From Dehalococcoides mccartyi (lineage in GTDB: Bacteria; Chloroflexota; Dehalococcoidia; GIF9; DYGU01): DNA of 55,337 nt. Below, one piece after another: positions 1 to 55,337 of the stretch (positions are counted from its first letter, which is position 1; each line of letters starts with the position of its first letter). Both the position numbers and the translations under genes were made by a program. A model generated the notes under the pieces. The model worked only from the letters and a program-made list of their open reading frames with translations. It ran no database searches and was not told the origin of the DNA. The stretch lies in the NCBI GenBank assembly GCA_020724525.1, contig DYGU01000010.1, positions 1-55,337 on the forward strand. Direction: 5' to 3'.

Positions 1-17
1 GGTAAAAAATAAAAAGG

Positions 18-1115
18 GTGCGCAGGCTTGACAAAACTGTGCGCTCATGGGAGGCTATAATTAAGGGGATGAAGGAGATGAGAGGAAGTAACGGCGTTAT
101 TGAAGCGCTCTTATATGACAGGTTAGAAGGTAACAAAATCAGGTGTGGTCTTTGCCCCCGTCGCTGCGTTATTGAAGATGGAAAGCGGGGTTACTGCCTC
201 ACCCGGCATAACCAGGATGGTAAGCTTTATTCCCTTATCTACGGTCAGGTTGCTTCTATGTCTATAAATCCAATAGAGAAAAAGCCGGTATTCCATTTCT
301 ATCCGGGTAGTCGCTGGCTGTCTCTGGGTAGCTTGGGTTGTAATTTTCGTTGTCCTGGGTGTCAGAACTGGCAAATTTCCCATGCTGAACCCGGGAAAGG
401 TATCAGACAGACAAATTATCTTTCCCCTGAGGAGCTAATAGCTTTGGCAAAAAAGCATAACTGCCTCGGCATTTCCTGGACTTTCAATGAGCCGGCATTG
501 TGGCTGGAATATACCCTGGATGGAGCCGAATTGGCTAAAGAGCAAGGGTTATATACTAATTATGTCACCAATGGTTGTATGACCCAGGAAGCTCTTGATG
601 CTATTGGTCCCTATCTGGATGTTTTCCGGGTTGATATAAAGGGCTTTTCAGCTGATTCGTATAATAGAATAGGTCATATTACTGACTTTTCTCCCATTCT
701 TGAGGCTACCAAAAGAGCCAAAGAGAAATGGCAGATGCATGTGGAAATTGTGACCAATATTATTTCCGGCTTTAATGATGATGAAGCTGAGTTAGAGGGA
801 ATTGCTGACTGGATATATACTGAACTGGGTACGACTACTCCATGGCATCTGACGCGATTCTTCCCGCATCTGGAGCTATTGCAAGTCAGCCCAACTCCAA
901 TAGCCACTTTAGAAAAAGCCCGGAAAATGGCTTATGAGAGGGGGCTAAAATATGTTTACATCGGGAATGTCCCCGGTCATTCTGGAGAAAATACTTATTG
1001 CCATCAGTGCCGGCAGCTCCTTGTGGAAAGACGTGTTTTTGATGTTGTTAAGTATAAGATCAGGGAAGGTTACTGCCCTTCTTGCGGGGTAGCCATACCA
1101 GGAAGGTTCATTTAA
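18..1115 (+). CDS. amrS: AmmeMemoRadiSam-system radical SAM enzyme (AmrS-like)
   Basis: Radical SAM protein of the PflA/AmrS-like family. The cluster-binding CX3CX2C motif is visible at about residues 108-115 (GCNFRCPGCQNW), preceded by an N-terminal Cys-rich segment (CGLCPRRC) and followed by a C-terminal zinc-ribbon-like pair (CHQC...CPSCG). That cysteine layout is characteristic of the AmmeMemoRadiSam radical SAM subfamily, whose substrate is not firmly established. The usual Memo and AMMECR1 partners are not in this window and may lie upstream of base 1. The open frame starts with GTG at 18; in-frame ATGs at 69 and 78 sit in a purine-rich stretch (aaggggatgaaggagatg) and are more likely starts. 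It ends in a convergent gap of about 160 bp holding only a weak hairpin (1123-1146). Confidence 0.85.
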   Translation: MRRLDKTVRSWEAIIKGMKEMRGSNGVIEALLYDRLEGNKIRCGLCPRRCVIEDGKRGYCLTRHNQDGKLYSLIYGQVASMSINPIEKKPVFHFYPGSRWLSLGSLGCNFRCPGCQNWQISHAEPGKGIRQTNYLSPEELIALAKKHNCLGISWTFNEPALWLEYTLDGAELAKEQGLYTNYVTNGCMTQEALDAIGPYLDVFRVDIKGFSADSYNRIGHITDFSPILEATKRAKEKWQMHVEIVTNIISGFNDDEAELEGIADWIYTELGTTTPWHLTRFFPHLELLQVSPTPIATLEKARKMAYERGLKYVYIGNVPGHSGENTYCHQCRQLLVERRVFDVVKYKIREGYCPSCGVAIPGRFI

Positions 1116-1276
1116 ATATTTTTATGCCCGCGTGAACAATGTGGGCAAATGTTAGGTGAATGGGAATTGGTATATAGGCTGAAATTGCAAAGTTAGTCTA
1201 CTTTAGAGAGCAAAACCGCCCCTTCAAGAGCAACTCGCCGCTATAGCTTGGAGCAACCACAACGACCGCAAATGAT

Positions 1277-2110
1277 TTAAAGAAGCAAAGAGTTATAGGT
1301 TTCTTGGAGAAGTAGGGCGTCTTCTTCCAGATTGGGGCTCTCGGCAATGACAAGTCCTTTGACCTGGTAATCACGCAGGGCTTTAATTAGGTCAACATAA
1401 TTAAAATCAGATTCTTTCAGGTTTAAGTGTTTGCTTTCTCCTTGCTTACCATAGGCTATCCCCGAGACATGGATATGCATGTTATCCATGGTTAGTCTGC
1501 CTAATTCCTTTCTAACTTGCTGTAAGATGGCTATGAATTCTCTGTAGGAATTATACCTGCCGGTGCGAGCATACCAATGGGCAAAATCCAAACAGGGAGC
1601 TACGCCAGCTATTTCGGCGCTGAGGTCAATTATTTCTTTCAGAGTACCAAACTGACTGCTTTTACCGGTGATTTCAGGTCTTATCCAGACATAATTGTTT
1701 TCAGCCCTGAGTTCACTGACTACTTCCTGGAGGCATTTCTTAACCCGGCTGTAGACTACATCGGGGGGGTCTCCCAGGTAGAAGGCAGTATGGAAGATGA
1801 CACTCTTTGCCAGGCAAAGGTGGGCTATGCGAGCTGTTTGCAGGATTCTTTGCTGGCTGGCGATTATCTTTTCTGGCTCTTTAGCGTTAAGGTTTATGAA
1901 ATAAGGAGCGTGGGCACTCAGGATTATTCCTTTTTCTTTGGCTAATTTACCAACTAAAAGGGCACTGGCTTCGCTCATTTTCACACCCTGGACGAATTCC
2001 AGCTCCATACAGCCCAATCCTAACTCAGCCACCCGCTCAATGCCGGCGGTAGTCGAGGTGCCTTTGGCGCTTAAAGGAACACCAGCAGGTCCAAAAAGCA
2101 ACTTTTCCAT
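1277..2110 (-). CDS. Endonuclease IV-like / AP-endonuclease family 2 TIM-barrel protein
   Basis: A 278-residue TIM barrel resembling deoxyribonuclease IV (Nfo) and the xylose-isomerase-like AP endonuclease 2 family. Metal-ligand-like motifs appear in order: HAPYFINL, HTAFYLG, RPEITGK, DFAHWYAR, HIHVSG and a terminal AESPN glutamate. The start is placed at ATG 2110 (MEKLLFGPAGVPL), where family homology begins; the frame stays open about 45 codons further upstream but that stretch does not look like the family. If it is a true Nfo it incises abasic sites in DNA repair. The substitution of a typical substrate-binding segment is possible, so sugar isomerase-like activity cannot be excluded. Confidence 0.75.
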   Translation of the reverse strand: MEKLLFGPAGVPLSAKGTSTTAGIERVAELGLGCMELEFVQGVKMSEASALLVGKLAKEKGIILSAHAPYFINLNAKEPEKIIASQQRILQTARIAHLCLAKSVIFHTAFYLGDPPDVVYSRVKKCLQEVVSELRAENNYVWIRPEITGKSSQFGTLKEIIDLSAEIAGVAPCLDFAHWYARTGRYNSYREFIAILQQVRKELGRLTMDNMHIHVSGIAYGKQGESKHLNLKESDFNYVDLIKALRDYQVKGLVIAESPNLEEDALLLQETYNSLLL

Positions 2111-2229
2111 GGTTGTTATTTTAAAACATTGTTGATGACAATACCATAGGGTGAGGCTAAAACACCCCACAAAATCGAAGATTTCAATGGATGCTCTAAG
2201 GCCTCGCACTGCATAAATATGATACAATC

Positions 2230-2604
2230 GTGAAACAGGAGTCAAAGAGGGGACAAATTCTGGAAGCGATAGAGATAGCTCGGCGAGCTGTGGAAGCTGC
2301 TTCTGAGAAGCAAGCGGCTGATATTATTCTGCTGGATACCCGTCAGGTCTGTTCTTTTGCTGACTATTTGGTTATTTGCAGTGGCGATAGCGATCGTCAG
2401 ATTGAAGCCATCTGGCAGGAAGTTGACAGGATGCTGCGGGAGCAAAAAGTTGTTCCCCACCATAGCGAAGGCACTGCCAGTTCAGGATGGATTCTTCTTG
2501 ATTTTGGTGATGTTATCGTCCATGTTTTTGGTTCCGCCGAGAGGGAGTATTACCAATTAGACCGACTGTGGGATAAAGCTATTCCGGTAGTCAGGATTCA
2601 GTAG
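2230..2604 (+). CDS. rsfS: Ribosome silencing factor RsfS (Iojap/YbeB family)
   Basis: 124 residues, normal for RsfS. The family signature is clear: ADIILLDTRQVCSFADYLVICSG, then QIEAI, HHSEGTASSGWILLDFGDVIVHVF and the C-terminal EREYYQLDRLW. RsfS binds ribosomal protein uL14 and blocks subunit joining under starvation. The start is GTG at 2230 and there is no strong Shine-Dalgarno. The stop overlaps the end of the convergent ndk gene by 7 bp. The start lies about 120 bp from the divergent endonuclease IV-like gene, so the two probably share an intergenic promoter region. Confidence 0.93.
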   Translation: MKQESKRGQILEAIEIARRAVEAASEKQAADIILLDTRQVCSFADYLVICSGDSDRQIEAIWQEVDRMLREQKVVPHHSEGTASSGWILLDFGDVIVHVFGSAEREYYQLDRLWDKAIPVVRIQ

Positions 2605-3017
2605 TCAAAGATTTCCTCGGGGGTGAAGAAAAGGCTTATCTCTTTTTTAGCAGTTTCTGATGAGTCTGAGCCGTGGACGAGATTGTGCTGGATATTGAGT
2701 CCGAAGTCACCCCTTATGGTACCGGATTTGGCTTTAGCCGGGTCGGTGGCTCCCATAGTTTGCCGGACTGTTTCAATAGCCCTGTCGCCTTCAAAAATAA
2801 TGGCAATTATGGGGCTGGAAGTAATAAACTTAACTAAATCGTTAAAAAAGGGTTTATCCCAGTGGATGGCGTAATGGCGTTGGGCTAAAGCTTTATCCAG
2901 ATGAAGCATTTTCATGGCTACAACCTTCAACCCTTGCCTTTCAAAACGGGAGATAATAGTGCCAGCCAGCCCCCTTTGCACCGCATCCGGTTTAATAAGT
3001 ACTAAACTCTGCTCCAT
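2598..3017 (-). CDS. ndk: Nucleoside diphosphate kinase
   Basis: 139 residues, the usual size of bacterial NDK. It transfers the gamma-phosphate from ATP to NDPs through a phospho-histidine; the active-site histidine is in NLVHGSDS, and the nucleotide-binding segments KPDAVQRG and RGDFG are intact. The start is ATG 3017 and not the in-frame TTG two codons upstream, because AAAGGAG sits 6 nt before the ATG. Convergent with rsfS (7-bp overlap). A MITE-like repeat begins about 18 bp upstream of the start, so the promoter must lie inside or beyond that repeat. Confidence 0.96.
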   Translation of the reverse strand: MEQSLVLIKPDAVQRGLAGTIISRFERQGLKVVAMKMLHLDKALAQRHYAIHWDKPFFNDLVKFITSSPIIAIIFEGDRAIETVRQTMGATDPAKAKSGTIRGDFGLNIQHNLVHGSDSSETAKKEISLFFTPEEIFDY

Positions 3018-3034
3018 TGGCAACTCCTTTACCA

Positions 3035-3339
3035 GAGAGTGTTTATTTTGTCACCCTCACCTACCCTCTCCCTTGAAGGGAGAGGGTAGGTGAGGGTTTC
3101 TCCACCTTGTTCAGGGTGGTGGATAAGCATTGGTAAACAACCTCTTACTGTAGAGAATGTTTAATATCATTGCGAGGCTTGTCCCGAGCGCAGCGAGGAA
3201 CTTGGCGGAGCAATCCTAAAAATAGGCGTGAGATTGCTTCGCTCGCAATCTATCATGTCTCTTATCACTGACACCACGATGTATGAAAACGCCTATTTTC
3301 ATAACTAACAATGACAGAACAGAATTGGTAAACACTCTC
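3035..3339. repeat. Composite MITE-like palindromic repeat with perfect 11-bp terminal inverted repeats
   Basis: The interval begins with GAGAGTGTTTA (3035-3045) and ends with the exact reverse complement (3329-3339). Its left part is the shared element: TTTGTCACCCTCACC, a long palindrome with CCCTCTCCCTT/AAGGGAGAGGG arms, then GGATAAGCATTGGTAAACAACCTC. The right part contains a second palindromic unit of the ATTGCGAG...GATTGCTTCGCTCGCAAT type (about 3176-3262) and the inverted pair AAATAGGCG (about 3219) / CGCCTATTTTC. No coding capacity. It separates ndk from the thioesterase-HAD gene. I infer a non-autonomous mobile element, with one repeat nested in another. Confidence 0.75.
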
Positions 3340-3343
3340 ATTT

Positions 3344-4423
3344 TTACGGATTCTGGAGTAGTTTTTCTATCATACTTATATCTACTTGCTCCAAACTGTC
3401 TACCACAAGGTCAGCCTGGCTTAAACTTTCTCTGGGATGGGTATTGGTGACGGCGATGCTTTTCATGTGGGCGGTTTTAGCGGCTTGAACACCGGCAATA
3501 GCATCTTCAATAACCACACAATTTTGGGGAGTTACTTTTAGCCTTTCGGAAGCTAATAGAAAAAGCTGTGGGCTCGGTTTTCCCTCTGTTACTTCTTTGT
3601 CCGAAACTATAGCGTCAAAATAGCCATCTATTCGCAGATTAAAGGTGAGCAGATTCAGGTTTTCCTTTGGGGCTGAGGAGGCTAAAGCCATTTTAAACCC
3701 GGCTTCTTTTAGGGCTTTAAGTAGTTTAGTAACTCCAGGTAAAGGTTGTAAAGAGGGGGACAAAAGCCGGCGAAAAGTGGCTTCCTTCTCCTGGGTGATA
3801 GCTTCCACGTCTTCGGGGGATACCTTATTTCCTAAAATCTTTCGGATAATGGAATCATTTCTTAAACCAAAAGTCTGGTCAAAGTCCTCTTTAGTGAATT
3901 TTACCCCCCTTTTGCCGAAAGTCTCCTGCCAGGCCTGGAAGTGGAAGGGTCCGGTGTTAGCAATAACCCCGTCCATATCCCAGAGGATGCCTCGGGGTGA
4001 TGGCTGCTGAGCGAAGATATACATTAGAGCACTGCCTTCGGCTATTTCTGTCCCATCCTTAAGGGTAACGATGCTTTTAGCTTCCAGGAGCTTGCGGGTC
4101 TTCTTAACAGTGGTGGCTGAAATTAGCAAGGGCTCGTGGAGAAAGGCAGCTCGTTTGAACCTCACCTCACTCCTGGCTGTAACCGAATTTAGCCCCTGAA
4201 AATAAGTCACATAGGTCATAGCTTCATCGAGGAAAGTAAAGATAATGCCTCCGTGGACGATGTTATTCCATCCCTGATGAAGTTCGGTGGGGGTGAATTC
4301 AGCCCTGGCTGTTGTCCCGTCCCAGGTAAACTTTAACTTCAGTCCTATAGGGTTATCTGGACCGCAGGCAAAACATTGGGTAAGACTTTTAGTATCAATG
4401 ATGGATAAGCTCTTTGGCAGCAT
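3344..4423 (-). CDS. Hotdog thioesterase (PaaI-like) fused to HAD-family phosphatase (beta-phosphoglucomutase-like)
   Basis: A 359-residue two-domain protein. Residues about 1-142 form a PaaI/4HBT hotdog thioesterase (CFACGPDNPIGL, HQGWNNIVHGGIIFTFLDEAM), expected to hydrolyse acyl-CoAs. Residues about 143-359 form a HAD subfamily IA domain: the nucleophile motif is GILWDMDGVIANT, then LASSAPKENLN, KPSPQLFLLA, and the acidic motif VVIEDAIAGVQAA. All four HAD motifs are intact, so phosphatase or phosphomutase activity is likely. The start is ATG 4423 with AGGAG about 7 nt upstream. The joint reads smoothly (FAQQPSPRGILWD), so this is a genuine fusion and not a frameshift product. The 5' side holds interleaved inverted repeats. 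Confidence 0.85.
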   Translation of the reverse strand: MLPKSLSIIDTKSLTQCFACGPDNPIGLKLKFTWDGTTARAEFTPTELHQGWNNIVHGGIIFTFLDEAMTYVTYFQGLNSVTARSEVRFKRAAFLHEPLLISATTVKKTRKLLEAKSIVTLKDGTEIAEGSALMYIFAQQPSPRGILWDMDGVIANTGPFHFQAWQETFGKRGVKFTKEDFDQTFGLRNDSIIRKILGNKVSPEDVEAITQEKEATFRRLLSPSLQPLPGVTKLLKALKEAGFKMALASSAPKENLNLLTFNLRIDGYFDAIVSDKEVTEGKPSPQLFLLASERLKVTPQNCVVIEDAIAGVQAAKTAHMKSIAVTNTHPRESLSQADLVVDSLEQVDISMIEKLLQNP

Positions 4424-4442
4424 TTTGGTCTCCTGTTTTAAA

Positions 4443-4524
4443 CCCCATTATGGACAGCCTCTCCCTTCTACCTATGTCTGCAGCAATAAGCCATAATGGG
4501 GACACCATAACAGCTTATTGCTGC
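4443..4524. repeat. Interleaved inverted repeats (A-B-A'-B'), pseudoknot-capable
   Basis: Two perfect inverted repeats interlock. Arm A CCCCATTATGG (4443-4453) pairs with CCATAATGGGG (4491-4501); arm B GCAGCAATAAGC (4480-4491) pairs with GCTTATTGCTGC (4513-4524). Because the arms alternate, the stems are either mutually exclusive or form a pseudoknot in RNA. The block lies between the tsaB stop and the Shine-Dalgarno of the thioesterase-HAD gene, both on the minus strand, so it would be in that gene's 5' leader. Its function is unknown: a regulatory leader or a mobile-element remnant are both possible. Confidence 0.65.
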
Positions 4525-4540
4525 CGGCAATAGTCTTAAA

Positions 4541-5248
4541 TTAGACGATATCTGTCATGGGGATTTTTCTACCTCCTTTTTTTGGCTGAGTGATGGGTGG
4601 TTGACGCAAGTATAAAGGTTGGAGAGTTGCCGGATTATCGTAATCACTATTTTGGTAGCGCTGCCATCCCAGAGCGGCTAAGTAAGCCGCCCGTCGTTGT
4701 CGAACCATTGCCTCGGGGATTATAGCTTGTTTACCTAACTCCTGCTGCAACTGGGGGACGACTTCGGATGGAATCTCGCCACAAAACAGGGTCGGTTCTT
4801 TAATTTGTCTGATTAAAGCGTCTACGGTGGTAATATGTTCAGCTATGAGGCAGTGCCATCCCTGTTTCTGTTGGTAGATAGCGGCAACAATTTCGCCACG
4901 TCCGGCATTATGGATTGGGCATAAAGGTAGACCAGTATAGGCAAAGGGGAAAGCCTCTATTTCCAGAGTACTTATACTTATCAAGGGGAGGTTTAAGGCA
5001 AAGGCTAACCCTTTAGCCGTGCTCATTCCGACTCTTAATCCGTTGTAGCTGCCCGGACCTCTGGCAATAAAGATTGCCGAGAGGGAGGAGAGAGTTGTTT
5101 TGGTCTGTTTAAGTAAGGAAACCAGGTTTGGCATTAGCTCTACAGTATGGTTTTGTCTGGAGTGCCAGCTCAGTTCAGCTACAGCTTCACCCTCTTGGGA
5201 TAAAACTAAACTAACAATATTGGTAGAGGTATCTATGGATAGTTCCAT
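4541..5248 (-). CDS. tsaB: tRNA threonylcarbamoyladenosine biosynthesis protein TsaB
   Basis: 235 residues of the ASKHA-fold TsaB family: an N-terminal IDTSTNIVSLVL, then FIARGPGSYNGLRVGMSTAKGLAFAL, which is the family signature. TsaB dimerises with TsaD and, with TsaE, catalyses threonylcarbamoyl transfer to A37 of ANN-decoding tRNAs. The start ATG overlaps the tsaE stop in a TAATG junction, implying translational coupling. The C-terminus (ITQPKKGGRKIPMTDIV) looks lineage-specific. tsaD is not in this window. Confidence 0.93.
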   Translation of the reverse strand: MELSIDTSTNIVSLVLSQEGEAVAELSWHSRQNHTVELMPNLVSLLKQTKTTLSSLSAIFIARGPGSYNGLRVGMSTAKGLAFALNLPLISISTLEIEAFPFAYTGLPLCPIHNAGRGEIVAAIYQQKQGWHCLIAEHITTVDALIRQIKEPTLFCGEIPSEVVPQLQQELGKQAIIPEAMVRQRRAAYLAALGWQRYQNSDYDNPATLQPLYLRQPPITQPKKGGRKIPMTDIV

Positions 5249-5742
5249 TAGCGCTGTTTGCTCCCAAATCCGCTTTTGATTGATACAGCCAGCTTTTCCA
5301 GTAATTCTGAGTAGCGCTTACCTTTCGCCTCCAGATGAAGCCCCCGTTCTATATCCGATATGTAGTCTAAGGTAATGAGCAAGTTCTCTGGGGGTAATAT
5401 CTGCAGTCCCTTTTCTGCCCATTCCACAACACAGACACCATTCCCATAAAAGTATTCATCTAACCCTAAATCTACTATTTCCTCTATATGGTCGAGGCGA
5501 TAAAAATCAATATGGTATAAAGACAGCCTGCCAGAGTATTCTCGGAGGATGACGAAGGACGGACTGAAGGCATATTCCTTGACCTCAAGCCCCCGGGCAA
5601 TGCCCTGAGTAAGGCAAGTCTTACCTGCCCCCAGGTTACCTACCAGAAGGAAAACGTCTCCTGTCCGGGCTAATTTACCTAAGATAGCTCCTAAATGTTG
5701 AGTCTCTTCTGGACTATGGGAGATTAGTTTCAAAGATTCCAT
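5248..5742 (-). CDS. tsaE: tRNA threonylcarbamoyladenosine biosynthesis ATPase TsaE
   Basis: 164 residues. Walker A GNLGAGKT and downstream LYHIDFYRLDHIEEIVDLGLDEYF identify TsaE, the small P-loop ATPase that regenerates the TsaB-TsaD complex. The start is taken as ATG 5742 (MESLKLISHSPEETQHLG) because homology begins there; the frame is open another 35 codons, but that part overlaps thiL and does not resemble TsaE. It is coupled to tsaB by a TAATG overlap and lies 44 bp after thiL, so thiL-tsaE-tsaB is probably one transcript. Confidence 0.92.
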   Translation of the reverse strand: MESLKLISHSPEETQHLGAILGKLARTGDVFLLVGNLGAGKTCLTQGIARGLEVKEYAFSPSFVILREYSGRLSLYHIDFYRLDHIEEIVDLGLDEYFYGNGVCVVEWAEKGLQILPPENLLITLDYISDIERGLHLEAKGKRYSELLEKLAVSIKSGFGSKQR

Positions 5743-5786
5743 TTTGTTGCTTTGCTTGCCTTTGTGGGTGAAGTTTCGACTTTGCC

Positions 5787-6818
5787 TTACATTTGTGCTC
5801 GGTGTATAGGATGGGATTTGAAATGCTCCCAGCCTCTTTGGTGCCACGGGACAATCTTATCTTGCTCATCAACTACTATCACCTGTCCTATCTCTTCTCT
5901 GGTTATCTCGCCAATAACTGTTACCGGACAGGTCAGGACTTTCTTAACCCGCTCAATAATGCCCGGGGGAGCAGTAAACAGCAATTCATATTCTTCTCCG
6001 CCAGACAAAGCCAGCTCCTGCCAGTTATTGCCCAGAGCCGTCCGAACTAAGGGATGGACGGGTAAAGAACCAAGTTTTATCCGGGCACCAACCTGGCTCA
6101 TTTTACAAATTTGAGTAAGATCGCTAATTAACCCGTCGCTAATATCTATGGCTGCTTTCACCCCCGACCTGAGGAGCATTTGTCCTTCTCTTACTTTAGG
6201 TATAGGGCGAAGATGGGCTTGTTTTACCAGGATGGCTGTTTCCTCATCCCAGTTCAGTCCCTCGCTGAGCATCTTCAGCCCGGCGGCTGATGTCCCCAGA
6301 TATCCGGTAACTGCTATTTGGTCTTCTTGCTTAGCTGATGAGCGGGTTAGGGGTATATTACGCCCACCTAAGCTACCGAAAACAGTAACCGTGATAATGA
6401 TATTGAGGGAACTGGTAACATCCCCACCAGCTATAACGACGCCAAATTCTTGAGTTAAATCGACCATACCCTGGTAAAGCTCACAGACCCTTTCTATTTC
6501 GAGGTCACCAGGCAAAGCTAACGAGACTAAGGCATATTTGGGTATGCCACCCATAGCGGCAATGTCACTCAAATTTACGGCTAAGGCTTTCCAGCCCAGT
6601 TCCTCCCAGGTAATAACATTCAGGTTAAAGTGTATATCCTGGACTAAAGCATCTGTGGTGGCTAACTGGATGGAGCTGTCACCCTGCCAGGCCGCAGCAT
6701 CATCACCGATACCGATGATGAGATTACGCCATGAGGCATTTTTCTGGTCTTTTGATTTAGCCACAGTGCTGGCTAAAAGCTCAATTAAGCCAAATTCCCC
6801 CAGTTCTGAAACCTTCAT
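5787..6818 (-). CDS. thiL: Thiamine-monophosphate kinase
   Basis: 343 residues of the AIR-synthase/ThiL fold. N-terminal GEFGLIELL, the Mg/ATP motif IGIGDDAA, TTDALVQDIHF, NLSDIAAMGG, GGDVTSS, AIDISDGLISDL and SGGEEYELLF are all present. It phosphorylates thiamine monophosphate to the cofactor thiamine diphosphate. First gene of the thiL-tsaE-tsaB set. The C-terminus is about 20 residues longer than usual, ending in HQRGWEHFKSHPIHRAQM. Confidence 0.95.
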   Translation of the reverse strand: MKVSELGEFGLIELLASTVAKSKDQKNASWRNLIIGIGDDAAAWQGDSSIQLATTDALVQDIHFNLNVITWEELGWKALAVNLSDIAAMGGIPKYALVSLALPGDLEIERVCELYQGMVDLTQEFGVVIAGGDVTSSLNIIITVTVFGSLGGRNIPLTRSSAKQEDQIAVTGYLGTSAAGLKMLSEGLNWDEETAILVKQAHLRPIPKVREGQMLLRSGVKAAIDISDGLISDLTQICKMSQVGARIKLGSLPVHPLVRTALGNNWQELALSGGEEYELLFTAPPGIIERVKKVLTCPVTVIGEITREEIGQVIVVDEQDKIVPWHQRGWEHFKSHPIHRAQM

Positions 6819-6849
6819 TTTTTGGAATTATAGCATAAAGGGGCTGGTC

Positions 6850-6877
6850 ACCCTCACCTTATTCCTCTCCCTTCAAG
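6850..6877. repeat. Half copy of the palindromic MITE-like repeat
   Basis: TCACCCTCACC followed by TTATTCCTCTCCCTTCAAGG matches one arm of the repeat seen in full at 3035, 40503 and 47824. The second arm is missing. It sits in the short divergent spacer between thiL and the downstream plus-strand gene, just before that gene's -35 box. Confidence 0.6.
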
Positions 6878-6883
6878 GCCTAT

Positions 6884-6911
6884 TGTCTAAAGGAAATACA
6901 GGTTATATAAT
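6884..6911 (+). promoter_or_regulatory. Sigma-70-type promoter for the 6937 gene
   Basis: TTGTCT at 6884-6889 and TATAAT at 6906-6911 with a 16-bp spacer. It is followed by a strong Shine-Dalgarno (AGGGAGGTGA, 6921-6930) and the ATG at 6937. Confidence 0.55.
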
Positions 6912-6936
6912 GCTTTAAAAAGGGAGGTGAAACAAG

Positions 6937-7344
6937 ATGAAGTCTTTTAGTATTGGGCTTGCCTTACTAGTTGGTGGCTTTGCTTCCTACTTTCTGACCA
7001 CTGCTTTGAAAAAAGCTGCTGATGCCATTGAGACTATAGGCAAATTTTTGCAATTCTTAGCTGGAGCTGGAATTCTTCCTGAGAGCGTAACCCTTCCTGA
7101 AGAGTTTAAACCAGAGATGGTATCAGCCGTAATAGGCATCCCTCAAAGCCTGATAAATATTGCTCCTTATATCTGTATCGGGATTATGGCTTTTGGTGTT
7201 GGCTGGTTCTGGATAATCGAGCCTCTGCTTTATCTGGCAGCCCCTCCGAAGAAAGAGGTGAGGCGAGAAGCTGCAGTCACCCCCTCAGCTGCTCCAGTGC
7301 GGGAAGTAGAACCCGGAGTTCCAACTGGTAAAGACCTCAAATAA
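6937..7344 (+). CDS. Hypothetical small membrane protein
   Basis: 135 residues that I do not recognise. Two hydrophobic segments are visible: residues about 5-25 (IGLALLVGGFASYFLTTALK) and about 72-105 (PYICIGIMAFGVGWFWIIEPLLYLAA), the latter long enough for one or two spans. The C-terminal tail is charged and Pro/Ala-rich, probably cytoplasmic. A consensus-like promoter and a very strong ribosome-binding site precede it, so it is likely expressed. Directly after its stop the same frame stays open for 24 more codons of charged, helix-like sequence (7345-7419), which may be the remnant of a longer C-terminus. Confidence 0.65.
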   Translation: MKSFSIGLALLVGGFASYFLTTALKKAADAIETIGKFLQFLAGAGILPESVTLPEEFKPEMVSAVIGIPQSLINIAPYICIGIMAFGVGWFWIIEPLLYLAAPPKKEVRREAAVTPSAAPVREVEPGVPTGKDLK

Positions 7345-7636
7345 TTGGTCAGTGAAGCCATCGAGGAATGGGTTAGGGATGCCATCCGTGAGAAAATAGA
7401 GCGGGAGAGGGACAGGTAGAAATCAGGACTAAGCCAAGTTCCCCCGAGTTTTTACCATTGCTTGGTTCCTTCTGTAAATATGAGTCTGTACCCTTGTTAT
7501 AGTAGACCTCTTTACTCGAAAACTCGACAGGACAACAAAGTACAGATAGGCTCTTGCTCGTTTTAAACAAAACGTCAGAATGTGTAATGCATGCTCAAAA
7601 ACCAAAGCTCCTAGGCAAAGGTAAACATTCCTTGCT

Positions 7637-7882
7637 TCACTTTTTGAGATACTTCTTTTCGCCTTTAACCCATCCAAAGTACAAATCAATTCCAGCGATA
7701 TTCTTGGCGAGTGAGAGAAAGTTCTGTCTGCCTTTAATACCAAATAGCTTCAAGAACTGGCGGTAATCTTGAAAAGCTTCATCCTCTTCTTGTCTCAGTT
7801 GGCTGAATGAGTGAACCAACATTAAGGTATTCTCCGCCTTAAACGTCTTTGCCAGGATGACAGCGGACGCGGTTCTGTGCAA
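7637..7882 (-). pseudogene. Fragment of an uncharacterised protein (C-terminal part)
   Basis: The 81-residue frame reads like a real protein C-terminus (HRTASAVILAKTFKAENTLM, then LVHSFSQL, LYFGWVKGEKKYL). It resembles a family of uncharacterised bacterial proteins that I cannot name with confidence. There is no good start: the frame opens at about 7915 after a TGA, and the only initiator is TTG at 7882 without a Shine-Dalgarno. I infer a gene truncated at its 5' end. The rest of 7345-7988 holds no gene I can support. Confidence 0.4.
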
Positions 7883-7988
7883 AATTTGCCGATGTCTCTT
7901 TCGCTGTTCACTAACTCAATTATACAAAAAAGAAGTTATCCCAACAATACGTTGTTTCAGTTAGGTTAGGCCGCGAACACCAGAGTTA

Positions 7989-9167
7989 TTAAAATTTAGA
8001 CAAGGGCGAAGGTTGTCCTGAAAGTTTTATGTGCTGAGCAACTCGGAGTGCAATTTCGACAATACGAAAAATACCAAGGTACCGTCTTAATAGAGTGGCA
8101 TTGGCTAAGAAGGCATTGAGACGTCCTTTTTCTTTGGCTACCTGAAGATATAGGTCTCTGAATTTTTTGGGTGGTTCAGTGCTGTCAGCTTTGCGGCGAA
8201 GGGTAATAGCCTCGGTGGGGCAAGCTGAAGCACATAGGCCACAGCCAAGGCAAAGGTTTGTGTCTACAATAGCTGTGTCGTTTACAGTAATAGCTTCTAC
8301 CGGGCATCTGTCCTCACAAATACGGCAGCCGTTGCAGCTTTCAGCATAAATAGTAGAATAAAAGTTGGACACTGGCTTGGAAGCAGTACCCTTAAGGCGG
8401 GTAGCGGCACCGAGAATGCCACAACAGCAGGGGCAGCAATTGCAAATATATTCAAGCCTGTCCAGAGTGTTGGAGGTGCAATGGACGAGTCCAGCTTCTT
8501 CGGCTTGTTTCAGTATTTTAAAGGCTTCTTCCTTGGTGATAAGGCGTGCCATCTTCCGTTCGGTTAAGAATTGGGCAGTTCGGCCAAAACCGAGGCAAAC
8601 TTCTATGGGATTGTGACATTTTTTCTGGGAAAGGCGGCAAGGACAGTCAGCAATAGAAATATACTCGGCGGCATTGATGTAATGGGAAGCCTGTTCAAAG
8701 GGAAGGATGTTTAGGATGAAAGGAATAGCCTTCTTTACCGGGATGACCCGGGACATATTGGTCTGACTGCCGTGAAGTTCATGTCCCCAGCCAGTGTCAT
8801 AATATTGCTGCCATAATTGCCCCAGACGCTCAAAATCGAGATTAAGGTGTTTGTGCTTCATTAAGGGAAACTCAAAGATGCCTGGGGCGGTGGGTAAAAG
8901 CATATAGAGCCTTTTTCCCCGGGCATCAAGAGCAAAAACCAAGCCTTTATCAGTTAAATGCTCGCACTTGGTAGTTACTTCTTCTACAGGGCGTTTGAGT
9001 TTATTGGCGATGTCTGTTACAGGCTGGGGAGCCAGGGGGAGTTGAACAGCAAAGGCAGCTTCTTCAGGGGTAAACAGGATCTGGAGGATTTCCAGAATTT
9101 CAGGGCGGTCGGGCGCTCCGAAGGGGTGGGTGTTTAGCTTTTCCCGAAGTTGCTGATAAATGTCGAT
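7989..9167 (-). CDS. 4Fe-4S ferredoxin-domain protein with N-terminal winged-helix-like segment
   Basis: The frame is open from about 9173 and reads as one protein of about 392 residues. The N-terminal ~90 residues (YQQLREKLNTHPFGAP, LFTPEEAAFAVQL, KRPVEEVTTKCEHLTDKGLV) look like a helix-turn-helix region. The middle has a Cys-rich segment (CPCRLSQKKCHN, CNCCPCCCGILG). The C-terminal ~100 residues carry two 4Fe-4S motifs (CNGCRICEDRCP and CLGCGLCASACP). It is probably an electron carrier or redox sensor. No ATG, GTG or TTG occurs before residue 76 (TTG 8942); homology requires the earlier region, so initiation at ATC 9167 or nearby behind AAAGGATAGG is inferred, or the start codon has mutated. 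It follows htpX by 14 bp, so the two are probably co-transcribed. Confidence 0.75.
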   Translation of the reverse strand: MDIYQQLREKLNTHPFGAPDRPEILEILQILFTPEEAAFAVQLPLAPQPVTDIANKLKRPVEEVTTKCEHLTDKGLVFALDARGKRLYMLLPTAPGIFEFPLMKHKHLNLDFERLGQLWQQYYDTGWGHELHGSQTNMSRVIPVKKAIPFILNILPFEQASHYINAAEYISIADCPCRLSQKKCHNPIEVCLGFGRTAQFLTERKMARLITKEEAFKILKQAEEAGLVHCTSNTLDRLEYICNCCPCCCGILGAATRLKGTASKPVSNFYSTIYAESCNGCRICEDRCPVEAITVNDTAIVDTNLCLGCGLCASACPTEAITLRRKADSTEPPKKFRDLYLQVAKEKGRLNAFLANATLLRRYLGIFRIVEIALRVAQHIKLSGQPSPLSKF

Positions 9168-9181
9168 ATGAGCCTATCCTT

Positions 9182-10150
9182 TTAAACTAAAGTAGCCAGG
9201 TGTTTGATCCTCTTTAGCATATTAGGGTGAGTGGTAAAAAGTTCGGCTATTTTCTCAGCTCCAGTCAATCTTACCTTTTTAGACCTCAGGGCTAAAAGTT
9301 CATTTTGGTCAATAGTGCCACTAAAATCCCGGTCAATCGCTTTCAGTTCCTGGATTTCATCCCAGGCTCGACCAACATCATTAAGGAAGAAAGCTCTTAT
9401 TCCTTCTACTCTATGCAATTCTTCTTCACCCCGGGCACTTCGGCGAAGCTGGGCTGAACCGTAGACAAGTTTATAAAGGGCTGAAGCTAAATGGTGAGGA
9501 GGATTTCCTAATTTCACGCTTCTCCCATCAGCGTAATATTCCCTAATCCGAGAGCCAGCCAGGACAAGGAGATTGGTAACAAAATAAGCTAACATGGCAC
9601 CAAAACCAATTAAGACAGTATACCCTCCGCCTCTCCTGGCGAAACCCCCACCCCATATCAGACTCAAAGCAATCCAGTAGCAGATTAAGGGGATAACCGA
9701 AAGCAGGGTAATAACCAGCATATCTCTATGTTTGAGATGAGCAATCTCATGACCTATTACTGCCTTTAATTCATCTTTATTCAGGAGTCCCCGGATTCCC
9801 TGGGTGAGGCAAACTCTGCCATCTTTCTGGCTTCGACCAAAGGCAAAAGCATTGGGGAGAGAAAGCTGGGAGATTCCCACTTTTGGCTTAGGAATTCCAG
9901 CCTTTTTGGCTAATTCGGCTACCTGACGGTGAAGTTCCGGTTCTTCTTTTTCGGAAACCCATTTTACTTGCATCATCATAGAAACCAGGGAAGGACCAAT
10001 TAGGTATTGGAAACCCATAAACAAAACCGCCAGAATAATATAACTACCGGCACTCCCTACTCCCAGATAGTTGCCGACACCGGTAATAACCCCATAAAGG
10101 ATGCCAAACATTAGCGCTACCAATAACCACATTTTTGTCTGAAGACCCAT
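9182..10150 (-). CDS. htpX: M48-family zinc metalloprotease, HtpX-like, with EF-hand loop
   Basis: 322 residues. Membrane spans are at about 8-28 and 36-60, the zinc motif HEIAH is at 134-138, two more spans lie at about 145-200, and the third ligand region is RIREYYAD (about 201-208). HtpX proteases degrade damaged membrane proteins. Unusually, the C-terminal region carries DRDFSGTIDQNE (273-284), which matches the EF-hand Ca-binding loop at positions 1, 3, 5, 7, 9 and 12. The start ATG 10150 follows AAGGAGGG contributed by the end of the small upstream gene. Confidence 0.92.
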   Translation of the reverse strand: MGLQTKMWLLVALMFGILYGVITGVGNYLGVGSAGSYIILAVLFMGFQYLIGPSLVSMMMQVKWVSEKEEPELHRQVAELAKKAGIPKPKVGISQLSLPNAFAFGRSQKDGRVCLTQGIRGLLNKDELKAVIGHEIAHLKHRDMLVITLLSVIPLICYWIALSLIWGGGFARRGGGYTVLIGFGAMLAYFVTNLLVLAGSRIREYYADGRSVKLGNPPHHLASALYKLVYGSAQLRRSARGEEELHRVEGIRAFFLNDVGRAWDEIQELKAIDRDFSGTIDQNELLALRSKKVRLTGAEKIAELFTTHPNMLKRIKHLATLV

Positions 10151-10153
10151 AAT

Positions 10154-10255
10154 TTATCCCTCCTTCTTTCGTTTACTTTTCATTATTAGAATAAGGGTTA
10201 GTACATATAAAGTAGCATAAATCCCTATTATTGTCCATATTTCCCAGGTAACCAT
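10154..10255 (-). CDS. Small single-span membrane protein upstream of htpX
   Basis: A 33-codon gene starting MVTWEIWTIIGIYATLYVLT and ending in a basic tail (KSKRKKEG). It consists of one hydrophobic helix with a positively charged C-terminus, so orientation N-out/C-in is expected. Its Shine-Dalgarno is AGGAGG 6 nt before the ATG, as strong as any in the window. Its last codons supply the ribosome-binding site of htpX, whose ATG starts 3 nt after its stop, which suggests translational coupling. The function is unknown; a small regulator or partner of HtpX is an inference from position only. The 10256-10432 gap upstream shows nothing else. Confidence 0.6.
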   Translation of the reverse strand: MVTWEIWTIIGIYATLYVLTLILIMKSKRKKEG

Positions 10256-10432
10256 GTTCACCTCCTATCCGCCGAAGACATTTACTTTGTCACTGTCTAT
10301 TCCTCTTCAGTCATCTCATCTTTAATTACAAAACCTATTTTCCACCAGCCTTTCCAGTGCTGCTCCAATCTGTCTTTTTAGTCCAGTCGCCTAAATCTAT
10401 TGGGAGTGGATAGGGCTCCGAGTTTGTTTTGG

Positions 10433-10912
10433 CTATGTCTCCTTTCGTGTCTGTGTCAAAAGTTCAGGTGTTAGTACCCAGTTTATAACCCAGCCGGTGT
10501 CAATTTTGCTAAGGCAGACCATGCCTCCCATCCTAAATTTGACTATTTCTGGCTGCGGAGTGCCGAAAACAAGCAGGGAAGTTAAGCGACTTAAGTAGGG
10601 AAGGTGCCCCACTATCATCAGGGGTGCCTGGGCTTGATCTATTACAGACTTGGCTGCCGAAGGATCGTCTAAGGGGGCAAGGCTGCCTGTTTCTCTGGTC
10701 ATGCCGGGCGGAGACAGAAACTGAGCTAAAATTTCGGCTGTTTCTCTGGCTCTGAGCTTATCAGAATGCAGGATTTCACTGGCCTTTATCCCCAGGGAAG
10801 CGGCATAATGCGCTATTAGTCTTACCTCAGCTTTGCCTTTGTCGCTGAGAGCTCGCCTCGGGTCTTCTGTCTCCGATTTGGCTTCACCATGCTGGACGAG
10901 ATAAACTTCCAT
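10433..10912 (-). CDS. sixA: Phosphohistidine phosphatase SixA-like (histidine phosphatase superfamily)
   Basis: 159 residues. The catalytic histidine motif appears as LVQHGEA, with Q replacing the usual R before the histidine. The second histidine is in IVGHLPYLSRL, and SDKLRARETAEIL matches the family. SixA removes phosphate from phosphohistidine in signalling proteins. The R-to-Q change in the RHG motif is known in some members but could alter activity. Monocistronic by appearance. Confidence 0.85.
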   Translation of the reverse strand: MEVYLVQHGEAKSETEDPRRALSDKGKAEVRLIAHYAASLGIKASEILHSDKLRARETAEILAQFLSPPGMTRETGSLAPLDDPSAAKSVIDQAQAPLMIVGHLPYLSRLTSLLVFGTPQPEIVKFRMGGMVCLSKIDTGWVINWVLTPELLTQTRKET

Positions 10913-10991
10913 AGTTACTAACTCCTGTCAAGCAGATTTCTTCGTCAGCAAATTTATTTTATCATCGTAGCCTGACAGTGTCACCTGTCCG

Positions 10992-11036
10992 CCTCACCTT
11001 ATTCCTCTCCCTTTAAGGGAGAGGAATAAGGTGAGG
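10992..11036. repeat. Palindromic core of the MITE-like repeat
   Basis: A perfect or near-perfect palindrome, CCTCACCTTATTCCTCTCCC / GGGAGAGGAATAAGGTGAGG, with a TTTAA centre, followed by GTTTCTCC as in the copy at 3035. The outer terminal repeats are absent. It lies between the divergent sixA and metallophosphoesterase genes. Confidence 0.65.
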
Positions 11037-11096
11037 GTTTCTCCGCTTATTATGATTTAACAAATTATGAGGTGGCGTGGTATAGTAAGCCGTCGG

Positions 11097-11834
11097 ATGC
11101 GATACGCTATTTTAGGGGATATCCACGGTAATCTGGCTGCTTTTAAAGCCGTGTTCAGGGATATGGAATTGAAGGGTGGCTGGGACAAGGTATGGTGTTT
11201 AGGGGATATAGTGGGTTATGGTCCAGAACCTCGGGAGTGTATTGAGCTGCTGCGCCAGTATGACCACCTGTGTGTTGCCGGTAATCACGATTGGGGAGCT
11301 ATAGGTAAGATTGACACTTCGGATTTCAACCCGGTGGCGGCTCGAGCTTGTCTCTGGACAGCACAACAGTTGACTGAACATGACATAAAATATCTGGAAA
11401 GCCTCCCGGTCAGCTTAGGTCAGGATGATTTCACTTTGGTTCACGGCAGCCCCCGGCACCCTATCTGGGAATATTTATTGTCTACCAGTGCTGCCCGAGA
11501 AAGTTTTAGCTATTTCAAGACGAGTTACTGTCTGATTGGTCACTCTCATGTTCCTCTAATATTTGAGTTTCAGGACAAAGCTGGTACTTGTAAGGTAAAG
11601 AAATTTCCTGATGGAGCCAGATTAGAATTAAGTAAGCAGCGGTTGATTATTAATCCTGGGGGAGTGGGGCAGCCCCGGGATGGTGACCCGAGAGCCAGTT
11701 ACGGGATTTATGATAGTGAAGCCCGGGTCATTTATCATTACCGGGTGGAATATGATGTTACAGTTACCCAGAGAAAAATGACAGCCGTGGGTCTGCCCTT
11801 GCCTTTGATTTCTCGTTTGAGCTATGGGATGTAG
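11097..11834 (+). CDS. Calcineurin-like metallophosphoesterase (YfcE/MJ0936-like)
   Basis: About 245 residues from ATG 11097 (MRYAILGDIHGNLAAF). All metal-site motifs are present: GDIHGN, GDIVGYGPEP, GNHDWG, LVHGSPRHP and GHSHVP, then NPGGVGQPRDGDPRASYGI. This is the small single-domain phosphodiesterase subgroup; the physiological substrate is unknown. The frame is also open from an ATG at 11067, but the added 10 residues look non-native and no Shine-Dalgarno serves either start well. Confidence 0.85.
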   Translation: MRYAILGDIHGNLAAFKAVFRDMELKGGWDKVWCLGDIVGYGPEPRECIELLRQYDHLCVAGNHDWGAIGKIDTSDFNPVAARACLWTAQQLTEHDIKYLESLPVSLGQDDFTLVHGSPRHPIWEYLLSTSAARESFSYFKTSYCLIGHSHVPLIFEFQDKAGTCKVKKFPDGARLELSKQRLIINPGGVGQPRDGDPRASYGIYDSEARVIYHYRVEYDVTVTQRKMTAVGLPLPLISRLSYGM

Positions 11835-11836
11835 GC

Positions 11837-11866
11837 TTGAAGGGTTTGCTTATTTTAGTTTAATAT
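11837..11866 (+). promoter_or_regulatory. Promoter of the SRP RNA gene
   Basis: TTGAAG (11837-11842) and TAATAT (11861-11866) are separated by 18 bp. The predicted start is 6-7 nt downstream, exactly where the RNA's terminal stem begins. Confidence 0.6.
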
Positions 11867-11871
11867 AGACA

Positions 11872-12145
11872 GGGTCGTGCTAAGCGGGGAGCTAGCGGTG
11901 CCCTGTACCCGAGAACCGCTATAGCGGGGCTGAAGTCCGGCTCGAGGTTTGTGTCTTTTGGGACTGTTCCTGTTGGGGCGGCGATGAAGGCTGGGTCTTG
12001 CGCGGCGGGGGGCTACAAATCCCGTCAGGTCCGGGAGGAAGCAGCGGTAAGTAGTTGTTTCCGGGCGCCGCAAGGTTACCTGGTCGGAGCTGATTTAACC
12101 GGAACAAGCCATGGGGGACAGAATCGACAGCCGGTGCACGACCCC
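11872..12145 (+). ncRNA. ffs: Signal recognition particle RNA, large (Bacillus-type) form
   Basis: The conserved domain IV is present: GTCAGGTCCGGGAGGAAGCA followed by GCGGTAA, which contains the GGAAGCAG internal loop bound by Ffh. The 5' end GGGTCGTGC pairs with the 3' end GCACGACCC, closing the terminal stem and fixing the ends to within a base or two. The length of about 274 nt implies the large form with an Alu domain, not the 4.5S form. Reading frames on either strand inside it are not genes. Confidence 0.93.
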
Positions 12146-12168
12146 TAATAATATAAAGAGGAGAATAA

Positions 12169-13284
12169 ATGGCAGAAAAGAAACGGTATGGTCTACTGGA
12201 AATGGATGAAGAAACAAAGAGGAGATTAGACAGGGAAATAAGGCGGGAGCCCTTTCATCGGGTAATCCCGGAGATAAAAGAGATACTAAAAGAAGTAAGG
12301 AAAGGCATGCCTAGGATTATAGATGTCCACTGCCATCCTTACACCAAAGAAGGCTGGAGAAGCCTGGGAAAGTTTCGGACGCATCTGGAAACATACCTTT
12401 ACGGAAAGAAAGGAGTCACGCCAGAAAGTGTAACTGCAGAATCACCTACCGATGAAGAATGGGTTTTGCCATTCAGAGAACTTGGGGTTGCTTGTATACC
12501 CACTGCCTGGATGGCTGATACCAGCCAGGGGCTTGGTCCGCCTTATGGTCCTGACCCCTCTTATAAATCGAATACCAACGATGAGTTAGCCAGCTTGAGA
12601 AACAGGTTCCCAGATGTGGTTATAGCTGCCTGGGGCTCCGTTGACCCGTGGCAGCGTCAGAAAGCCCTGGAAGAGGTGGAGAGGTGCTATAAGGAACTAA
12701 AACTGTTGGGGATCAAGTTCCAGCAAGGCGGTCAAGCTTTCTCGGTAGCTGATAAGGAAATAGCCTATCCTATTTGGGATCTGTGTCAAGATCTGGGAAT
12801 GCCGGTGAAATTTCATACCGGCTTTACCGGGATGGGGAGTGGTGCCCCCGGCGCCCTAGGTCTTAAGTTAAAGTACACCATGAACCTCATCCCTGACTTT
12901 GATGATGTCGCGGCTGATTTTCCTAAGCTCAAGATAATTTTCTTGCATCATGCTGAAGGGCGGGATGAAGACGCCTGCTTGATATGCCGACACAAGGGTA
13001 ATGTTTATCGGGAAGTTTCTGGTATGTGGCCTGAGTACTATGAGATAAATGTGCCCCGGATGTGGTATGAGATGAACCGCCGCCAGCAGGACAAGTATAT
13101 GTTTGGTTCGGAATATAACTTGTTCCCCCTTGATGGCATTCTTTACCAGCATTTGCGGAAGGACTACAGAGAGGGCATATTAGAGAAGCTTTTCTGGAAG
13201 AATGCCATACACATTTTGGGTGAGGACCTGGAGAGAGTGGGAGTTAATCGCAAGGAGTGGAAGGAAAAACTTGAGGAAGTATAA
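12169..13284 (+). CDS. Amidohydrolase-family metal-dependent hydrolase (ACMSD-like)
   Basis: 371 residues. The N-terminal ~50 residues are highly charged and helical. The metal motif IIDVHCHPYTKEG follows, then GIKFQQGGQAF, VKFHTGFTG, KIIFLHHAEGRDED and the terminal region YMFGSEYNLFP, which together fit the amidohydrolase-2/ACMSD type of TIM-barrel hydrolase or decarboxylase. A good Shine-Dalgarno (AGAGGAG) precedes the ATG. It is 20 bp from the carboxyltransferase gene downstream, so they probably act in one pathway, perhaps on an aromatic or branched acyl substrate; that is inference. The final aspartate of the classical metal site is not obvious. Confidence 0.75.
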   Translation: MAEKKRYGLLEMDEETKRRLDREIRREPFHRVIPEIKEILKEVRKGMPRIIDVHCHPYTKEGWRSLGKFRTHLETYLYGKKGVTPESVTAESPTDEEWVLPFRELGVACIPTAWMADTSQGLGPPYGPDPSYKSNTNDELASLRNRFPDVVIAAWGSVDPWQRQKALEEVERCYKELKLLGIKFQQGGQAFSVADKEIAYPIWDLCQDLGMPVKFHTGFTGMGSGAPGALGLKLKYTMNLIPDFDDVAADFPKLKIIFLHHAEGRDEDACLICRHKGNVYREVSGMWPEYYEINVPRMWYEMNRRQQDKYMFGSEYNLFPLDGILYQHLRKDYREGILEKLFWKNAIHILGEDLERVGVNRKEWKEKLEEV

Positions 13285-13304
13285 AAAAGATAGGGGAGGT
13301 AGTC

Positions 13305-14840
13305 ATGAGAGAAGAACTACAAAAGCTGGAAGAATTAGAGAAAATAGCCAAAAGGGGGGAATCTCAGGAGGCTATTGATAAGCAGCATGCTGCTGGCAAG
13401 TTAACCGCCCGGGAAAGGCTAAATTTGCTCCTTGATGAGGGTACTTTTGTGGAGACGGGTCTTTTTGCCCAGCATGAATGCTACGATTTTGGTATGGAGA
13501 AGAGACGCCCTTACGGAGACGGAGTGGTAACCGGATATGGGAAGATAGATGGTAGGTTGGTTTATGTTTATGCTCAAGACTTTACTGTGATAGGGGGTAC
13601 TGTGGGACATACCCATTCCGAAAAGATGTGCAATGTTATGAGGTTAGCCCGTGGGGCAAAAGCACCCATCATTGGTTTAATAGACTCGGCTGGTGCCAGA
13701 ATTCAAGAAGGGGTCAGCACTTATGGTCCTATCTTTGCTGAGAATGTGTTAGCTTCTGGAGTAGTCCCCCAAATATCAGCCATTATGGGGAACTGTGCTG
13801 GAGGTGGGGTATATTCTCCAGCCCTTACCGATTTCACTTTTATGGTGGATGGGACAAGCTATATGTTTATTACCGGTCCGGAGGTGATTAAGCGGGTAAC
13901 CGGCGAGGAAATTACCATGGGAGACCTGGGAGGTGCCAAAGCCCAGAGCGAAGTTTCAGGAAATGCTGACTTTACCGCCAAGGATGATAAAGACTGTCTG
14001 CAACAGATTAGAAGGTTATTGACTTTCCTACCCTCCAGTTACGCTGAGCCTCCTCCAGTAGTTAATACTGGTGATGACCCAAATCGTTGTGATGAAGGGT
14101 TAATAGATATTGTCCCCACTGACCCGAGGCGACCTTTTGATATGCATCAGATAATCTACAAGATAGTGGACAATGGTGGTTTTATGGAGGTAAAAGCCCG
14201 GTTTGCCCGAAATATAATAACGGGCTTTGGTCGTCTAAATGGCTACCCCGTTGGTATTGTAGCCAACCAACCCTCTGTGGCGGCTGGGTCTCTGGATTGT
14301 GATGCCTGTGATAAAGCGGCGCGTTTCTATCGGCTTTGTGATTGCTTTAATATTCCTATAATTTGTTTGGTGGATGTTCCGGGGTATTTACCAGGTGTAG
14401 CTGAAGAGCGGAAAGGTATAATCAGGCATGGGGCTAAGATGCTTTACGGACTTCGGGAAGCCACTGTGCCTAAGATAAGTGTGGTCATCCGCAAAGCCTA
14501 TGGAGGTGCTTATGTAGCTATGGGTTCCAAGTCTATCGGTATGGATATGGCTTTTGCCTGGCCTACGGCTGAAATTGCTATTATGGGGGCTGAGGGAGCC
14601 ATAGCCATTCTTTACCGAAAGGAAATTGAACAAGCCGAAGATAAAGAACAAGTTAGAAAAGAAAAGATTACCGAATATAAAGAGAAATTCAGCACCCCTT
14701 ATTATGCTGCCTCCCGGCAGTATGTGGATGCTGTTATCAGACCTCAGGAGACAAGACCACAGCTTATAAAGGCTTTGGATCTGCTAAGAAGTAAAACTGA
14801 ACCGGGGGTTTTGAGAAAGCACGGGAATATTCCTTTATAA
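13305..14840 (+). CDS. Acyl-CoA carboxylase carboxyltransferase / methylmalonyl-CoA decarboxylase alpha subunit
   Basis: 511 residues with full-length homology to PccB/MmdA: KQHAAGKLTARERLNLLLD, YGDGVVTGYGKIDG, LIDSAGARIQEG, GNCAGGGVYSPALTDF, ITGPEVIKRVTGEE, DVPGYLPGVAEERKGIIRHG and RKAYGGAYVAMGSKS. Both crotonase-fold halves and the oxyanion-hole glycines are present. It transfers CO2 between carboxybiotin and an acyl-CoA such as propionyl-CoA. A paralogue lies at 38824-40374. The Shine-Dalgarno is GGGGAGG. The biotin-carboxylase partner is outside the window. Confidence 0.92.
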   Translation: MREELQKLEELEKIAKRGESQEAIDKQHAAGKLTARERLNLLLDEGTFVETGLFAQHECYDFGMEKRRPYGDGVVTGYGKIDGRLVYVYAQDFTVIGGTVGHTHSEKMCNVMRLARGAKAPIIGLIDSAGARIQEGVSTYGPIFAENVLASGVVPQISAIMGNCAGGGVYSPALTDFTFMVDGTSYMFITGPEVIKRVTGEEITMGDLGGAKAQSEVSGNADFTAKDDKDCLQQIRRLLTFLPSSYAEPPPVVNTGDDPNRCDEGLIDIVPTDPRRPFDMHQIIYKIVDNGGFMEVKARFARNIITGFGRLNGYPVGIVANQPSVAAGSLDCDACDKAARFYRLCDCFNIPIICLVDVPGYLPGVAEERKGIIRHGAKMLYGLREATVPKISVVIRKAYGGAYVAMGSKSIGMDMAFAWPTAEIAIMGAEGAIAILYRKEIEQAEDKEQVRKEKITEYKEKFSTPYYAASRQYVDAVIRPQETRPQLIKALDLLRSKTEPGVLRKHGNIPL

Positions 14841-14865
14841 AAATGCCCGGGATTTTGAAGCCGGG

Positions 14866-15744
14866 TTGGGGGATGGGGTGAAGGATAAATATGAGACGTC
14901 TTTGCTCCGGGTTAAAAAGCTGCTTCACCAGTTTGACCTAAAAGTTAAAAAGAGACTCGGACAACATTTCCTTATTGATGAAGCCGTTTTAGAGCAAATA
15001 ATTTTAGCTGCCGAGCTTAATCCCGAAGACGTTGTAATTGAAGTAGGTCCGGGGTTGGGGGTTTTAACCCGGGAGCTGGCTAAAAAGGCGGCTAAAGTCA
15101 TTGCTGTGGAACTGGATTCTCAACTTGTTGTTGCGTTACACAAAACCTTAGTCGCCTTTCCTAATGTGGTTATTGTCAACGCTGACATACTTCAGGTGGT
15201 TCCATCCCAGTTGGTGGGAAGCTATTTGAAGCAAGATAGCTACAAAGTTGTAGCGAATCTCCCCTACTATATTACCTCACCGGTACTACGACATTTTCTG
15301 GAAGCTTCCCTCAAACCTCAGCTAATGGTGGTCATGATGCAAAAGGAGGTGGGCGAGGCAATAGTAGCTTCTTCGGGGAAGATGAGTCTCTTTAGCCTTA
15401 GTGTTCAATTTTATGCCAAGCCTGGGATACTAATCCATGTCCCAGCCCGAAGTTTTTACCCACCACCAAAGGTAGATTCAGTTGTTCTGCGTCTTGACCT
15501 TTTGCCCTTGCCGGCGGTTGTGGTGAGTGATGTTGATAGTTTCTTTGATATAATGAGTAAGGGCTTTAGTTCTCCCCGGAAACAATTGCGTAATTCCTTA
15601 GCCCATGGTTTAGGAGTCCCAGCCTCCGAGATAGCTTCAATATTAGAATCACTGGGGATAGAACCCCAGCGGCGGGCAGAAACGTTGACTCTGGAGGAGT
15701 GGGCTAAGGTATGGCGGGAAGTGAATCTATTGAAGAAAAGATGA
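14866..15744 (+). CDS. rsmA: 16S rRNA dimethyladenosine transferase
   Basis: About 290 residues. GQHFLIDEAVLEQI, the SAM motif VIEVGPGLGVLTREL, NADIL, and the catalytic NLPYYITSPVL identify RsmA/KsgA, which dimethylates the two adjacent adenosines in helix 45 of 16S rRNA. The frame opens with TTG 14866; GTG 14878 is the more likely start because GGGGG lies a few bases before it. It is 4 bp from ispE, so translation is probably coupled. Confidence 0.95.
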   Translation: MGDGVKDKYETSLLRVKKLLHQFDLKVKKRLGQHFLIDEAVLEQIILAAELNPEDVVIEVGPGLGVLTRELAKKAAKVIAVELDSQLVVALHKTLVAFPNVVIVNADILQVVPSQLVGSYLKQDSYKVVANLPYYITSPVLRHFLEASLKPQLMVVMMQKEVGEAIVASSGKMSLFSLSVQFYAKPGILIHVPARSFYPPPKVDSVVLRLDLLPLPAVVVSDVDSFFDIMSKGFSSPRKQLRNSLAHGLGVPASEIASILESLGIEPQRRAETLTLEEWAKVWREVNLLKKR

Positions 15745-15748
15745 GGGC

Positions 15749-16624
15749 ATGCTAACGGTTTTAGCGCCAGCTAAAGTTAACCTTGTTCTTGAAGTTTTGG
15801 GCAAACGCAAAGATGGCTATCACGAGATTCGCAGCCTTATTCAAAGTATTAATTTATGTGACGTCCTCTCTTTTGAACTTGACAGGGATATTTCTTTTGA
15901 CTGCAATAACCTGGAGCTGGGGGGAGAAGATAATTTGGTATTTCGGGCAGCCTGGCTATTGAAGAAGATTAGTGGCTACCGTGGGGGGGTGAAAATAAGA
16001 CTGGAGAAGCGAATTCCCTATGGGGTTGGTCTGGGTGGGGGCAGTAGTGATGCCGCAGCTACATTGATGGTTCTTGATCACTTGTGGGAACTGGGATTAT
16101 CTATGCGCCAGATGGTAAGGTTAGCCGCTCAGCTTGGTTCTGATGTCCCCTTTTTTCTTTACCGCGGTGCCGCGATGGTCAAGGGTAAGGGGGAAAAGCT
16201 AAAACCTCTGGTGGCTCTGGCTATGCCCCAGTTTGTGATTGTGGTACCGCCTTTGCCTCGTATTTCGGGCAAGACACAGTATGTTTATAGCTGTCTGCCC
16301 CCGGAGCACTATACAAAGGGTGAATTTACTCGCAACGCTGTTAAAGTCCTGTCCCGAGGCAAGGGTTTCTCGCCATCTCTCTTATTTAATGTCTTTGACA
16401 GGGTTGCTTTGGCTGTTTTCCCCAGTCTTGGAGAATATCGGGAACGTTTCATAGAAGCTGGTGCGACTAATGTTTGTCTGGCGGGCTCGGGTCCGGCTCT
16501 GTTTAGCCTGATTGAGGGGAAGGCTATAGCTAAAGAATTGTATAGCCGTCTTTACAGTCAGGGGCTGGAATGTTATTTAGTATCGGCTTTTTTCCGGGAA
16601 TCGGCTGGGTTAGGATGGACATAA
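15749..16624 (+). CDS. ispE: 4-diphosphocytidyl-2-C-methyl-D-erythritol kinase
   Basis: 291 residues of the GHMP kinase family. LAPAKVNLVLEVLGKRKDGY, PYGVGLGGGSSDAAATL (ATP-binding loop) and CLAGSGPALFSL are intact. It catalyses the fourth step of the MEP isoprenoid pathway. It lies 4 bp after rsmA and overlaps the VTT gene by 10 bp, forming a tight rsmA-ispE-VTT operon, an arrangement common in bacteria for the first two genes. Confidence 0.95.
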   Translation: MLTVLAPAKVNLVLEVLGKRKDGYHEIRSLIQSINLCDVLSFELDRDISFDCNNLELGGEDNLVFRAAWLLKKISGYRGGVKIRLEKRIPYGVGLGGGSSDAAATLMVLDHLWELGLSMRQMVRLAAQLGSDVPFFLYRGAAMVKGKGEKLKPLVALAMPQFVIVVPPLPRISGKTQYVYSCLPPEHYTKGEFTRNAVKVLSRGKGFSPSLLFNVFDRVALAVFPSLGEYRERFIEAGATNVCLAGSGPALFSLIEGKAIAKELYSRLYSQGLECYLVSAFFRESAGLGWT

Positions 16625-17199
16625 AGCACTCAGTAATCTCTCGAAGACGACCACTGCTTATAGTTGTCTGGGTAGCTGGCATTATTGTTTTCAGCGGTGG
16701 TCTTGTTTACTTGCTGCGTTTCCTTGAAGTCTTTCTAGAAAGCCCTTTAGCCGGTCTGGCTCCCTTCGCCTATGGAGTTGTCTTTGTGGCTACTCTGTTA
16801 GGTGCTGCTACTATATTTTTCCCAATGCCATCTGTTGCTTTAGTAGCTGCTGCCGCTGCCAAGTGGGATCCGATGATAGTAGCTTTGGTAGCCAGCATTG
16901 GGGCAACATTAGGTGAACTATTTAGTTATTATGCCGGCCATCTGGGCAGAAGGGTCATTATTAAAGAAGATGGAGAAAGATTTCAGAAAGTAATGGAATT
17001 AACGAACCGTTATGGCGTCTGGGCTGTTTTCTTTATTGCCTTAATCCCGGTAGTTCTTTTTGATATAGTGGGGCTGGTGGCTGGGGCACTGAGATTGCCG
17101 GTCTGGAAGTTCTTGTTAGCCTGCTGGGGTGGGCGCTTGCCCCGAGCTTTCTTCGAAGCTTATCTGGCAGCCGGCTTGTTACGGTTCATTTTATCTTGA
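16615..17199 (+). CDS. VTT-domain (DedA/SNARE-associated type) membrane protein
   Basis: About 194 residues from ATG 16615. Hydrophobic spans lie at about 15-35, 45-68, 73-95, 130-152 and 165-190. GELFSYYAGHLGRR is the VTT-like motif (E..SYYAG..GR). DedA/VTT proteins are implicated in lipid translocation and membrane homeostasis. The start overlaps the end of ispE, and the stop overlaps the convergent cca gene by 9 bp. An earlier in-frame ATG at 16570 lies well inside ispE and is less likely. Confidence 0.82.
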   Translation: MDIKHSVISRRRPLLIVVWVAGIIVFSGGLVYLLRFLEVFLESPLAGLAPFAYGVVFVATLLGAATIFFPMPSVALVAAAAAKWDPMIVALVASIGATLGELFSYYAGHLGRRVIIKEDGERFQKVMELTNRYGVWAVFFIALIPVVLFDIVGLVAGALRLPVWKFLLACWGGRLPRAFFEAYLAAGLLRFILS

Positions 17200-18441
17200 T
17201 GAACAGTTATGAACTAATTTCTCTTCGTCAGTTCGTGTTCTTACCTTACCATTAAGTTTGGCTTGGCGGAGGGCTTTAAGAATCTCTCCCAGTTGAGGTC
17301 CTGGGGGGATGCCCATTCTCACTAAGTCAGTGCCGTCTAATAGCGGTTTGACATAACGCAATTTGTAAAGAAATAGCTCTAAACGCTGGCGTATCTTGGA
17401 GGTATCTGAGGCTATAGCATTGGCTTGAATAGCCGTGGGGGAGTACTCATAAAGGAGATGGTAGATACGGCTGGGCTTTAAGGCTGGTTTGGTCAGTTCC
17501 GGAAGGTGTCTTTTAAGGTGCAGGGTATCGCGTAATAGCTGGGTCAATTTTTTAGGCGGATTGATACGCAAGAGAAATTGTTCATTTTCTGTTTCGGTCA
17601 AGGAATAGACCAGGAGAGAGAAGTAAAGAGGCGGAAGAGGAACTTTCTTACTTAGCTGGCGTGCCTGTTCAAACTTCTGGGCAAGCCAGCCGTTGCCTTT
17701 TAGGGAAGGGTGTAGTTTCTGGAGGACTCCTAACTGATAAGCCTGGTTTAGAATTTTTTCTGGAGCTTCTTCCTTTAAGATCATTTCCAGGTCGTATCGT
17801 ATTCGCTCGCTGCTTACAGTGTCCAGCATAGGTATGTCATGTTGAAGTAATTGTAGTGTCCTGGGCTCCAGGGAGAAACCGAGTCTTTGCTCATAACGGA
17901 GTGCCCGGAGAATTCGCGTCGCATCTTCCTTAAAGCTCTGGTCGTGAAGGACTCGAATCAGACCACGTTCAAGGTCATCCTTACCTTTATAGGGGTCACA
18001 GAGTTCCCCGTAGTACTCGGGGGTGAGGCAGATAGCCATAGCATTGATGGAGAAGTCGCGGCGGAAGAGGTCGTCAATTATTGTACCTGGTTCTATCACC
18101 GGCAAGGCTCCAGGTCTGGGATAAACTTCGCGGCGAGCCGTGGTTATATCAAGGCTGAAGTCTTTATAGTCAAGTCTGGCTGTGCTAAAGTGGGGATGGA
18201 TTGTTAACTTAGTTTGGCTAACTCGGGCTAATTCTCGCGCCAGTTGGACGGCATCTCCTTCAACAGCAAGGTCAAGGTCAAAATTGGGGCGACCCAAAAA
18301 GAGGTCTCTGACTACACCCCCAACAAGATACAGCTTTTGTCCTAATTCAGTAGCTTTTTTTCCGACAGTATTGACCGCTTGCCACAGTTGCCGGGGCAGG
18401 TATTCTTGAATTTGTGAGGCAAGATTAATTGTCTGGTTCAC
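17191..18441 (-). CDS. cca: CCA tRNA nucleotidyltransferase / poly(A) polymerase family protein
   Basis: 416 residues. The class II nucleotidyltransferase head is LYLVGGVVRDLFLGRPNFDLDLAVEGDA with the DLD metal site, followed by the RRDFSINAMAI motif, the EDATRILRALRYEQRLGF neck, and a helical C-terminal region. It adds or repairs tRNA 3' CCA ends. The C-terminal part is divergent, so an A-adding-only variant is possible. The start is GTG 18441 behind GGAAAGA. Confidence 0.9.
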   Translation of the reverse strand: MNQTINLASQIQEYLPRQLWQAVNTVGKKATELGQKLYLVGGVVRDLFLGRPNFDLDLAVEGDAVQLARELARVSQTKLTIHPHFSTARLDYKDFSLDITTARREVYPRPGALPVIEPGTIIDDLFRRDFSINAMAICLTPEYYGELCDPYKGKDDLERGLIRVLHDQSFKEDATRILRALRYEQRLGFSLEPRTLQLLQHDIPMLDTVSSERIRYDLEMILKEEAPEKILNQAYQLGVLQKLHPSLKGNGWLAQKFEQARQLSKKVPLPPLYFSLLVYSLTETENEQFLLRINPPKKLTQLLRDTLHLKRHLPELTKPALKPSRIYHLLYEYSPTAIQANAIASDTSKIRQRLELFLYKLRYVKPLLDGTDLVRMGIPPGPQLGEILKALRQAKLNGKVRTRTDEEKLVHNCSSR

Positions 18442-18588
18442 TCTTTCCTTTAATTATAGGATTTAATAAGAATCTGGTAAAGAGGCATTTCCGTTCAGTG
18501 CCCCGTCAAGAGTAACTCGCTCTGTTAACAAAAGAAATACTCTATGGTAGTATATAGTAGGTATCAACACAGGAAAGAACTGAGGCAG

Positions 18589-21062
18589 ATGTCGAATAAA
18601 ACTAAGAAACTAAAGAAGACAAACCTTCAGATTGCGGGTATGACTTGCGCCTCCTGCGTAGCTCACAGTGAGAAAGCACTGGGTAATTTGCCTGGGGTGG
18701 AGAAGGTGGTGGTGAACCTGGCTACAAGCAAGGCGGCTGTGGAATATGACCCCAGCCGGGTAACGTTAGGCGAGATGAGAAAGGTGGTAGCCGATATAGG
18801 CTATGAAATTGTGTTAGACAGTGCCCATCTTCAGATTACAGGTATGACCTGTGGATCATGTGTCATCAACATTGGGAAGGCTGTAAGGGACCTGCCTGGA
18901 GTGGGGAAGGTGATGGTGAACTTAGCTATGGGGAGCGCTCGCGTTGAATATACTCCAGACATCACCTCCTTAGCCGAGATAAGAAAGACCATTCAGGAAC
19001 TCGGCTACGGAGTTGTGGAAAGGACCGAAGGGCAGGAAGCTTTGGATAGGGAAAGAGAAGCTCGACAGCGAGAAATACGCCGCCAGCTTATCAATCTGAT
19101 TATCGCCAGCTCCTTGGGTTTTCTGGTAATACTGGGCACGTTTCAGCTTTGCTGGTTTCTACCTGAGATTATCCCGGCGTGGATGAATAATAAGGTCCTT
19201 CTGTTTTTCCTGACGACACCTGTTGTCTTCGGTCCTGGTAGACAGTTCTTCGTCAATAGTTGGAACGGTCTACGCCGAGGTATTACCGACATGAACCTCC
19301 TGTATGCTACAGGTATTGGTGCCGCTTACCTTATTGCGGTCATTAATACTTTCTGGCCCGATGCTGGCTTTGGTGGGCTTTGGTGGTAGAGAAGCTACTT
19401 TCTATGAAGCCGCTGCCCTGCTTACCGCTTTTATTATCTTAGGCAGATACCTTGAGGCGGTAACTCGTGGTCGTACCTCTGAAGCCATTCGCCCTGGCGA
19501 GGCTATTCCTGTGGATGGGATAGTTACGGAGGGATACTCCTCTGTAGACTAATCCATGATTACCGGGGAGAGTATTCCGGTGGAGAAGAAGGCTGGGGAT
19601 GAGGTTATTGGTGGGATTGTAAACAAAACCGGTGCCTTTAAGTTCTGTGCTACCAGAGTGGGTAAAGATACCGCCTTATCTCAGATTATCAAGCTGGTGG
19701 AAGAGGCTCAGACGATAAAGGTGCCTATCCAGAAGATTGCTGATTTGGTGGCGGGTCGTTTCATCCTGGGGGGGCATATTCTGGCACTGGCGACATTCTT
19801 ATTTTGGTTTTTTATCGGCTTTTCTCTCTGGTTCACTCCTGAGAGTCGCCTCATGTTAACCCCTTACCCTCTGACTCTGGTAGGTGCCTTCGGCTTCTCT
19901 GTCCTTATTTAAGTAACAGTTCTGGTTATTTCCTGTCCCTGCGCCGTAGGCTTAGCTACCCCCAGTGATATTATGGCTGGGACTGGCAAGGAAGCAGAGC
20001 ATGGCATTCTTTTTAAGGGTGCTGATGCCATGGAGGCAGCGGCAAAGCTGCGGGTGGTGATCTTTGAAAAAACCGGCACCTTGACTAGAGGTGACCCCTC
20101 GGTAACGGATGTGATCGCCTTGACCGGAAACGAGGTGGAGGTATTGCATTTAGCCGCAGTGGCTGAGAAAAACTCAGAACACCCTCTTGGGGCAGCAATT
20201 GTCACTGGCGCTCGTGCCTGAGGTATCACCCTTGAGGATGCTGATGTCTTTGAGGCAATACCTGGACACGGTATAGTAGCTCGGCTTAACCAGCAAAACA
20301 TATTACTGGGCAATCGCCGGCTCATGGCAGAGAGAGAGGTATCTTTAGATGGGCTAATGCCCGAGGCAGAGCGCCTGGAGAAAGAAGGTAAGACAGTCAT
20401 GTTTGTCGCCGTGGACAGCACCGCTGTTGGAATTGTGGCTGATACTCTTAAAGAAACCTCACCTCTGGCGGTAGAAGAGTTGCATCGGATGGGAATCCAG
20501 GTAGCCATGATTACCGGGGACAACCGGTGCACTGCTGAGGCTATTGCTCGTCAGGTGGGCATCACCCGGGTACTTTCCGAGGTCTTGCCTCAGGACAAGG
20601 CTGGCGAAATAAAGAAGCTCCAGGAAGAAGGGAAGATAGTAGCTATGGTGGGGGGATGGCATCAATGATGCCCCGGCTCTGGTGCAGGCTGATGTGGGGA
20701 TTGCCATCGGCTCCGGTACCGATATTGCCAAAGAGACAGGACATGTCATCCTGATGAAGGACGATCTCTTGGATGTGGTCGCTGGCATTCAGGTGGCGTG
20801 GGCTACTATACGCAAGGTGAAGGAAAATCTGTTGTGGGCTTTTGGCTACAACACATTGGCAATCCCCTTTGGGATGGGCGTTATTTATCCCTTCTTTGCC
20901 CAGCTGGCGAGTCCAGAACTGGCAGCTCTCCTTATGGCTACCAGTTCCCTTTCGGTTACTCTAAATACTCTGCGGATGCGTGGCTATATACCGCCGATAC
21001 GGCGCCAAGGCTATGTCAGGTTATCGCCAATAGCACCAACTGCTATGATAAAGAGCAGCTAA
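18589..21062 (+). pseudogene. copA: Copper-type P1B ATPase (CopA), multiply disrupted
   Basis: Reads in pieces as a CopA: two N-terminal HMA domains (GMTCASC and GMTCGSC), membrane spans, TGES actuator motif, CPC metal site ([13 protein letters not shown]), SEHPLG nucleotide motif and C-terminal spans. Lesions: a frameshift near 19375; an in-frame loss of about 35 codons after GRTSEAIR (about 19490); TAA at 19550 replacing the Glu of DESMITGES; TAA at 19910; TGA at 20219; and a frameshift near 20650 in a G-run inside the GDGIND motif. The catalytic DKTGT reads EKTGT (about 20070), so even a repaired protein could not be phosphorylated normally. The start is ATG 18589 with GAGG upstream. A dead gene, once for Cu(I) efflux. 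Confidence 0.9.
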
Positions 21063-21084
21063 TATCTTTCACGGAGGAATTATT

Positions 21085-21282
21085 ATGAGGAATGTAGGTT
21101 TCATAAGCGCCGTCATTTATACTGGTATATCTCTGATTGTGGCTGGTCTTTTTTTAGCTGTTACCTTAGCTGGTGAATATAACGCAGTGGAGCGCATTGG
21201 CGGTACAATCTGGGTATTCTTACTCTCCATAATTATCCTGATGCCTATAATTATTCCGCAGGTGAAGAAGAAAATACAGTAA
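21085..21282 (+). CDS. Small two-span membrane protein
   Basis: 65 residues with two hydrophobic helices, about 5-30 (GFISAVIYTGISLIVAGLFL) and about 42-58 (IWVFLLSIIILMPIIIP), and a basic C-terminus. A strong Shine-Dalgarno (GGAGG) precedes ATG 21085. It follows the dead copA by 22 bp and may once have been co-transcribed with it. Unlike copA it is uninterrupted. I do not recognise the family. Confidence 0.6.
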   Translation: MRNVGFISAVIYTGISLIVAGLFLAVTLAGEYNAVERIGGTIWVFLLSIIILMPIIIPQVKKKIQ

Positions 21283-21308
21283 ACTGCCCCTCAGGGCTGG
21301 ATAGCGCC

Positions 21309-21698
21309 TCAGCTAATCTTTTCATGTTCTTTCTTCATACACCTGTCCATGACTACTTCAAGTCCGGCTTGCCTGGCTTTATAGGCTGCTGCGTTGTTGA
21401 TTACCCCTTCCTGCATCCAGATTACTTTAGCTCCTATTTTTATGGCCTGGTCTACAATGGGAGGCACATCTTCAGAATGGCGGAAAATGTTAACCACATC
21501 TACAGGCTGGGGAATGGACAGGAGGTCTGGATGGCTGGTCTCGCCCAGCACCTGTCTAATCTGGGGATTTACCGGGATAATTCGGTAGCCGTGTTCTTTC
21601 AAATATTTAGCCACTATATGGCTGGGACGCCCCGGATTGTCCGAAAGTCCAACCACAGCCACAGTAAAGCTTTGTTTTAGTATTTCTTCAATGGTCAT
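21309..21698 (-). CDS. CoA-binding domain protein (YccU-like)
   Basis: 129 residues from ATG 21698 (MTIEEILKQSFTVAVVGLSD). A Rossmann-like CoA-binding domain: VVGLSDNPGRPSHIVAKYL, GYRIIPVNP, VDVVNIFR and the C-terminal VIWMQEGVINNAAAYKARQAG followed by VVMDRCMKKEH. The family is related to the succinyl-CoA synthetase alpha N-terminal domain; the cellular role is not established. AAAGGAAC precedes the start. It follows the zinc-ribbon gene closely, in an iscU-linked minus-strand cluster. Confidence 0.85.
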   Translation of the reverse strand: MTIEEILKQSFTVAVVGLSDNPGRPSHIVAKYLKEHGYRIIPVNPQIRQVLGETSHPDLLSIPQPVDVVNIFRHSEDVPPIVDQAIKIGAKVIWMQEGVINNAAAYKARQAGLEVVMDRCMKKEHEKIS

Positions 21699-21709
21699 TT
21701 TTTGTTCCT

Positions 21710-21959
21710 TTAGTCCTTTGTTTTGACGGAAGCTGATTTGGGAGCCCCACACACCGGGCATTCGTCACGGGGTTCATCTTTAGCTCAACGGTTCGCCACA
21801 TTTAGGGCAATGGGTAGCTTCCTTGTCCAGCACTGTTAGCTCACACTTATGACAGTAAGGAAACACTATATTACAAGGCTGACAGACAGGATTAAAAGAG
21901 ATTATAATTTCTTCTTCACAATAGGGGCAGACACATTTTTCTTCACTCTTCTCCTTCAT
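21710..21959 (-). pseudogene. Zinc-ribbon protein with a frameshift
   Basis: Starts at ATG 21959, overlapping the end of iscU by 17 bp, behind AAGGAG. It reads as a Cys-pair protein: CVCPYCEEEI, CQPCNIVFPYCHKCE, THCPKCGEPLS, then TAA at 21780. The shifted frame continues the same pattern (DEPRDECPVCGAPKSASVKT) to a stop at 21710, so one base has been inserted near 21785. The intact protein would be about 82 residues with three or four CxxC knuckles. Either a recent mutation or a single-base sequence error explains this; the 59-residue product keeps most knuckles. Confidence 0.6.
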
Positions 21960-22368
21960 CTTCTTCTCCTTTCAGTTCTAACCCTTTGATGGTTATACCT
22001 TTCTTTTGGGCATAATCCCGGATTGCTTTGCCGAGAGCTTGGGCACCTAAATTGGAGCAGTGGTATTTGTTCTTAGGCAACCCTCCTAGTTCCTGGGCTA
22101 CCAGAGTGGGGGTGATGGTCAGGGCTTCTTCCAAAGTTTTTCCCTTAGCCATCTCACTGACCATACTGGAAACGGCAATAGCGGCACCGCAGCCAAAGGT
22201 CTGGAATTTGACATCTTCAAGATGGTCGTCTTTCACTTTAATATAAAACGTCATCACATCACCGCAGACTGAGTTGCCCACCTCCCCAACGCCATCTGGA
22301 TCTTCTATCTGCCCCACATTCCGGGGATTCATAAAATGTTCCATCACTGTTTGGCTGTACATTGGCAT
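21943..22368 (-). CDS. iscU: Iron-sulfur cluster scaffold protein IscU/NifU-like
   Basis: 141 residues. The three cluster-ligating cysteines and the conserved aspartate are visible in GNSVCGDVMTFYIK, FQTFGCGAAIAVSSMVSEM and YHCSNLGAQALGKAIRDY. N-terminal HFMNPRNVG is typical. The lysine/glutamate-rich tail (GLELKGEEDEGEE) is an extension. The cysteine desulfurase partner is not in this window. An inverted repeat upstream (22439-22457) suggests control by an Rrf2/IscR-type regulator. Confidence 0.95.
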   Translation of the reverse strand: MPMYSQTVMEHFMNPRNVGQIEDPDGVGEVGNSVCGDVMTFYIKVKDDHLEDVKFQTFGCGAAIAVSSMVSEMAKGKTLEEALTITPTLVAQELGGLPKNKYHCSNLGAQALGKAIRDYAQKKGITIKGLELKGEEDEGEE

Positions 22369-22438
22369 TTCATCACCCCCATTCTTTAATAAATTTAGTA
22401 GTGTAAGCTAAACTATACAACCTTTAAACCTCAGGATT

Positions 22439-22457
22439 GTTGACTATTTTAGTCAAC
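22439..22457. promoter_or_regulatory. Candidate Rrf2/IscR-type operator upstream of iscU
   Basis: A perfect inverted repeat GTTGACTA-TTT-TAGTCAAC, 70 bp upstream of the iscU start. The minus-strand copy contains TTGACT, and TATAGT lies downstream at about 22412-22417, so it is placed to overlap or precede a promoter. Rrf2-family regulators of Fe-S assembly bind palindromes of this general type. The assignment is an inference; the hairpin itself is seen directly. Confidence 0.45.
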
Positions 22458-22592
22458 TTTATTTTAAGCGAAAGGAGATTTCCGGTCAATAATGACAAGA
22501 ACGTTAAGAGACTCATTGCCACAGTTTATGAATAAAGCTGATGCCTCGAGATAACGCTGGGCTTGCTAATGTTTGGGGGCAGGGCGGAGAAA

Positions 22593-23111
22593 CTATTTGG
22601 ATTTAGGTTTGGCTTCAGTTTGCTCAGCCTTAGTTTGAGCTCCTCCGGCTTTAATTTGGATTTTCTTGGGCTTTACTTCCTCAGCTTTAGGCAGGCTAAT
22701 TTCGAGGATGCCATTTTCGTAGGTGGCATCTACTTTAGCGGCATTGATGGTGGCAGGTAAAGTAATGGAGCGGGAAAATTTTCCGTAGCAAAACTCACAC
22801 CGCTGGTATTCTTCATCTTTGACTTCCGCGGTAGTTTTGCGTTCTCCGGTTATGGTGAGGCTATCACCAACGATATGAATATCAATTTCTTCTTTTTTCA
22901 TGCCCGGTAGTTCGGCACGAACCACAAACTTGTTGGGCTTTTCGTACATTTCCAATGCCGGCATCCAGGCGACCTCTCCTGCTGGCACTCGCCACCAAAT
23001 CGAGGGAGTAAAGCGGCGGAAAACTTCATCCATCCACCGCTCCATCTCTTCCATTTCCCGGAAGGGTCGCCAGACTCTTGGTGCCCAGGGTCGCCATCTC
23101 TCCATTGTCAT
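22593..23111 (-). CDS. hsp20: Hsp20-family small heat shock protein
   Basis: 172 residues. The Trp/Arg-rich N-terminus is followed by the alpha-crystallin domain: PALEMYEKPNKFVVRAELPG, KKEEIDIHIVGDSLTITGER, CYGKFSRSITLP, ATYENGILEISLPK. An ATP-independent chaperone that holds unfolded proteins. The C-terminal tail is Lys/Ala/Gln/Glu-rich and lacks an obvious IxI motif. AGGAGGTGA precedes ATG 23111. Confidence 0.95.
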   Translation of the reverse strand: MTMERWRPWAPRVWRPFREMEEMERWMDEVFRRFTPSIWWRVPAGEVAWMPALEMYEKPNKFVVRAELPGMKKEEIDIHIVGDSLTITGERKTTAEVKDEEYQRCEFCYGKFSRSITLPATINAAKVDATYENGILEISLPKAEEVKPKKIQIKAGGAQTKAEQTEAKPKSK

Positions 23112-23212
23112 ATTCCTTCACCTCCTTTCTGTTGTGGATAGGGTTATTAAAAAAGCCCTGCCCTCTCTTGATAAACGCCTTATAGGTATGGAAATTCCGG
23201 AGAAATTTGCTA

Positions 23213-23434
23213 TTAGCTCGTGGTTAACTTCTTTATCAGTTCTCCGCTACTGTTGTAGATGTTTACGGTTAAGGGCATGTCCTCAGCCAGCCGACCTTCG
23301 CAAAACTTTTCAAAGCCCCTTAGTTCCGGAACCTGGAAGTAGCTATTTTCAACCTCAGCAGCATCGTTGAGGAAGATTTCTATTTTGACATGACCTTCTA
23401 AGCCAGTAATTGGATCTATAGTTATCTTTTTCAT
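23213..23434 (-). pseudogene. N-terminal stub of a NiFe-hydrogenase large subunit (F420-non-reducing/Mvh-like)
   Basis: The first 54 residues (KKITIDPITGLEGHVKIEIF, YFQVPELRGFEKFCEGR) match the N-terminus of group 3 NiFe-hydrogenase large subunits. The match stops at EDMP, just before the first RxCGxCP nickel-binding cysteines, and is followed by about 19 unrelated residues and a stop. No C-terminal Ni-binding motif exists anywhere in the window. The protein cannot bind the active site. The small subunit pseudogene lies 2 kb upstream in the same orientation. Confidence 0.75.
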
Positions 23435-23435
23435 T

Positions 23436-23810
23436 TTATTCTTTCAGAATGATATCGTAAGCCTTACTGTTCATTTCAGCCGTCTGTTTAAGGACCTCAT
23501 AGATTACACTCGGCGTTGGCTCAATTCCAAATTTCTTGAAATAGGCATGGAATATTAGTGATGAAACGGCAGCTACCATAGGAACTGAATAACTGTTTCC
23601 ATCCGCCCAGTAAGGGTATATATCTTCTACTCCTTGCTTGCCTTTACTTTTGAAATTTAATACTTCTATATCAAACATTGGAGCAACAAAATCAAGTCTG
23701 TCATTGTAAGTTGATCCTGCTGAATATTCGTATCCTCCACGCTTTTCGTAGGGGACTCCCGTATACTTTCTAATTTCAGAATGTATGGCCCTGTGCCCCG
23801 AGTATTCCAC
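23436..23810 (-). pseudogene. C-terminal fragment of a subtilisin-like serine protease
   Basis: 124 residues whose middle reads NDRLDFVAPMFDIEVLNF and DGNSYSVPMVAAVSSLIFHA, resembling the S8 protease region around the catalytic serine (GTSxSxPxVAG) with GNS in place of GTS. The His and Asp parts of the triad are absent. The only start is GTG 23810 without a Shine-Dalgarno. It sits between the two broken hydrogenase subunits, so it probably arrived by rearrangement. Confidence 0.5.
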
Positions 23811-24035
23811 ATTAAACTGTTTAGTCTTGAAGAGTTCTTTTGTAAGCAGGATTTTGTACGACCATGGAAAGAAGATCCGACAGGGTTTTCTCTAATCGAT
23901 AAAAAGCTTGAAGAACACCATCAATATTATGGTGAGAATAAACCACCAGTAATTGGATACGAAAAGGGTGCCAGAAGGTATAAGGAATTGTACAATACCT
24001 TGATTGCAGCAGGAGTAAATCCCGATAAAGAGTAG
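23781..24035 (+). CDS. Short open frame of unknown function, possibly a gene fragment
   Basis: 84 codons overlapping the subtilase fragment by 30 bp on the other strand. From about residue 10 the composition looks coding (RPWKEDPTGFSLIDKKLEEH, then YYGENKPPVIGYEKGARRY), but I recognise no family. No convincing ribosome-binding site. The first residues lie antisense to the protease fragment, so the true gene start is probably lost. Treat as a likely remnant. Confidence 0.3.
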   Translation: MYGPVPRVFHIKLFSLEEFFCKQDFVRPWKEDPTGFSLIDKKLEEHHQYYGENKPPVIGYEKGARRYKELYNTLIAAGVNPDKE

Positions 24036-24043
24036 CTGTATGT

Positions 24044-24529
24044 TTACTTTTTTAATTTTATCCTTATCCACTCCCCTCTCTTTATCTCATATTCTTTAAA
24101 TTTGGTTTCACTTAAAATTTTCTCTAGTTCTCCTGTGCTATAAGTTCTTGGTGGAGTTCTGTTAGCATATTCTTTGAATAAAGCTAGCTCCTCACCTTCT
24201 AATCTTTCATACCATATTTTGATCTTTTCTCTTGGAACGATTAAGGCAGGATCGTATACCAATGCTTCCCTACCTGACTTCAAAACTCTATACCACTCGT
24301 TTAACGCTTTAGCAGGATTAGCTAAATCGTGTATCACGCCTGTGCTGATAACTGTATCAAAACTCTCATCCTCAAATCTTAGGTGGTAAGCAGAGCCAAC
24401 TTCAAAGTTCACACTCACGCCTGCTATTTTAGCATTCTCCTTTGCTATATCTATCAGCTCTGGAGTTAGATCAACAGCATATATTTCAACATTTGGTTTA
24501 AGCTTTGCTAGCTCTACTCGATAAGCTTC
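24044..24529 (-). pseudogene. Class I SAM-dependent methyltransferase lacking its N-terminus
   Basis: The frame is open from 24529 and reads ELAKLKPNVEIYAVDLTPEL, then SAYHLRFEDESFDTVISTG and ANPAKALNEWYRVLKSG: motifs post-I, II and III of a class I (UbiE-like) methyltransferase. The glycine-rich SAM motif I that should precede LAKLKPN is missing and replaced by a TAA. The first usable start inside the frame is GTG 24418, too late for function. Truncated by rearrangement. Confidence 0.6.
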
Positions 24530-24693
24530 TTAAACAGAGCTAAACAAACTGCTTTCAGCCCAGCTTCCAAGTCTTTCCTAATATTCAGGTCAGGCGACGA
24601 CGATATTCAATTGTTGGTTTAGTGTAACTCCAAAGGTACCCGATTGTCAAGACTCAAGGCGCAATATTTAACCTTTAGTAATCAAGATTGTGT

Positions 24694-24699
24694 TATAAT
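24694..24699 (+). promoter_or_regulatory. -10 element before the Cys/Trp-rich peptide gene
   Basis: TATAAT at 24694-24699, 35 bp upstream of an ATG with its own Shine-Dalgarno. The -35 region (about 24667-24672, TTTAAC) is weak. Confidence 0.4.
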
Positions 24700-24733
24700 A
24701 AAGCAAACCCAGCTAGCGGATTTGGAGAGGGCA

Positions 24734-24868
24734 ATGGCGGAGATTCCTACAAAGTGTCGTGAGTTAAAAGTGGCAAAATGGCTGCCTTGGTGGTGCCGGT
24801 GGGTTTGCACCAAGACAGGCACCAAGCTATGCTATTGGTTTTGTAAGGCCATAGGAGCGTGTGAGTAA
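24734..24868 (+). CDS. 44-residue Cys/Trp-rich peptide
   Basis: Begins MAEIPTKCRELKVAKW and contains LPWWCRWVCTKTGTKLCYWF; it has six cysteines and five tryptophans in 44 residues. The ATG 24734 is preceded by GGAGAGG at a suitable distance and by TATAAT further upstream, so it has the full signals of a small gene although it lies among gene fragments. The frame also extends upstream to 24644 without better signals. Net positive and amphipathic, it could be a secreted or toxin-like peptide or a precursor peptide. No maturation genes are nearby. It may equally be a remnant. The stop lies inside an inverted repeat. Confidence 0.4.
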   Translation: MAEIPTKCRELKVAKWLPWWCRWVCTKTGTKLCYWFCKAIGACE

Positions 24869-24937
24869 TCACTGCCGCAGATTCAAAATTGCCGAAAAAC
24901 AGTTCTTCACCAACTTCGGACGGGATATTACTCACAC
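24859..24937. repeat. Inverted repeat flanking 57 bp, downstream of the peptide gene
   Basis: GTGTGAGTAAT (24859-24869) and ATTACTCACAC (24927-24937) are exact reverse complements. A shorter CCGAA/TTCGG pair lies inside. It may form a large hairpin over the end of the peptide gene or mark an insertion. Confidence 0.45.
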
Positions 24938-25155
24938 AACCTCCTAGGAGCCTACCTGTTAATCCAGTCTATCCGTATGGTTTGAGCTCATGGGACTGCT
25001 GGTGCGGGATATACAAGAGCAAAAAGGAATATCAAAAGCTAAAAGAGGTCTATCCCGAATTTTTTCAGAAGTTGGTCGAGCTTGAAAGCCAAATGAGAAG
25101 CGGTTATGCGTATGCTTTTTACCAAGGGAAACCCCTTTATTTGCGAGACCTTTAA
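24889..25155 (+). pseudogene. C-terminal fragment of a PAPS-reductase-like protein
   Basis: The last ~65 residues (NPVYPYGLSSWDCWCGIYKS, YQKLKEVYPEFFQKL, MRSGYAYAFYQGKPLYLRDL) match the C-terminal region of archaeal/bacterial phosphoadenosine phosphosulfate reductase-domain proteins. The ATP-pyrophosphatase core is missing. The first ~20 residues are unrelated. No Shine-Dalgarno. One of several gene ends in this rearranged interval. Confidence 0.5.
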
Positions 25156-25437
25156 AACAGCTTCTAAGCAGGCGATGCTCTAGATTGGTGACATAAAAGA
25201 CAGGTATAGTAAAAACCCTGGTTGCAAGCTGATGATGGCAAGCTGTAGCTAGGGTGGCGACTTAGAGTGACCGCCCCGTAGCACTCTTCTAATCGCCAAA
25301 TACCTTCTCAAAAGTTGCTCTATCTGAGCAAAGCTGAACTTCCGAAAAGGACTGAATGCTATATTTGGGCGTAGCAAGCTCTATTTAGGGTAGCTTCACG
25401 TTCCAGGGTTGTGATTACATTCTGACACATAGACTTA
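25156..25437. other. Non-coding interval within the rearranged hydrogenase locus
   Basis: No gene supported on either strand. An imperfect hairpin (about 25208-25253, ACCCTGG...CTAGGGT) is the only structure I see. It is GC-mixed, without the MITE core. Confidence 0.4.
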
Positions 25438-26192
25438 CTACTTAGAAAGGTTACCTACAAGCGTAAATAACACTTCTTTGTGCGTTTTGATTAACGATTG
25501 TCTTGCTCTCCGTAGTAGTGGGTCAGGTAGGCTATACCGATAGAAAGTGCCTACTGGGTCGGGAATGCTGTCAATTATCTTTTGAATCTCATCGGGATCG
25601 TTAGAATCAATGATAGAAGCTACGGCACTCAGGAAGTGAGCTCCCTGGTCAGTGACTTCTTCCACCAATTAAGGCTTCCAAAGCCATCCAGGTTGTCTTT
25701 TCTTTGGGCGGACAGCCGGGGATAGTATAGTCTACATCTACGGTCTGGAGTAAACTGCTGACAGTATCATAGAACTCAGGGATGGCGAGTTCACCTTCGG
25801 GCACTTGATACTTTGGTTGGGGAGTAACCCTATTAGGATTATCCGTAGAAGGTATTTCAAAGTAGACTCGCTCAAAAATCTTCTCCCGGTTGAACAAGTT
25901 TCCTAACCCGGGAACACCACCTTCGTAGGCACAGGCACCATAAGCAATCATCACTTTGGACTTGTTTATGTTCCTGCTCTGAAGTTCTAATACCTCCATT
26001 GAAGAGGCAGACATCTATACTTTTGCTGGGCATAGCTTCCACATCTTTGTACTTCACATCAATGGCTACGGGCCAGAAGACAATATCGGCTACTTCAGCC
26101 AGTTTAAGGATTTTATCGCCAATCTGGAGCTGAGCAATTTCACAACCGCCACAACTGGCTGCCCAGTAGAGGGCTAATTTCAATTTTGCCAT
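25438..26192 (-). pseudogene. NiFe-hydrogenase small subunit (F420-non-reducing/Mvh-like), frameshifted and deleted
   Basis: Three pieces form one gene. Piece 1 (from ATG 26192) has LYWAASCGGCEIAQL with the first Fe-S cysteines. Piece 2, in another frame after about 26005, has VMIAYGACAYEGGVPGLGNL and DYTIPGCPPKEKTTWMALEA. Piece 3 after about 25665 has DQGAHFLSAVASIIDSNDPD. Between pieces 2 and 3 the Cys-rich region that should hold the remaining clusters, roughly 60 residues in homologues, has been deleted with a frame change. It would have passed electrons from the NiFe site. Together with the truncated large subunit, the hydrogenase is dead. Confidence 0.8.
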
Positions 26193-26284
26193 AATTTTCT
26201 CCTTCTCTCCTTATGTTTTAGGCTAACCAAAGTCAACGGTAATACATTGGGCAGGTTTTGATGTCAATAGGTTGAAGCTGGAGG

Positions 26285-26321
26285 GTATTTATTTTTCACC
26301 CTCACTACCCTCTCCCTTTAA
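26285..26321. repeat. Partial MITE-like repeat
   Basis: GTATTTATTTTTCACCCTCA followed by CTACCCTCTCCCTTTAAG matches the terminal and first-arm sequence of the family; the second arm is absent. It lies between the LEA2 lipoprotein gene and the hydrogenase remnant. Confidence 0.55.
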
Positions 26322-26349
26322 GTAGGACCGTGCAAAACTACAAATCGCT

Positions 26350-27330
26350 CTATTTTTTGCTTCCAAGAATATCGGTCTCAAATCCTTGACTCCCTTCCCA
26401 AACTCGCACTGTCAGCCTATCCTGACCTAGTTGCTGTGCTATATCTTTAGGTAGCTCAAACACTAACGATACCTGAATATTGAAAGTGGATTTCTCACCT
26501 TGGCGGATATGCGATACAAACCACCTGTCCATGAGGCGGGTCTCAAGCACCACGGTTGTGCTGACATCATTCTTCGAATTAGGAGCAAAGAGATAATTTG
26601 TCCCACTTTCTCCCGAAGCCAGTGCTATCGCATTCATATCGACCTTGTATTCTACCTTGGGCACAACAAGCGGATAAGGGTTTTCGTTACGGATAGTAGC
26701 TAAAAGGTTGACTTGGGTAGTTTCTGGTGTTACTGTTCCTCATTTCCCTGACAGGGACTCCAGAGTAATCTTAAAGATGGTCTTTTCACCTACTAAGGGA
26801 ATCTTGACCTTTTTCTTCACCGGGATTGGACCAACCTTTTTCAAGGCGGACAGCAGGTCAGTCTCGATTGGTCGCTTGAGCCTATACGGAAAGGCGAAAT
26901 CCCTAACTAGTAGGTCAAAGGTAGTATTGATGTCTATTAGTGTCTCACTTCGCTCATTGCGCTTTAGATGCTCAGCCCAAAAACTGGGAATCTTAGTATT
27001 GTCAATCTTAGCCGATATTTTAATCGGGAACTCGGCATTCTTCTCTATTTTTAAGTCTATAGTTTCTGCACTACCCATCCTGATACCATTCATGGTAATA
27101 ACACAGAAAACTTTTTTGACAGGTAATGAGACTGGGTTGGGATTATATACCTGGATAGTTGCCAGAACCTCGGTAATTGCTGGGGTAACTTCACCCCATT
27201 TAAGCGTGATTGCCCGTATCTCAGGCTTCATAGCTTCTGCTTTTTCCTTGACCTTGGCACATCCCATGATTGGCGACAGCAAAATGACTAAGCTCAAGAT
27301 GACGCTCGTAAATAGCATTTTGTTTTTCAT
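26350..27330 (-). pseudogene. Tandem LEA2/water-stress-domain lipoprotein interrupted by an in-frame TGA
   Basis: ATG 27330 with GGAGG just upstream begins a signal peptide ending in a lipobox (SPIMGCAKV), so the mature protein would be a lipoprotein. The first LEA2-type domain contains VLATIQVYNPNPVSLPVKKV. It ends with a TGA at 26740-26742. The same frame then continues with a second similar unit (TQVNLLATIRNENPYPLVVP, KVEYKVDMNAIALASGESG) to 26350. The repeat of the ...ATI..xNPxPL..PV.KV pattern shows these were one protein of about 325 residues. The function is unknown: LEA2 proteins are envelope stress proteins. The first half could still be made as a shorter lipoprotein. Confidence 0.65.
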
Positions 27331-27978
27331 CTCTTCCTCCAAAATATTCGGTTGGCGCCCCTCAGTCTTTATATAAGGTTTCGCACGCTCCTGCTTTAAG
27401 GGAGAGGAATAAGGTGAGGGTTTGGTCGCAACTTGATATTTAGCCTTGCCTTCTTGGTAAAGGTCACCTCCGTAAATATCATTGACCACAATAGCCGGGA
27501 AGTTTTCTACTTCCAGGCGCCGGATGGCTTCAGGCACCAGATCTTCATAAGCTACTGTTTCTACTTTTTTGATAGTTTTGGAAATAAGAGCTCCGGCGCC
27601 GCCCACAGCCGCAAAATAAATAGCCTTGTACTTTCTGATAGCCTCTTTTACAGCTTGGGAGCGAGCCCCTTTGCCAATCATACCTTTAACTCCATAAGCC
27701 AGCAATTTTGGGGTATAGATGTCCATACGACCGCTGGTAGTTGGTCCAGCAGAGCCAATGACATACCAGGGGCGAGCTGGAGTTGGTCCCATATAGTAGA
27801 TAGTCTGACCGTCAAGGTCTAATGGTGGTTTTTCGCCTTTATCTAAAGCTGCCACGAGTCGCTGGTGGGCTGCATCTCGAGCGGTATAAATAGTGCCTGT
27901 GATAAGAACCTGGTCACCAGCTTTTAGCTTTTCAATAACTTCTGGGTCGAGGGGTGAGGTGATATTTATGGGTTTCAT
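26740..27978 (-). CDS. fumB: Fumarate hydratase beta (C-terminal) subunit, reading through into the next gene
   Basis: The fumarase part covers 27978 down to about 27430 (about 183 residues): INITSPLDPEVIEKLKAGD, DQVLITGTIYTARDAAHQR, MGPTPARPWYVIGSAGPTTS, MIGKGARS, VENFPAIVVNDIYGGDLYQE. This is the class I [4Fe-4S] fumarase C-terminal domain; the subunit normally ends around GKAKYQ. Here a fragment of the MITE-like repeat (27394-27424) replaces the end, and the frame continues in-frame through the start of the LEA2 lipoprotein to 26740, giving a 412-residue chimera. The lipoprotein has its own start at 27330. The start ATG 27978 overlaps the sdhB stop by 4 bp. Confidence 0.85.
   Translation of the reverse strand: MKPINITSPLDPEVIEKLKAGDQVLITGTIYTARDAAHQRLVAALDKGEKPPLDLDGQTIYYMGPTPARPWYVIGSAGPTTSGRMDIYTPKLLAYGVKGMIGKGARSQAVKEAIRKYKAIYFAAVGGAGALISKTIKKVETVAYEDLVPEAIRRLEVENFPAIVVNDIYGGDLYQEGKAKYQVATKPSPYSSPLKQERAKPYIKTEGRQPNILEEEMKNKMLFTSVILSLVILLSPIMGCAKVKEKAEAMKPEIRAITLKWGEVTPAITEVLATIQVYNPNPVSLPVKKVFCVITMNGIRMGSAETIDLKIEKNAEFPIKISAKIDNTKIPSFWAEHLKRNERSETLIDINTTFDLLVRDFAFPYRLKRPIETDLLSALKKVGPIPVKKKVKIPLVGEKTIFKITLESLSGK
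27394..27424. repeat. Half copy of the MITE-like repeat inside the fumarase beta reading frame
   Basis: CTTTAAGGGAGAGGAATAAG followed by GTGAGGGTTTG equals one arm of the family. Read on the minus strand it encodes KPSPYSSPLKQ, appended to the fumarase C-terminus. Confidence 0.65.
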
Positions 27979-28700
27979 AAGTCAGGTCTCCTTTGAGGGA
28001 CGGTAAATTCCGGGATGGTGATTTTGAGTTTTACCTCGTTGGGGGGTGGGACTTTTGGGGCGGGTTGTGGTTTTCTTCCCAGTCCTAAAGCATTGGCGAC
28101 TAAAAGTCTTTTGAGTAACTGAATACCTAAAGCTGGGTCAACCCCTTTGGGATAGGCTTCAGAACAAGCCCCAGCCAGGTGGCAGTGCCATAGCCCATGG
28201 TCGGTATTCACTACTGGGAATCTATCTTGACTGCCAGCATCCCGACTATCAGCACAGTAGCGGTAACATTGGACTGAAGCTTGATGACCAAGGAAAAGCT
28301 TATCACTGGCTGAAGTGGGGCAGGCAGAAACGCAAATGCCACACTTTATACAGTAGCTGAATTGGAGATAACTTTCCAGTTGCCCCGGTGCTTGCATATA
28401 TTCAGCAGTGGGCTTTTCCATTTCCTGACTGTCGGAGCGAATAATGTAGGGCTTTATAGAGGTATGTTTGTGGAGTAGACGGAAATTGTCCGGGATGAGG
28501 TCTTTGATGACGGGGAAATTGGGCAGGGACCTAATTTCCAGGATGTCAGCTTTGAGTTCCTCAATGTAGATGAGACCATCTAAGACGGTCATACCCCGGC
28601 TAACTGGGACTAAAAACTCCTGAAGATAGGGCGCTTTATCCCCCTCGGGATTATATCTCTGGACTTTGAATTTAATTTTGGTAATCTTTCTAGGGGGCAT
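27975..28700 (-). CDS. sdhB: Succinate dehydrogenase/fumarate reductase iron-sulfur subunit, 2Fe-2S domain deleted
   Basis: 241 residues. The C-terminal half is standard: CIKCGICVSACP (117-128) and LWHCHLAGACSEAYPKGVDP (170-189). Two lesions stand out. First, after VLDGLIYI (about residue 46) the sequence jumps to ELKADILEIRSLPNFPVIKD, so the roughly 40-residue segment holding the 2Fe-2S cysteines (CxxxxCGSCG...C) is gone, in frame. Second, residue 183 is Tyr where a cluster-ligating Cys is expected (CSEACPKG in the family). The product cannot carry the normal electron chain. No stop codon interrupts it, so the loss is invisible to simple gene calling. Confidence 0.85.
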   Translation of the reverse strand: MPPRKITKIKFKVQRYNPEGDKAPYLQEFLVPVSRGMTVLDGLIYIEELKADILEIRSLPNFPVIKDLIPDNFRLLHKHTSIKPYIIRSDSQEMEKPTAEYMQAPGQLESYLQFSYCIKCGICVSACPTSASDKLFLGHQASVQCYRYCADSRDAGSQDRFPVVNTDHGLWHCHLAGACSEAYPKGVDPALGIQLLKRLLVANALGLGRKPQPAPKVPPPNEVKLKITIPEFTVPQRRPDL

Positions 28701-28704
28701 ATTT

Positions 28705-29067
28705 TTAACTCCGGAAGAGGGCTACTGGCACATAACTGCCTAAAGCGAAGGTGATGAGCCCCAGAATTATGATGAGCCCGGTAATTACTCGCTTGGTTCT
28801 GGAAGACGGGGACAGCTCCAGAATTATACCTCGCAGTCCGTTAAGAGCATGGTACAGAGCAAAAGCCAGGAAAAGAATATAGAAGACCAACAAGAAGTTT
28901 TCTTGTGCCCTCTTCATCATGGACTCCCAGGAAGTCGGCTTGTGGATTTCGATACCAAAAAAACCGAGGATTTTTGGCAGGTGCATTATCACCATATGGG
29001 TGCCTAAGAAGAAAGCTATAAGAGCCCCGGTGGCTAATTGCAAAAACCGCAGATAAGTATGGAACAT
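28705..29067 (-). CDS. sdhD: Succinate dehydrogenase membrane anchor subunit (SdhD-like)
   Basis: 120 residues with three hydrophobic segments: about 8-28 (LQLATGALIAFFLGTHMVIM), 55-76 and 92-115. Heme-ligand-type histidines appear at THMVIMH and YHALNGLRGI. The anchor binds quinone and heme b. Start ATG 29067 abuts the sdhC stop, and the stop is 4 bp before sdhB. Intact in itself, but its partners are damaged. Confidence 0.8.
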   Translation of the reverse strand: MFHTYLRFLQLATGALIAFFLGTHMVIMHLPKILGFFGIEIHKPTSWESMMKRAQENFLLVFYILFLAFALYHALNGLRGIILELSPSSRTKRVITGLIIILGLITFALGSYVPVALFRS

Positions 29068-29461
29068 TCAAGAACCTCCAGCGACGAAAGCAAATAAGAC
29101 AATCAGGGAGAAAACGAAGACAAAGGCTATCATAGCCAAAACAATAGGGCGCTTCCGGCGCAATGAATCCTTATAAGGGTAAACATGGAGTTTTGGTTTG
29201 CCTAAAATGAATCCCAATTCCTGAAGGATGAGGCGTAAACCGTTTAGACCGTGAAAAATAAAGGCAGCAAAAACGAGATATTCCCCGGTCTTAAAGGGGT
29301 GGTCGAAAAAGTTCATCATCGCTTTATAGATTTCCTCTCCTAACAGCCCCCTGATAACAATCATAACACACATGTGGAGACTGCCATAAAGTATCAGTCC
29401 TAAGCCAGTGATACGATGGAGGGAGTAAAGGTAGCGCTCAAGATGGTATCTTCCCGCCCAT
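29068..29461 (-). pseudogene. sdhC: Succinate dehydrogenase cytochrome b subunit (SdhC-like), frameshift after start
   Basis: The frame reads GRYHLERYLYSLHRITGLGL, then LYGSLHMCVMIVIRGLLGEE, with HGLNGLRLILQELG and three spans, as in SdhC. It is open from 29463 but has no canonical initiator before 29373. An ATG at 29461 behind AAAGGATAGG is out of frame by one base; removing one G from the G-run at about 29453-29456 would join MG to RYHLERY. I infer a one-base insertion right after the start codon. Alternatively a short form starts at ATG 29373 and lacks the first span. Confidence 0.7.
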
Positions 29462-29463
29462 AC

Positions 29464-31191
29464 CTATCCTTTCATCCCCAGATAATTTTCAGGCAATGGT
29501 TTCAATCTTAATACTTCCTTTGCGGGTTGCCACATGGTAATGGTTACCGGGATGTAATCAAGGCGTGGTCCTTCTGGAGTATAGTAAGCCAGGGTATGTT
29601 TGAGCCAGTTTATATCGTCCCGCTGGGGGAAGTCACGGCGGGCGTGAGCGCCCCGGGACTCGGTGCGGGTTAAAGCTCCGGTAACGATAACTTCAGCTAA
29701 ATCAAGCAGGTTGTCTGTTTCTAAAACTGATAGGAGGTCAGTGTTGTATATCCGGCCTCGGTCTTTGACCGAAACTTGGCTTAAGCGTTGCTTAATTTCC
29801 CTTATTTTACTTAGAGCTGATTTTAACTCAGAGCCGGTGCGGAAAACAGCTACCTGGGTATCCATAGTCTTTTCCAGTTCGGCGCGCAGTTGATAGAGGT
29901 TTTCTGAGCCATTGCTTGAGAATCTACCGAAAATTCGGGTTTCCTCTTCTTTTACTACTTGTTCTTCGGGTTCTGGAGGTAAAGCTTTCTGTTTAGCGAC
30001 GTAGTTAGCCGCTTTTTCGCCGCTGATTTTGCCCCAGACAAGACATTCGGTGGTCGAGTTAGCACCGAGGCGATTAGCCCCGTGAAGGGAGACACAGGCA
30101 GCTTCACCGGCAGTCCAGATACCTTCGACTGGGGCGGCACCGTTAATGTCGGTGTGGACACCACCCATAAAATAGTGGGCGGCTGGGCGAACCGGGATAG
30201 GCTGGTAAATGGGGTCAATTAAGTTAAACTTTATGGCAATTTCTCGAATCATGGGCAGGCGCTCATTAATTTTCTGGGCACCTAAGTGGCGCAGGTCAAG
30301 GTGGACATAATCAAGACCATCAGGTCCGGGAAAGCCTTTACCCTGTTCAATTTCGGTCACCTGAGAGTGGCAGACAATATCTCTGGTGTCTACTTCCATT
30401 TTGGTCGGGGGCATATTTTGCCATAAACCTTTCCCCATGGTTATTGAGCAAGTAGCTCCCCTCCCCACGAGCCGCTTCGGTTATTAAAATACCTGAAGGT
30501 ACCAGCCCGGTGGGATGAAACTGAACAAATTCCATATCTTTAAGGGAAAGACCAGCTCGGTAAGCCATAGCCAGACCATCTCCGGTAGCTGTTAGGGAAT
30601 AAGTAGTGAAGCCATACATACGGCAAGCCCCACCGGTAGTGATGATTAGAGCTTCGCCCCGGAGGAGGAAAAAGTCACCGGTGGTTAGATTCCATACCGT
30701 AAGACCACAGAAGCAGCCATCGTTAATGATAATGGAAGTGGCATAACACTCGTCATACCGGCTTACCTGAGTGTATTTCTGGAGAGTGTCGTAAAGAGTT
30801 TGCATCTCAAAGAAGCCAGTCTCGTCAGCGGCAAAGCAAGCTCGGTCAAAGCTATGACCACCGAAGGCGCGCTGGGCAATTCTGCCATCGGGACGGCGTG
30901 ACCAGGGGATACCCCCAGTGCTCGAGGAAGAGCATTTCCTTAGGGGCTTCTTCTACAAAGAGCTTTATGGCGTCCTGGTCAGCCAAGAAATCGCTGCCCC
31001 TGACTGTCTCCGGCTTCTGGTTGCATTACCGCTGCGGTGCCACCTTCGGCGCAAACGGAATGGAAGCGCATAAGCTGGACTTTGGAAACAATGGCAATGT
31101 CGATGTCACTGGTGCGGGCAGCTTCTATAGCGGCTCGGAGTCCGGTTATACCGGAGCCGAGGATTATAAGGTCATGACTTTTGGTCATCAC
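29464..31191 (-). pseudogene. sdhA: Succinate dehydrogenase flavoprotein subunit, multiply frameshifted
   Basis: From ATG 31191: DLIILGSGITGLRAAIEAA (FAD-binding), FHSVCAEGGTAAV, then a small deletion with frame change near 31005; [20 protein letters not shown]; an inserted base near 30893; [36 protein letters not shown] and GERFMAKYAP; an inserted C near 30415; then EIEQGKGFPGPDGLDYVHLD, GGVHTDINGAAPVEGIWTAG and the C-terminal RGAHARRDFPQRDD to 29464. Three lesions in one gene make it nonfunctional. Start and stop overlap fumarase alpha and abut sdhC, preserving the original operon spacing. Confidence 0.88.
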
Positions 31192-32033
31192 AGGACAGCT
31201 TCTTTCCAGCGAGCTGCATTACATTGTATATTTATGGCTACTGGCAAACTGGCAATATGGCAAGGAAAGGTCTCTATATGCACTGCTAAAGCAGTAACTT
31301 TCCCGCCAAAGCCCTCAGGACCGATACCCAAGTTGTTGACTTTGTTTAGAATTTCCTTTTCCAGGTCAGCTACTTCCGGGTCAGGGTTAGGCTGTCCTAC
31401 TTTTCGGAGTAAGGATTTTTTGGCTAAAAGCATAGCTTTTTCAGCAGTGCCGCCAATACCAATGCCAACAATGACTGGCGGACACGGGTTACTACCAGCT
31501 TCGTCTATGGCTCGAATAGCGGAGTCAATGATTCTTTGCCGCCCCTGAGCAGGCTCTAACATAAAGAGGCGGCTCATATTTTCACTGCCACCGCCTTTGG
31601 TCATAACTATTATCTTGAGCTGGTCACCGGGGATAATATCGGTGTGAATTATGGCTGGGGTATTGTCTTTAGTGTTAATCCGGCTGGAGAAAGGTTGACG
31701 GACTATGGACTTACGCAAATAACCTTCACCATAACCCTGGCGGACGCCTTCTTCAATGGCTTCATATAAATTGCTACCACTGATATGGACATCCTGCCCT
31801 ATTTCCAGAAAGACTACCGCCGTGCCTGTATCCTGACACAGGGGTAGTTGCTCAATCTGAGCCAGGCGAGCATTTTGTATAAGCTGGTCAAGAGTTTGCT
31901 TACCTAAAGGGGAATCTTCTTTGTCTCTGGCTTCGGTCAATGCTTGAAGGACATCGTCGGGAAGAAAGAAATTAGCTTCCTGACACAGACGGGCTACTGT
32001 CTGGGTAATGAGACTGGCATCGATGTCTCTCAA
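31188..32033 (-). CDS. fumA: Fumarate hydratase alpha (N-terminal) subunit
   Basis: 281 residues: QTVARLCQEANFFLPDDV, PLCQDTGTAVVFLEIG (first Fe-S cysteine), TPAIIHTDIIPGD, VMTKGGGSENMSRLFML and PCPPVIVGIGIGGTAEKAML. This is the alpha subunit of the two-part [4Fe-4S] class I fumarase, converting fumarate and malate. Intact. It overlaps the sdhA start by 4 bp; its beta partner is 3.2 kb further, after the SDH genes. Confidence 0.93.
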   Translation of the reverse strand: MRDIDASLITQTVARLCQEANFFLPDDVLQALTEARDKEDSPLGKQTLDQLIQNARLAQIEQLPLCQDTGTAVVFLEIGQDVHISGSNLYEAIEEGVRQGYGEGYLRKSIVRQPFSSRINTKDNTPAIIHTDIIPGDQLKIIVMTKGGGSENMSRLFMLEPAQGRQRIIDSAIRAIDEAGSNPCPPVIVGIGIGGTAEKAMLLAKKSLLRKVGQPNPDPEVADLEKEILNKVNNLGIGPEGFGGKVTALAVHIETFPCHIASLPVAINIQCNAARWKEAVL

Positions 32034-32064
32034 CTTATTACTCCCATAGTCGATACGTGGCGGA

Positions 32065-32169
32065 CTATTCTGATATTAGTTTATTGAATTCTTCTATCGT
32101 CAAATTTGCGTTTCGCAGAAGTTTTCTCAATAATCCCGGTTTGAGTTCCTTATGGAGAGGAATTGACAA
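32065..32169 (-). pseudogene. hicA: HicA toxin C-terminal fragment
   Basis: A frame without a start reads LSIPLHKELKPGLLRKLLRN followed by ANLTIEEFNKLI, matching the C-terminus of HicA mRNA interferases. The N-terminal part with the catalytic histidine region (KGSH) is gone. It begins inside the end of the hicB frame, so one deletion joined the two genes. Confidence 0.6.
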
Positions 32170-32341
32170 CGGCTTCAGCTTCCAAATCTTCCAAGCAGAG
32201 CAGAATAGCCTCTCTCATGTTTTCTAAGGCATCTTCTATACTCTTTCCCTGACTATAGCAGCCAGGTAGAGAAGGACAGGATACCACAAATCCGCCAATT
32301 TCATCTGGCTCTAAAATAACTTTAAAATCGTAAACCTTCAT
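32150..32341 (-). CDS. hicB: HicB-like antitoxin
   Basis: 63 residues with the HicB N-terminal domain: FKVILEPDEIGGFVVSCPSL, GCYSQGKSIEDALENMREAI. The last residues (VVNSSP) come from reading hicA sequence out of frame, so the C-terminal DNA-binding part, if any, is missing. The cognate toxin is a fragment, so the module is inactive. It sits between mdh and fumarase alpha on the same strand. Confidence 0.7.
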   Translation of the reverse strand: MKVYDFKVILEPDEIGGFVVSCPSLPGCYSQGKSIEDALENMREAILLCLEDLEAEAVVNSSP

Positions 32342-32351
32342 ATAGCTCTCC

Positions 32352-33284
32352 TTACTCCAGCTTCATTATCTTGACCAGTTCCATAACGGCTTCAGCCGAT
32401 TTTTTGAGGGCGGCGCCTTCTTCGGGAGTAAGCTTTAGTTCAATTATCTGCTCAATGCCATTTCTACCCAGCTTGACGGGAACGCCAACAACAGTGCCTT
32501 TAATTCCATATTCTCCATCTAAGTATGTGGCGCAGGGAAGAATTTCTTTTTTATCAAAGAGAATAGCTTCAACCATTTGCTCTGTGGCTGCGGCAGGAGC
32601 GTAGTAGGCACTGCCCGTTTTCAGTAAAGTTACTATTTCCCCTCCCCCTTTAATGGTCCTGTCTACAATTCTGTCAATGGTTTCTTTAGAGAGGAGTTCG
32701 GTTATGGGGATACCGCCTACGGTTGTTAATCTCGGGATAGGCACCATAGTGTCACCATGTCCACCGAGGACACAGGCATAAACATCCTTTACCGAGACAT
32801 TTAACTCCTGGGCTAAGAAAGTGCCGAAACGAGCTGAATCCAGAATACCTGACTGTCCAAAGACGCGGTTTCGGGGGAATTGGCTTACTTTGAGAGCTAA
32901 CTGGGTCATGGCGTCGAGGGGGTTAGTGACCATGATAATAATACAGTTGGGGGAGTATTTTACCACCTGTTCGGTAACCGGCTTGACAATGTTCATGTTA
33001 GTTAATACCAGGTCATCACGGCTCATCCCTGGTTTTCGGGGGACACCGGAGGTGATAACCACAATATCTGAATTAGCTGTCTCTTCATAGGTGTTAGTAC
33101 CAATAATACGGGCGTCAGAATCAACTATAGGTCCGCACTGAAGCATATCGAGACTCTTGCTCTGGGGCAGACCTTCAATGATATCTACCAGCACTACATC
33201 AGCATAGCCCTTTTCCACAATGCGCTGGGCTAAAGTGCCACCGACCATCCCAGCACCAATGACAGTTACTTTATTACGCATCAC
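32352..33284 (-). CDS. mdh: Malate dehydrogenase (LDH-like type)
   Basis: 310 residues. NAD fold [17 protein letters not shown], adenine-binding [14 protein letters not shown], substrate arginines in [26 protein letters not shown], and catalytic histidine in [13 protein letters not shown]. The arginine in the specificity loop (RKPGMSR) favours malate over lactate. The start overlaps the icd end by 11 bp. Intact. Confidence 0.95.
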
Positions 33285-34374
33285 CCACCTCCATTAGTTT
33301 TTCAATTACGGCGTCGGCTACTTGACTGGTGCCAACGGCTTTGCCGTTACCCGGATTAGGTTTAAGGTCATGGGTGACATTCTTGCCTTCAATAATGACT
33401 GTGGCTATAGCTTTTTCTAATCTATCGGCGGCTTTTTTCTCTCCGAGGTGGTGGAGCATCATCACCCCTGAGAGCATCATTGCCATAGGGTTGACTTTAT
33501 TTAACCCGGCATATTTAGGAGCGCTGCCGTGAGTCGGCTCGAAGACAGCCACATCATCACCCAAATTAGCTCCTGGGGCGACTCCCAAGCCCCCAACCAG
33601 TCCAGCGCAAAGTTCGGAAACAAAATCTCCATAAAGATTGGGTAGGACAATAACATCAAATTGCTGCGGATTTCGCACCAATCGCATGCACAAAGTGTCG
33701 ATAACTATATCTTCAAACTCTATATCAGGGTAATCTTTAGCTAAGTCGCGGGCTACAGCTAAGAACAAGCCATCAGAGAATTTGAGGATATTAGCCTTAT
33801 GGGCACAAGACACCTTTTTTCTCTTATTTGCCCGGGCGTATTCAAAGGCAAACTTGGTAACTCTTCGGGCACCGGTTTCGGAAATCATTTTTACACTGAA
33901 GCCCGAGTCTTTCCTCACCTTTTCTTCGGTAGTATCAAAAATGAAATCAATAAATCTGGTAGCTTCTGGTGTACCCTTGGCGAATTCAATACCACAGTAA
34001 AGGTCTTCGGTATTTTCTCTAACAACTACTATATCTACATTCTGGTAAACTGTGGGGACTCCGGGATAGGTTTTGCAAGGGCGGAGGCAGACATAAAGGT
34101 CAAGTATTTTACGCAAAGCTACATTAACGCTTCTGAAACCAGTGCCTACCGGTGTTGTCACCGGACCTTTGAGAGCGACTTTATTTCTTTTAATAGACTT
34201 GATGACATAATCAGGGAGGGGAGTACTAAACATATCCTGAGCACTATCACCAATTATGGCTAAGTCCCATTGGAATTGGGCTCCGGTTGCTTCCAGAACC
34301 CTTTTGGTTGCTTTGGTAACTTCAGGACCGATGCCATCACCGGGAATAAGAGTTACTTTGTGAAGAGCCGCCAT
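33274..34374 (-). CDS. icd: Isocitrate/isopropylmalate dehydrogenase family protein, probably NAD-dependent isocitrate dehydrogenase
   Basis: 366 residues from ATG 34374 (AAGGTGAC upstream). [20 protein letters not shown], substrate loop [35 protein letters not shown], and the metal/NAD region [35 protein letters not shown]. The S-x-N-x2-LR arrangement fits isocitrate more than isopropylmalate. Context beside aconitase and mdh supports isocitrate dehydrogenase. The adenine-binding region suggests NAD. Confidence 0.9.
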
Positions 34375-34397
34375 ATTTTTGTCACCTTGCCTTTTAT

Positions 34398-34907
34398 TCA
34401 CAGTTTGAAATCGCCGTACTTTTTTATATAAGGGATAAGCCCACCTTCATTTAGTATAGCCAGCATTACCGGCGGGATTTTACCGAAGGTCAACTGGGCA
34501 CCATTGGTCAGGTCTTTAATTGTACCGGCAGCTAAGTTTACCTCTAATTCATCCCTATCGTCAATCCTATCCGTATTACAGATGAGGGCGGGTAGTCCTT
34601 GGTTTATAGCGTTCCGGTAAAAGATGCGAGCTACTGATTTTGCCAGGATGGCAGCAATGCCTGACATTTTGATTATTAAAGGGGCATGTTCCCGGCTGGA
34701 GCCAAGCCCAAAGTTGTTTCCAGCTACAATAAAGTCACCGGGTCTGACTCTGGTAGTGAACGAAGCGTCGGCATCTTCCATAGTATGTTTGGCTAATTCG
34801 GGGAGATTACTTCTGAGGTAAGCGTACCTCCCCGGTATAATAAGGTCGGTAGAAATATTATCGCCGAATTTAAAAGCTTTGCCTTTCAGTATGGCTTCTC
34901 TCGTCAT
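34398..34907 (-). CDS. Aconitase / isopropylmalate isomerase family small subunit
   Basis: 169 residues of the swivel-domain family: GDNISTDLIIPGRYAYL, VAGNNFGLGSSREHAPL, ARIFYRNAINQGLPAL. The YLRS loop instead of the YLRT/YLRL set leaves substrate uncertain. It overlaps the large subunit by 4 bp. With icd and mdh as neighbours, an aconitase role (citrate to isocitrate) is likely, but LeuD-like activity cannot be excluded. Confidence 0.88.
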   Translation of the reverse strand: MTREAILKGKAFKFGDNISTDLIIPGRYAYLRSNLPELAKHTMEDADASFTTRVRPGDFIVAGNNFGLGSSREHAPLIIKMSGIAAILAKSVARIFYRNAINQGLPALICNTDRIDDRDELEVNLAAGTIKDLTNGAQLTFGKIPPVMLAILNEGGLIPYIKKYGDFKL

Positions 34908-36157
34908 GGTATTTCTCTTGGGTCGGTAATTTTACCGGTTAGAGCTGTAGCTGCTGCTATAGCCGGGCTGGCTAAGTATATGTAGGCTTTCGGGTTACCC
35001 ATCCGCCCCTTAAAATTACGGTTAGATGTAGACAAGCAGACTTCCTCATCTCCCAGAACTCCCTGGTGAAGACCGAGGCAGGCAGCGCAGCCTGGCGGTA
35101 ACAAAACAGCCCCGGCTTCGATTAAGGTTTGAATATAACCAGCCTTTAGGGCTTGTTTTAAAACATTTCTGGATGCTGGTGTTACGAGGAGGCGGGTCTT
35201 GGGGTGGACTTTTTTGTTCTTAAGAATTTCGGCAACAATAGCTAAATCCTCAAGACGTCCATTAGTGCAGGTGCCAATAAATACCTGGTGAACTTTGGTG
35301 TTCTTTAGCTGGTGCACGGGCGCTACATTGTCTACAGAGTGAGGTAAAGCTACCATAGGCTCAAGCTGGTTAACATTTATAGGAATAATTTTTTCATAAG
35401 TAGCATTGGTATCAGGTTGAAGAGGCTTGTATTTGTGACCGCGTCCCTGAGATTGGAGATAGGTTAGGGTAACTTCATCGCTGGGGAAAAGTCCAACTTT
35501 AGCTCCAGCTTCTATTGCCATATTGGCTATGGTCAGACGCTGGGACAGACTCATAGAGGAGATGGTTTCGCCGCCGAATTCCAGGGCTTTGTAATTGGCA
35601 CCGTCAGCACCAATTTTACCAATAAGGTAAAGGACAAGGTCTTTAGCCCCGACTTTTTCCGGGAAGTTACCCGTTAATAAGATTTGGAAAGTTTCCGGCA
35701 CCCGGAACCAGGTCTTACCTAAAGCTAAAGCTATTGCTACATCACTTGACCCCATACCGGTAGCAAAGGCTGCTAGAGCGCCAGTGGTCACAGTATGGGA
35801 GTCAGCCCCGACAATAATATCCCCGGGATTAGCAAAGTTTTCGGCGACTATCTGATGGCAAACTCCTTCGCCAACTTCAGAAATAAAGCAGCCAGTTTCA
35901 TCAGCAAAGTGGCGGAGTAAAAGATGGTCATTAGATAATTCCAGGCTGGGGCTGGGGGTAGCATGGTCAAGGAAGATGGCACATTTCTCAGGGACTGCCA
36001 CACTTTTGAAATTGCTTTCTTGAAATTGTTTTATGGTTAAGGGACCGGTAGTATCTTGAACGAAGACTAAATCTAAAGGAGCGATAACGATATCTTTAGC
36101 TTTGGCTTCAACTCCTGATTTCTGGCTGAGAATTTTTTCACTTAAGGTCTGGCCCAT
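34904..36157 (-). CDS. Aconitase / isopropylmalate isomerase family large subunit
   Basis: 417 residues, the size of archaeal-type LeuC/aconitase. Motifs: LSEKILSQKSG, ADSHTVTTGALAAFATGMGS, and Fe-S ligands at FIGTCTNGRLEDL and PPGCAACLGLHQGVL. Intact. It starts 1 bp after the pycB stop, so transcription through pycB-aconitase-icd-mdh is almost certain. Confidence 0.9.
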   Translation of the reverse strand: MGQTLSEKILSQKSGVEAKAKDIVIAPLDLVFVQDTTGPLTIKQFQESNFKSVAVPEKCAIFLDHATPSPSLELSNDHLLLRHFADETGCFISEVGEGVCHQIVAENFANPGDIIVGADSHTVTTGALAAFATGMGSSDVAIALALGKTWFRVPETFQILLTGNFPEKVGAKDLVLYLIGKIGADGANYKALEFGGETISSMSLSQRLTIANMAIEAGAKVGLFPSDEVTLTYLQSQGRGHKYKPLQPDTNATYEKIIPINVNQLEPMVALPHSVDNVAPVHQLKNTKVHQVFIGTCTNGRLEDLAIVAEILKNKKVHPKTRLLVTPASRNVLKQALKAGYIQTLIEAGAVLLPPGCAACLGLHQGVLGDEEVCLSTSNRNFKGRMGNPKAYIYLASPAIAAATALTGKITDPREIP

Positions 36158-36158
36158 T

Positions 36159-38105
36159 TTAAGTGATTATGGCGATGATATCTCCGGCAGCTACTTTGTC
36201 GCCGAGCTTAAAGTTAAGGGATTGGACTTTACCTTTTATTGGGGTCAAGATGTCATTTTCCATTTTCATAGCTTCAAGAACGGCAATTCTGTCACCAGCC
36301 TTGACCTCATCACCTTCTTTTACTAAATAGCGGGTGATTATCCCGGGTAATGGCGCTGCTATTGGCGTCCCGGCAATAATCCTGAGGGCTGGTGGAGCTT
36401 GAGCCTCTGCCTTAGCTTCGGGTCTGGGCGGTGCCGCCACTTTTTCTGTGGGTTTTGGCGGTATTTCTATTTTAGGTGGTGGCGGGGAGACAGGAGGGCT
36501 CACTGAGGCTGCCCCCCCTACCGGTTCCACTTCTACCTGGTAATATTCGTCGCCGATGAAGACGTTGAAGATTCTAAGGCCTGGTCCTTTAGCTGGTGCC
36601 TTGAATTCAATTTTTTCCACCAGCTTGCCGGCTTTAGCCTTAGCCATGAGTTCGTCTTCTCTTTTAATATCTTCCAAAGTTTTTGGTTTTTCCACTGTTT
36701 TGGGTGGTGGCTCAAGCCCGTATTTAGCTTTGAGGAAAGCCATACCAGTAGTAGGATAAAGGGCATAAATAAGCACATCCCCAATATCTTTAGCAATGCC
36801 TTTGGTAGCTTCTTTGGCTTTTTCCAATTCCGGTTCCAGGATATCAGCAGCGCGGCAGGTGATTGGTTTTTCCCCACGCTCATACCCTTTAAGGACTATT
36901 TTCTGAACTTCCGAGTCAATGGGTGCTGGCGGTTTGCCATAAAGACCATAGACATAATCTTTTACTTCTTTAGCTACCATTTTATATCTGCCATAAAGGA
37001 CATTGAGGACAGCCTGGACACCGACAATCTGACTGGTGGGAGTAACTAAAGGGGGATAGCCAAGTTCTTTCCTGGTTTTGGGGAGTTCGGCATAAACTTC
37101 GTGAAGCCGGTGGAGGGCATTAGCTTCTTTGAGCTGGGCGACCATGTTGGTGAACATACCGCCGGGAATCTGGTGCCATAGGACACCGGTATCAATTATC
37201 GATGTCTTGGTGGTATCTAGGAAGTCCCGATATTTGGGGGCTATAGACTCAAAGTATTCGTTCAGTTTAAGGAGGTGTTGTAAACTGAGTCCGGTATCTC
37301 TGGGGGTGCCTTGCAGGGCTACCACCGTGGGCTCAATGGCAGGATGGGCAGTTCGGAAGCTAAAAGGAGCAATGCAAGTATCAATAAAGTCTACTCCGGC
37401 TTCAGTGGCTTTCAAGTAGCTCATCATAGCCATGCCACTGGTGAAGTGGCCGTGCAGGTCAACCGGGATTTTTAAGGCTTGTTTTAAAGCTTTGATTAGA
37501 TTGTAGGCATCATCGGGGGCAATGACTCCTCCCATATCTTTGATGCAAAGACTATCAGCTCCCATGTCCTGGATGATCAAAGCTTTTTTGACATAATAAT
37601 CAATATTGTATACGGGACCACCCAGCTTTGGTTCGGTAAGGGAATAGCACAGAGTTCCTTGAATATGCTTACCTTTGTCTTTAATAGCCTTAAAGGCAGT
37701 GATGAAATTGCGTTCGTCATTTACAGCATCAAAAACACGGAAAACATCAATGCCACAGTCAGCGGTATGGTGGACAAAAGCGGTGACCACATCGTCAGCA
37801 TAATTACGATAACCTACCAGGTTCTGTCCCCGAAGTAGCATTTGAAGCCGGGTATTGGGCATTAGTTTTTTCAAAATCCGGATTCTCTCCCAGGGGTCTT
37901 CATTCAAAAATCGAGTCATAACATCAAAGGTAGCCCCACCCCATACTTCCATAGACCAGAACCCGACTTTATCCATCTCCGGGGCAATAGGTATCATGTC
38001 TTCAGTGCGCATTCGGGTGGCAAAGATGGATTGGTGCCCATCGCGAAAAGTAAGGTCAACAATTTTAACCGGGTTTTTGTCGCTCTCTTTTTTAGCTGGA
38101 CTCAT
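36159..38105 (-). CDS. pycB: Pyruvate carboxylase subunit B / oxaloacetate decarboxylase alpha with biotin carrier domain
   Basis: 648 residues. The carboxyltransferase TIM barrel (residues about 12-290) has LTFRDGHQSIFATRMRTED, metal-binding DLHGHFTSGMAM and the carbamylated-lysine region DSLCIKDMGG. A conserved C-terminal domain (YPPLVTPTSQIVG) follows, then a Pro-rich linker (about 530-575) and a biotinyl domain with the biotin site VLEAMKMENDI. It forms oxaloacetate from pyruvate with a separate biotin carboxylase, or decarboxylates it. A 237-bp duplication covers its start codon, leaving this copy intact. Confidence 0.93.
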   Translation of the reverse strand: MSPAKKESDKNPVKIVDLTFRDGHQSIFATRMRTEDMIPIAPEMDKVGFWSMEVWGGATFDVMTRFLNEDPWERIRILKKLMPNTRLQMLLRGQNLVGYRNYADDVVTAFVHHTADCGIDVFRVFDAVNDERNFITAFKAIKDKGKHIQGTLCYSLTEPKLGGPVYNIDYYVKKALIIQDMGADSLCIKDMGGVIAPDDAYNLIKALKQALKIPVDLHGHFTSGMAMMSYLKATEAGVDFIDTCIAPFSFRTAHPAIEPTVVALQGTPRDTGLSLQHLLKLNEYFESIAPKYRDFLDTTKTSIIDTGVLWHQIPGGMFTNMVAQLKEANALHRLHEVYAELPKTRKELGYPPLVTPTSQIVGVQAVLNVLYGRYKMVAKEVKDYVYGLYGKPPAPIDSEVQKIVLKGYERGEKPITCRAADILEPELEKAKEATKGIAKDIGDVLIYALYPTTGMAFLKAKYGLEPPPKTVEKPKTLEDIKREDELMAKAKAGKLVEKIEFKAPAKGPGLRIFNVFIGDEYYQVEVEPVGGAASVSPPVSPPPPKIEIPPKPTEKVAAPPRPEAKAEAQAPPALRIIAGTPIAAPLPGIITRYLVKEGDEVKAGDRIAVLEAMKMENDILTPIKGKVQSLNFKLGDKVAAGDIIAIIT

Positions 38106-38499
38106 ATTTAGCCTTCTTTATTCTTGTCAGCGGCGCATCTGGCGGCGCCAGTGGCTTCTAATTCTCATTGATTCCTGGCGTCCATAAAGACGCCACGGGC
38201 TGATTTCAAAGGTAGGTTGAAATTGGGGAATAGCTACTTTAGCTTGTTGCTCCTGCTCCAGAATGGATTGGTGCCCATCGCGAAAAGTAAGGTCAACAAT
38301 TTTAACCGGGTTTTTGTCGCTCTCTTTTTTAGCTGGACTCATATTTAGCCTTCTTTATTCTTGTCAGCGGCGCATCTGGCGGCGCCAGTGGCTTCTAATT
38401 CTCATTGATTCCTGGCGTCCATAAAGACGCCACGGGCTGATTTCAAAGGTAGGTTGAAATTGGGGAATAGCTACTTTAGCTTGTTGCTCCTGCTCCAGA
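38026..38499. repeat. 237-bp exact tandem duplication
   Basis: 38026-38262 and 38263-38499 appear identical by eye. Each unit covers the first 27 codons of pycB, the intergenic spacer and the last ~45 codons of the OadG-like gene. 237 is divisible by 3. Identity suggests a recent event. It carries duplicate copies of the pycB translation start. Confidence 0.9.
38127..38342 (-). pseudogene. Chimeric frame created by the tandem duplication
   Basis: 71 codons: the first 27 residues of PycB (MSPAKKESDKNPVKIVDLTF...) joined in frame to the C-terminus of the OadG-like protein (LEQEQQAKVAIPQFQPTFEI...). It has the same start signals as pycB, so it may be translated, but no full domain is included. 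A by-product of the duplication. Confidence 0.7.
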
Positions 38500-38555
38500 T
38501 AGGCAGTGACTGCTGCTGTTATCGCTGCTATTACCGTTTCCTTTTGCTTCACCAT
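38364..38555 (-). CDS. OadG/MmdD-like small subunit of a biotin-dependent (sodium-pump type) carboxylase
   Basis: 63 residues from ATG 38555: VKQKETVIAAITAAVTAYLE, then FEISPWRLYGRQESMRIRSH. The AAITAAVTAYL helix and the SPW.L.GR.E.M. ending resemble the C-terminal part of the gamma/delta subunits that join decarboxylase parts. No membrane span is present, so it is a soluble C-terminal-type subunit. It sits between mmdA and pycB, as expected for a carboxylase complex. ATG overlaps the upstream stop (TAATG). Confidence 0.55.
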   Translation of the reverse strand: MVKQKETVIAAITAAVTAYLEQEQQAKVAIPQFQPTFEISPWRLYGRQESMRIRSHWRRQMRR

Positions 38556-38815
38556 TAGAATATTTCTTTCAGTAGCATTCCTAACATCAGCCCGCCCAAA
38601 GTGACCCACATGGTAATGATAATGACCAAGAGATGGTTGAATCTTGTTTCCACCCTGTTTTCAAAACGATTGAACCTGTTTTCAAGATGATTGAACCTAT
38701 TTTCAAGATGATTGAACCTGTTTTCAAAATGATTGAACCTCTCTTCCAGGCGATTAAGCCTTTCGCTCATCTGCCTTATGGTGCCCAGTATTTCTCCAAT
38801 CTCTCTTTCCAGCAT
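38555..38815 (-). CDS. Coiled-coil protein with C-terminal membrane anchor
   Basis: 86 residues. Residues about 15-60 are heptads of the type NRFNHLE repeated five times, predicted to form a long coiled coil. A hydrophobic segment (LLVIIITMWVTLGGLMLGML) anchors the C-terminus in the membrane. It lies 9 bp after mmdA and is coupled by TAATG to the OadG-like gene, so it may tether the carboxylase to the membrane, in place of the sodium-pump beta subunit. That role is inference. Confidence 0.65.
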   Translation of the reverse strand: MLEREIGEILGTIRQMSERLNRLEERFNHFENRFNHLENRFNHLENRFNRFENRVETRFNHLLVIIITMWVTLGGLMLGMLLKEIF

Positions 38816-38823
38816 AACTTCCC

Positions 38824-40374
38824 TTATAATGGGATATTACCATGCTTCTTAGGTGGGTTGGTATCAGCTTTATTCTGAAGCATATCCAGAGCCTTTATTA
38901 GTTTAGGGCGGGTAAAGGCAGGGTCAATGACATCATCAATGTAGCCTTTAGCTGCTGCTATATAAGGGTTGGCAAATTTATCCCGGTATTCTTGAATTAG
39001 TCTTTGGCGTGTTTCTTCCGGGTTCTCGGACTTGGCAATAGTGTCCCGGAAGACAATGTTTACTGCTCCTTCTGGTCCCATTACGGCAATCTCGGCTGTG
39101 GGCCAGGCGTAGTTAATATCGCCTCGTAAACTTTTACTGCTCATAACTATAAAAGCTCCCCCGTAGGCTTTTCGGGTGATGACACAGATTTTGGGAACGG
39201 TAGCTTCGGCGTAAGCATAGAGGAATTTAGCCCCGTGCCTGATAATGCCTCTATATTCCTGGTCAGTGCCGGGCATATATCCGGGAACATCAACAAAGGT
39301 GATGAGGGGGATATTAAAGCAGTCACAGAAACAAACAAACCGGGCACCTTTATCCGAGGCATCGACATCAATGACACCAGCGAAAAATCGGGGTTGCTGG
39401 GCAACAATTCCGATGCTTCGCCCACCTAATCGAGCAAAGCCGACGATAAGATTAGGGGCAAATTTTTGGTGAACCTCCATAAATTCGCCGTTATCTACCG
39501 TCTTGGTGATAATCTGTTTCATATCATAAGATTTAGCCGGGTCTGTGGGAACGATGTAACGGAGTTCTTCGTCAGTGCGGTTAGGGTCATCAGCAGTATC
39601 TATTACTGGGGAGTCTTCCATATTATTCTGAGGCAGAAAAGTGAGTAAGCGTCGCACCATCTCAAGACACTCCGGCTCGGTATCGGCAACAAAGTGACAA
39701 TTACCGCTCTTAGTGGCATGGGTCATAGCCCCACCTAACTGTTCCAGGGTAACCTCTTCACCGGTGACGGCTTTAATTACCTCGGGTCCGGTGATATACA
39801 TTTGCCCGGTGCCTTTGACCATAAATATGAAGTCGGTAATAGCCGGGGAGTAGACAGCACCTCCGGCACACGGTCCCAGGACAACTGAAATTTGGGGGAT
39901 GACTCCAGAATAAAGGGTATTCCGGGTAAAAATATCTCCATAACCCACAAGGCTGTCCACCCCTTCTTGAATACGGGCACCCCCGGAGTCGAGAAGACCT
40001 ATAACCGGAGCCCCATTTTTAGCAGCTAAGTCCATTGCCTTACAGATCTTTTCTGAGGCTACTTTGGAAAGGGAACCACCGAAGATGGTAAAATCCTGGG
40101 CGAAAATGAAAGCTTTGCGACCCTTTATGTTGCCGTAGCCGGTAACTACGGAGTCCCCTAAGAATTGCTGCTCCGCCAGACCAAAATCGGTACAGCGATG
40201 CATAACAAAGGAGTCAATTTCTTCAAAGGTGCCCGGGTCAAGGAGGAGGTCAATTCTTTCCCGGGCGGTTAGTTTGCCTTTAGCATGTTGGGCTTCAATT
40301 CGTTTGGTGCCACCACCGGCTTTGGCTTGCTCCCGAAGTTTGTTCAGTTCTGTTATCTTGTCTTCAATCGCCAT
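38824..40374 (-). CDS. mmdA: Acyl-CoA carboxylase beta subunit / methylmalonyl-CoA decarboxylase alpha subunit
   Basis: 516 residues: AQHAKGKLTARERIDLLLDP, GLLDSGGARIQEGVDSLVGY, GPCAGGAVYSPAITDFIFMV, ITGPEVIKAVTGEEVTLEQL, VDVPGYMPGTDQEYRGIIRH, RKAYGGAFIVMSSKSLRGD. Full-length carboxyltransferase, intact. First gene of the long minus-strand operon with OadG-like and PycB. It is a paralogue of the gene at 13305. The ATG 40374 has a weak Shine-Dalgarno; the leader contains AAGGAGGT about 30 nt upstream. Confidence 0.92.
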   Translation of the reverse strand: MAIEDKITELNKLREQAKAGGGTKRIEAQHAKGKLTARERIDLLLDPGTFEEIDSFVMHRCTDFGLAEQQFLGDSVVTGYGNIKGRKAFIFAQDFTIFGGSLSKVASEKICKAMDLAAKNGAPVIGLLDSGGARIQEGVDSLVGYGDIFTRNTLYSGVIPQISVVLGPCAGGAVYSPAITDFIFMVKGTGQMYITGPEVIKAVTGEEVTLEQLGGAMTHATKSGNCHFVADTEPECLEMVRRLLTFLPQNNMEDSPVIDTADDPNRTDEELRYIVPTDPAKSYDMKQIITKTVDNGEFMEVHQKFAPNLIVGFARLGGRSIGIVAQQPRFFAGVIDVDASDKGARFVCFCDCFNIPLITFVDVPGYMPGTDQEYRGIIRHGAKFLYAYAEATVPKICVITRKAYGGAFIVMSSKSLRGDINYAWPTAEIAVMGPEGAVNIVFRDTIAKSENPEETRQRLIQEYRDKFANPYIAAAKGYIDDVIDPAFTRPKLIKALDMLQNKADTNPPKKHGNIPL

Positions 40375-40502
40375 CTACTTTTGTTAAGCCAGTAAGTTTG
40401 TCTGACTTTACCTCCTTTCATGTTACCTTTCTACGAGGACTTATTTTGGCAATCAACATTATTATATCATAATTGGGTCAACTTCTTATCCTATTGTCAG
40501 AC

Positions 40503-40647
40503 GAGGTTGTTTACCAATGCTTATTCACCATCCTGAGAGGTCACCCTCCCTCTGACTCCCTCCCGTCAAGGGAGGGAGTATCATTCTCGCCTACCCTCTC
40601 CCCTGAAGGGAGAGGAATAAGGTGAGGGTGACAAAATAAACACCCTC
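40503..40647. repeat. Full MITE-like palindromic repeat
   Basis: Ends GAGGTTGTTTA (40503-40513) and TAAACACCCTC (40637-40647) are inverted with one mismatch. Between them lie two palindromes: a CTCCCTCCCGTCAAGGGAGG hairpin, then CCTCTCCCCTGAAGGGAGAGG, followed by GTGAGGGTGACAAAA. It fills the divergent spacer between mmdA and folP. Confidence 0.8.
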
Positions 40648-40709
40648 ATGATGATAAGGAGAGGGTGTGGAATAGCTGAAACTGGTAAAATAGCTGTTAA
40701 GGAGGGTTA

Positions 40710-41543
40710 ATGGCTAAGACTGTACCATTAAGCAGTACCAGGTGTGGTCCAACTACTTTTCACTGGGGGGAGAGGACTTATATTATGGGGATTGTTAATG
40801 TTTCCCCGGATTCTTTCTCCGGGGATGGAATTAGCGATGTAAATGTGGCAGTGTCTCGAGCTAAGGACTTTGTAGGTCAAGGTGCCGACATAATAGATGT
40901 GGGTGGTGAGTCCACCCGTCCCGGTTTCGTGCCCATATCTGTAGATGAAGAGCTACGCCGGGTAGTGCCAGTTGTAGAGCGGTTAGTTAGAGAATTGCCA
41001 GTTCCGATAAGCATTGATACTTATAAACTGGAAGTAGCTCGAAAGGCTCTGGATGTCGGGGCCCATATGATAAATGATATTTGGGGACTACAAAAGGAAC
41101 CGAGATTGGCTAATTTAGCAGCAGAGAAGGGAGTGCCCCTGATTGTGATGAGTAATCAGAGGGAGCAACCCTGTCGTCGAATTGTGCCGGCAGTATTGTC
41201 GGACTTGAGGCGAGCCATAAAATTGGCTTTAGAGGCAGGAGTTGTCTGGGAAAATATTATCATTGACCCGGGAATTGGCTTTGGCAAGACAGCAGAGCAG
41301 AATCTGGAACTTATCCGGCGTCTTTCTGAATTAAAGGTGTTAGGGAGACCTATATTATTGGGAACTTCTCGAAAATTTATGCTGGATTTACCTCCAGACC
41401 AGCGATTGGAGGCTACTGCAGCTACTGTAGCTATTGGTATTGCTAAGGGGGCTGATATAGTGCGGGTTCACGATGTTCAAGAAATGGTACTAGTCTCGAG
41501 GATGAGTGATGCTATTGTTAAGAAAAGGTGGCGACAGAAGTAA
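40710..41543 (+). CDS. folP: Dihydropteroate synthase
   Basis: 277 residues: IMGIVNVSPDSFSGDGI, ADIIDVGGESTRPGF, ISIDTYKLEVARKALDVGA, MINDIWG, IIDPGIGFGKTAEQN and the C-terminal RVHDVQ. Condenses p-aminobenzoate with the pterin pyrophosphate. AAGGAGGG Shine-Dalgarno. Its end overlaps folK by 16 bp. Confidence 0.95.
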   Translation: MAKTVPLSSTRCGPTTFHWGERTYIMGIVNVSPDSFSGDGISDVNVAVSRAKDFVGQGADIIDVGGESTRPGFVPISVDEELRRVVPVVERLVRELPVPISIDTYKLEVARKALDVGAHMINDIWGLQKEPRLANLAAEKGVPLIVMSNQREQPCRRIVPAVLSDLRRAIKLALEAGVVWENIIIDPGIGFGKTAEQNLELIRRLSELKVLGRPILLGTSRKFMLDLPPDQRLEATAATVAIGIAKGADIVRVHDVQEMVLVSRMSDAIVKKRWRQK

Positions 41544-42052
41544 AATTGGCAATTGTTTATCTTGGTCTTGGTTCTAATTTAGGTGACCGTCAGCAAAATT
41601 TAAAGCGAGCTTTAGAGTTGCTGTCTTCCTGGGTCAAAATAGACAAGTTGTCGTGCTTATATGAAACAAAGCCAGCGGGCTACAACGAGCAGTCTCTTTT
41701 TCTCAATATTGTTTGCTCTGGTTCTACTAGCTTATCTCCGAGGCAACTTCTCTATTTGATTAAAGATATTGAGCACCAGTTAGGCAGGAGACCGAGCTTC
41801 TCCAACGCCCCTCGCCCCATTGATATAGATGTTCTTTTTTATAATGCTGAGATTGTTAAGACGAAGGAGTTGACTATCCCTCATCCACGTTTATCTGAGC
41901 GAGCTTTTGTTCTGGTGCCATTAGCCGAAATTTCCCCGGATTTGGTTCATCCGGAATCTGGTAAGACTGTCCTTGAGCTATTAGATAACCTCAGGACGCT
42001 GGGAGAAGTCTGGAGGTGGTCTCAACCTATAGACATTATAACCGGGAAATAG
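41528..42052 (+). CDS. folK: 2-amino-4-hydroxy-6-hydroxymethyldihydropteridine pyrophosphokinase
   Basis: 174 residues: YLGLGSNLGDRQQNLKRALE, LNIVCSG, DIEHQLGRRPSFSNAPRPID, IDVLFYN and IPHPRLSERAFVLVPLAEI. Standard HPPK. The frame starts at GTG 41528 inside folP; TTG 41546 is an alternative. Second gene of folP-folK-PTPS; no dihydroneopterin aldolase (folB) is present between them. Confidence 0.93.
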   Translation: MATEVKLAIVYLGLGSNLGDRQQNLKRALELLSSWVKIDKLSCLYETKPAGYNEQSLFLNIVCSGSTSLSPRQLLYLIKDIEHQLGRRPSFSNAPRPIDIDVLFYNAEIVKTKELTIPHPRLSERAFVLVPLAEISPDLVHPESGKTVLELLDNLRTLGEVWRWSQPIDIITGK

Positions 42053-42060
42053 GGAGTGCT

Positions 42061-42435
42061 ATGTATCAAATATCGGTAGAGGAGCATTTTGATGCTGCTC
42101 ATTATCTCAGGAACTATGGTGGCAAATGTGAGAATTTACACGGACATCGGTTTAAGGTTGTGGTCACGGTTGTGGCTTCAAAGCTGAATGAAATCGGTTT
42201 AGCCTATGATTTTGTGGAGTTAAGACGTCATTTGAGGGAGATTTTGAATACCTTTGACCATACCTGTCTTAATGATGTTCCTCCTTTTGATAAACTCAAC
42301 CCCTCTTCTGAAAATATAGCTATGACTATTTATGACTGGCTTAAGCCACACTTTCTTTCGGGAGGTGTCTCGCTAATCTCAGTAGAAGTCTGGGAATCAC
42401 CCCAGAGTCGGGTCTGTTATCAACCACAAGGATAA
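42061..42435 (+). CDS. queD: 6-pyruvoyl-tetrahydropterin synthase/QueD family, possible PTPS-I/III type
   Basis: 124 residues from ATG 42061. Zinc histidines are in EEHFDAAHYL and HGHRF; the catalytic segment reads GGKCENLHGH. Canonical QueD has CxxxHGH, while the PTPS-III paralogues that replace FolB have Glu in ExxHGH; here both Cys and Glu are present (CENLHGH). With folP and folK directly upstream and no folB, a role in making the folate pterin precursor is likely, possibly alongside queuosine synthesis. The start is 9 bp after folK. Confidence 0.85.
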   Translation: MYQISVEEHFDAAHYLRNYGGKCENLHGHRFKVVVTVVASKLNEIGLAYDFVELRRHLREILNTFDHTCLNDVPPFDKLNPSSENIAMTIYDWLKPHFLSGGVSLISVEVWESPQSRVCYQPQG

Positions 42436-42441
42436 CTAAAA

Positions 42442-42621
42442 TTATTCCTTACGTTCCGGGGGCAATAAGTTGGGTATCGTATCAACAATAGGGTAGGAAT
42501 AGTCGCACTTTTGGCAGTAAAGAGAACCAGAAATAATTTCCTCCTTTTCTTCAGTTACATTTAGTTGTAGTCCTCCCTTGCAAACCGGGCAGACTAAGAT
42601 TTCCATAAGTTCCCTTTTCAT
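42442..42621 (-). CDS. Trm112-like zinc-ribbon protein
   Basis: 59 residues: MKRELMEILVCPVCKGGLQL, then LYCQKCDYSYPIVDTIPNLL. Two CxxC knuckles and the PIVDxIPxLLP ending define bacterial Trm112/YcaR. Its partner methyltransferases in bacteria are largely unknown. The start is ATG 42621; a GTG three codons upstream is possible. Convergent with the PTPS gene, 6 bp apart. Confidence 0.85.
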   Translation of the reverse strand: MKRELMEILVCPVCKGGLQLNVTEEKEEIISGSLYCQKCDYSYPIVDTIPNLLPPERKE

Positions 42622-42641
42622 AATCTCCACTCCTGTTCACA

Positions 42642-42720
42642 GAGGATGTTTATTTTGTCACCCTCGCCTTATTCCTCTCCCTTCAAGGGAGAGGTTAGGT
42701 GAGGGTTTATCTCAAGGTGC
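42642..42720. repeat. MITE-like repeat truncated into the end of the protease gene
   Basis: Starts with GAGGATGTTTATTTTGTCAC at 42642, contains the CCTCTCCCTTCAAGGGAGAGG palindrome, and fades at CTCAAGGTG (about 42718). This last piece contains the stop codon of the protease gene (42712-42714). Confidence 0.7.
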
Positions 42721-43911
42721 TGGTCGAGCATCTAAGATAAGAGTTACCTTCATTTCTTTTCCGTCTCGGATTATAGTCAGGACTGCTATTTGCCCCGGAC
42801 TTTTGTGCAGGGCAAGGTAGCTCAGCAGGTCATCCAAATCTTCAACTGGCAGTTCGTCGATACCTATGATAATATCACCACCGATAGGTATCTTTTTCCC
42901 GTCAATTTCAATAGACCTATCACCGGCTCTGAGCCCGGCTAAAGCTGCTGGACTTCCCGTTTTGACCTCAATGATAAGGAGACCGCGAGCTCGGGTTAAA
43001 TTCATAGCTTCCGCTATTTTGGAAGTAACATTGGTCACGCCAATTCCTATGTAAGGGTGCTGATAGCTACCTTTCTCTATAAGGGCTGAAGCTACTCTTT
43101 TAGCTAAGTTAGAAGAAATGGCAAAACCAAGCCCCACGGCGGCTCTTTCTGCAGTTCGGAGGAGCTCTATCCGGGCTGAAATTATCCCAACAACTTCGCC
43201 TTTGGAATTTAGCAGTGGTCCTCCTGAGTTACCCGGGTTTACGGCAGCATCAAGCTGGATGATATCGGGTATGGAAAAGCCACCAGGACCGGGCAAAAGT
43301 CTTCCCTTCTGGCTAACAATCCCGGAAGTTACTGTACCCTCTAAACCGAAGGGATTGCCGATAGCTATAACATTGTCCCCGATGTTGACTTTGTCCGAAT
43401 CCCCTAAGGTGAGCATTGGTCCTGAATATTGAGATAGTCTCAGGACGGCAATATCCGAATAGGCATCGGAGCCAACTACTGTGGCTTTTTGAATTATCCC
43501 GTTATGGAAAGCAACTTCAATTTCTCGTGCCCGTTCAATCACATGATGATTAGTTATTAAATATCCACAATTATCAAAAATAAAACCAGAACCGGATACC
43601 TTTTGCCCATCGGTCTTATAGTTTGTAACCTGGACTATACCTTCCTTGACCCGGTTATAAAGATTAGGAATATTTATTACTAACCTTGAAGTTTCGGTGA
43701 CTACGCTATCGAGCTTATTAGATAGGGTGTCAAGTTTACTGGAAGCGGCAGATAGCTCTGACCGTAAATTGGTTATGTCTTTGGTTAAAGCTAATTGCTG
43801 GCTGGACAGTGTAGCCAGTTCCTGGGTTAGGTTGTAGGAATACCAGCCTAAAAATAGAAAACCAAACACTAATAAAATAATTACAACAATAAGTCCCTTG
43901 TTCGTATACAC
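42712..43911 (-). CDS. htrA: HtrA/DegP-like membrane-anchored serine protease with PDZ domain
   Basis: 399 residues. An N-terminal span (about 7-27), a coiled-coil (about 30-75), then a trypsin-like domain with the triad: His in LITNHHVIE, Asp in SDIAVLRLS and Ser in NPGNSGGPLL. A PDZ domain follows (about 300-395; GIGVTNVTS, GSPAALAGLRAGD, GIDELPVEDLDDLL). Degrades misfolded envelope proteins. The PDZ core reads IEIDGKKIPIGGDIIIGIDE, a small expansion. The C-terminal stop falls in repeat sequence. Confidence 0.92.
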   Translation of the reverse strand: MYTNKGLIVVIILLVFGFLFLGWYSYNLTQELATLSSQQLALTKDITNLRSELSAASSKLDTLSNKLDSVVTETSRLVINIPNLYNRVKEGIVQVTNYKTDGQKVSGSGFIFDNCGYLITNHHVIERAREIEVAFHNGIIQKATVVGSDAYSDIAVLRLSQYSGPMLTLGDSDKVNIGDNVIAIGNPFGLEGTVTSGIVSQKGRLLPGPGGFSIPDIIQLDAAVNPGNSGGPLLNSKGEVVGIISARIELLRTAERAAVGLGFAISSNLAKRVASALIEKGSYQHPYIGIGVTNVTSKIAEAMNLTRARGLLIIEVKTGSPAALAGLRAGDRSIEIDGKKIPIGGDIIIGIDELPVEDLDDLLSYLALHKSPGQIAVLTIIRDGKEMKVTLILDARPAP

Positions 43912-44366
43912 TTCACAGGCCTTTCATTAAATTCATTGCTAATTATAGCAGAATTTCCCTGTTCAATCTTCACCATGACAAATTAGCCCCAGTATGTTAA
44001 CATTTCTCTGTCTTTGACTTTCTGGGAGAATTGTTTTGGGCGAATATAGCTATGAAGGCTTTGGTTTCTAAGAGTCCGTCATCTCCGCGACAGCGAAGCG
44101 TGGAAGTTGTCCACTCCTATCTGGAAAAAGGACGAGGAGTTACTCGTTCCGTCTGGGTCAAAATAAGCCCAAGAAATCCAGTGTTGAAGCTGATACTAAC
44201 GCCGCCCCTATTAGTGTCCCTAGGGCTGGTGTTCCTTTTAATATTGCTGATTCTTGGTTTGACTCTTCTGACACTGGTCTTATTTTCGGCACTATTGAAA
44301 CAGTCGGGAAGAGAGAAACAGCAATTCTGATAGCGGTGGTCTTGGTGTAGTCTAAGGACACAACTA
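43912..44366. other. Intergenic region without supported gene
   Basis: Frames exist on both strands (for example a Leu-rich plus-strand frame at 44031-44330), but none has a Shine-Dalgarno or recognisable motif, and the three frames compete over the same DNA. Nothing else seen. Confidence 0.4.
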
Positions 44367-44407
44367 AAAAGAGCTGGACGTAACTATCAGGTCAATCCAG
44401 CTCTTTT
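44367..44407 (-). terminator. Rho-independent terminator after tRNA-fMet
   Basis: Perfect 12-bp stem AAAAGAGCTGGA / TCCAGCTCTTTT with a 17-nt loop and T-run on the minus strand. The A-rich 5' side also lets it work on the plus strand. It closes the 23S-tRNA transcript. Confidence 0.85.
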
Positions 44408-44415
44408 ACATTTCT

Positions 44416-44490
44416 TGGTAGCGGGGGTTGGATTTGAACCAACGGCCTTCGGGTTATGAGCCCGACGAGCTACCACTGCTCCACCCCGCG
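44416..44490 (-). tRNA. tRNA-fMet (initiator, CAT anticodon)
   Basis: The minus strand reads CGCGGGGTGGAGCAGTGG..., anticodon loop GGGCTCATAACCC (CAT, three G-C pairs typical of initiators), T-arm GTTGGTTCAAATCCAAC, and an encoded CCA end. The acceptor's first pair is mismatched (C1 opposite T72), another initiator hallmark. It lies directly downstream of 23S rRNA, with no 5S between. Confidence 0.93.
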
Positions 44491-44495
44491 GCAAA

Positions 44496-44530
44496 CACCC
44501 GCAAAAATCGTAGATTTTTGTGGGAACTCG
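44496..44530. repeat. Hairpin shared with the 23S rRNA insertion
   Basis: CCCGCAAAAATC-GTA-GATTTTTGTGGG followed by AACTCG. The same hairpin, with few differences, occurs at 46601-46634 inside 23S. It lies in the 23S to tRNA spacer. Confidence 0.55.
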
Positions 44531-44561
44531 TTTGGAGGTTTTGTGCTCAGCCTGATGTAGG

Positions 44562-47638
<3,077 letters not shown>

Positions 47639-47670
47639 CCTACATCAGGCAGAACACAAAACCTATTCAT

Positions 47671-47683
47671 TTTTTAAAGAGCC
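47671..47683 (-). promoter_or_regulatory. rRNA boxA antitermination element
   Basis: The minus strand reads GGCTCTTTAAAAA, closely matching the bacterial boxA consensus (TGCTCTTTAA) bound by NusB-S10. It lies between the promoters and the 23S processing stem. Confidence 0.65.
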
Positions 47684-47686
47684 AAA

Positions 47687-47710
47687 ACGGCTTGGTGTAC
47701 ACCAAGCCGT
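47687..47710. repeat. 24-nt perfect palindrome in the 23S leader
   Basis: ACGGCTTGGTGT and its exact reverse complement adjoin, with no loop. It begins at the predicted start of promoter P2, so it could be an operator or a leader hairpin. Confidence 0.65.
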
Positions 47711-47713
47711 CAA

Positions 47714-47742
47714 AGTATACACCAAGATAAGGCTCAGGTCAA
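47714..47742 (-). promoter_or_regulatory. rRNA promoter P2
   Basis: Minus strand TTGACC (47742-47737), 17-bp spacer, TATACT (47719-47714). The predicted start falls at the palindrome. Confidence 0.75.
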
Positions 47743-47781
47743 GTCAAATTGTGAAGGTGCTTCCTTGTCATCTGATAATAA

Positions 47782-47811
47782 ATTATACATTAATCAGGGC
47801 ATTACTGTCAA
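47782..47811 (-). promoter_or_regulatory. rRNA promoter P1
   Basis: Minus strand TTGACA (47811-47806), 18-bp spacer, TATAAT (47787-47782): both hexamers match consensus exactly. Confidence 0.8.
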
Positions 47812-47823
47812 TAACAGAGGGCA

Positions 47824-47967
47824 GAGATTGTTTACTAATGTTTATCCATCACCTTGAGGGGTCACCCCTCCCTCTGACTCCCTCCCGTCAAGGGAGTGAG
47901 TATTATTCCCAATTACCCTCTCCCTTGAAGGGAGAGGGTGGGTGAGGGTGACAAAATAAACACTCTT
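47824..47967. repeat. Full MITE-like palindromic repeat
   Basis: Ends GAGATTGTTTA (47824-47834) and TAAACACTCTT (47957-47967). The internal order matches the copy at 40503: CTCCCTCCCGTCAAGGGAG hairpin, then CCCTCTCCCTTGAAGGGAGAGGG, then GTGAGGGTGACAAAATAAAC. It lies between rRNA promoter P1 and the padR promoter. Confidence 0.8.
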
Positions 47968-47983
47968 TACTAAACTAATCCAG

Positions 47984-48012
47984 TTGACAGGAAAAGAAAT
48001 TAGGTGTAAGAT
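47984..48012 (+). promoter_or_regulatory. Promoter of padR-MFS
   Basis: TTGACA (47984-47989), 17-bp spacer, TAAGAT (48007-48012). This placement rules out gene starts at 47984 or 48011 and supports ATG 48032. Confidence 0.7.
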
Positions 48013-48031
48013 GATATCGGTAACCGTTATT

Positions 48032-48331
48032 ATGCTCGACAGGGAATTCTTTCTGGGTTTTATCAAAATCCACATTCTTTTCCACGCTTCCCAGGCGCCG
48101 ATCTCGGGCAAAGAGATTGCTGAAGAATTGAGTCGACATGGCTACATTCTGAGTCCGGGCACTCTCTATCCTACCTTGCACCGTCTATCAGAACAGGGCT
48201 ACTTACAGAGAACCTCAAAAGTGGTTGGAGGGAAGGTGAGGAAGTACTATACGGTTACTGAAGCCGGAAAGAAAGCGCTGAAAGAAGCAAAAGAAAAAAT
48301 TAAGATACTTGTAGAAGAGGTTATGGAGTAG
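48032..48331 (+). CDS. PadR-family transcriptional regulator
   Basis: 99 residues: MLDREFFLGFIKIHILFHAS, the winged helix SGKEIAEELSRHGYILSPGT, LYPTLHRLSEQGYLQR, and the wing KYYTVTEAGKKALKE. The start is ATG 48032 because the promoter covers the earlier ones. No clear Shine-Dalgarno; the transcript leader is only about 12 nt. PadR proteins repress neighbouring efflux genes; the MFS transporter 9 bp downstream is the obvious target. Confidence 0.88.
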   Translation: MLDREFFLGFIKIHILFHASQAPISGKEIAEELSRHGYILSPGTLYPTLHRLSEQGYLQRTSKVVGGKVRKYYTVTEAGKKALKEAKEKIKILVEEVME

Positions 48332-48340
48332 ACAAAGACC

Positions 48341-49564
48341 ATGGAACGAAAACAGCTTTTTGGTGTTGGTCCTAATGTGTTTTTCCTGGGGGTGGTCAGC
48401 TTTCTTACTGATGTTAGCAGTGAGATTATCTTCACCCTGCTGCCGTTATTTCTGGCTAATGTTCTTCGTGTAATTACTCCTATTATTGGTCTTATTGAGG
48501 GGATTGCCGAGAGCACAGCCTCTTTAGTCAGGGTTGGCAGCGGCTGGCTCAGTGACCGATTGGGAAAACGGAAGCTTTTAGCCTTCTCAGGTTACTTTTT
48601 ATCGACCGTTGCTAAGCCTTTTATGTATATAGCTTCTACCTGGGGAATTGTCCTTGGAGTCAGGTTTGCTGACAGGCTGGGTAAGGGTATCCGCACTGCC
48701 CCCAGGGATGCCTTGATAGCTGATTCGGTGACTGTTGAAGACAGGGGGAGGGGCTTTGGGTTTCATAGAGCCCTGGATACCTATGGGGCGGCTCTGGGGT
48801 TGATGGTGGCAGCAGTTGTTGTCTATTGGGCACAAAGGGGCAATCTGGAACTTATCAGAGATACCTACCAGCAGTTAGTAGTAGTAGGGGTTATTCCGGC
48901 AGTATTGGCTTTGTTTGGGTTTTTATTTGTGCGTGAGGTTAAAGGTGGGTCAAGGCAGCCGGTTTGTTCTTTTCCTGAAGCGGACCCTTTATATCCCCGA
49001 GAGAGTGGCAATGGCTCAAAAACCGGCTTTGATATTCGTTTCAAACTTTTTCTGGTGATTATCTTCCTGTTTACTTTGGGCAATTCCAGTGATGCCTTTC
49101 TTATTCTTCGAGCTCAAAATTTGGGTAATCCAGTGATGAATATTTTATTAATGCTTGTAGTGTTCAATGTTGTTTATGCTTCGGTAGCAACGCCGGCAGG
49201 GATATTATCAGATAAGTTGGGGCGGAAACGGGTTTTGGTTTTAGGCTGGCTTGTTTATGCTCTGGTCTACTTCGGCTTTGCTGCGGCTTCAGCCTCCTGG
49301 CAGGTTTGGTTTCTTTTTGGAATTTACGGGCTGTATTATGGATTAGTCGAAGGGGTAGCTCGAGCTTTTGTGGCTGATTCAGTGCCCCCGGAGAAATATG
49401 GCACTGCCTACGGACTTTATCACACTGTAGTTGGGATAACCCTCTTCCCGGCGAGTATCATTGCTGGCTGGCTATGGTATGTTGTAGCCCCATCAGCCCC
49501 TTTCTATTTCGGTGCCGGGATGGCTTTTGTGGCTATGCTGGGACTGCTGGCATTAGTTAGATAG
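48341..49564 (+). CDS. MFS transporter
   Basis: 407 residues with about 12 spans. Typical MFS loop motifs GSGWLSDRLGKRKLLAFSGY and FADRLGKGIRTAPRDALIAD (loops 2-3 and 4) and TPAGILSDKLGRKRVLVLGW (loop 8-9). The DRxGKGIRTAPRD signature marks a subgroup of drug/H+ or metabolite exporters. Probably regulated by PadR. Confidence 0.88.
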   Translation: MERKQLFGVGPNVFFLGVVSFLTDVSSEIIFTLLPLFLANVLRVITPIIGLIEGIAESTASLVRVGSGWLSDRLGKRKLLAFSGYFLSTVAKPFMYIASTWGIVLGVRFADRLGKGIRTAPRDALIADSVTVEDRGRGFGFHRALDTYGAALGLMVAAVVVYWAQRGNLELIRDTYQQLVVVGVIPAVLALFGFLFVREVKGGSRQPVCSFPEADPLYPRESGNGSKTGFDIRFKLFLVIIFLFTLGNSSDAFLILRAQNLGNPVMNILLMLVVFNVVYASVATPAGILSDKLGRKRVLVLGWLVYALVYFGFAAASASWQVWFLFGIYGLYYGLVEGVARAFVADSVPPEKYGTAYGLYHTVVGITLFPASIIAGWLWYVVAPSAPFYFGAGMAFVAMLGLLALVR

Positions 49565-49626
49565 TGATTTTCCGGCAAGTCATTTTCGATTTTTTACCCT
49601 TGACCAAATCTCGAAATAAGAATTTA

Positions 49627-49655
49627 TTGAAAGTGAAATTAAAATAAAGTAAAAT
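49627..49655 (+). promoter_or_regulatory. Promoter of the lipoprotein gene
   Basis: TTGAAA (49627-49632), 17-bp spacer, TAAAAT (49650-49655). Confidence 0.6.
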
Positions 49656-49691
49656 TTAATATGACAAAGGGAGATGAGGAGGGTTTTAAAT

Positions 49692-50660
49692 ATGTTAAAA
49701 CAGAAAGCTAAGTCAAAATATTTCGGCTTTATGATTTTGGTATTAGCAATTGTTGGGATTATTCTTACAAATGGCTGTGTTCCCTCTAAAGAAGTGGATA
49801 TAAAGCTGAATCAAATCGATGCGATAGTAAAAGTAATGAATGAAAGACTCGTCAAGTTAGATACGGAATTAGAGAAAGAAAAGCCAGATTATAGTCAAGC
49901 CAAAGTCCTAATAAGTGGCATAAAATCTGATGTGGATGAGATTAAAAAGATTTTAGCTGGTATAAACTTGAAAATAGCTACCGAAACCCAAAAAAGAATT
50001 ATGAAAGCCAGACAATTAAATACAGAAGCTGCTCTCCTGTCGGTCGCTGCCACAGAATCTGTGATAGAAGGGCAACTTGCTATAGAAGTTTGGGGAGCGC
50101 TTTTGACCGTTCCGGATTTCAAAAAAATAAATTTTGCTGAAGCTAAAAAGGAATTAAAGAAAGCCGAAATAGCTTTCAATACTACTGCCAAGCATACCAA
50201 AGCAGCATTAGAAAAAACTAAACAAATTGACCTTGAAGTTCTTTCACCGGAAGCAAAATCACAAATAGCTCAAATCAAAACCCTTCTCCAAGAGGATGTT
50301 GATGCGATACCATATTTCTCCCCCTTGATTTTAGGCTGTAAAACTTTCACAGATGGTTTCCAAGCTTTGGTTAAAGGTTTAATAGCTTTAGAAGAGCTGG
50401 GAGACTTAACACGAGCGAAAGCCGAATCTAAAGTAGCCGAAAGGAAATTTTTAGAAAGTGCTTTTGCCTTTAAACTTGTACGAGATAAGGGACCCATAGA
50501 GTGGAAGCCAATGATGATAGGTTTATCGGCTGAGGTAGATATCCTGTCTACAGTAATAGGGCATTTGGTGAAGGGAATTGAATATGCTGAGCAAGGGAAT
50601 ATAGAAGCAGCAGAAAAAGAGTTTGCTGAAGCTGACAAATTATTAGCCACATTGCCTTGA
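49692..50660 (+). CDS. Alpha-helical lipoprotein of unknown function
   Basis: 322 residues from ATG 49692, with GAGGAGGG about 9 nt upstream. A signal peptide (FGFMILVLAIVGIILTNGC) ends in a lipobox cysteine. The rest is Lys/Glu/Ala-rich helix without Cys-rich or catalytic motifs; segments such as ALEKTKQIDLEVLSPEAKSQ and EQGNIEAAEKEFAEADKLLA resemble TPR-like helices. I do not recognise the family. Own promoter; the coiled-coil gene follows by 29 bp. Confidence 0.7.
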   Translation: MLKQKAKSKYFGFMILVLAIVGIILTNGCVPSKEVDIKLNQIDAIVKVMNERLVKLDTELEKEKPDYSQAKVLISGIKSDVDEIKKILAGINLKIATETQKRIMKARQLNTEAALLSVAATESVIEGQLAIEVWGALLTVPDFKKINFAEAKKELKKAEIAFNTTAKHTKAALEKTKQIDLEVLSPEAKSQIAQIKTLLQEDVDAIPYFSPLILGCKTFTDGFQALVKGLIALEELGDLTRAKAESKVAERKFLESAFAFKLVRDKGPIEWKPMMIGLSAEVDILSTVIGHLVKGIEYAEQGNIEAAEKEFAEADKLLATLP

Positions 50661-50689
50661 TAACCTGAAAAGGTTTGGAGGAGGAATAA

Positions 50690-51076
50690 ATGGAAATTTT
50701 TGGAATTGCTATTACGTTGCTTTCAATTGTGATTGCAGTGCAGACCTGGTTGAATGGGAGATGGGTTAAAGAAAATGGAAATTGGATGAGAGAAATGCTC
50801 AAGACAATTCACGAGGAAGGGGAAAAAAGGCATGGGGAGGTAATAAGTTGGTTTCAGAGAATGGACGGAAGGTTTGAGAAAATGGACGAGAGATTTGAGA
50901 AAATACTTGAGAGAATGGACGGAAGGTTTGAGAAAATGGACGAGAGATTTGAGAAAATACTTGAGAGGATGGATGATAGGACTGCCAAAATTGCTGAACT
51001 GATTGAAACAACTTCAGAAAAGATGACAAAGATTGTTTTAAACATGGGCCGAAAGAATGAAGAGTCGTCTGAGTAA
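50690..51076 (+). CDS. Membrane-anchored coiled-coil protein with 18-residue repeat
   Basis: 128 residues. N-terminal hydrophobic span (about 3-22, IFGIAITLLSIVIAVQTWLN), then charged coiled coil containing RMDGRFEKMDERFEKILE twice. It has a good ribosome-binding site (GGAGGA). Similar in architecture to the protein at 38555 but with the span at the other end. Function unknown; probably co-transcribed with the lipoprotein gene. Confidence 0.65.
   Translation: MEIFGIAITLLSIVIAVQTWLNGRWVKENGNWMREMLKTIHEEGEKRHGEVISWFQRMDGRFEKMDERFEKILERMDGRFEKMDERFEKILERMDDRTAKIAELIETTSEKMTKIVLNMGRKNEESSE
50858..50965. repeat. 54-bp tandem repeat (two copies) inside the coiled-coil gene
   Basis: 50858-50911 and 50912-50965 look identical; the unit encodes 18 residues and keeps the frame and the heptad register. 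A third, diverged start follows. Confidence 0.85.
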
Positions 51077-51175
51077 TGTACAAGTCAAAGCTGATTGGGC
51101 ATCAAAATGTTTTCTTTCAAATAGGACTGAGGATTATCCAGGCAGATTCTTTACTTTGATCGTAAATTTGGCAAG

Positions 51176-52009
51176 TCATTCAAGTTTTATATTATCTATA
51201 AGTCGAGTCTTACCTATCCTGACAGCTAAGGAAGCTAAAGCTGGTCGGTCTATAATTGACAGTTCTTCTAAAGTTTCTGTATCAGCGATGCTAACATAGT
51301 CAATCTTAGCCAGAGGTTCTTTTTCAATCAGGGAAATCATTTCCTGGCGCAAGGACTTGGCATTTGTTTCACCCTGATGCCAGCGTTCTCTGGCTAAGAG
51401 GAGGGCTTTAAAGAGGATGGTGGCGGCACGCCGCTCCTCGGGGTTAAGGTAGGTGTTACGACTGCTCATAGCCAGCCCATCCTTTTCCCGGACTGTAGGC
51501 AGAACCACGATCTCCAGGTTCATATTGAGGTCAGCCACCATTTTTTTAATAACCAGGGCTTGTTGAGCATCTTTCTGTCCGAAGTAGGCTCGGGTTGGCT
51601 CTACAATATAGAAAAGTTTAGCGACTACTGTGGTCACCCCTTTGAAGTGGCCGGGGCGACAGGCTCCTTCAAGTCGGTCAGTTATTCCTTTAACTTCTAC
51701 CCAGCTATTGAACCCTTTAGGGTACATTTCATCTGTTGATGGTATGAAGGCTATGTCCGTTTTTTCCTTTTCCAGCAGGGCTAAGTCGTGCTCCGGGTCA
51801 CGGGGGTAAGTAGCATAGTCTTCAGTGGGACCGAACTGAGTGGGATTAACAAAGATACTGACCACAGTTGTCTTGTTTTCGGCTCTGGCTTGTTTGACCA
51901 AGGAGAGATGACCTTCGTGGAGATAACCCATAGTCGGTACAAATCCTACTGAGCCGGTAAGGCTTCGCCTTAGGGTTTTCATTTCAGCGATGGTCCTGGC
52001 TATTTTCAT
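51176..52009 (-). CDS. panC: Pantothenate synthetase
   Basis: 277 residues: VGFVPTMGYLHEGHLSLVKQ (HIGH-like), FVNPTQFGPTEDYATYPRD, RPGHFKGVTTVVAKLF, AYFGQKDAQQALVIKKM, and KDGLAMSSRNTYLNPEERRA. It ligates pantoate and beta-alanine. The start overlaps the panB stop by 4 bp. Last gene of the operon. Confidence 0.96.
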   Translation of the reverse strand: MKIARTIAEMKTLRRSLTGSVGFVPTMGYLHEGHLSLVKQARAENKTTVVSIFVNPTQFGPTEDYATYPRDPEHDLALLEKEKTDIAFIPSTDEMYPKGFNSWVEVKGITDRLEGACRPGHFKGVTTVVAKLFYIVEPTRAYFGQKDAQQALVIKKMVADLNMNLEIVVLPTVREKDGLAMSSRNTYLNPEERRAATILFKALLLARERWHQGETNAKSLRQEMISLIEKEPLAKIDYVSIADTETLEELSIIDRPALASLAVRIGKTRLIDNIKLE

Positions 52010-52839
52010 GAAGCAGCTAATTCCTGGAGCAGACTTTCATCTATAGAATAGCTGTGTTTTATAGTGGGGAAAGTGCCTTCCTTGACCTCAGTGATATAGT
52101 CAGTGATGGCATTCTTGATTATCTCAGCCAGTTTGACATATTGCTTGGCATGTCTGGGAACAAAGTCAGTGAACAGACCTAAGAGGTCGCTGATTACTTG
52201 TACCTGCCCATCGCAGTCGGGACCAGCACCAATACCGATGGTGGGTATACTTATTCTTTGAGTAATTAATTTGGCTAAGGGTGCCGGCACTGATTCCAGA
52301 ACAATGGCGAAGGCGCCAGCTTCCTCTAAGGCACGGGCATCTCTAAGCAAACGGGCTGCGGCTTCTGGTGTTTTCCCCTGGACTTTAAAGCCACTTAATT
52401 GGTGAATGGACTGGGGGGTGAGCCCGATGTGTCCCATCACCGGGATGCCGCAGTTGACAATCCTTCTTACAGTTTCGGCTACCACTTCACCACCTTCCAA
52501 TTTTACGGCTTGAGCGCCTCCTTGCTGAATAAAGCGAGCTGCGTTGTGCAGAGTATCAGAAATGGCAGTATGATAGGTCATAAAGGGCATATCACCGATG
52601 ACTAAAGCATGCTTTGTGGCTCGGACAACAGCCCGGGTATGATGGAGCATCTCCTCCATGGTTACTGGGATGGTGGATTCATAGCCTAGAACTACCATCC
52701 CCAGACTATCCCCCACCAGTATTAAAGGTATCCCAGCTTCGTCAGCTATTTTAGCGGTGGCATAATCATAAGCCGTGAGCATGGGTATTTTTTCCTGTCT
52801 TTGTTTTTTTTCCTTTATTTCAGCAATAGTAATACGCAT
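52006..52839 (-). CDS. panB: 3-methyl-2-oxobutanoate hydroxymethyltransferase
   Basis: 277 residues: MLTAYDYATAKIADEAGIPL, ILVGDSLGMVVLGYEST, KLEGGE, VMGHIGLTPQSIHQLSGFKV, IGIGAGPDCDGQVQVISDLL. Makes ketopantoate from ketoisovalerate. 3 bp after panD. Confidence 0.96.
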   Translation of the reverse strand: MRITIAEIKEKKQRQEKIPMLTAYDYATAKIADEAGIPLILVGDSLGMVVLGYESTIPVTMEEMLHHTRAVVRATKHALVIGDMPFMTYHTAISDTLHNAARFIQQGGAQAVKLEGGEVVAETVRRIVNCGIPVMGHIGLTPQSIHQLSGFKVQGKTPEAAARLLRDARALEEAGAFAIVLESVPAPLAKLITQRISIPTIGIGAGPDCDGQVQVISDLLGLFTDFVPRHAKQYVKLAEIIKNAITDYITEVKEGTFPTIKHSYSIDESLLQELAAS

Positions 52840-52842
52840 TGT

Positions 52843-53229
52843 TTAACCTCCAAATCTTTTGCTTTGTACCTCCAGCTCCTTTTTAGGGAGAACCCTGTTT
52901 GCCAAATCCACAAAAACAATCTTTGGCGTAATAGTATTTGCTTCACTTTCTGTGACCTGGCAATAAGTCAGGATGATTATTAGGTCATCTTTAGCCACGA
53001 GGCGGGCGGTGGCACCATTAAGGCAAATCACCCCCGAACCGGCTTCGTCCGGAATGGCATAGGTATCGAAGCGAGTGCCATTATTAATATTAAGGACTTC
53101 GACTCTCTCGTAGGGGAGGATATCAGCCGCTTCCATAAGCAACCGGTCAATGGTGATGCTGCCTTCATAGTCAATGTTGGCTCCGGTAACTCGGGCGCGG
53201 TGGATTTTGCTTTTTAACATTGTTCTCAT
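52843..53229 (-). CDS. panD: Aspartate 1-decarboxylase (pyruvoyl type)
   Basis: 128 residues: [20 protein letters not shown], self-cleavage site YEGSITID (Gly-Ser), [18 protein letters not shown] and IILTY. Supplies beta-alanine. The start is ATG 53229 behind GGAGGTAGG. Confidence 0.95.
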
Positions 53230-53232
53230 GAC

Positions 53233-54096
53233 CTACCTCCATCCTTTAAGTAAGGCCTCTAATTCTTTTGCCTTTTCTTGATTAATTCTTCCTTTAGCTA
53301 AGGCTACAGGTATTGTCTTGAGCCCCAATTCAATATAGGTAGAAACAAGGGCTGGAGCCGCTATTTCCAAAGCTTTTAAATGTTTTCTTATGGTGCCTGA
53401 ATCACCCCGGGCAATGGGTCCGGTAAGGCAGTGAGGTAAACCAATGTTACCAATATTGTTCACAGTCCCTTGTAGGAGGGGGAGGAGAGCTTTGGTGGCT
53501 TTATCGGCTGGTATGCCGAAGATTTGCCATAGGTCTGTAGCCAGTTTGGTTAAGGTGACTGCATAATTACAGGCAAAGACAGCCGCAGTGTGATACAGCA
53601 CCTTGTCTCCAGCTTTGAGGACAATCCAGCTTCCTTCCAGAGCTTCTGCCATCTCTTTTAATTGGCTCAGCAAAGGGTCGTCAGCTTCAAGAGCAAAAGT
53701 GGAACCGGGCAGGTTATTTATGGCTTGAGTGACACCGGCAAAAGTCTGGAGGGGGTGGAAAGAGCCGATAGCAGCGCCAGCTTGTCTGGCTGGTTCTAAG
53801 ATATCAAGGGAGTAAGCCCCGCTGCAATGGACTACATTATGACCATTATGCCACTCAATTTCCGAGACTATTCTGGGAATAACATCATCGGGGGTGGTAA
53901 TAAAGACAAAATTAGCCGCCTTAGCTACTTCTTGGGCAGTTTCATAAACCCGGCAGTTACCTACTATTTGGGCTACTCTCCGGGCTGAGGCTAAAGTGCG
54001 GCTGGAAACAGCCACTACCGGGTAGCCTTTCTGCGACAGTCTTAGAGCTAAGGCTGTGCCTACGGTACCAGCACCGATAAAGCCAATTTCTAACAC
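53233..54096 (-). CDS. Rossmann-fold oxidoreductase with DUF2520 domain
   Basis: 287 residues. N-terminal NADP fold (EIGFIGAGTVGTALALRLSQ), VFITTPDDVIPRIVSEI, VVHCSGAYSLDILEPARQAG, SFHPLQTF, then the all-helical C-terminal domain with KVLYHTAAVFACNYAV and KALLPLLQGTVNNI. In many bacteria it sits in pan operons and may act as a ketopantoate reductase; no other panE is in the window. That role is inference. Confidence 0.85.
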   Translation of the reverse strand: MLEIGFIGAGTVGTALALRLSQKGYPVVAVSSRTLASARRVAQIVGNCRVYETAQEVAKAANFVFITTPDDVIPRIVSEIEWHNGHNVVHCSGAYSLDILEPARQAGAAIGSFHPLQTFAGVTQAINNLPGSTFALEADDPLLSQLKEMAEALEGSWIVLKAGDKVLYHTAAVFACNYAVTLTKLATDLWQIFGIPADKATKALLPLLQGTVNNIGNIGLPHCLTGPIARGDSGTIRKHLKALEIAAPALVSTYIELGLKTIPVALAKGRINQEKAKELEALLKGWR

Positions 54097-54097
54097 T

Positions 54098-55060
54098 TTA
54101 CCCCCCGAGGTCTTTTGCTGAAGGTATTCCAGCCAGAGTTTCTGCCTGGAGCACGGCTCTGACTATGGCAGTGGCAACTACTTCGGCGGCTACTGCCCCA
54201 AGGAGGCTGATGTCACTTACCTTTCCCCCCAAGGACAGGGTAAAGAGGACATCACCATCATACATAGTATGGCTTGGAGAGATAGTCCGGGCTACTCCGG
54301 CTTGCGCCATCTGGGCTAATTTATTTACCTGCTCCTTGGTCAGGCGGGCGTTAGTGGCTACCACCCCGATGGTAGTGTTGTGGGTTAGGGGATGCCGTCT
54401 CTGATAACCTTGCTTAAGAAGTTCCACTGTGCTCAGGGTCCCTTTCTTTTCTGGGTCTCGGGGTCCAGCTAAAATTTTGCCGTTCTTCGGGTTAATAACA
54501 TCTCCGAAGGCATTAACAGCTACCAAAGCTCCGATGATAACACCATTGGCTATTTTCTGGCTGGCGGTGCCCAATCCACTTTTGGTGGCTTGGTCCATCC
54601 CCAAAAGCTTGCCGACAGTAGCCCCGGTTCCAGCCCCGACACTACCCTCAGCTACTTCTTTATCGGTAGCCGCCAAACAGGCTTTGTAGCCCTCTTCAGC
54701 GCCCGGTCTGACTTGGGGATTGCCTATAGCCAGGTCGAAGAGGATAGCCGCGGGGACAATAGGCACTTTGGCTACTGTGGTCTGGTGACCGAAACCCCTC
54801 TCCTCGAGATATCGGACTACACCGCTGGCAGCATCCAGACCAAAGGCACTGCCACCGCTAAGGAGAATTGCCTGGACTTTTTCGACCAAATTCATTGGTC
54901 GGAGCAAGTCGGTTTCTCTGGTCCCTGGCGCTGAACCTCTGACATCAACACCTCCTACTGCCCCTTCCTCACACAGGATAACGGTGCATCCAGTAGCCGC
55001 TTCCCGGTTGGTGTAATGCCCGACCTTTATCCCGGGGACATCAGTTATCGCGTTATACAT
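54098..55060 (-). CDS. P1-family peptidase (DmpA-like)
   Basis: 320 residues: ITDVPGIKVGHYTNREAATG, GSAPGTRETDLLRP, ILLSGGSAFGLDAASGVVRY, GSVGAGTGATVGKLLG and NTTIGVVATNARLTKEQVNK, which contains the autocleavage/nucleophile region. DmpA-type enzymes are aminopeptidases or cyclic-amide hydrolases. First gene of the pan operon, 1 bp from DUF2520; a link to beta-alanine or pantothenate salvage is plausible but inferred. Confidence 0.88.
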   Translation of the reverse strand: MYNAITDVPGIKVGHYTNREAATGCTVILCEEGAVGGVDVRGSAPGTRETDLLRPMNLVEKVQAILLSGGSAFGLDAASGVVRYLEERGFGHQTTVAKVPIVPAAILFDLAIGNPQVRPGAEEGYKACLAATDKEVAEGSVGAGTGATVGKLLGMDQATKSGLGTASQKIANGVIIGALVAVNAFGDVINPKNGKILAGPRDPEKKGTLSTVELLKQGYQRRHPLTHNTTIGVVATNARLTKEQVNKLAQMAQAGVARTISPSHTMYDGDVLFTLSLGGKVSDISLLGAVAAEVVATAIVRAVLQAETLAGIPSAKDLGG

Positions 55061-55073
55061 AGTCTCTCAGCCC

Positions 55074-55116
55074 AAAATTAAAGCCTTTCCGGCAACACCG
55101 GAAAGGCTTTAATTTT
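55074..55116 (-). terminator. Strong intrinsic terminator or attenuator in the pan operon leader
   Basis: A perfect 19-bp stem, AAAATTAAAGCCTTTCCGG and its complement, around a 5-nt loop, ending in TTTT on both strands. It lies 14 bp before the P1-peptidase start, so transcription from the promoter at 55213-55242 must pass it to reach the operon. Confidence 0.85.
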
Positions 55117-55206
55117 CTGTTAGACCTTACCCGTCTCGGTCGTTGCCGATCCAAGCGAGCCTTAGTTTTTTTTAATGAAAGCTCACCGCCCTTTTGGTCG
55201 ATGGCA
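55117..55206 (-). ncRNA. Structured leader RNA of the pan operon (candidate pan-motif RNA or riboregulator)
   Basis: About 90 nt between the promoter and the terminator. Visible stems: TTGCCATC with GATCGGCAA (one bulge), GTGAGCTTT with AAGGCTCGC around an A-rich loop, and GACC with GGTC. Rfam describes a pan RNA motif upstream of pantothenate genes in Chloroflexi and other phyla; position and lineage fit, but I could not check the consensus. Confidence 0.5.
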
Positions 55207-55212
55207 ATGCTA

Positions 55213-55242
55213 ATAATAGCTAGATTTAGGTGAGATTGTCAA
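55213..55242 (-). promoter_or_regulatory. Promoter of the pan leader
   Basis: Minus strand TTGACA (55242-55237), 18-bp spacer, TATTAT (55218-55213). Confidence 0.7.
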
Positions 55243-55337
55243 GAGCCGATACCCCCTCTTGCCATAATTCTGGCATAGATTTCCTGTAGTCAAGAAGCTA
55301 AAATAATACCTTTTATCTTGAAGCAAGAATAATACCT

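Follow-up and report, generated by a model that had tools for sequence, protein, structure and literature searches.

A pan-motif leader and its proposed antiterminator upstream of a pantothenate operon in Dehalococcoides mccartyi

The pantothenate (vitamin B5, the CoA precursor) operon in the 55,337-nucleotide stretch of DNA analysed here (the window) is preceded by a leader that is a further member of the already known pan RNA motif and that probably, judging from sequence comparison, acts as a transcription attenuator for feedback repression of pantothenate synthesis. A comparison of about 120 related leaders, gathered in two sets, reveals a complementarity between the second pan hairpin and the terminator 5' arm that is new here, as we did not find it in the literature searched, and that suggests that hairpin 2 and the terminator compete for shared sequence in the manner of an on/off switch. 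The pairing that defines an attenuator, namely an alternative one that excludes the terminator, is found strongly across the group and modestly in the window taken alone.

The leader and its pan element

The leader is read from the minus strand behind a near-consensus promoter (TTGACA-18-TATTAT, 11 of 12 consensus matches), with the -35 box TTGACA at 55237..55242 and, after an 18-nt spacer, the -10 box TATTAT at 55213..55218, from which the RNA is inferred to start near position 55206. Promoter-like sites in the leader region number 2 against 0.5 expected, and a promoter at constant distance recurs in 45 of the 47 leaders of the same order, window included (mononucleotide shuffles predict 1.0), so that the consensus-like promoter of the original prediction holds. 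In all but one of these, the -10 box ends 5-9 nt ahead of the pan element, and transcription should therefore begin at the pan element itself.

The pan motif had been named beforehand as the obvious candidate for this leader. When the Rfam covariance model of the motif (RF01749) is run against the whole window, it matches the tandem form at 55127..55206 on the minus strand with 41.1 bits, above the gathering cut-off of 36.2 (E 9.6e-4), and the downstream panB/panC/panD operon fits this membership; no other pan copy was found in the genome. The roughly 90 nt between the promoter and the 19-bp hairpin were rightly predicted to be structured, yet we count two hairpins in place of the three stems proposed, hairpin 1 at 55181..55205 and hairpin 2 at about 55131..55158, both carrying bulged A's and both present in the window and its relatives as two units with a common architecture. 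Matches of isrJ, several microRNA models and the rnk leader at the locus stay below their gathering scores and mostly cover the perfect palindrome, and were rejected.

Alignment of related leaders for covariation, as had been suggested, finds the structure kept with compensatory changes. In an alignment of 34 pan elements, compared with shuffles and with slid structures, 98.5% of the cells are paired (slid controls, 25-44%), changes on both sides of a pair occur in 36 cells against 9.1 in shuffles, and the covariation score is 0.216 against 0.127. Most of this signal comes from hairpin 1, in which 4 of 7 counted pairs changed on both sides, and from the apical pair of hairpin 2; the core of the latter hairpin is nearly invariant, and covariation thus says little for or against its fold.

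The pan element is followed by a perfect 19-bp terminator-like hairpin (55074..55116, minus strand; arms 55074-55092 and 55098-55116) with a 5-nt loop and the interrupted U-tract UUUAAUUUU. Its position before the first operon gene agrees with the original prediction, although the gap to the start codon at 55060 is 13 nt and not 14. A strict terminator scan of the leader region returned 0 sites and did not call this hairpin, since the U-tract is interrupted and lies partly within the palindrome. The U-tracts are cleaner in most relatives. A terminator after pan in nearly all of them, along with the conserved complementarity between pan and terminator, supports the attenuator layout first proposed for the window. 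In two Chloroflexota leaders, L105 and L162, hairpin 2 ends a few nucleotides before the start of a DUF2520 gene and no terminator was found; these might represent a translational version of pan control.

Complementarity between hairpin 2 and the terminator

The first set comprised 84 non-redundant leaders, mostly from Chloroflexota with some from deltaproteobacteria, Nitrospinota and Bacillota. Across these, the 3' strand of hairpin 2 (CCGAGACGG), which hardly varies, is complementary, in a position-specific manner, to the terminator 5' arm (CCUUCUCGG or similar), so that hairpin 2 and the antiterminator formed by this pairing are mutually exclusive. The duplex averages -12.0 kcal/mol. Shuffling the arms brings this to -7.3, or to -8.3 when dinucleotides are preserved, and setting the same strand against the terminator 3' arm gives -6.2. 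A scan along the entire leader places the peak of arm complementarity at the hairpin 2 3' strand (-11.6), while hairpin 1 and the linker, outside the immediate neighbourhood of the peak, reach no more than -5.8; pairing of each strand with its own arm beats all 5000 permutations across loci (mean -11.38, sd 0.18), a comparison among related leaders that are not independent of one another.

The distribution of changes within the terminator tells a similar story. Within the pan-complementary segment, an alignment-based count gives 9 changes in the 5' arm and 34 in its 3' partner, against 53 and 41, respectively, outside that segment (Fisher p 1e-4, for rows that are related), thereby suggesting that, in addition to pairing within its own terminator, the 5' arm has another partner. 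Hairpin 2 and the antiterminator are on average near energy balance (-15.7 versus -14.3), and a static energy model favours hairpin 2 with the arm left free over the antiterminator in 55 of the 84 leaders, the window being one of them. Clear complementarity was not seen in some leaders of this set, e.g. L095, L113 and L135, and the deltaproteobacterial leaders L093, L117 and L148 display a shifted pairing of the kind also found in the second set.

In the RNA of the window itself, the proposed antiterminator strand consists of the 3' strand of hairpin 2 and its tail (ACCG[A]GA[C]GGGU, 55129..55140, minus strand) and can pair with the terminator 5' arm segment GCCUUUCCGGU (55097..55107, minus strand). 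The resulting duplex, 55140-55129 with 55107-55097, has an energy of -12.1 kcal/mol, contains a single bulged A and a single C-U mismatch, and is only modestly significant by itself, as 2-8% of random or shuffled partners do as well. The antiterminator of the group does not fit unchanged: where the group arm has CUCGG, the window has UCCGG, with a compensating change in the 3' arm, and only the bulged form can be accommodated. The window arm, CCUUUCCGG, thus departs from the group arm, which weakens a group-type antiterminator, and in the static energy model hairpin 2 wins by -13.5 to -9.7. A further observation, spanning 55147-55093, is that GGCAACG, the loop of hairpin 2, could pair almost completely with the loop of the terminator and the start of its 3' arm (GUGUUGCC); this pairing could lengthen the antiterminator in the window leader. 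Similar loop complementarity is seen in L112 and L039 and is absent from many relatives.

The second set started from 54 further loci. Of these, 14 surround pan hits in genomes that had supplied named pattern loci, and 40 come from surveying the class to which the Succiniclasticum genome G450 belongs; seven without the strand pattern and one in which the finder located no terminator were left out, giving 46 leaders, mostly from Bacillota, of which about 40 are additional, L266, L267, L272, L273, L274 and L275 being first-set leaders under other names. Here the complementarity peaks at -8.4, against about -3.5 elsewhere, at a place 3-9 nt further 3' (e.g., ACGGAAGG with CCUUUCGG), and it exceeds shuffled arms by less (-9.0 versus -7.2).

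Proposed mechanism and its alternatives

These pairings may be accommodated in a simple scheme. A bound factor, metabolite or protein, would stabilise the pan hairpins and leave the terminator 5' arm free, whereupon the terminator would form and transcription would stop ahead of the S58-DUF2520-panD-panB-panC operon, the folded pan element being the OFF state; in unbound pan, the 3' strand of hairpin 2 would instead pair with the terminator 5' arm and, as antiterminator, allow transcription to continue (ON). The factor would report pantothenate or CoA sufficiency, as suggested by the pan elements that elsewhere also precede pantothenate uptake and kinase genes; the literature we searched yielded no pan ligand or regulator. 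Since 2010 pan has remained an orphan RNA, and naming both the pairing (hairpin 2 3' strand with terminator 5' arm) and its direction (folded, OFF) renders the scheme testable by mutation and compensation, while the wider gene set (panF, ECF S-component, PanS-like transporter, coaX) points the search for a ligand at pantothenate/CoA status.

Two known systems offer a frame for this proposal. In OFF-type terminating riboswitches, such as those for TPP and FMN in Firmicutes, the folded sensor frees the terminator and a strand of the unfolded sensor serves as antiterminator; the logic proposed for pan is the same, whereas the pan sensor consists of two small hairpins for which we found no published ligand. 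In the PyrR attenuators of pyr operons, the choice between terminator and antiterminator falls to a small RNA element ahead of the biosynthetic genes, and the PyrR gene lies in the pyr operon itself. Pan resembles these in being a small element ahead of biosynthetic genes with a proposed choice of the same sort, but no regulator of that kind was identified for it.

Both models have their counterpart among the possible identities of the factor. We give about even odds to a putative RNA-binding protein that would sense CoA or pantothenate with PyrR- or TRAP-like logic, the tandem hairpins holding a dimer that sets terminator against antiterminator; the two pan units with one shared architecture agree with such a binder, and the source paper of the motif suggested a dimeric protein, but the operons of the carriers have no regulator gene common to all and the literature found names no such protein. 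That pan is instead a true riboswitch, binding CoA, pantothenate, pantoate or a closely related compound directly, is a more tentative idea, favoured by its place ahead of pantothenate synthesis, uptake and kinase genes, its occurrence in several phyla, its nearly invariant core nucleotides and a mutually exclusive pairing of riboswitch type, and disfavoured by hairpins that are very small and simple, by the 'switch?' that the source paper left open, and by a 2022 review in which CoA figures among ligands still lacking a riboswitch (PMC9971707). The broader view of pan as a direct pantothenate/CoA sensor that governs vitamin B5 synthesis, uptake and phosphorylation across several phyla through the exchange of hairpin 2 and antiterminator seems doubtful to us; if true, direct sensing would amount to a riboswitch for a CoA-pathway compound, the very type listed as missing in that review.

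It is also conceivable, albeit rather improbable, that the 55074-55116 hairpin terminates transcription constitutively or stabilises the mRNA, and that pan works independently of it, for instance on translation or decay. The interrupted U-tract of the window, the strict scan that called no terminator and the L105 and L162 leaders, with hairpin 2 close to the first gene, would all suit such an arrangement; it sits poorly, however, with a terminator downstream of pan in nearly all relatives and with a 5' arm that is conserved against pan as well as against its own 3' arm.

Genes under pan control and distribution of the motif

The operon runs on the minus strand through five genes. The first (54098..55060) encodes a 320-aa protein of peptidase family S58 that has ThnT (E about 1e-49) and polyamide (nylon) hydrolases among its relatives of solved structure; ThnT acts on a pantetheine moiety, and this likeness makes pantetheine salvage a possible role for the S58 protein. 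The second (53233..54096) encodes, by family matches, a Rossmann-like DUF2520 protein; as no gene of the genome reaches the family cut-off for panE, it is a candidate for ketopantoate reduction, a step that other reductases could also serve. The remaining three, panD (aspartate 1-decarboxylase, 52843..53229), panB (52006..52839) and panC (51176..52009), score over the cut-offs of TIGR00223, TIGR00222 and TIGR00018, respectively. A tblastn comparison with these five proteins served to class the genes downstream of other leaders. Pan-operon genes follow immediately after each of the 47 leaders from the order, and among the 117 loci with such genes (those of the order plus named pattern hits, some of them redundant) DUF2520 occurs in 93 and S58 leads in 38. 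Pattern hits without pan genes (e.g., L098, L102, L128, L142, L145, L157 and L196) are apparently fortuitous matches within coding sequence and were excluded.

The window element shares with RF01749 at large a model score above the gathering value, a tandem of hairpins with bulged A's, a location upstream of panD, panB and panC, and a Chloroflexota lineage, and differs in an operon led by S58 peptidase and DUF2520 genes. The motif was found in 46 of 60 genomes of the same order, in 21 of 400 sampled genomes of the phylum and in 168 of 299 genomes of the class of G450, and is spread over several phyla.

Beyond biosynthetic operons, pan also precedes genes for pantothenate uptake and use, an association that is new here in so far as we did not find it in the literature searched; the main text of the source paper gives panB, panC and the aspartate decarboxylase as the only downstream genes, and neither the proposed antiterminator nor the transport and kinase contexts appear in that main text. 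Elements above gathering stand ahead of sodium/pantothenate symporter (panF) genes in L263, L295 and L312, the last confirmed directly (TIGR02119, 504.7 bits, cut-off 328); before ECF S-components, candidates for pantothenate uptake, in L284, L304 and, within birA-ECF-coaX, L264 (PF12822 on testing L284 and L264); and ahead of birA-coaX in L302, where CoaX was tested. Others precede a BASS transporter close to PanS in L288 (301.6 bits against the PanS model, short of the 400 required), a transporter in L282 that is PanS-like by eye only, and an amidohydrolase-like gene with birA in L265. An isolated hairpin-2 match lies before ecfA-ecfA-ecfT and an S58 gene in the Ktedonobacter locus L165, at which the Rfam pan model has no match.

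A single pan hairpin without a clear terminator was observed in seven Nitrospinota loci (L094, L095, L096, L119, L121, L125 and L136) and in L171 from Acidobacteria; in all eight an upstream reading frame seems to run with its 3' end into the hairpin, just before panB. Elsewhere in the window, two perfect 21-bp palindromes at 3053-3097 and 10992-11036 are alike (CCTCACC...CCTCTCCCTT-AAGGGAGAGG...GGTGAGG) and apparently constitute a repeat family.
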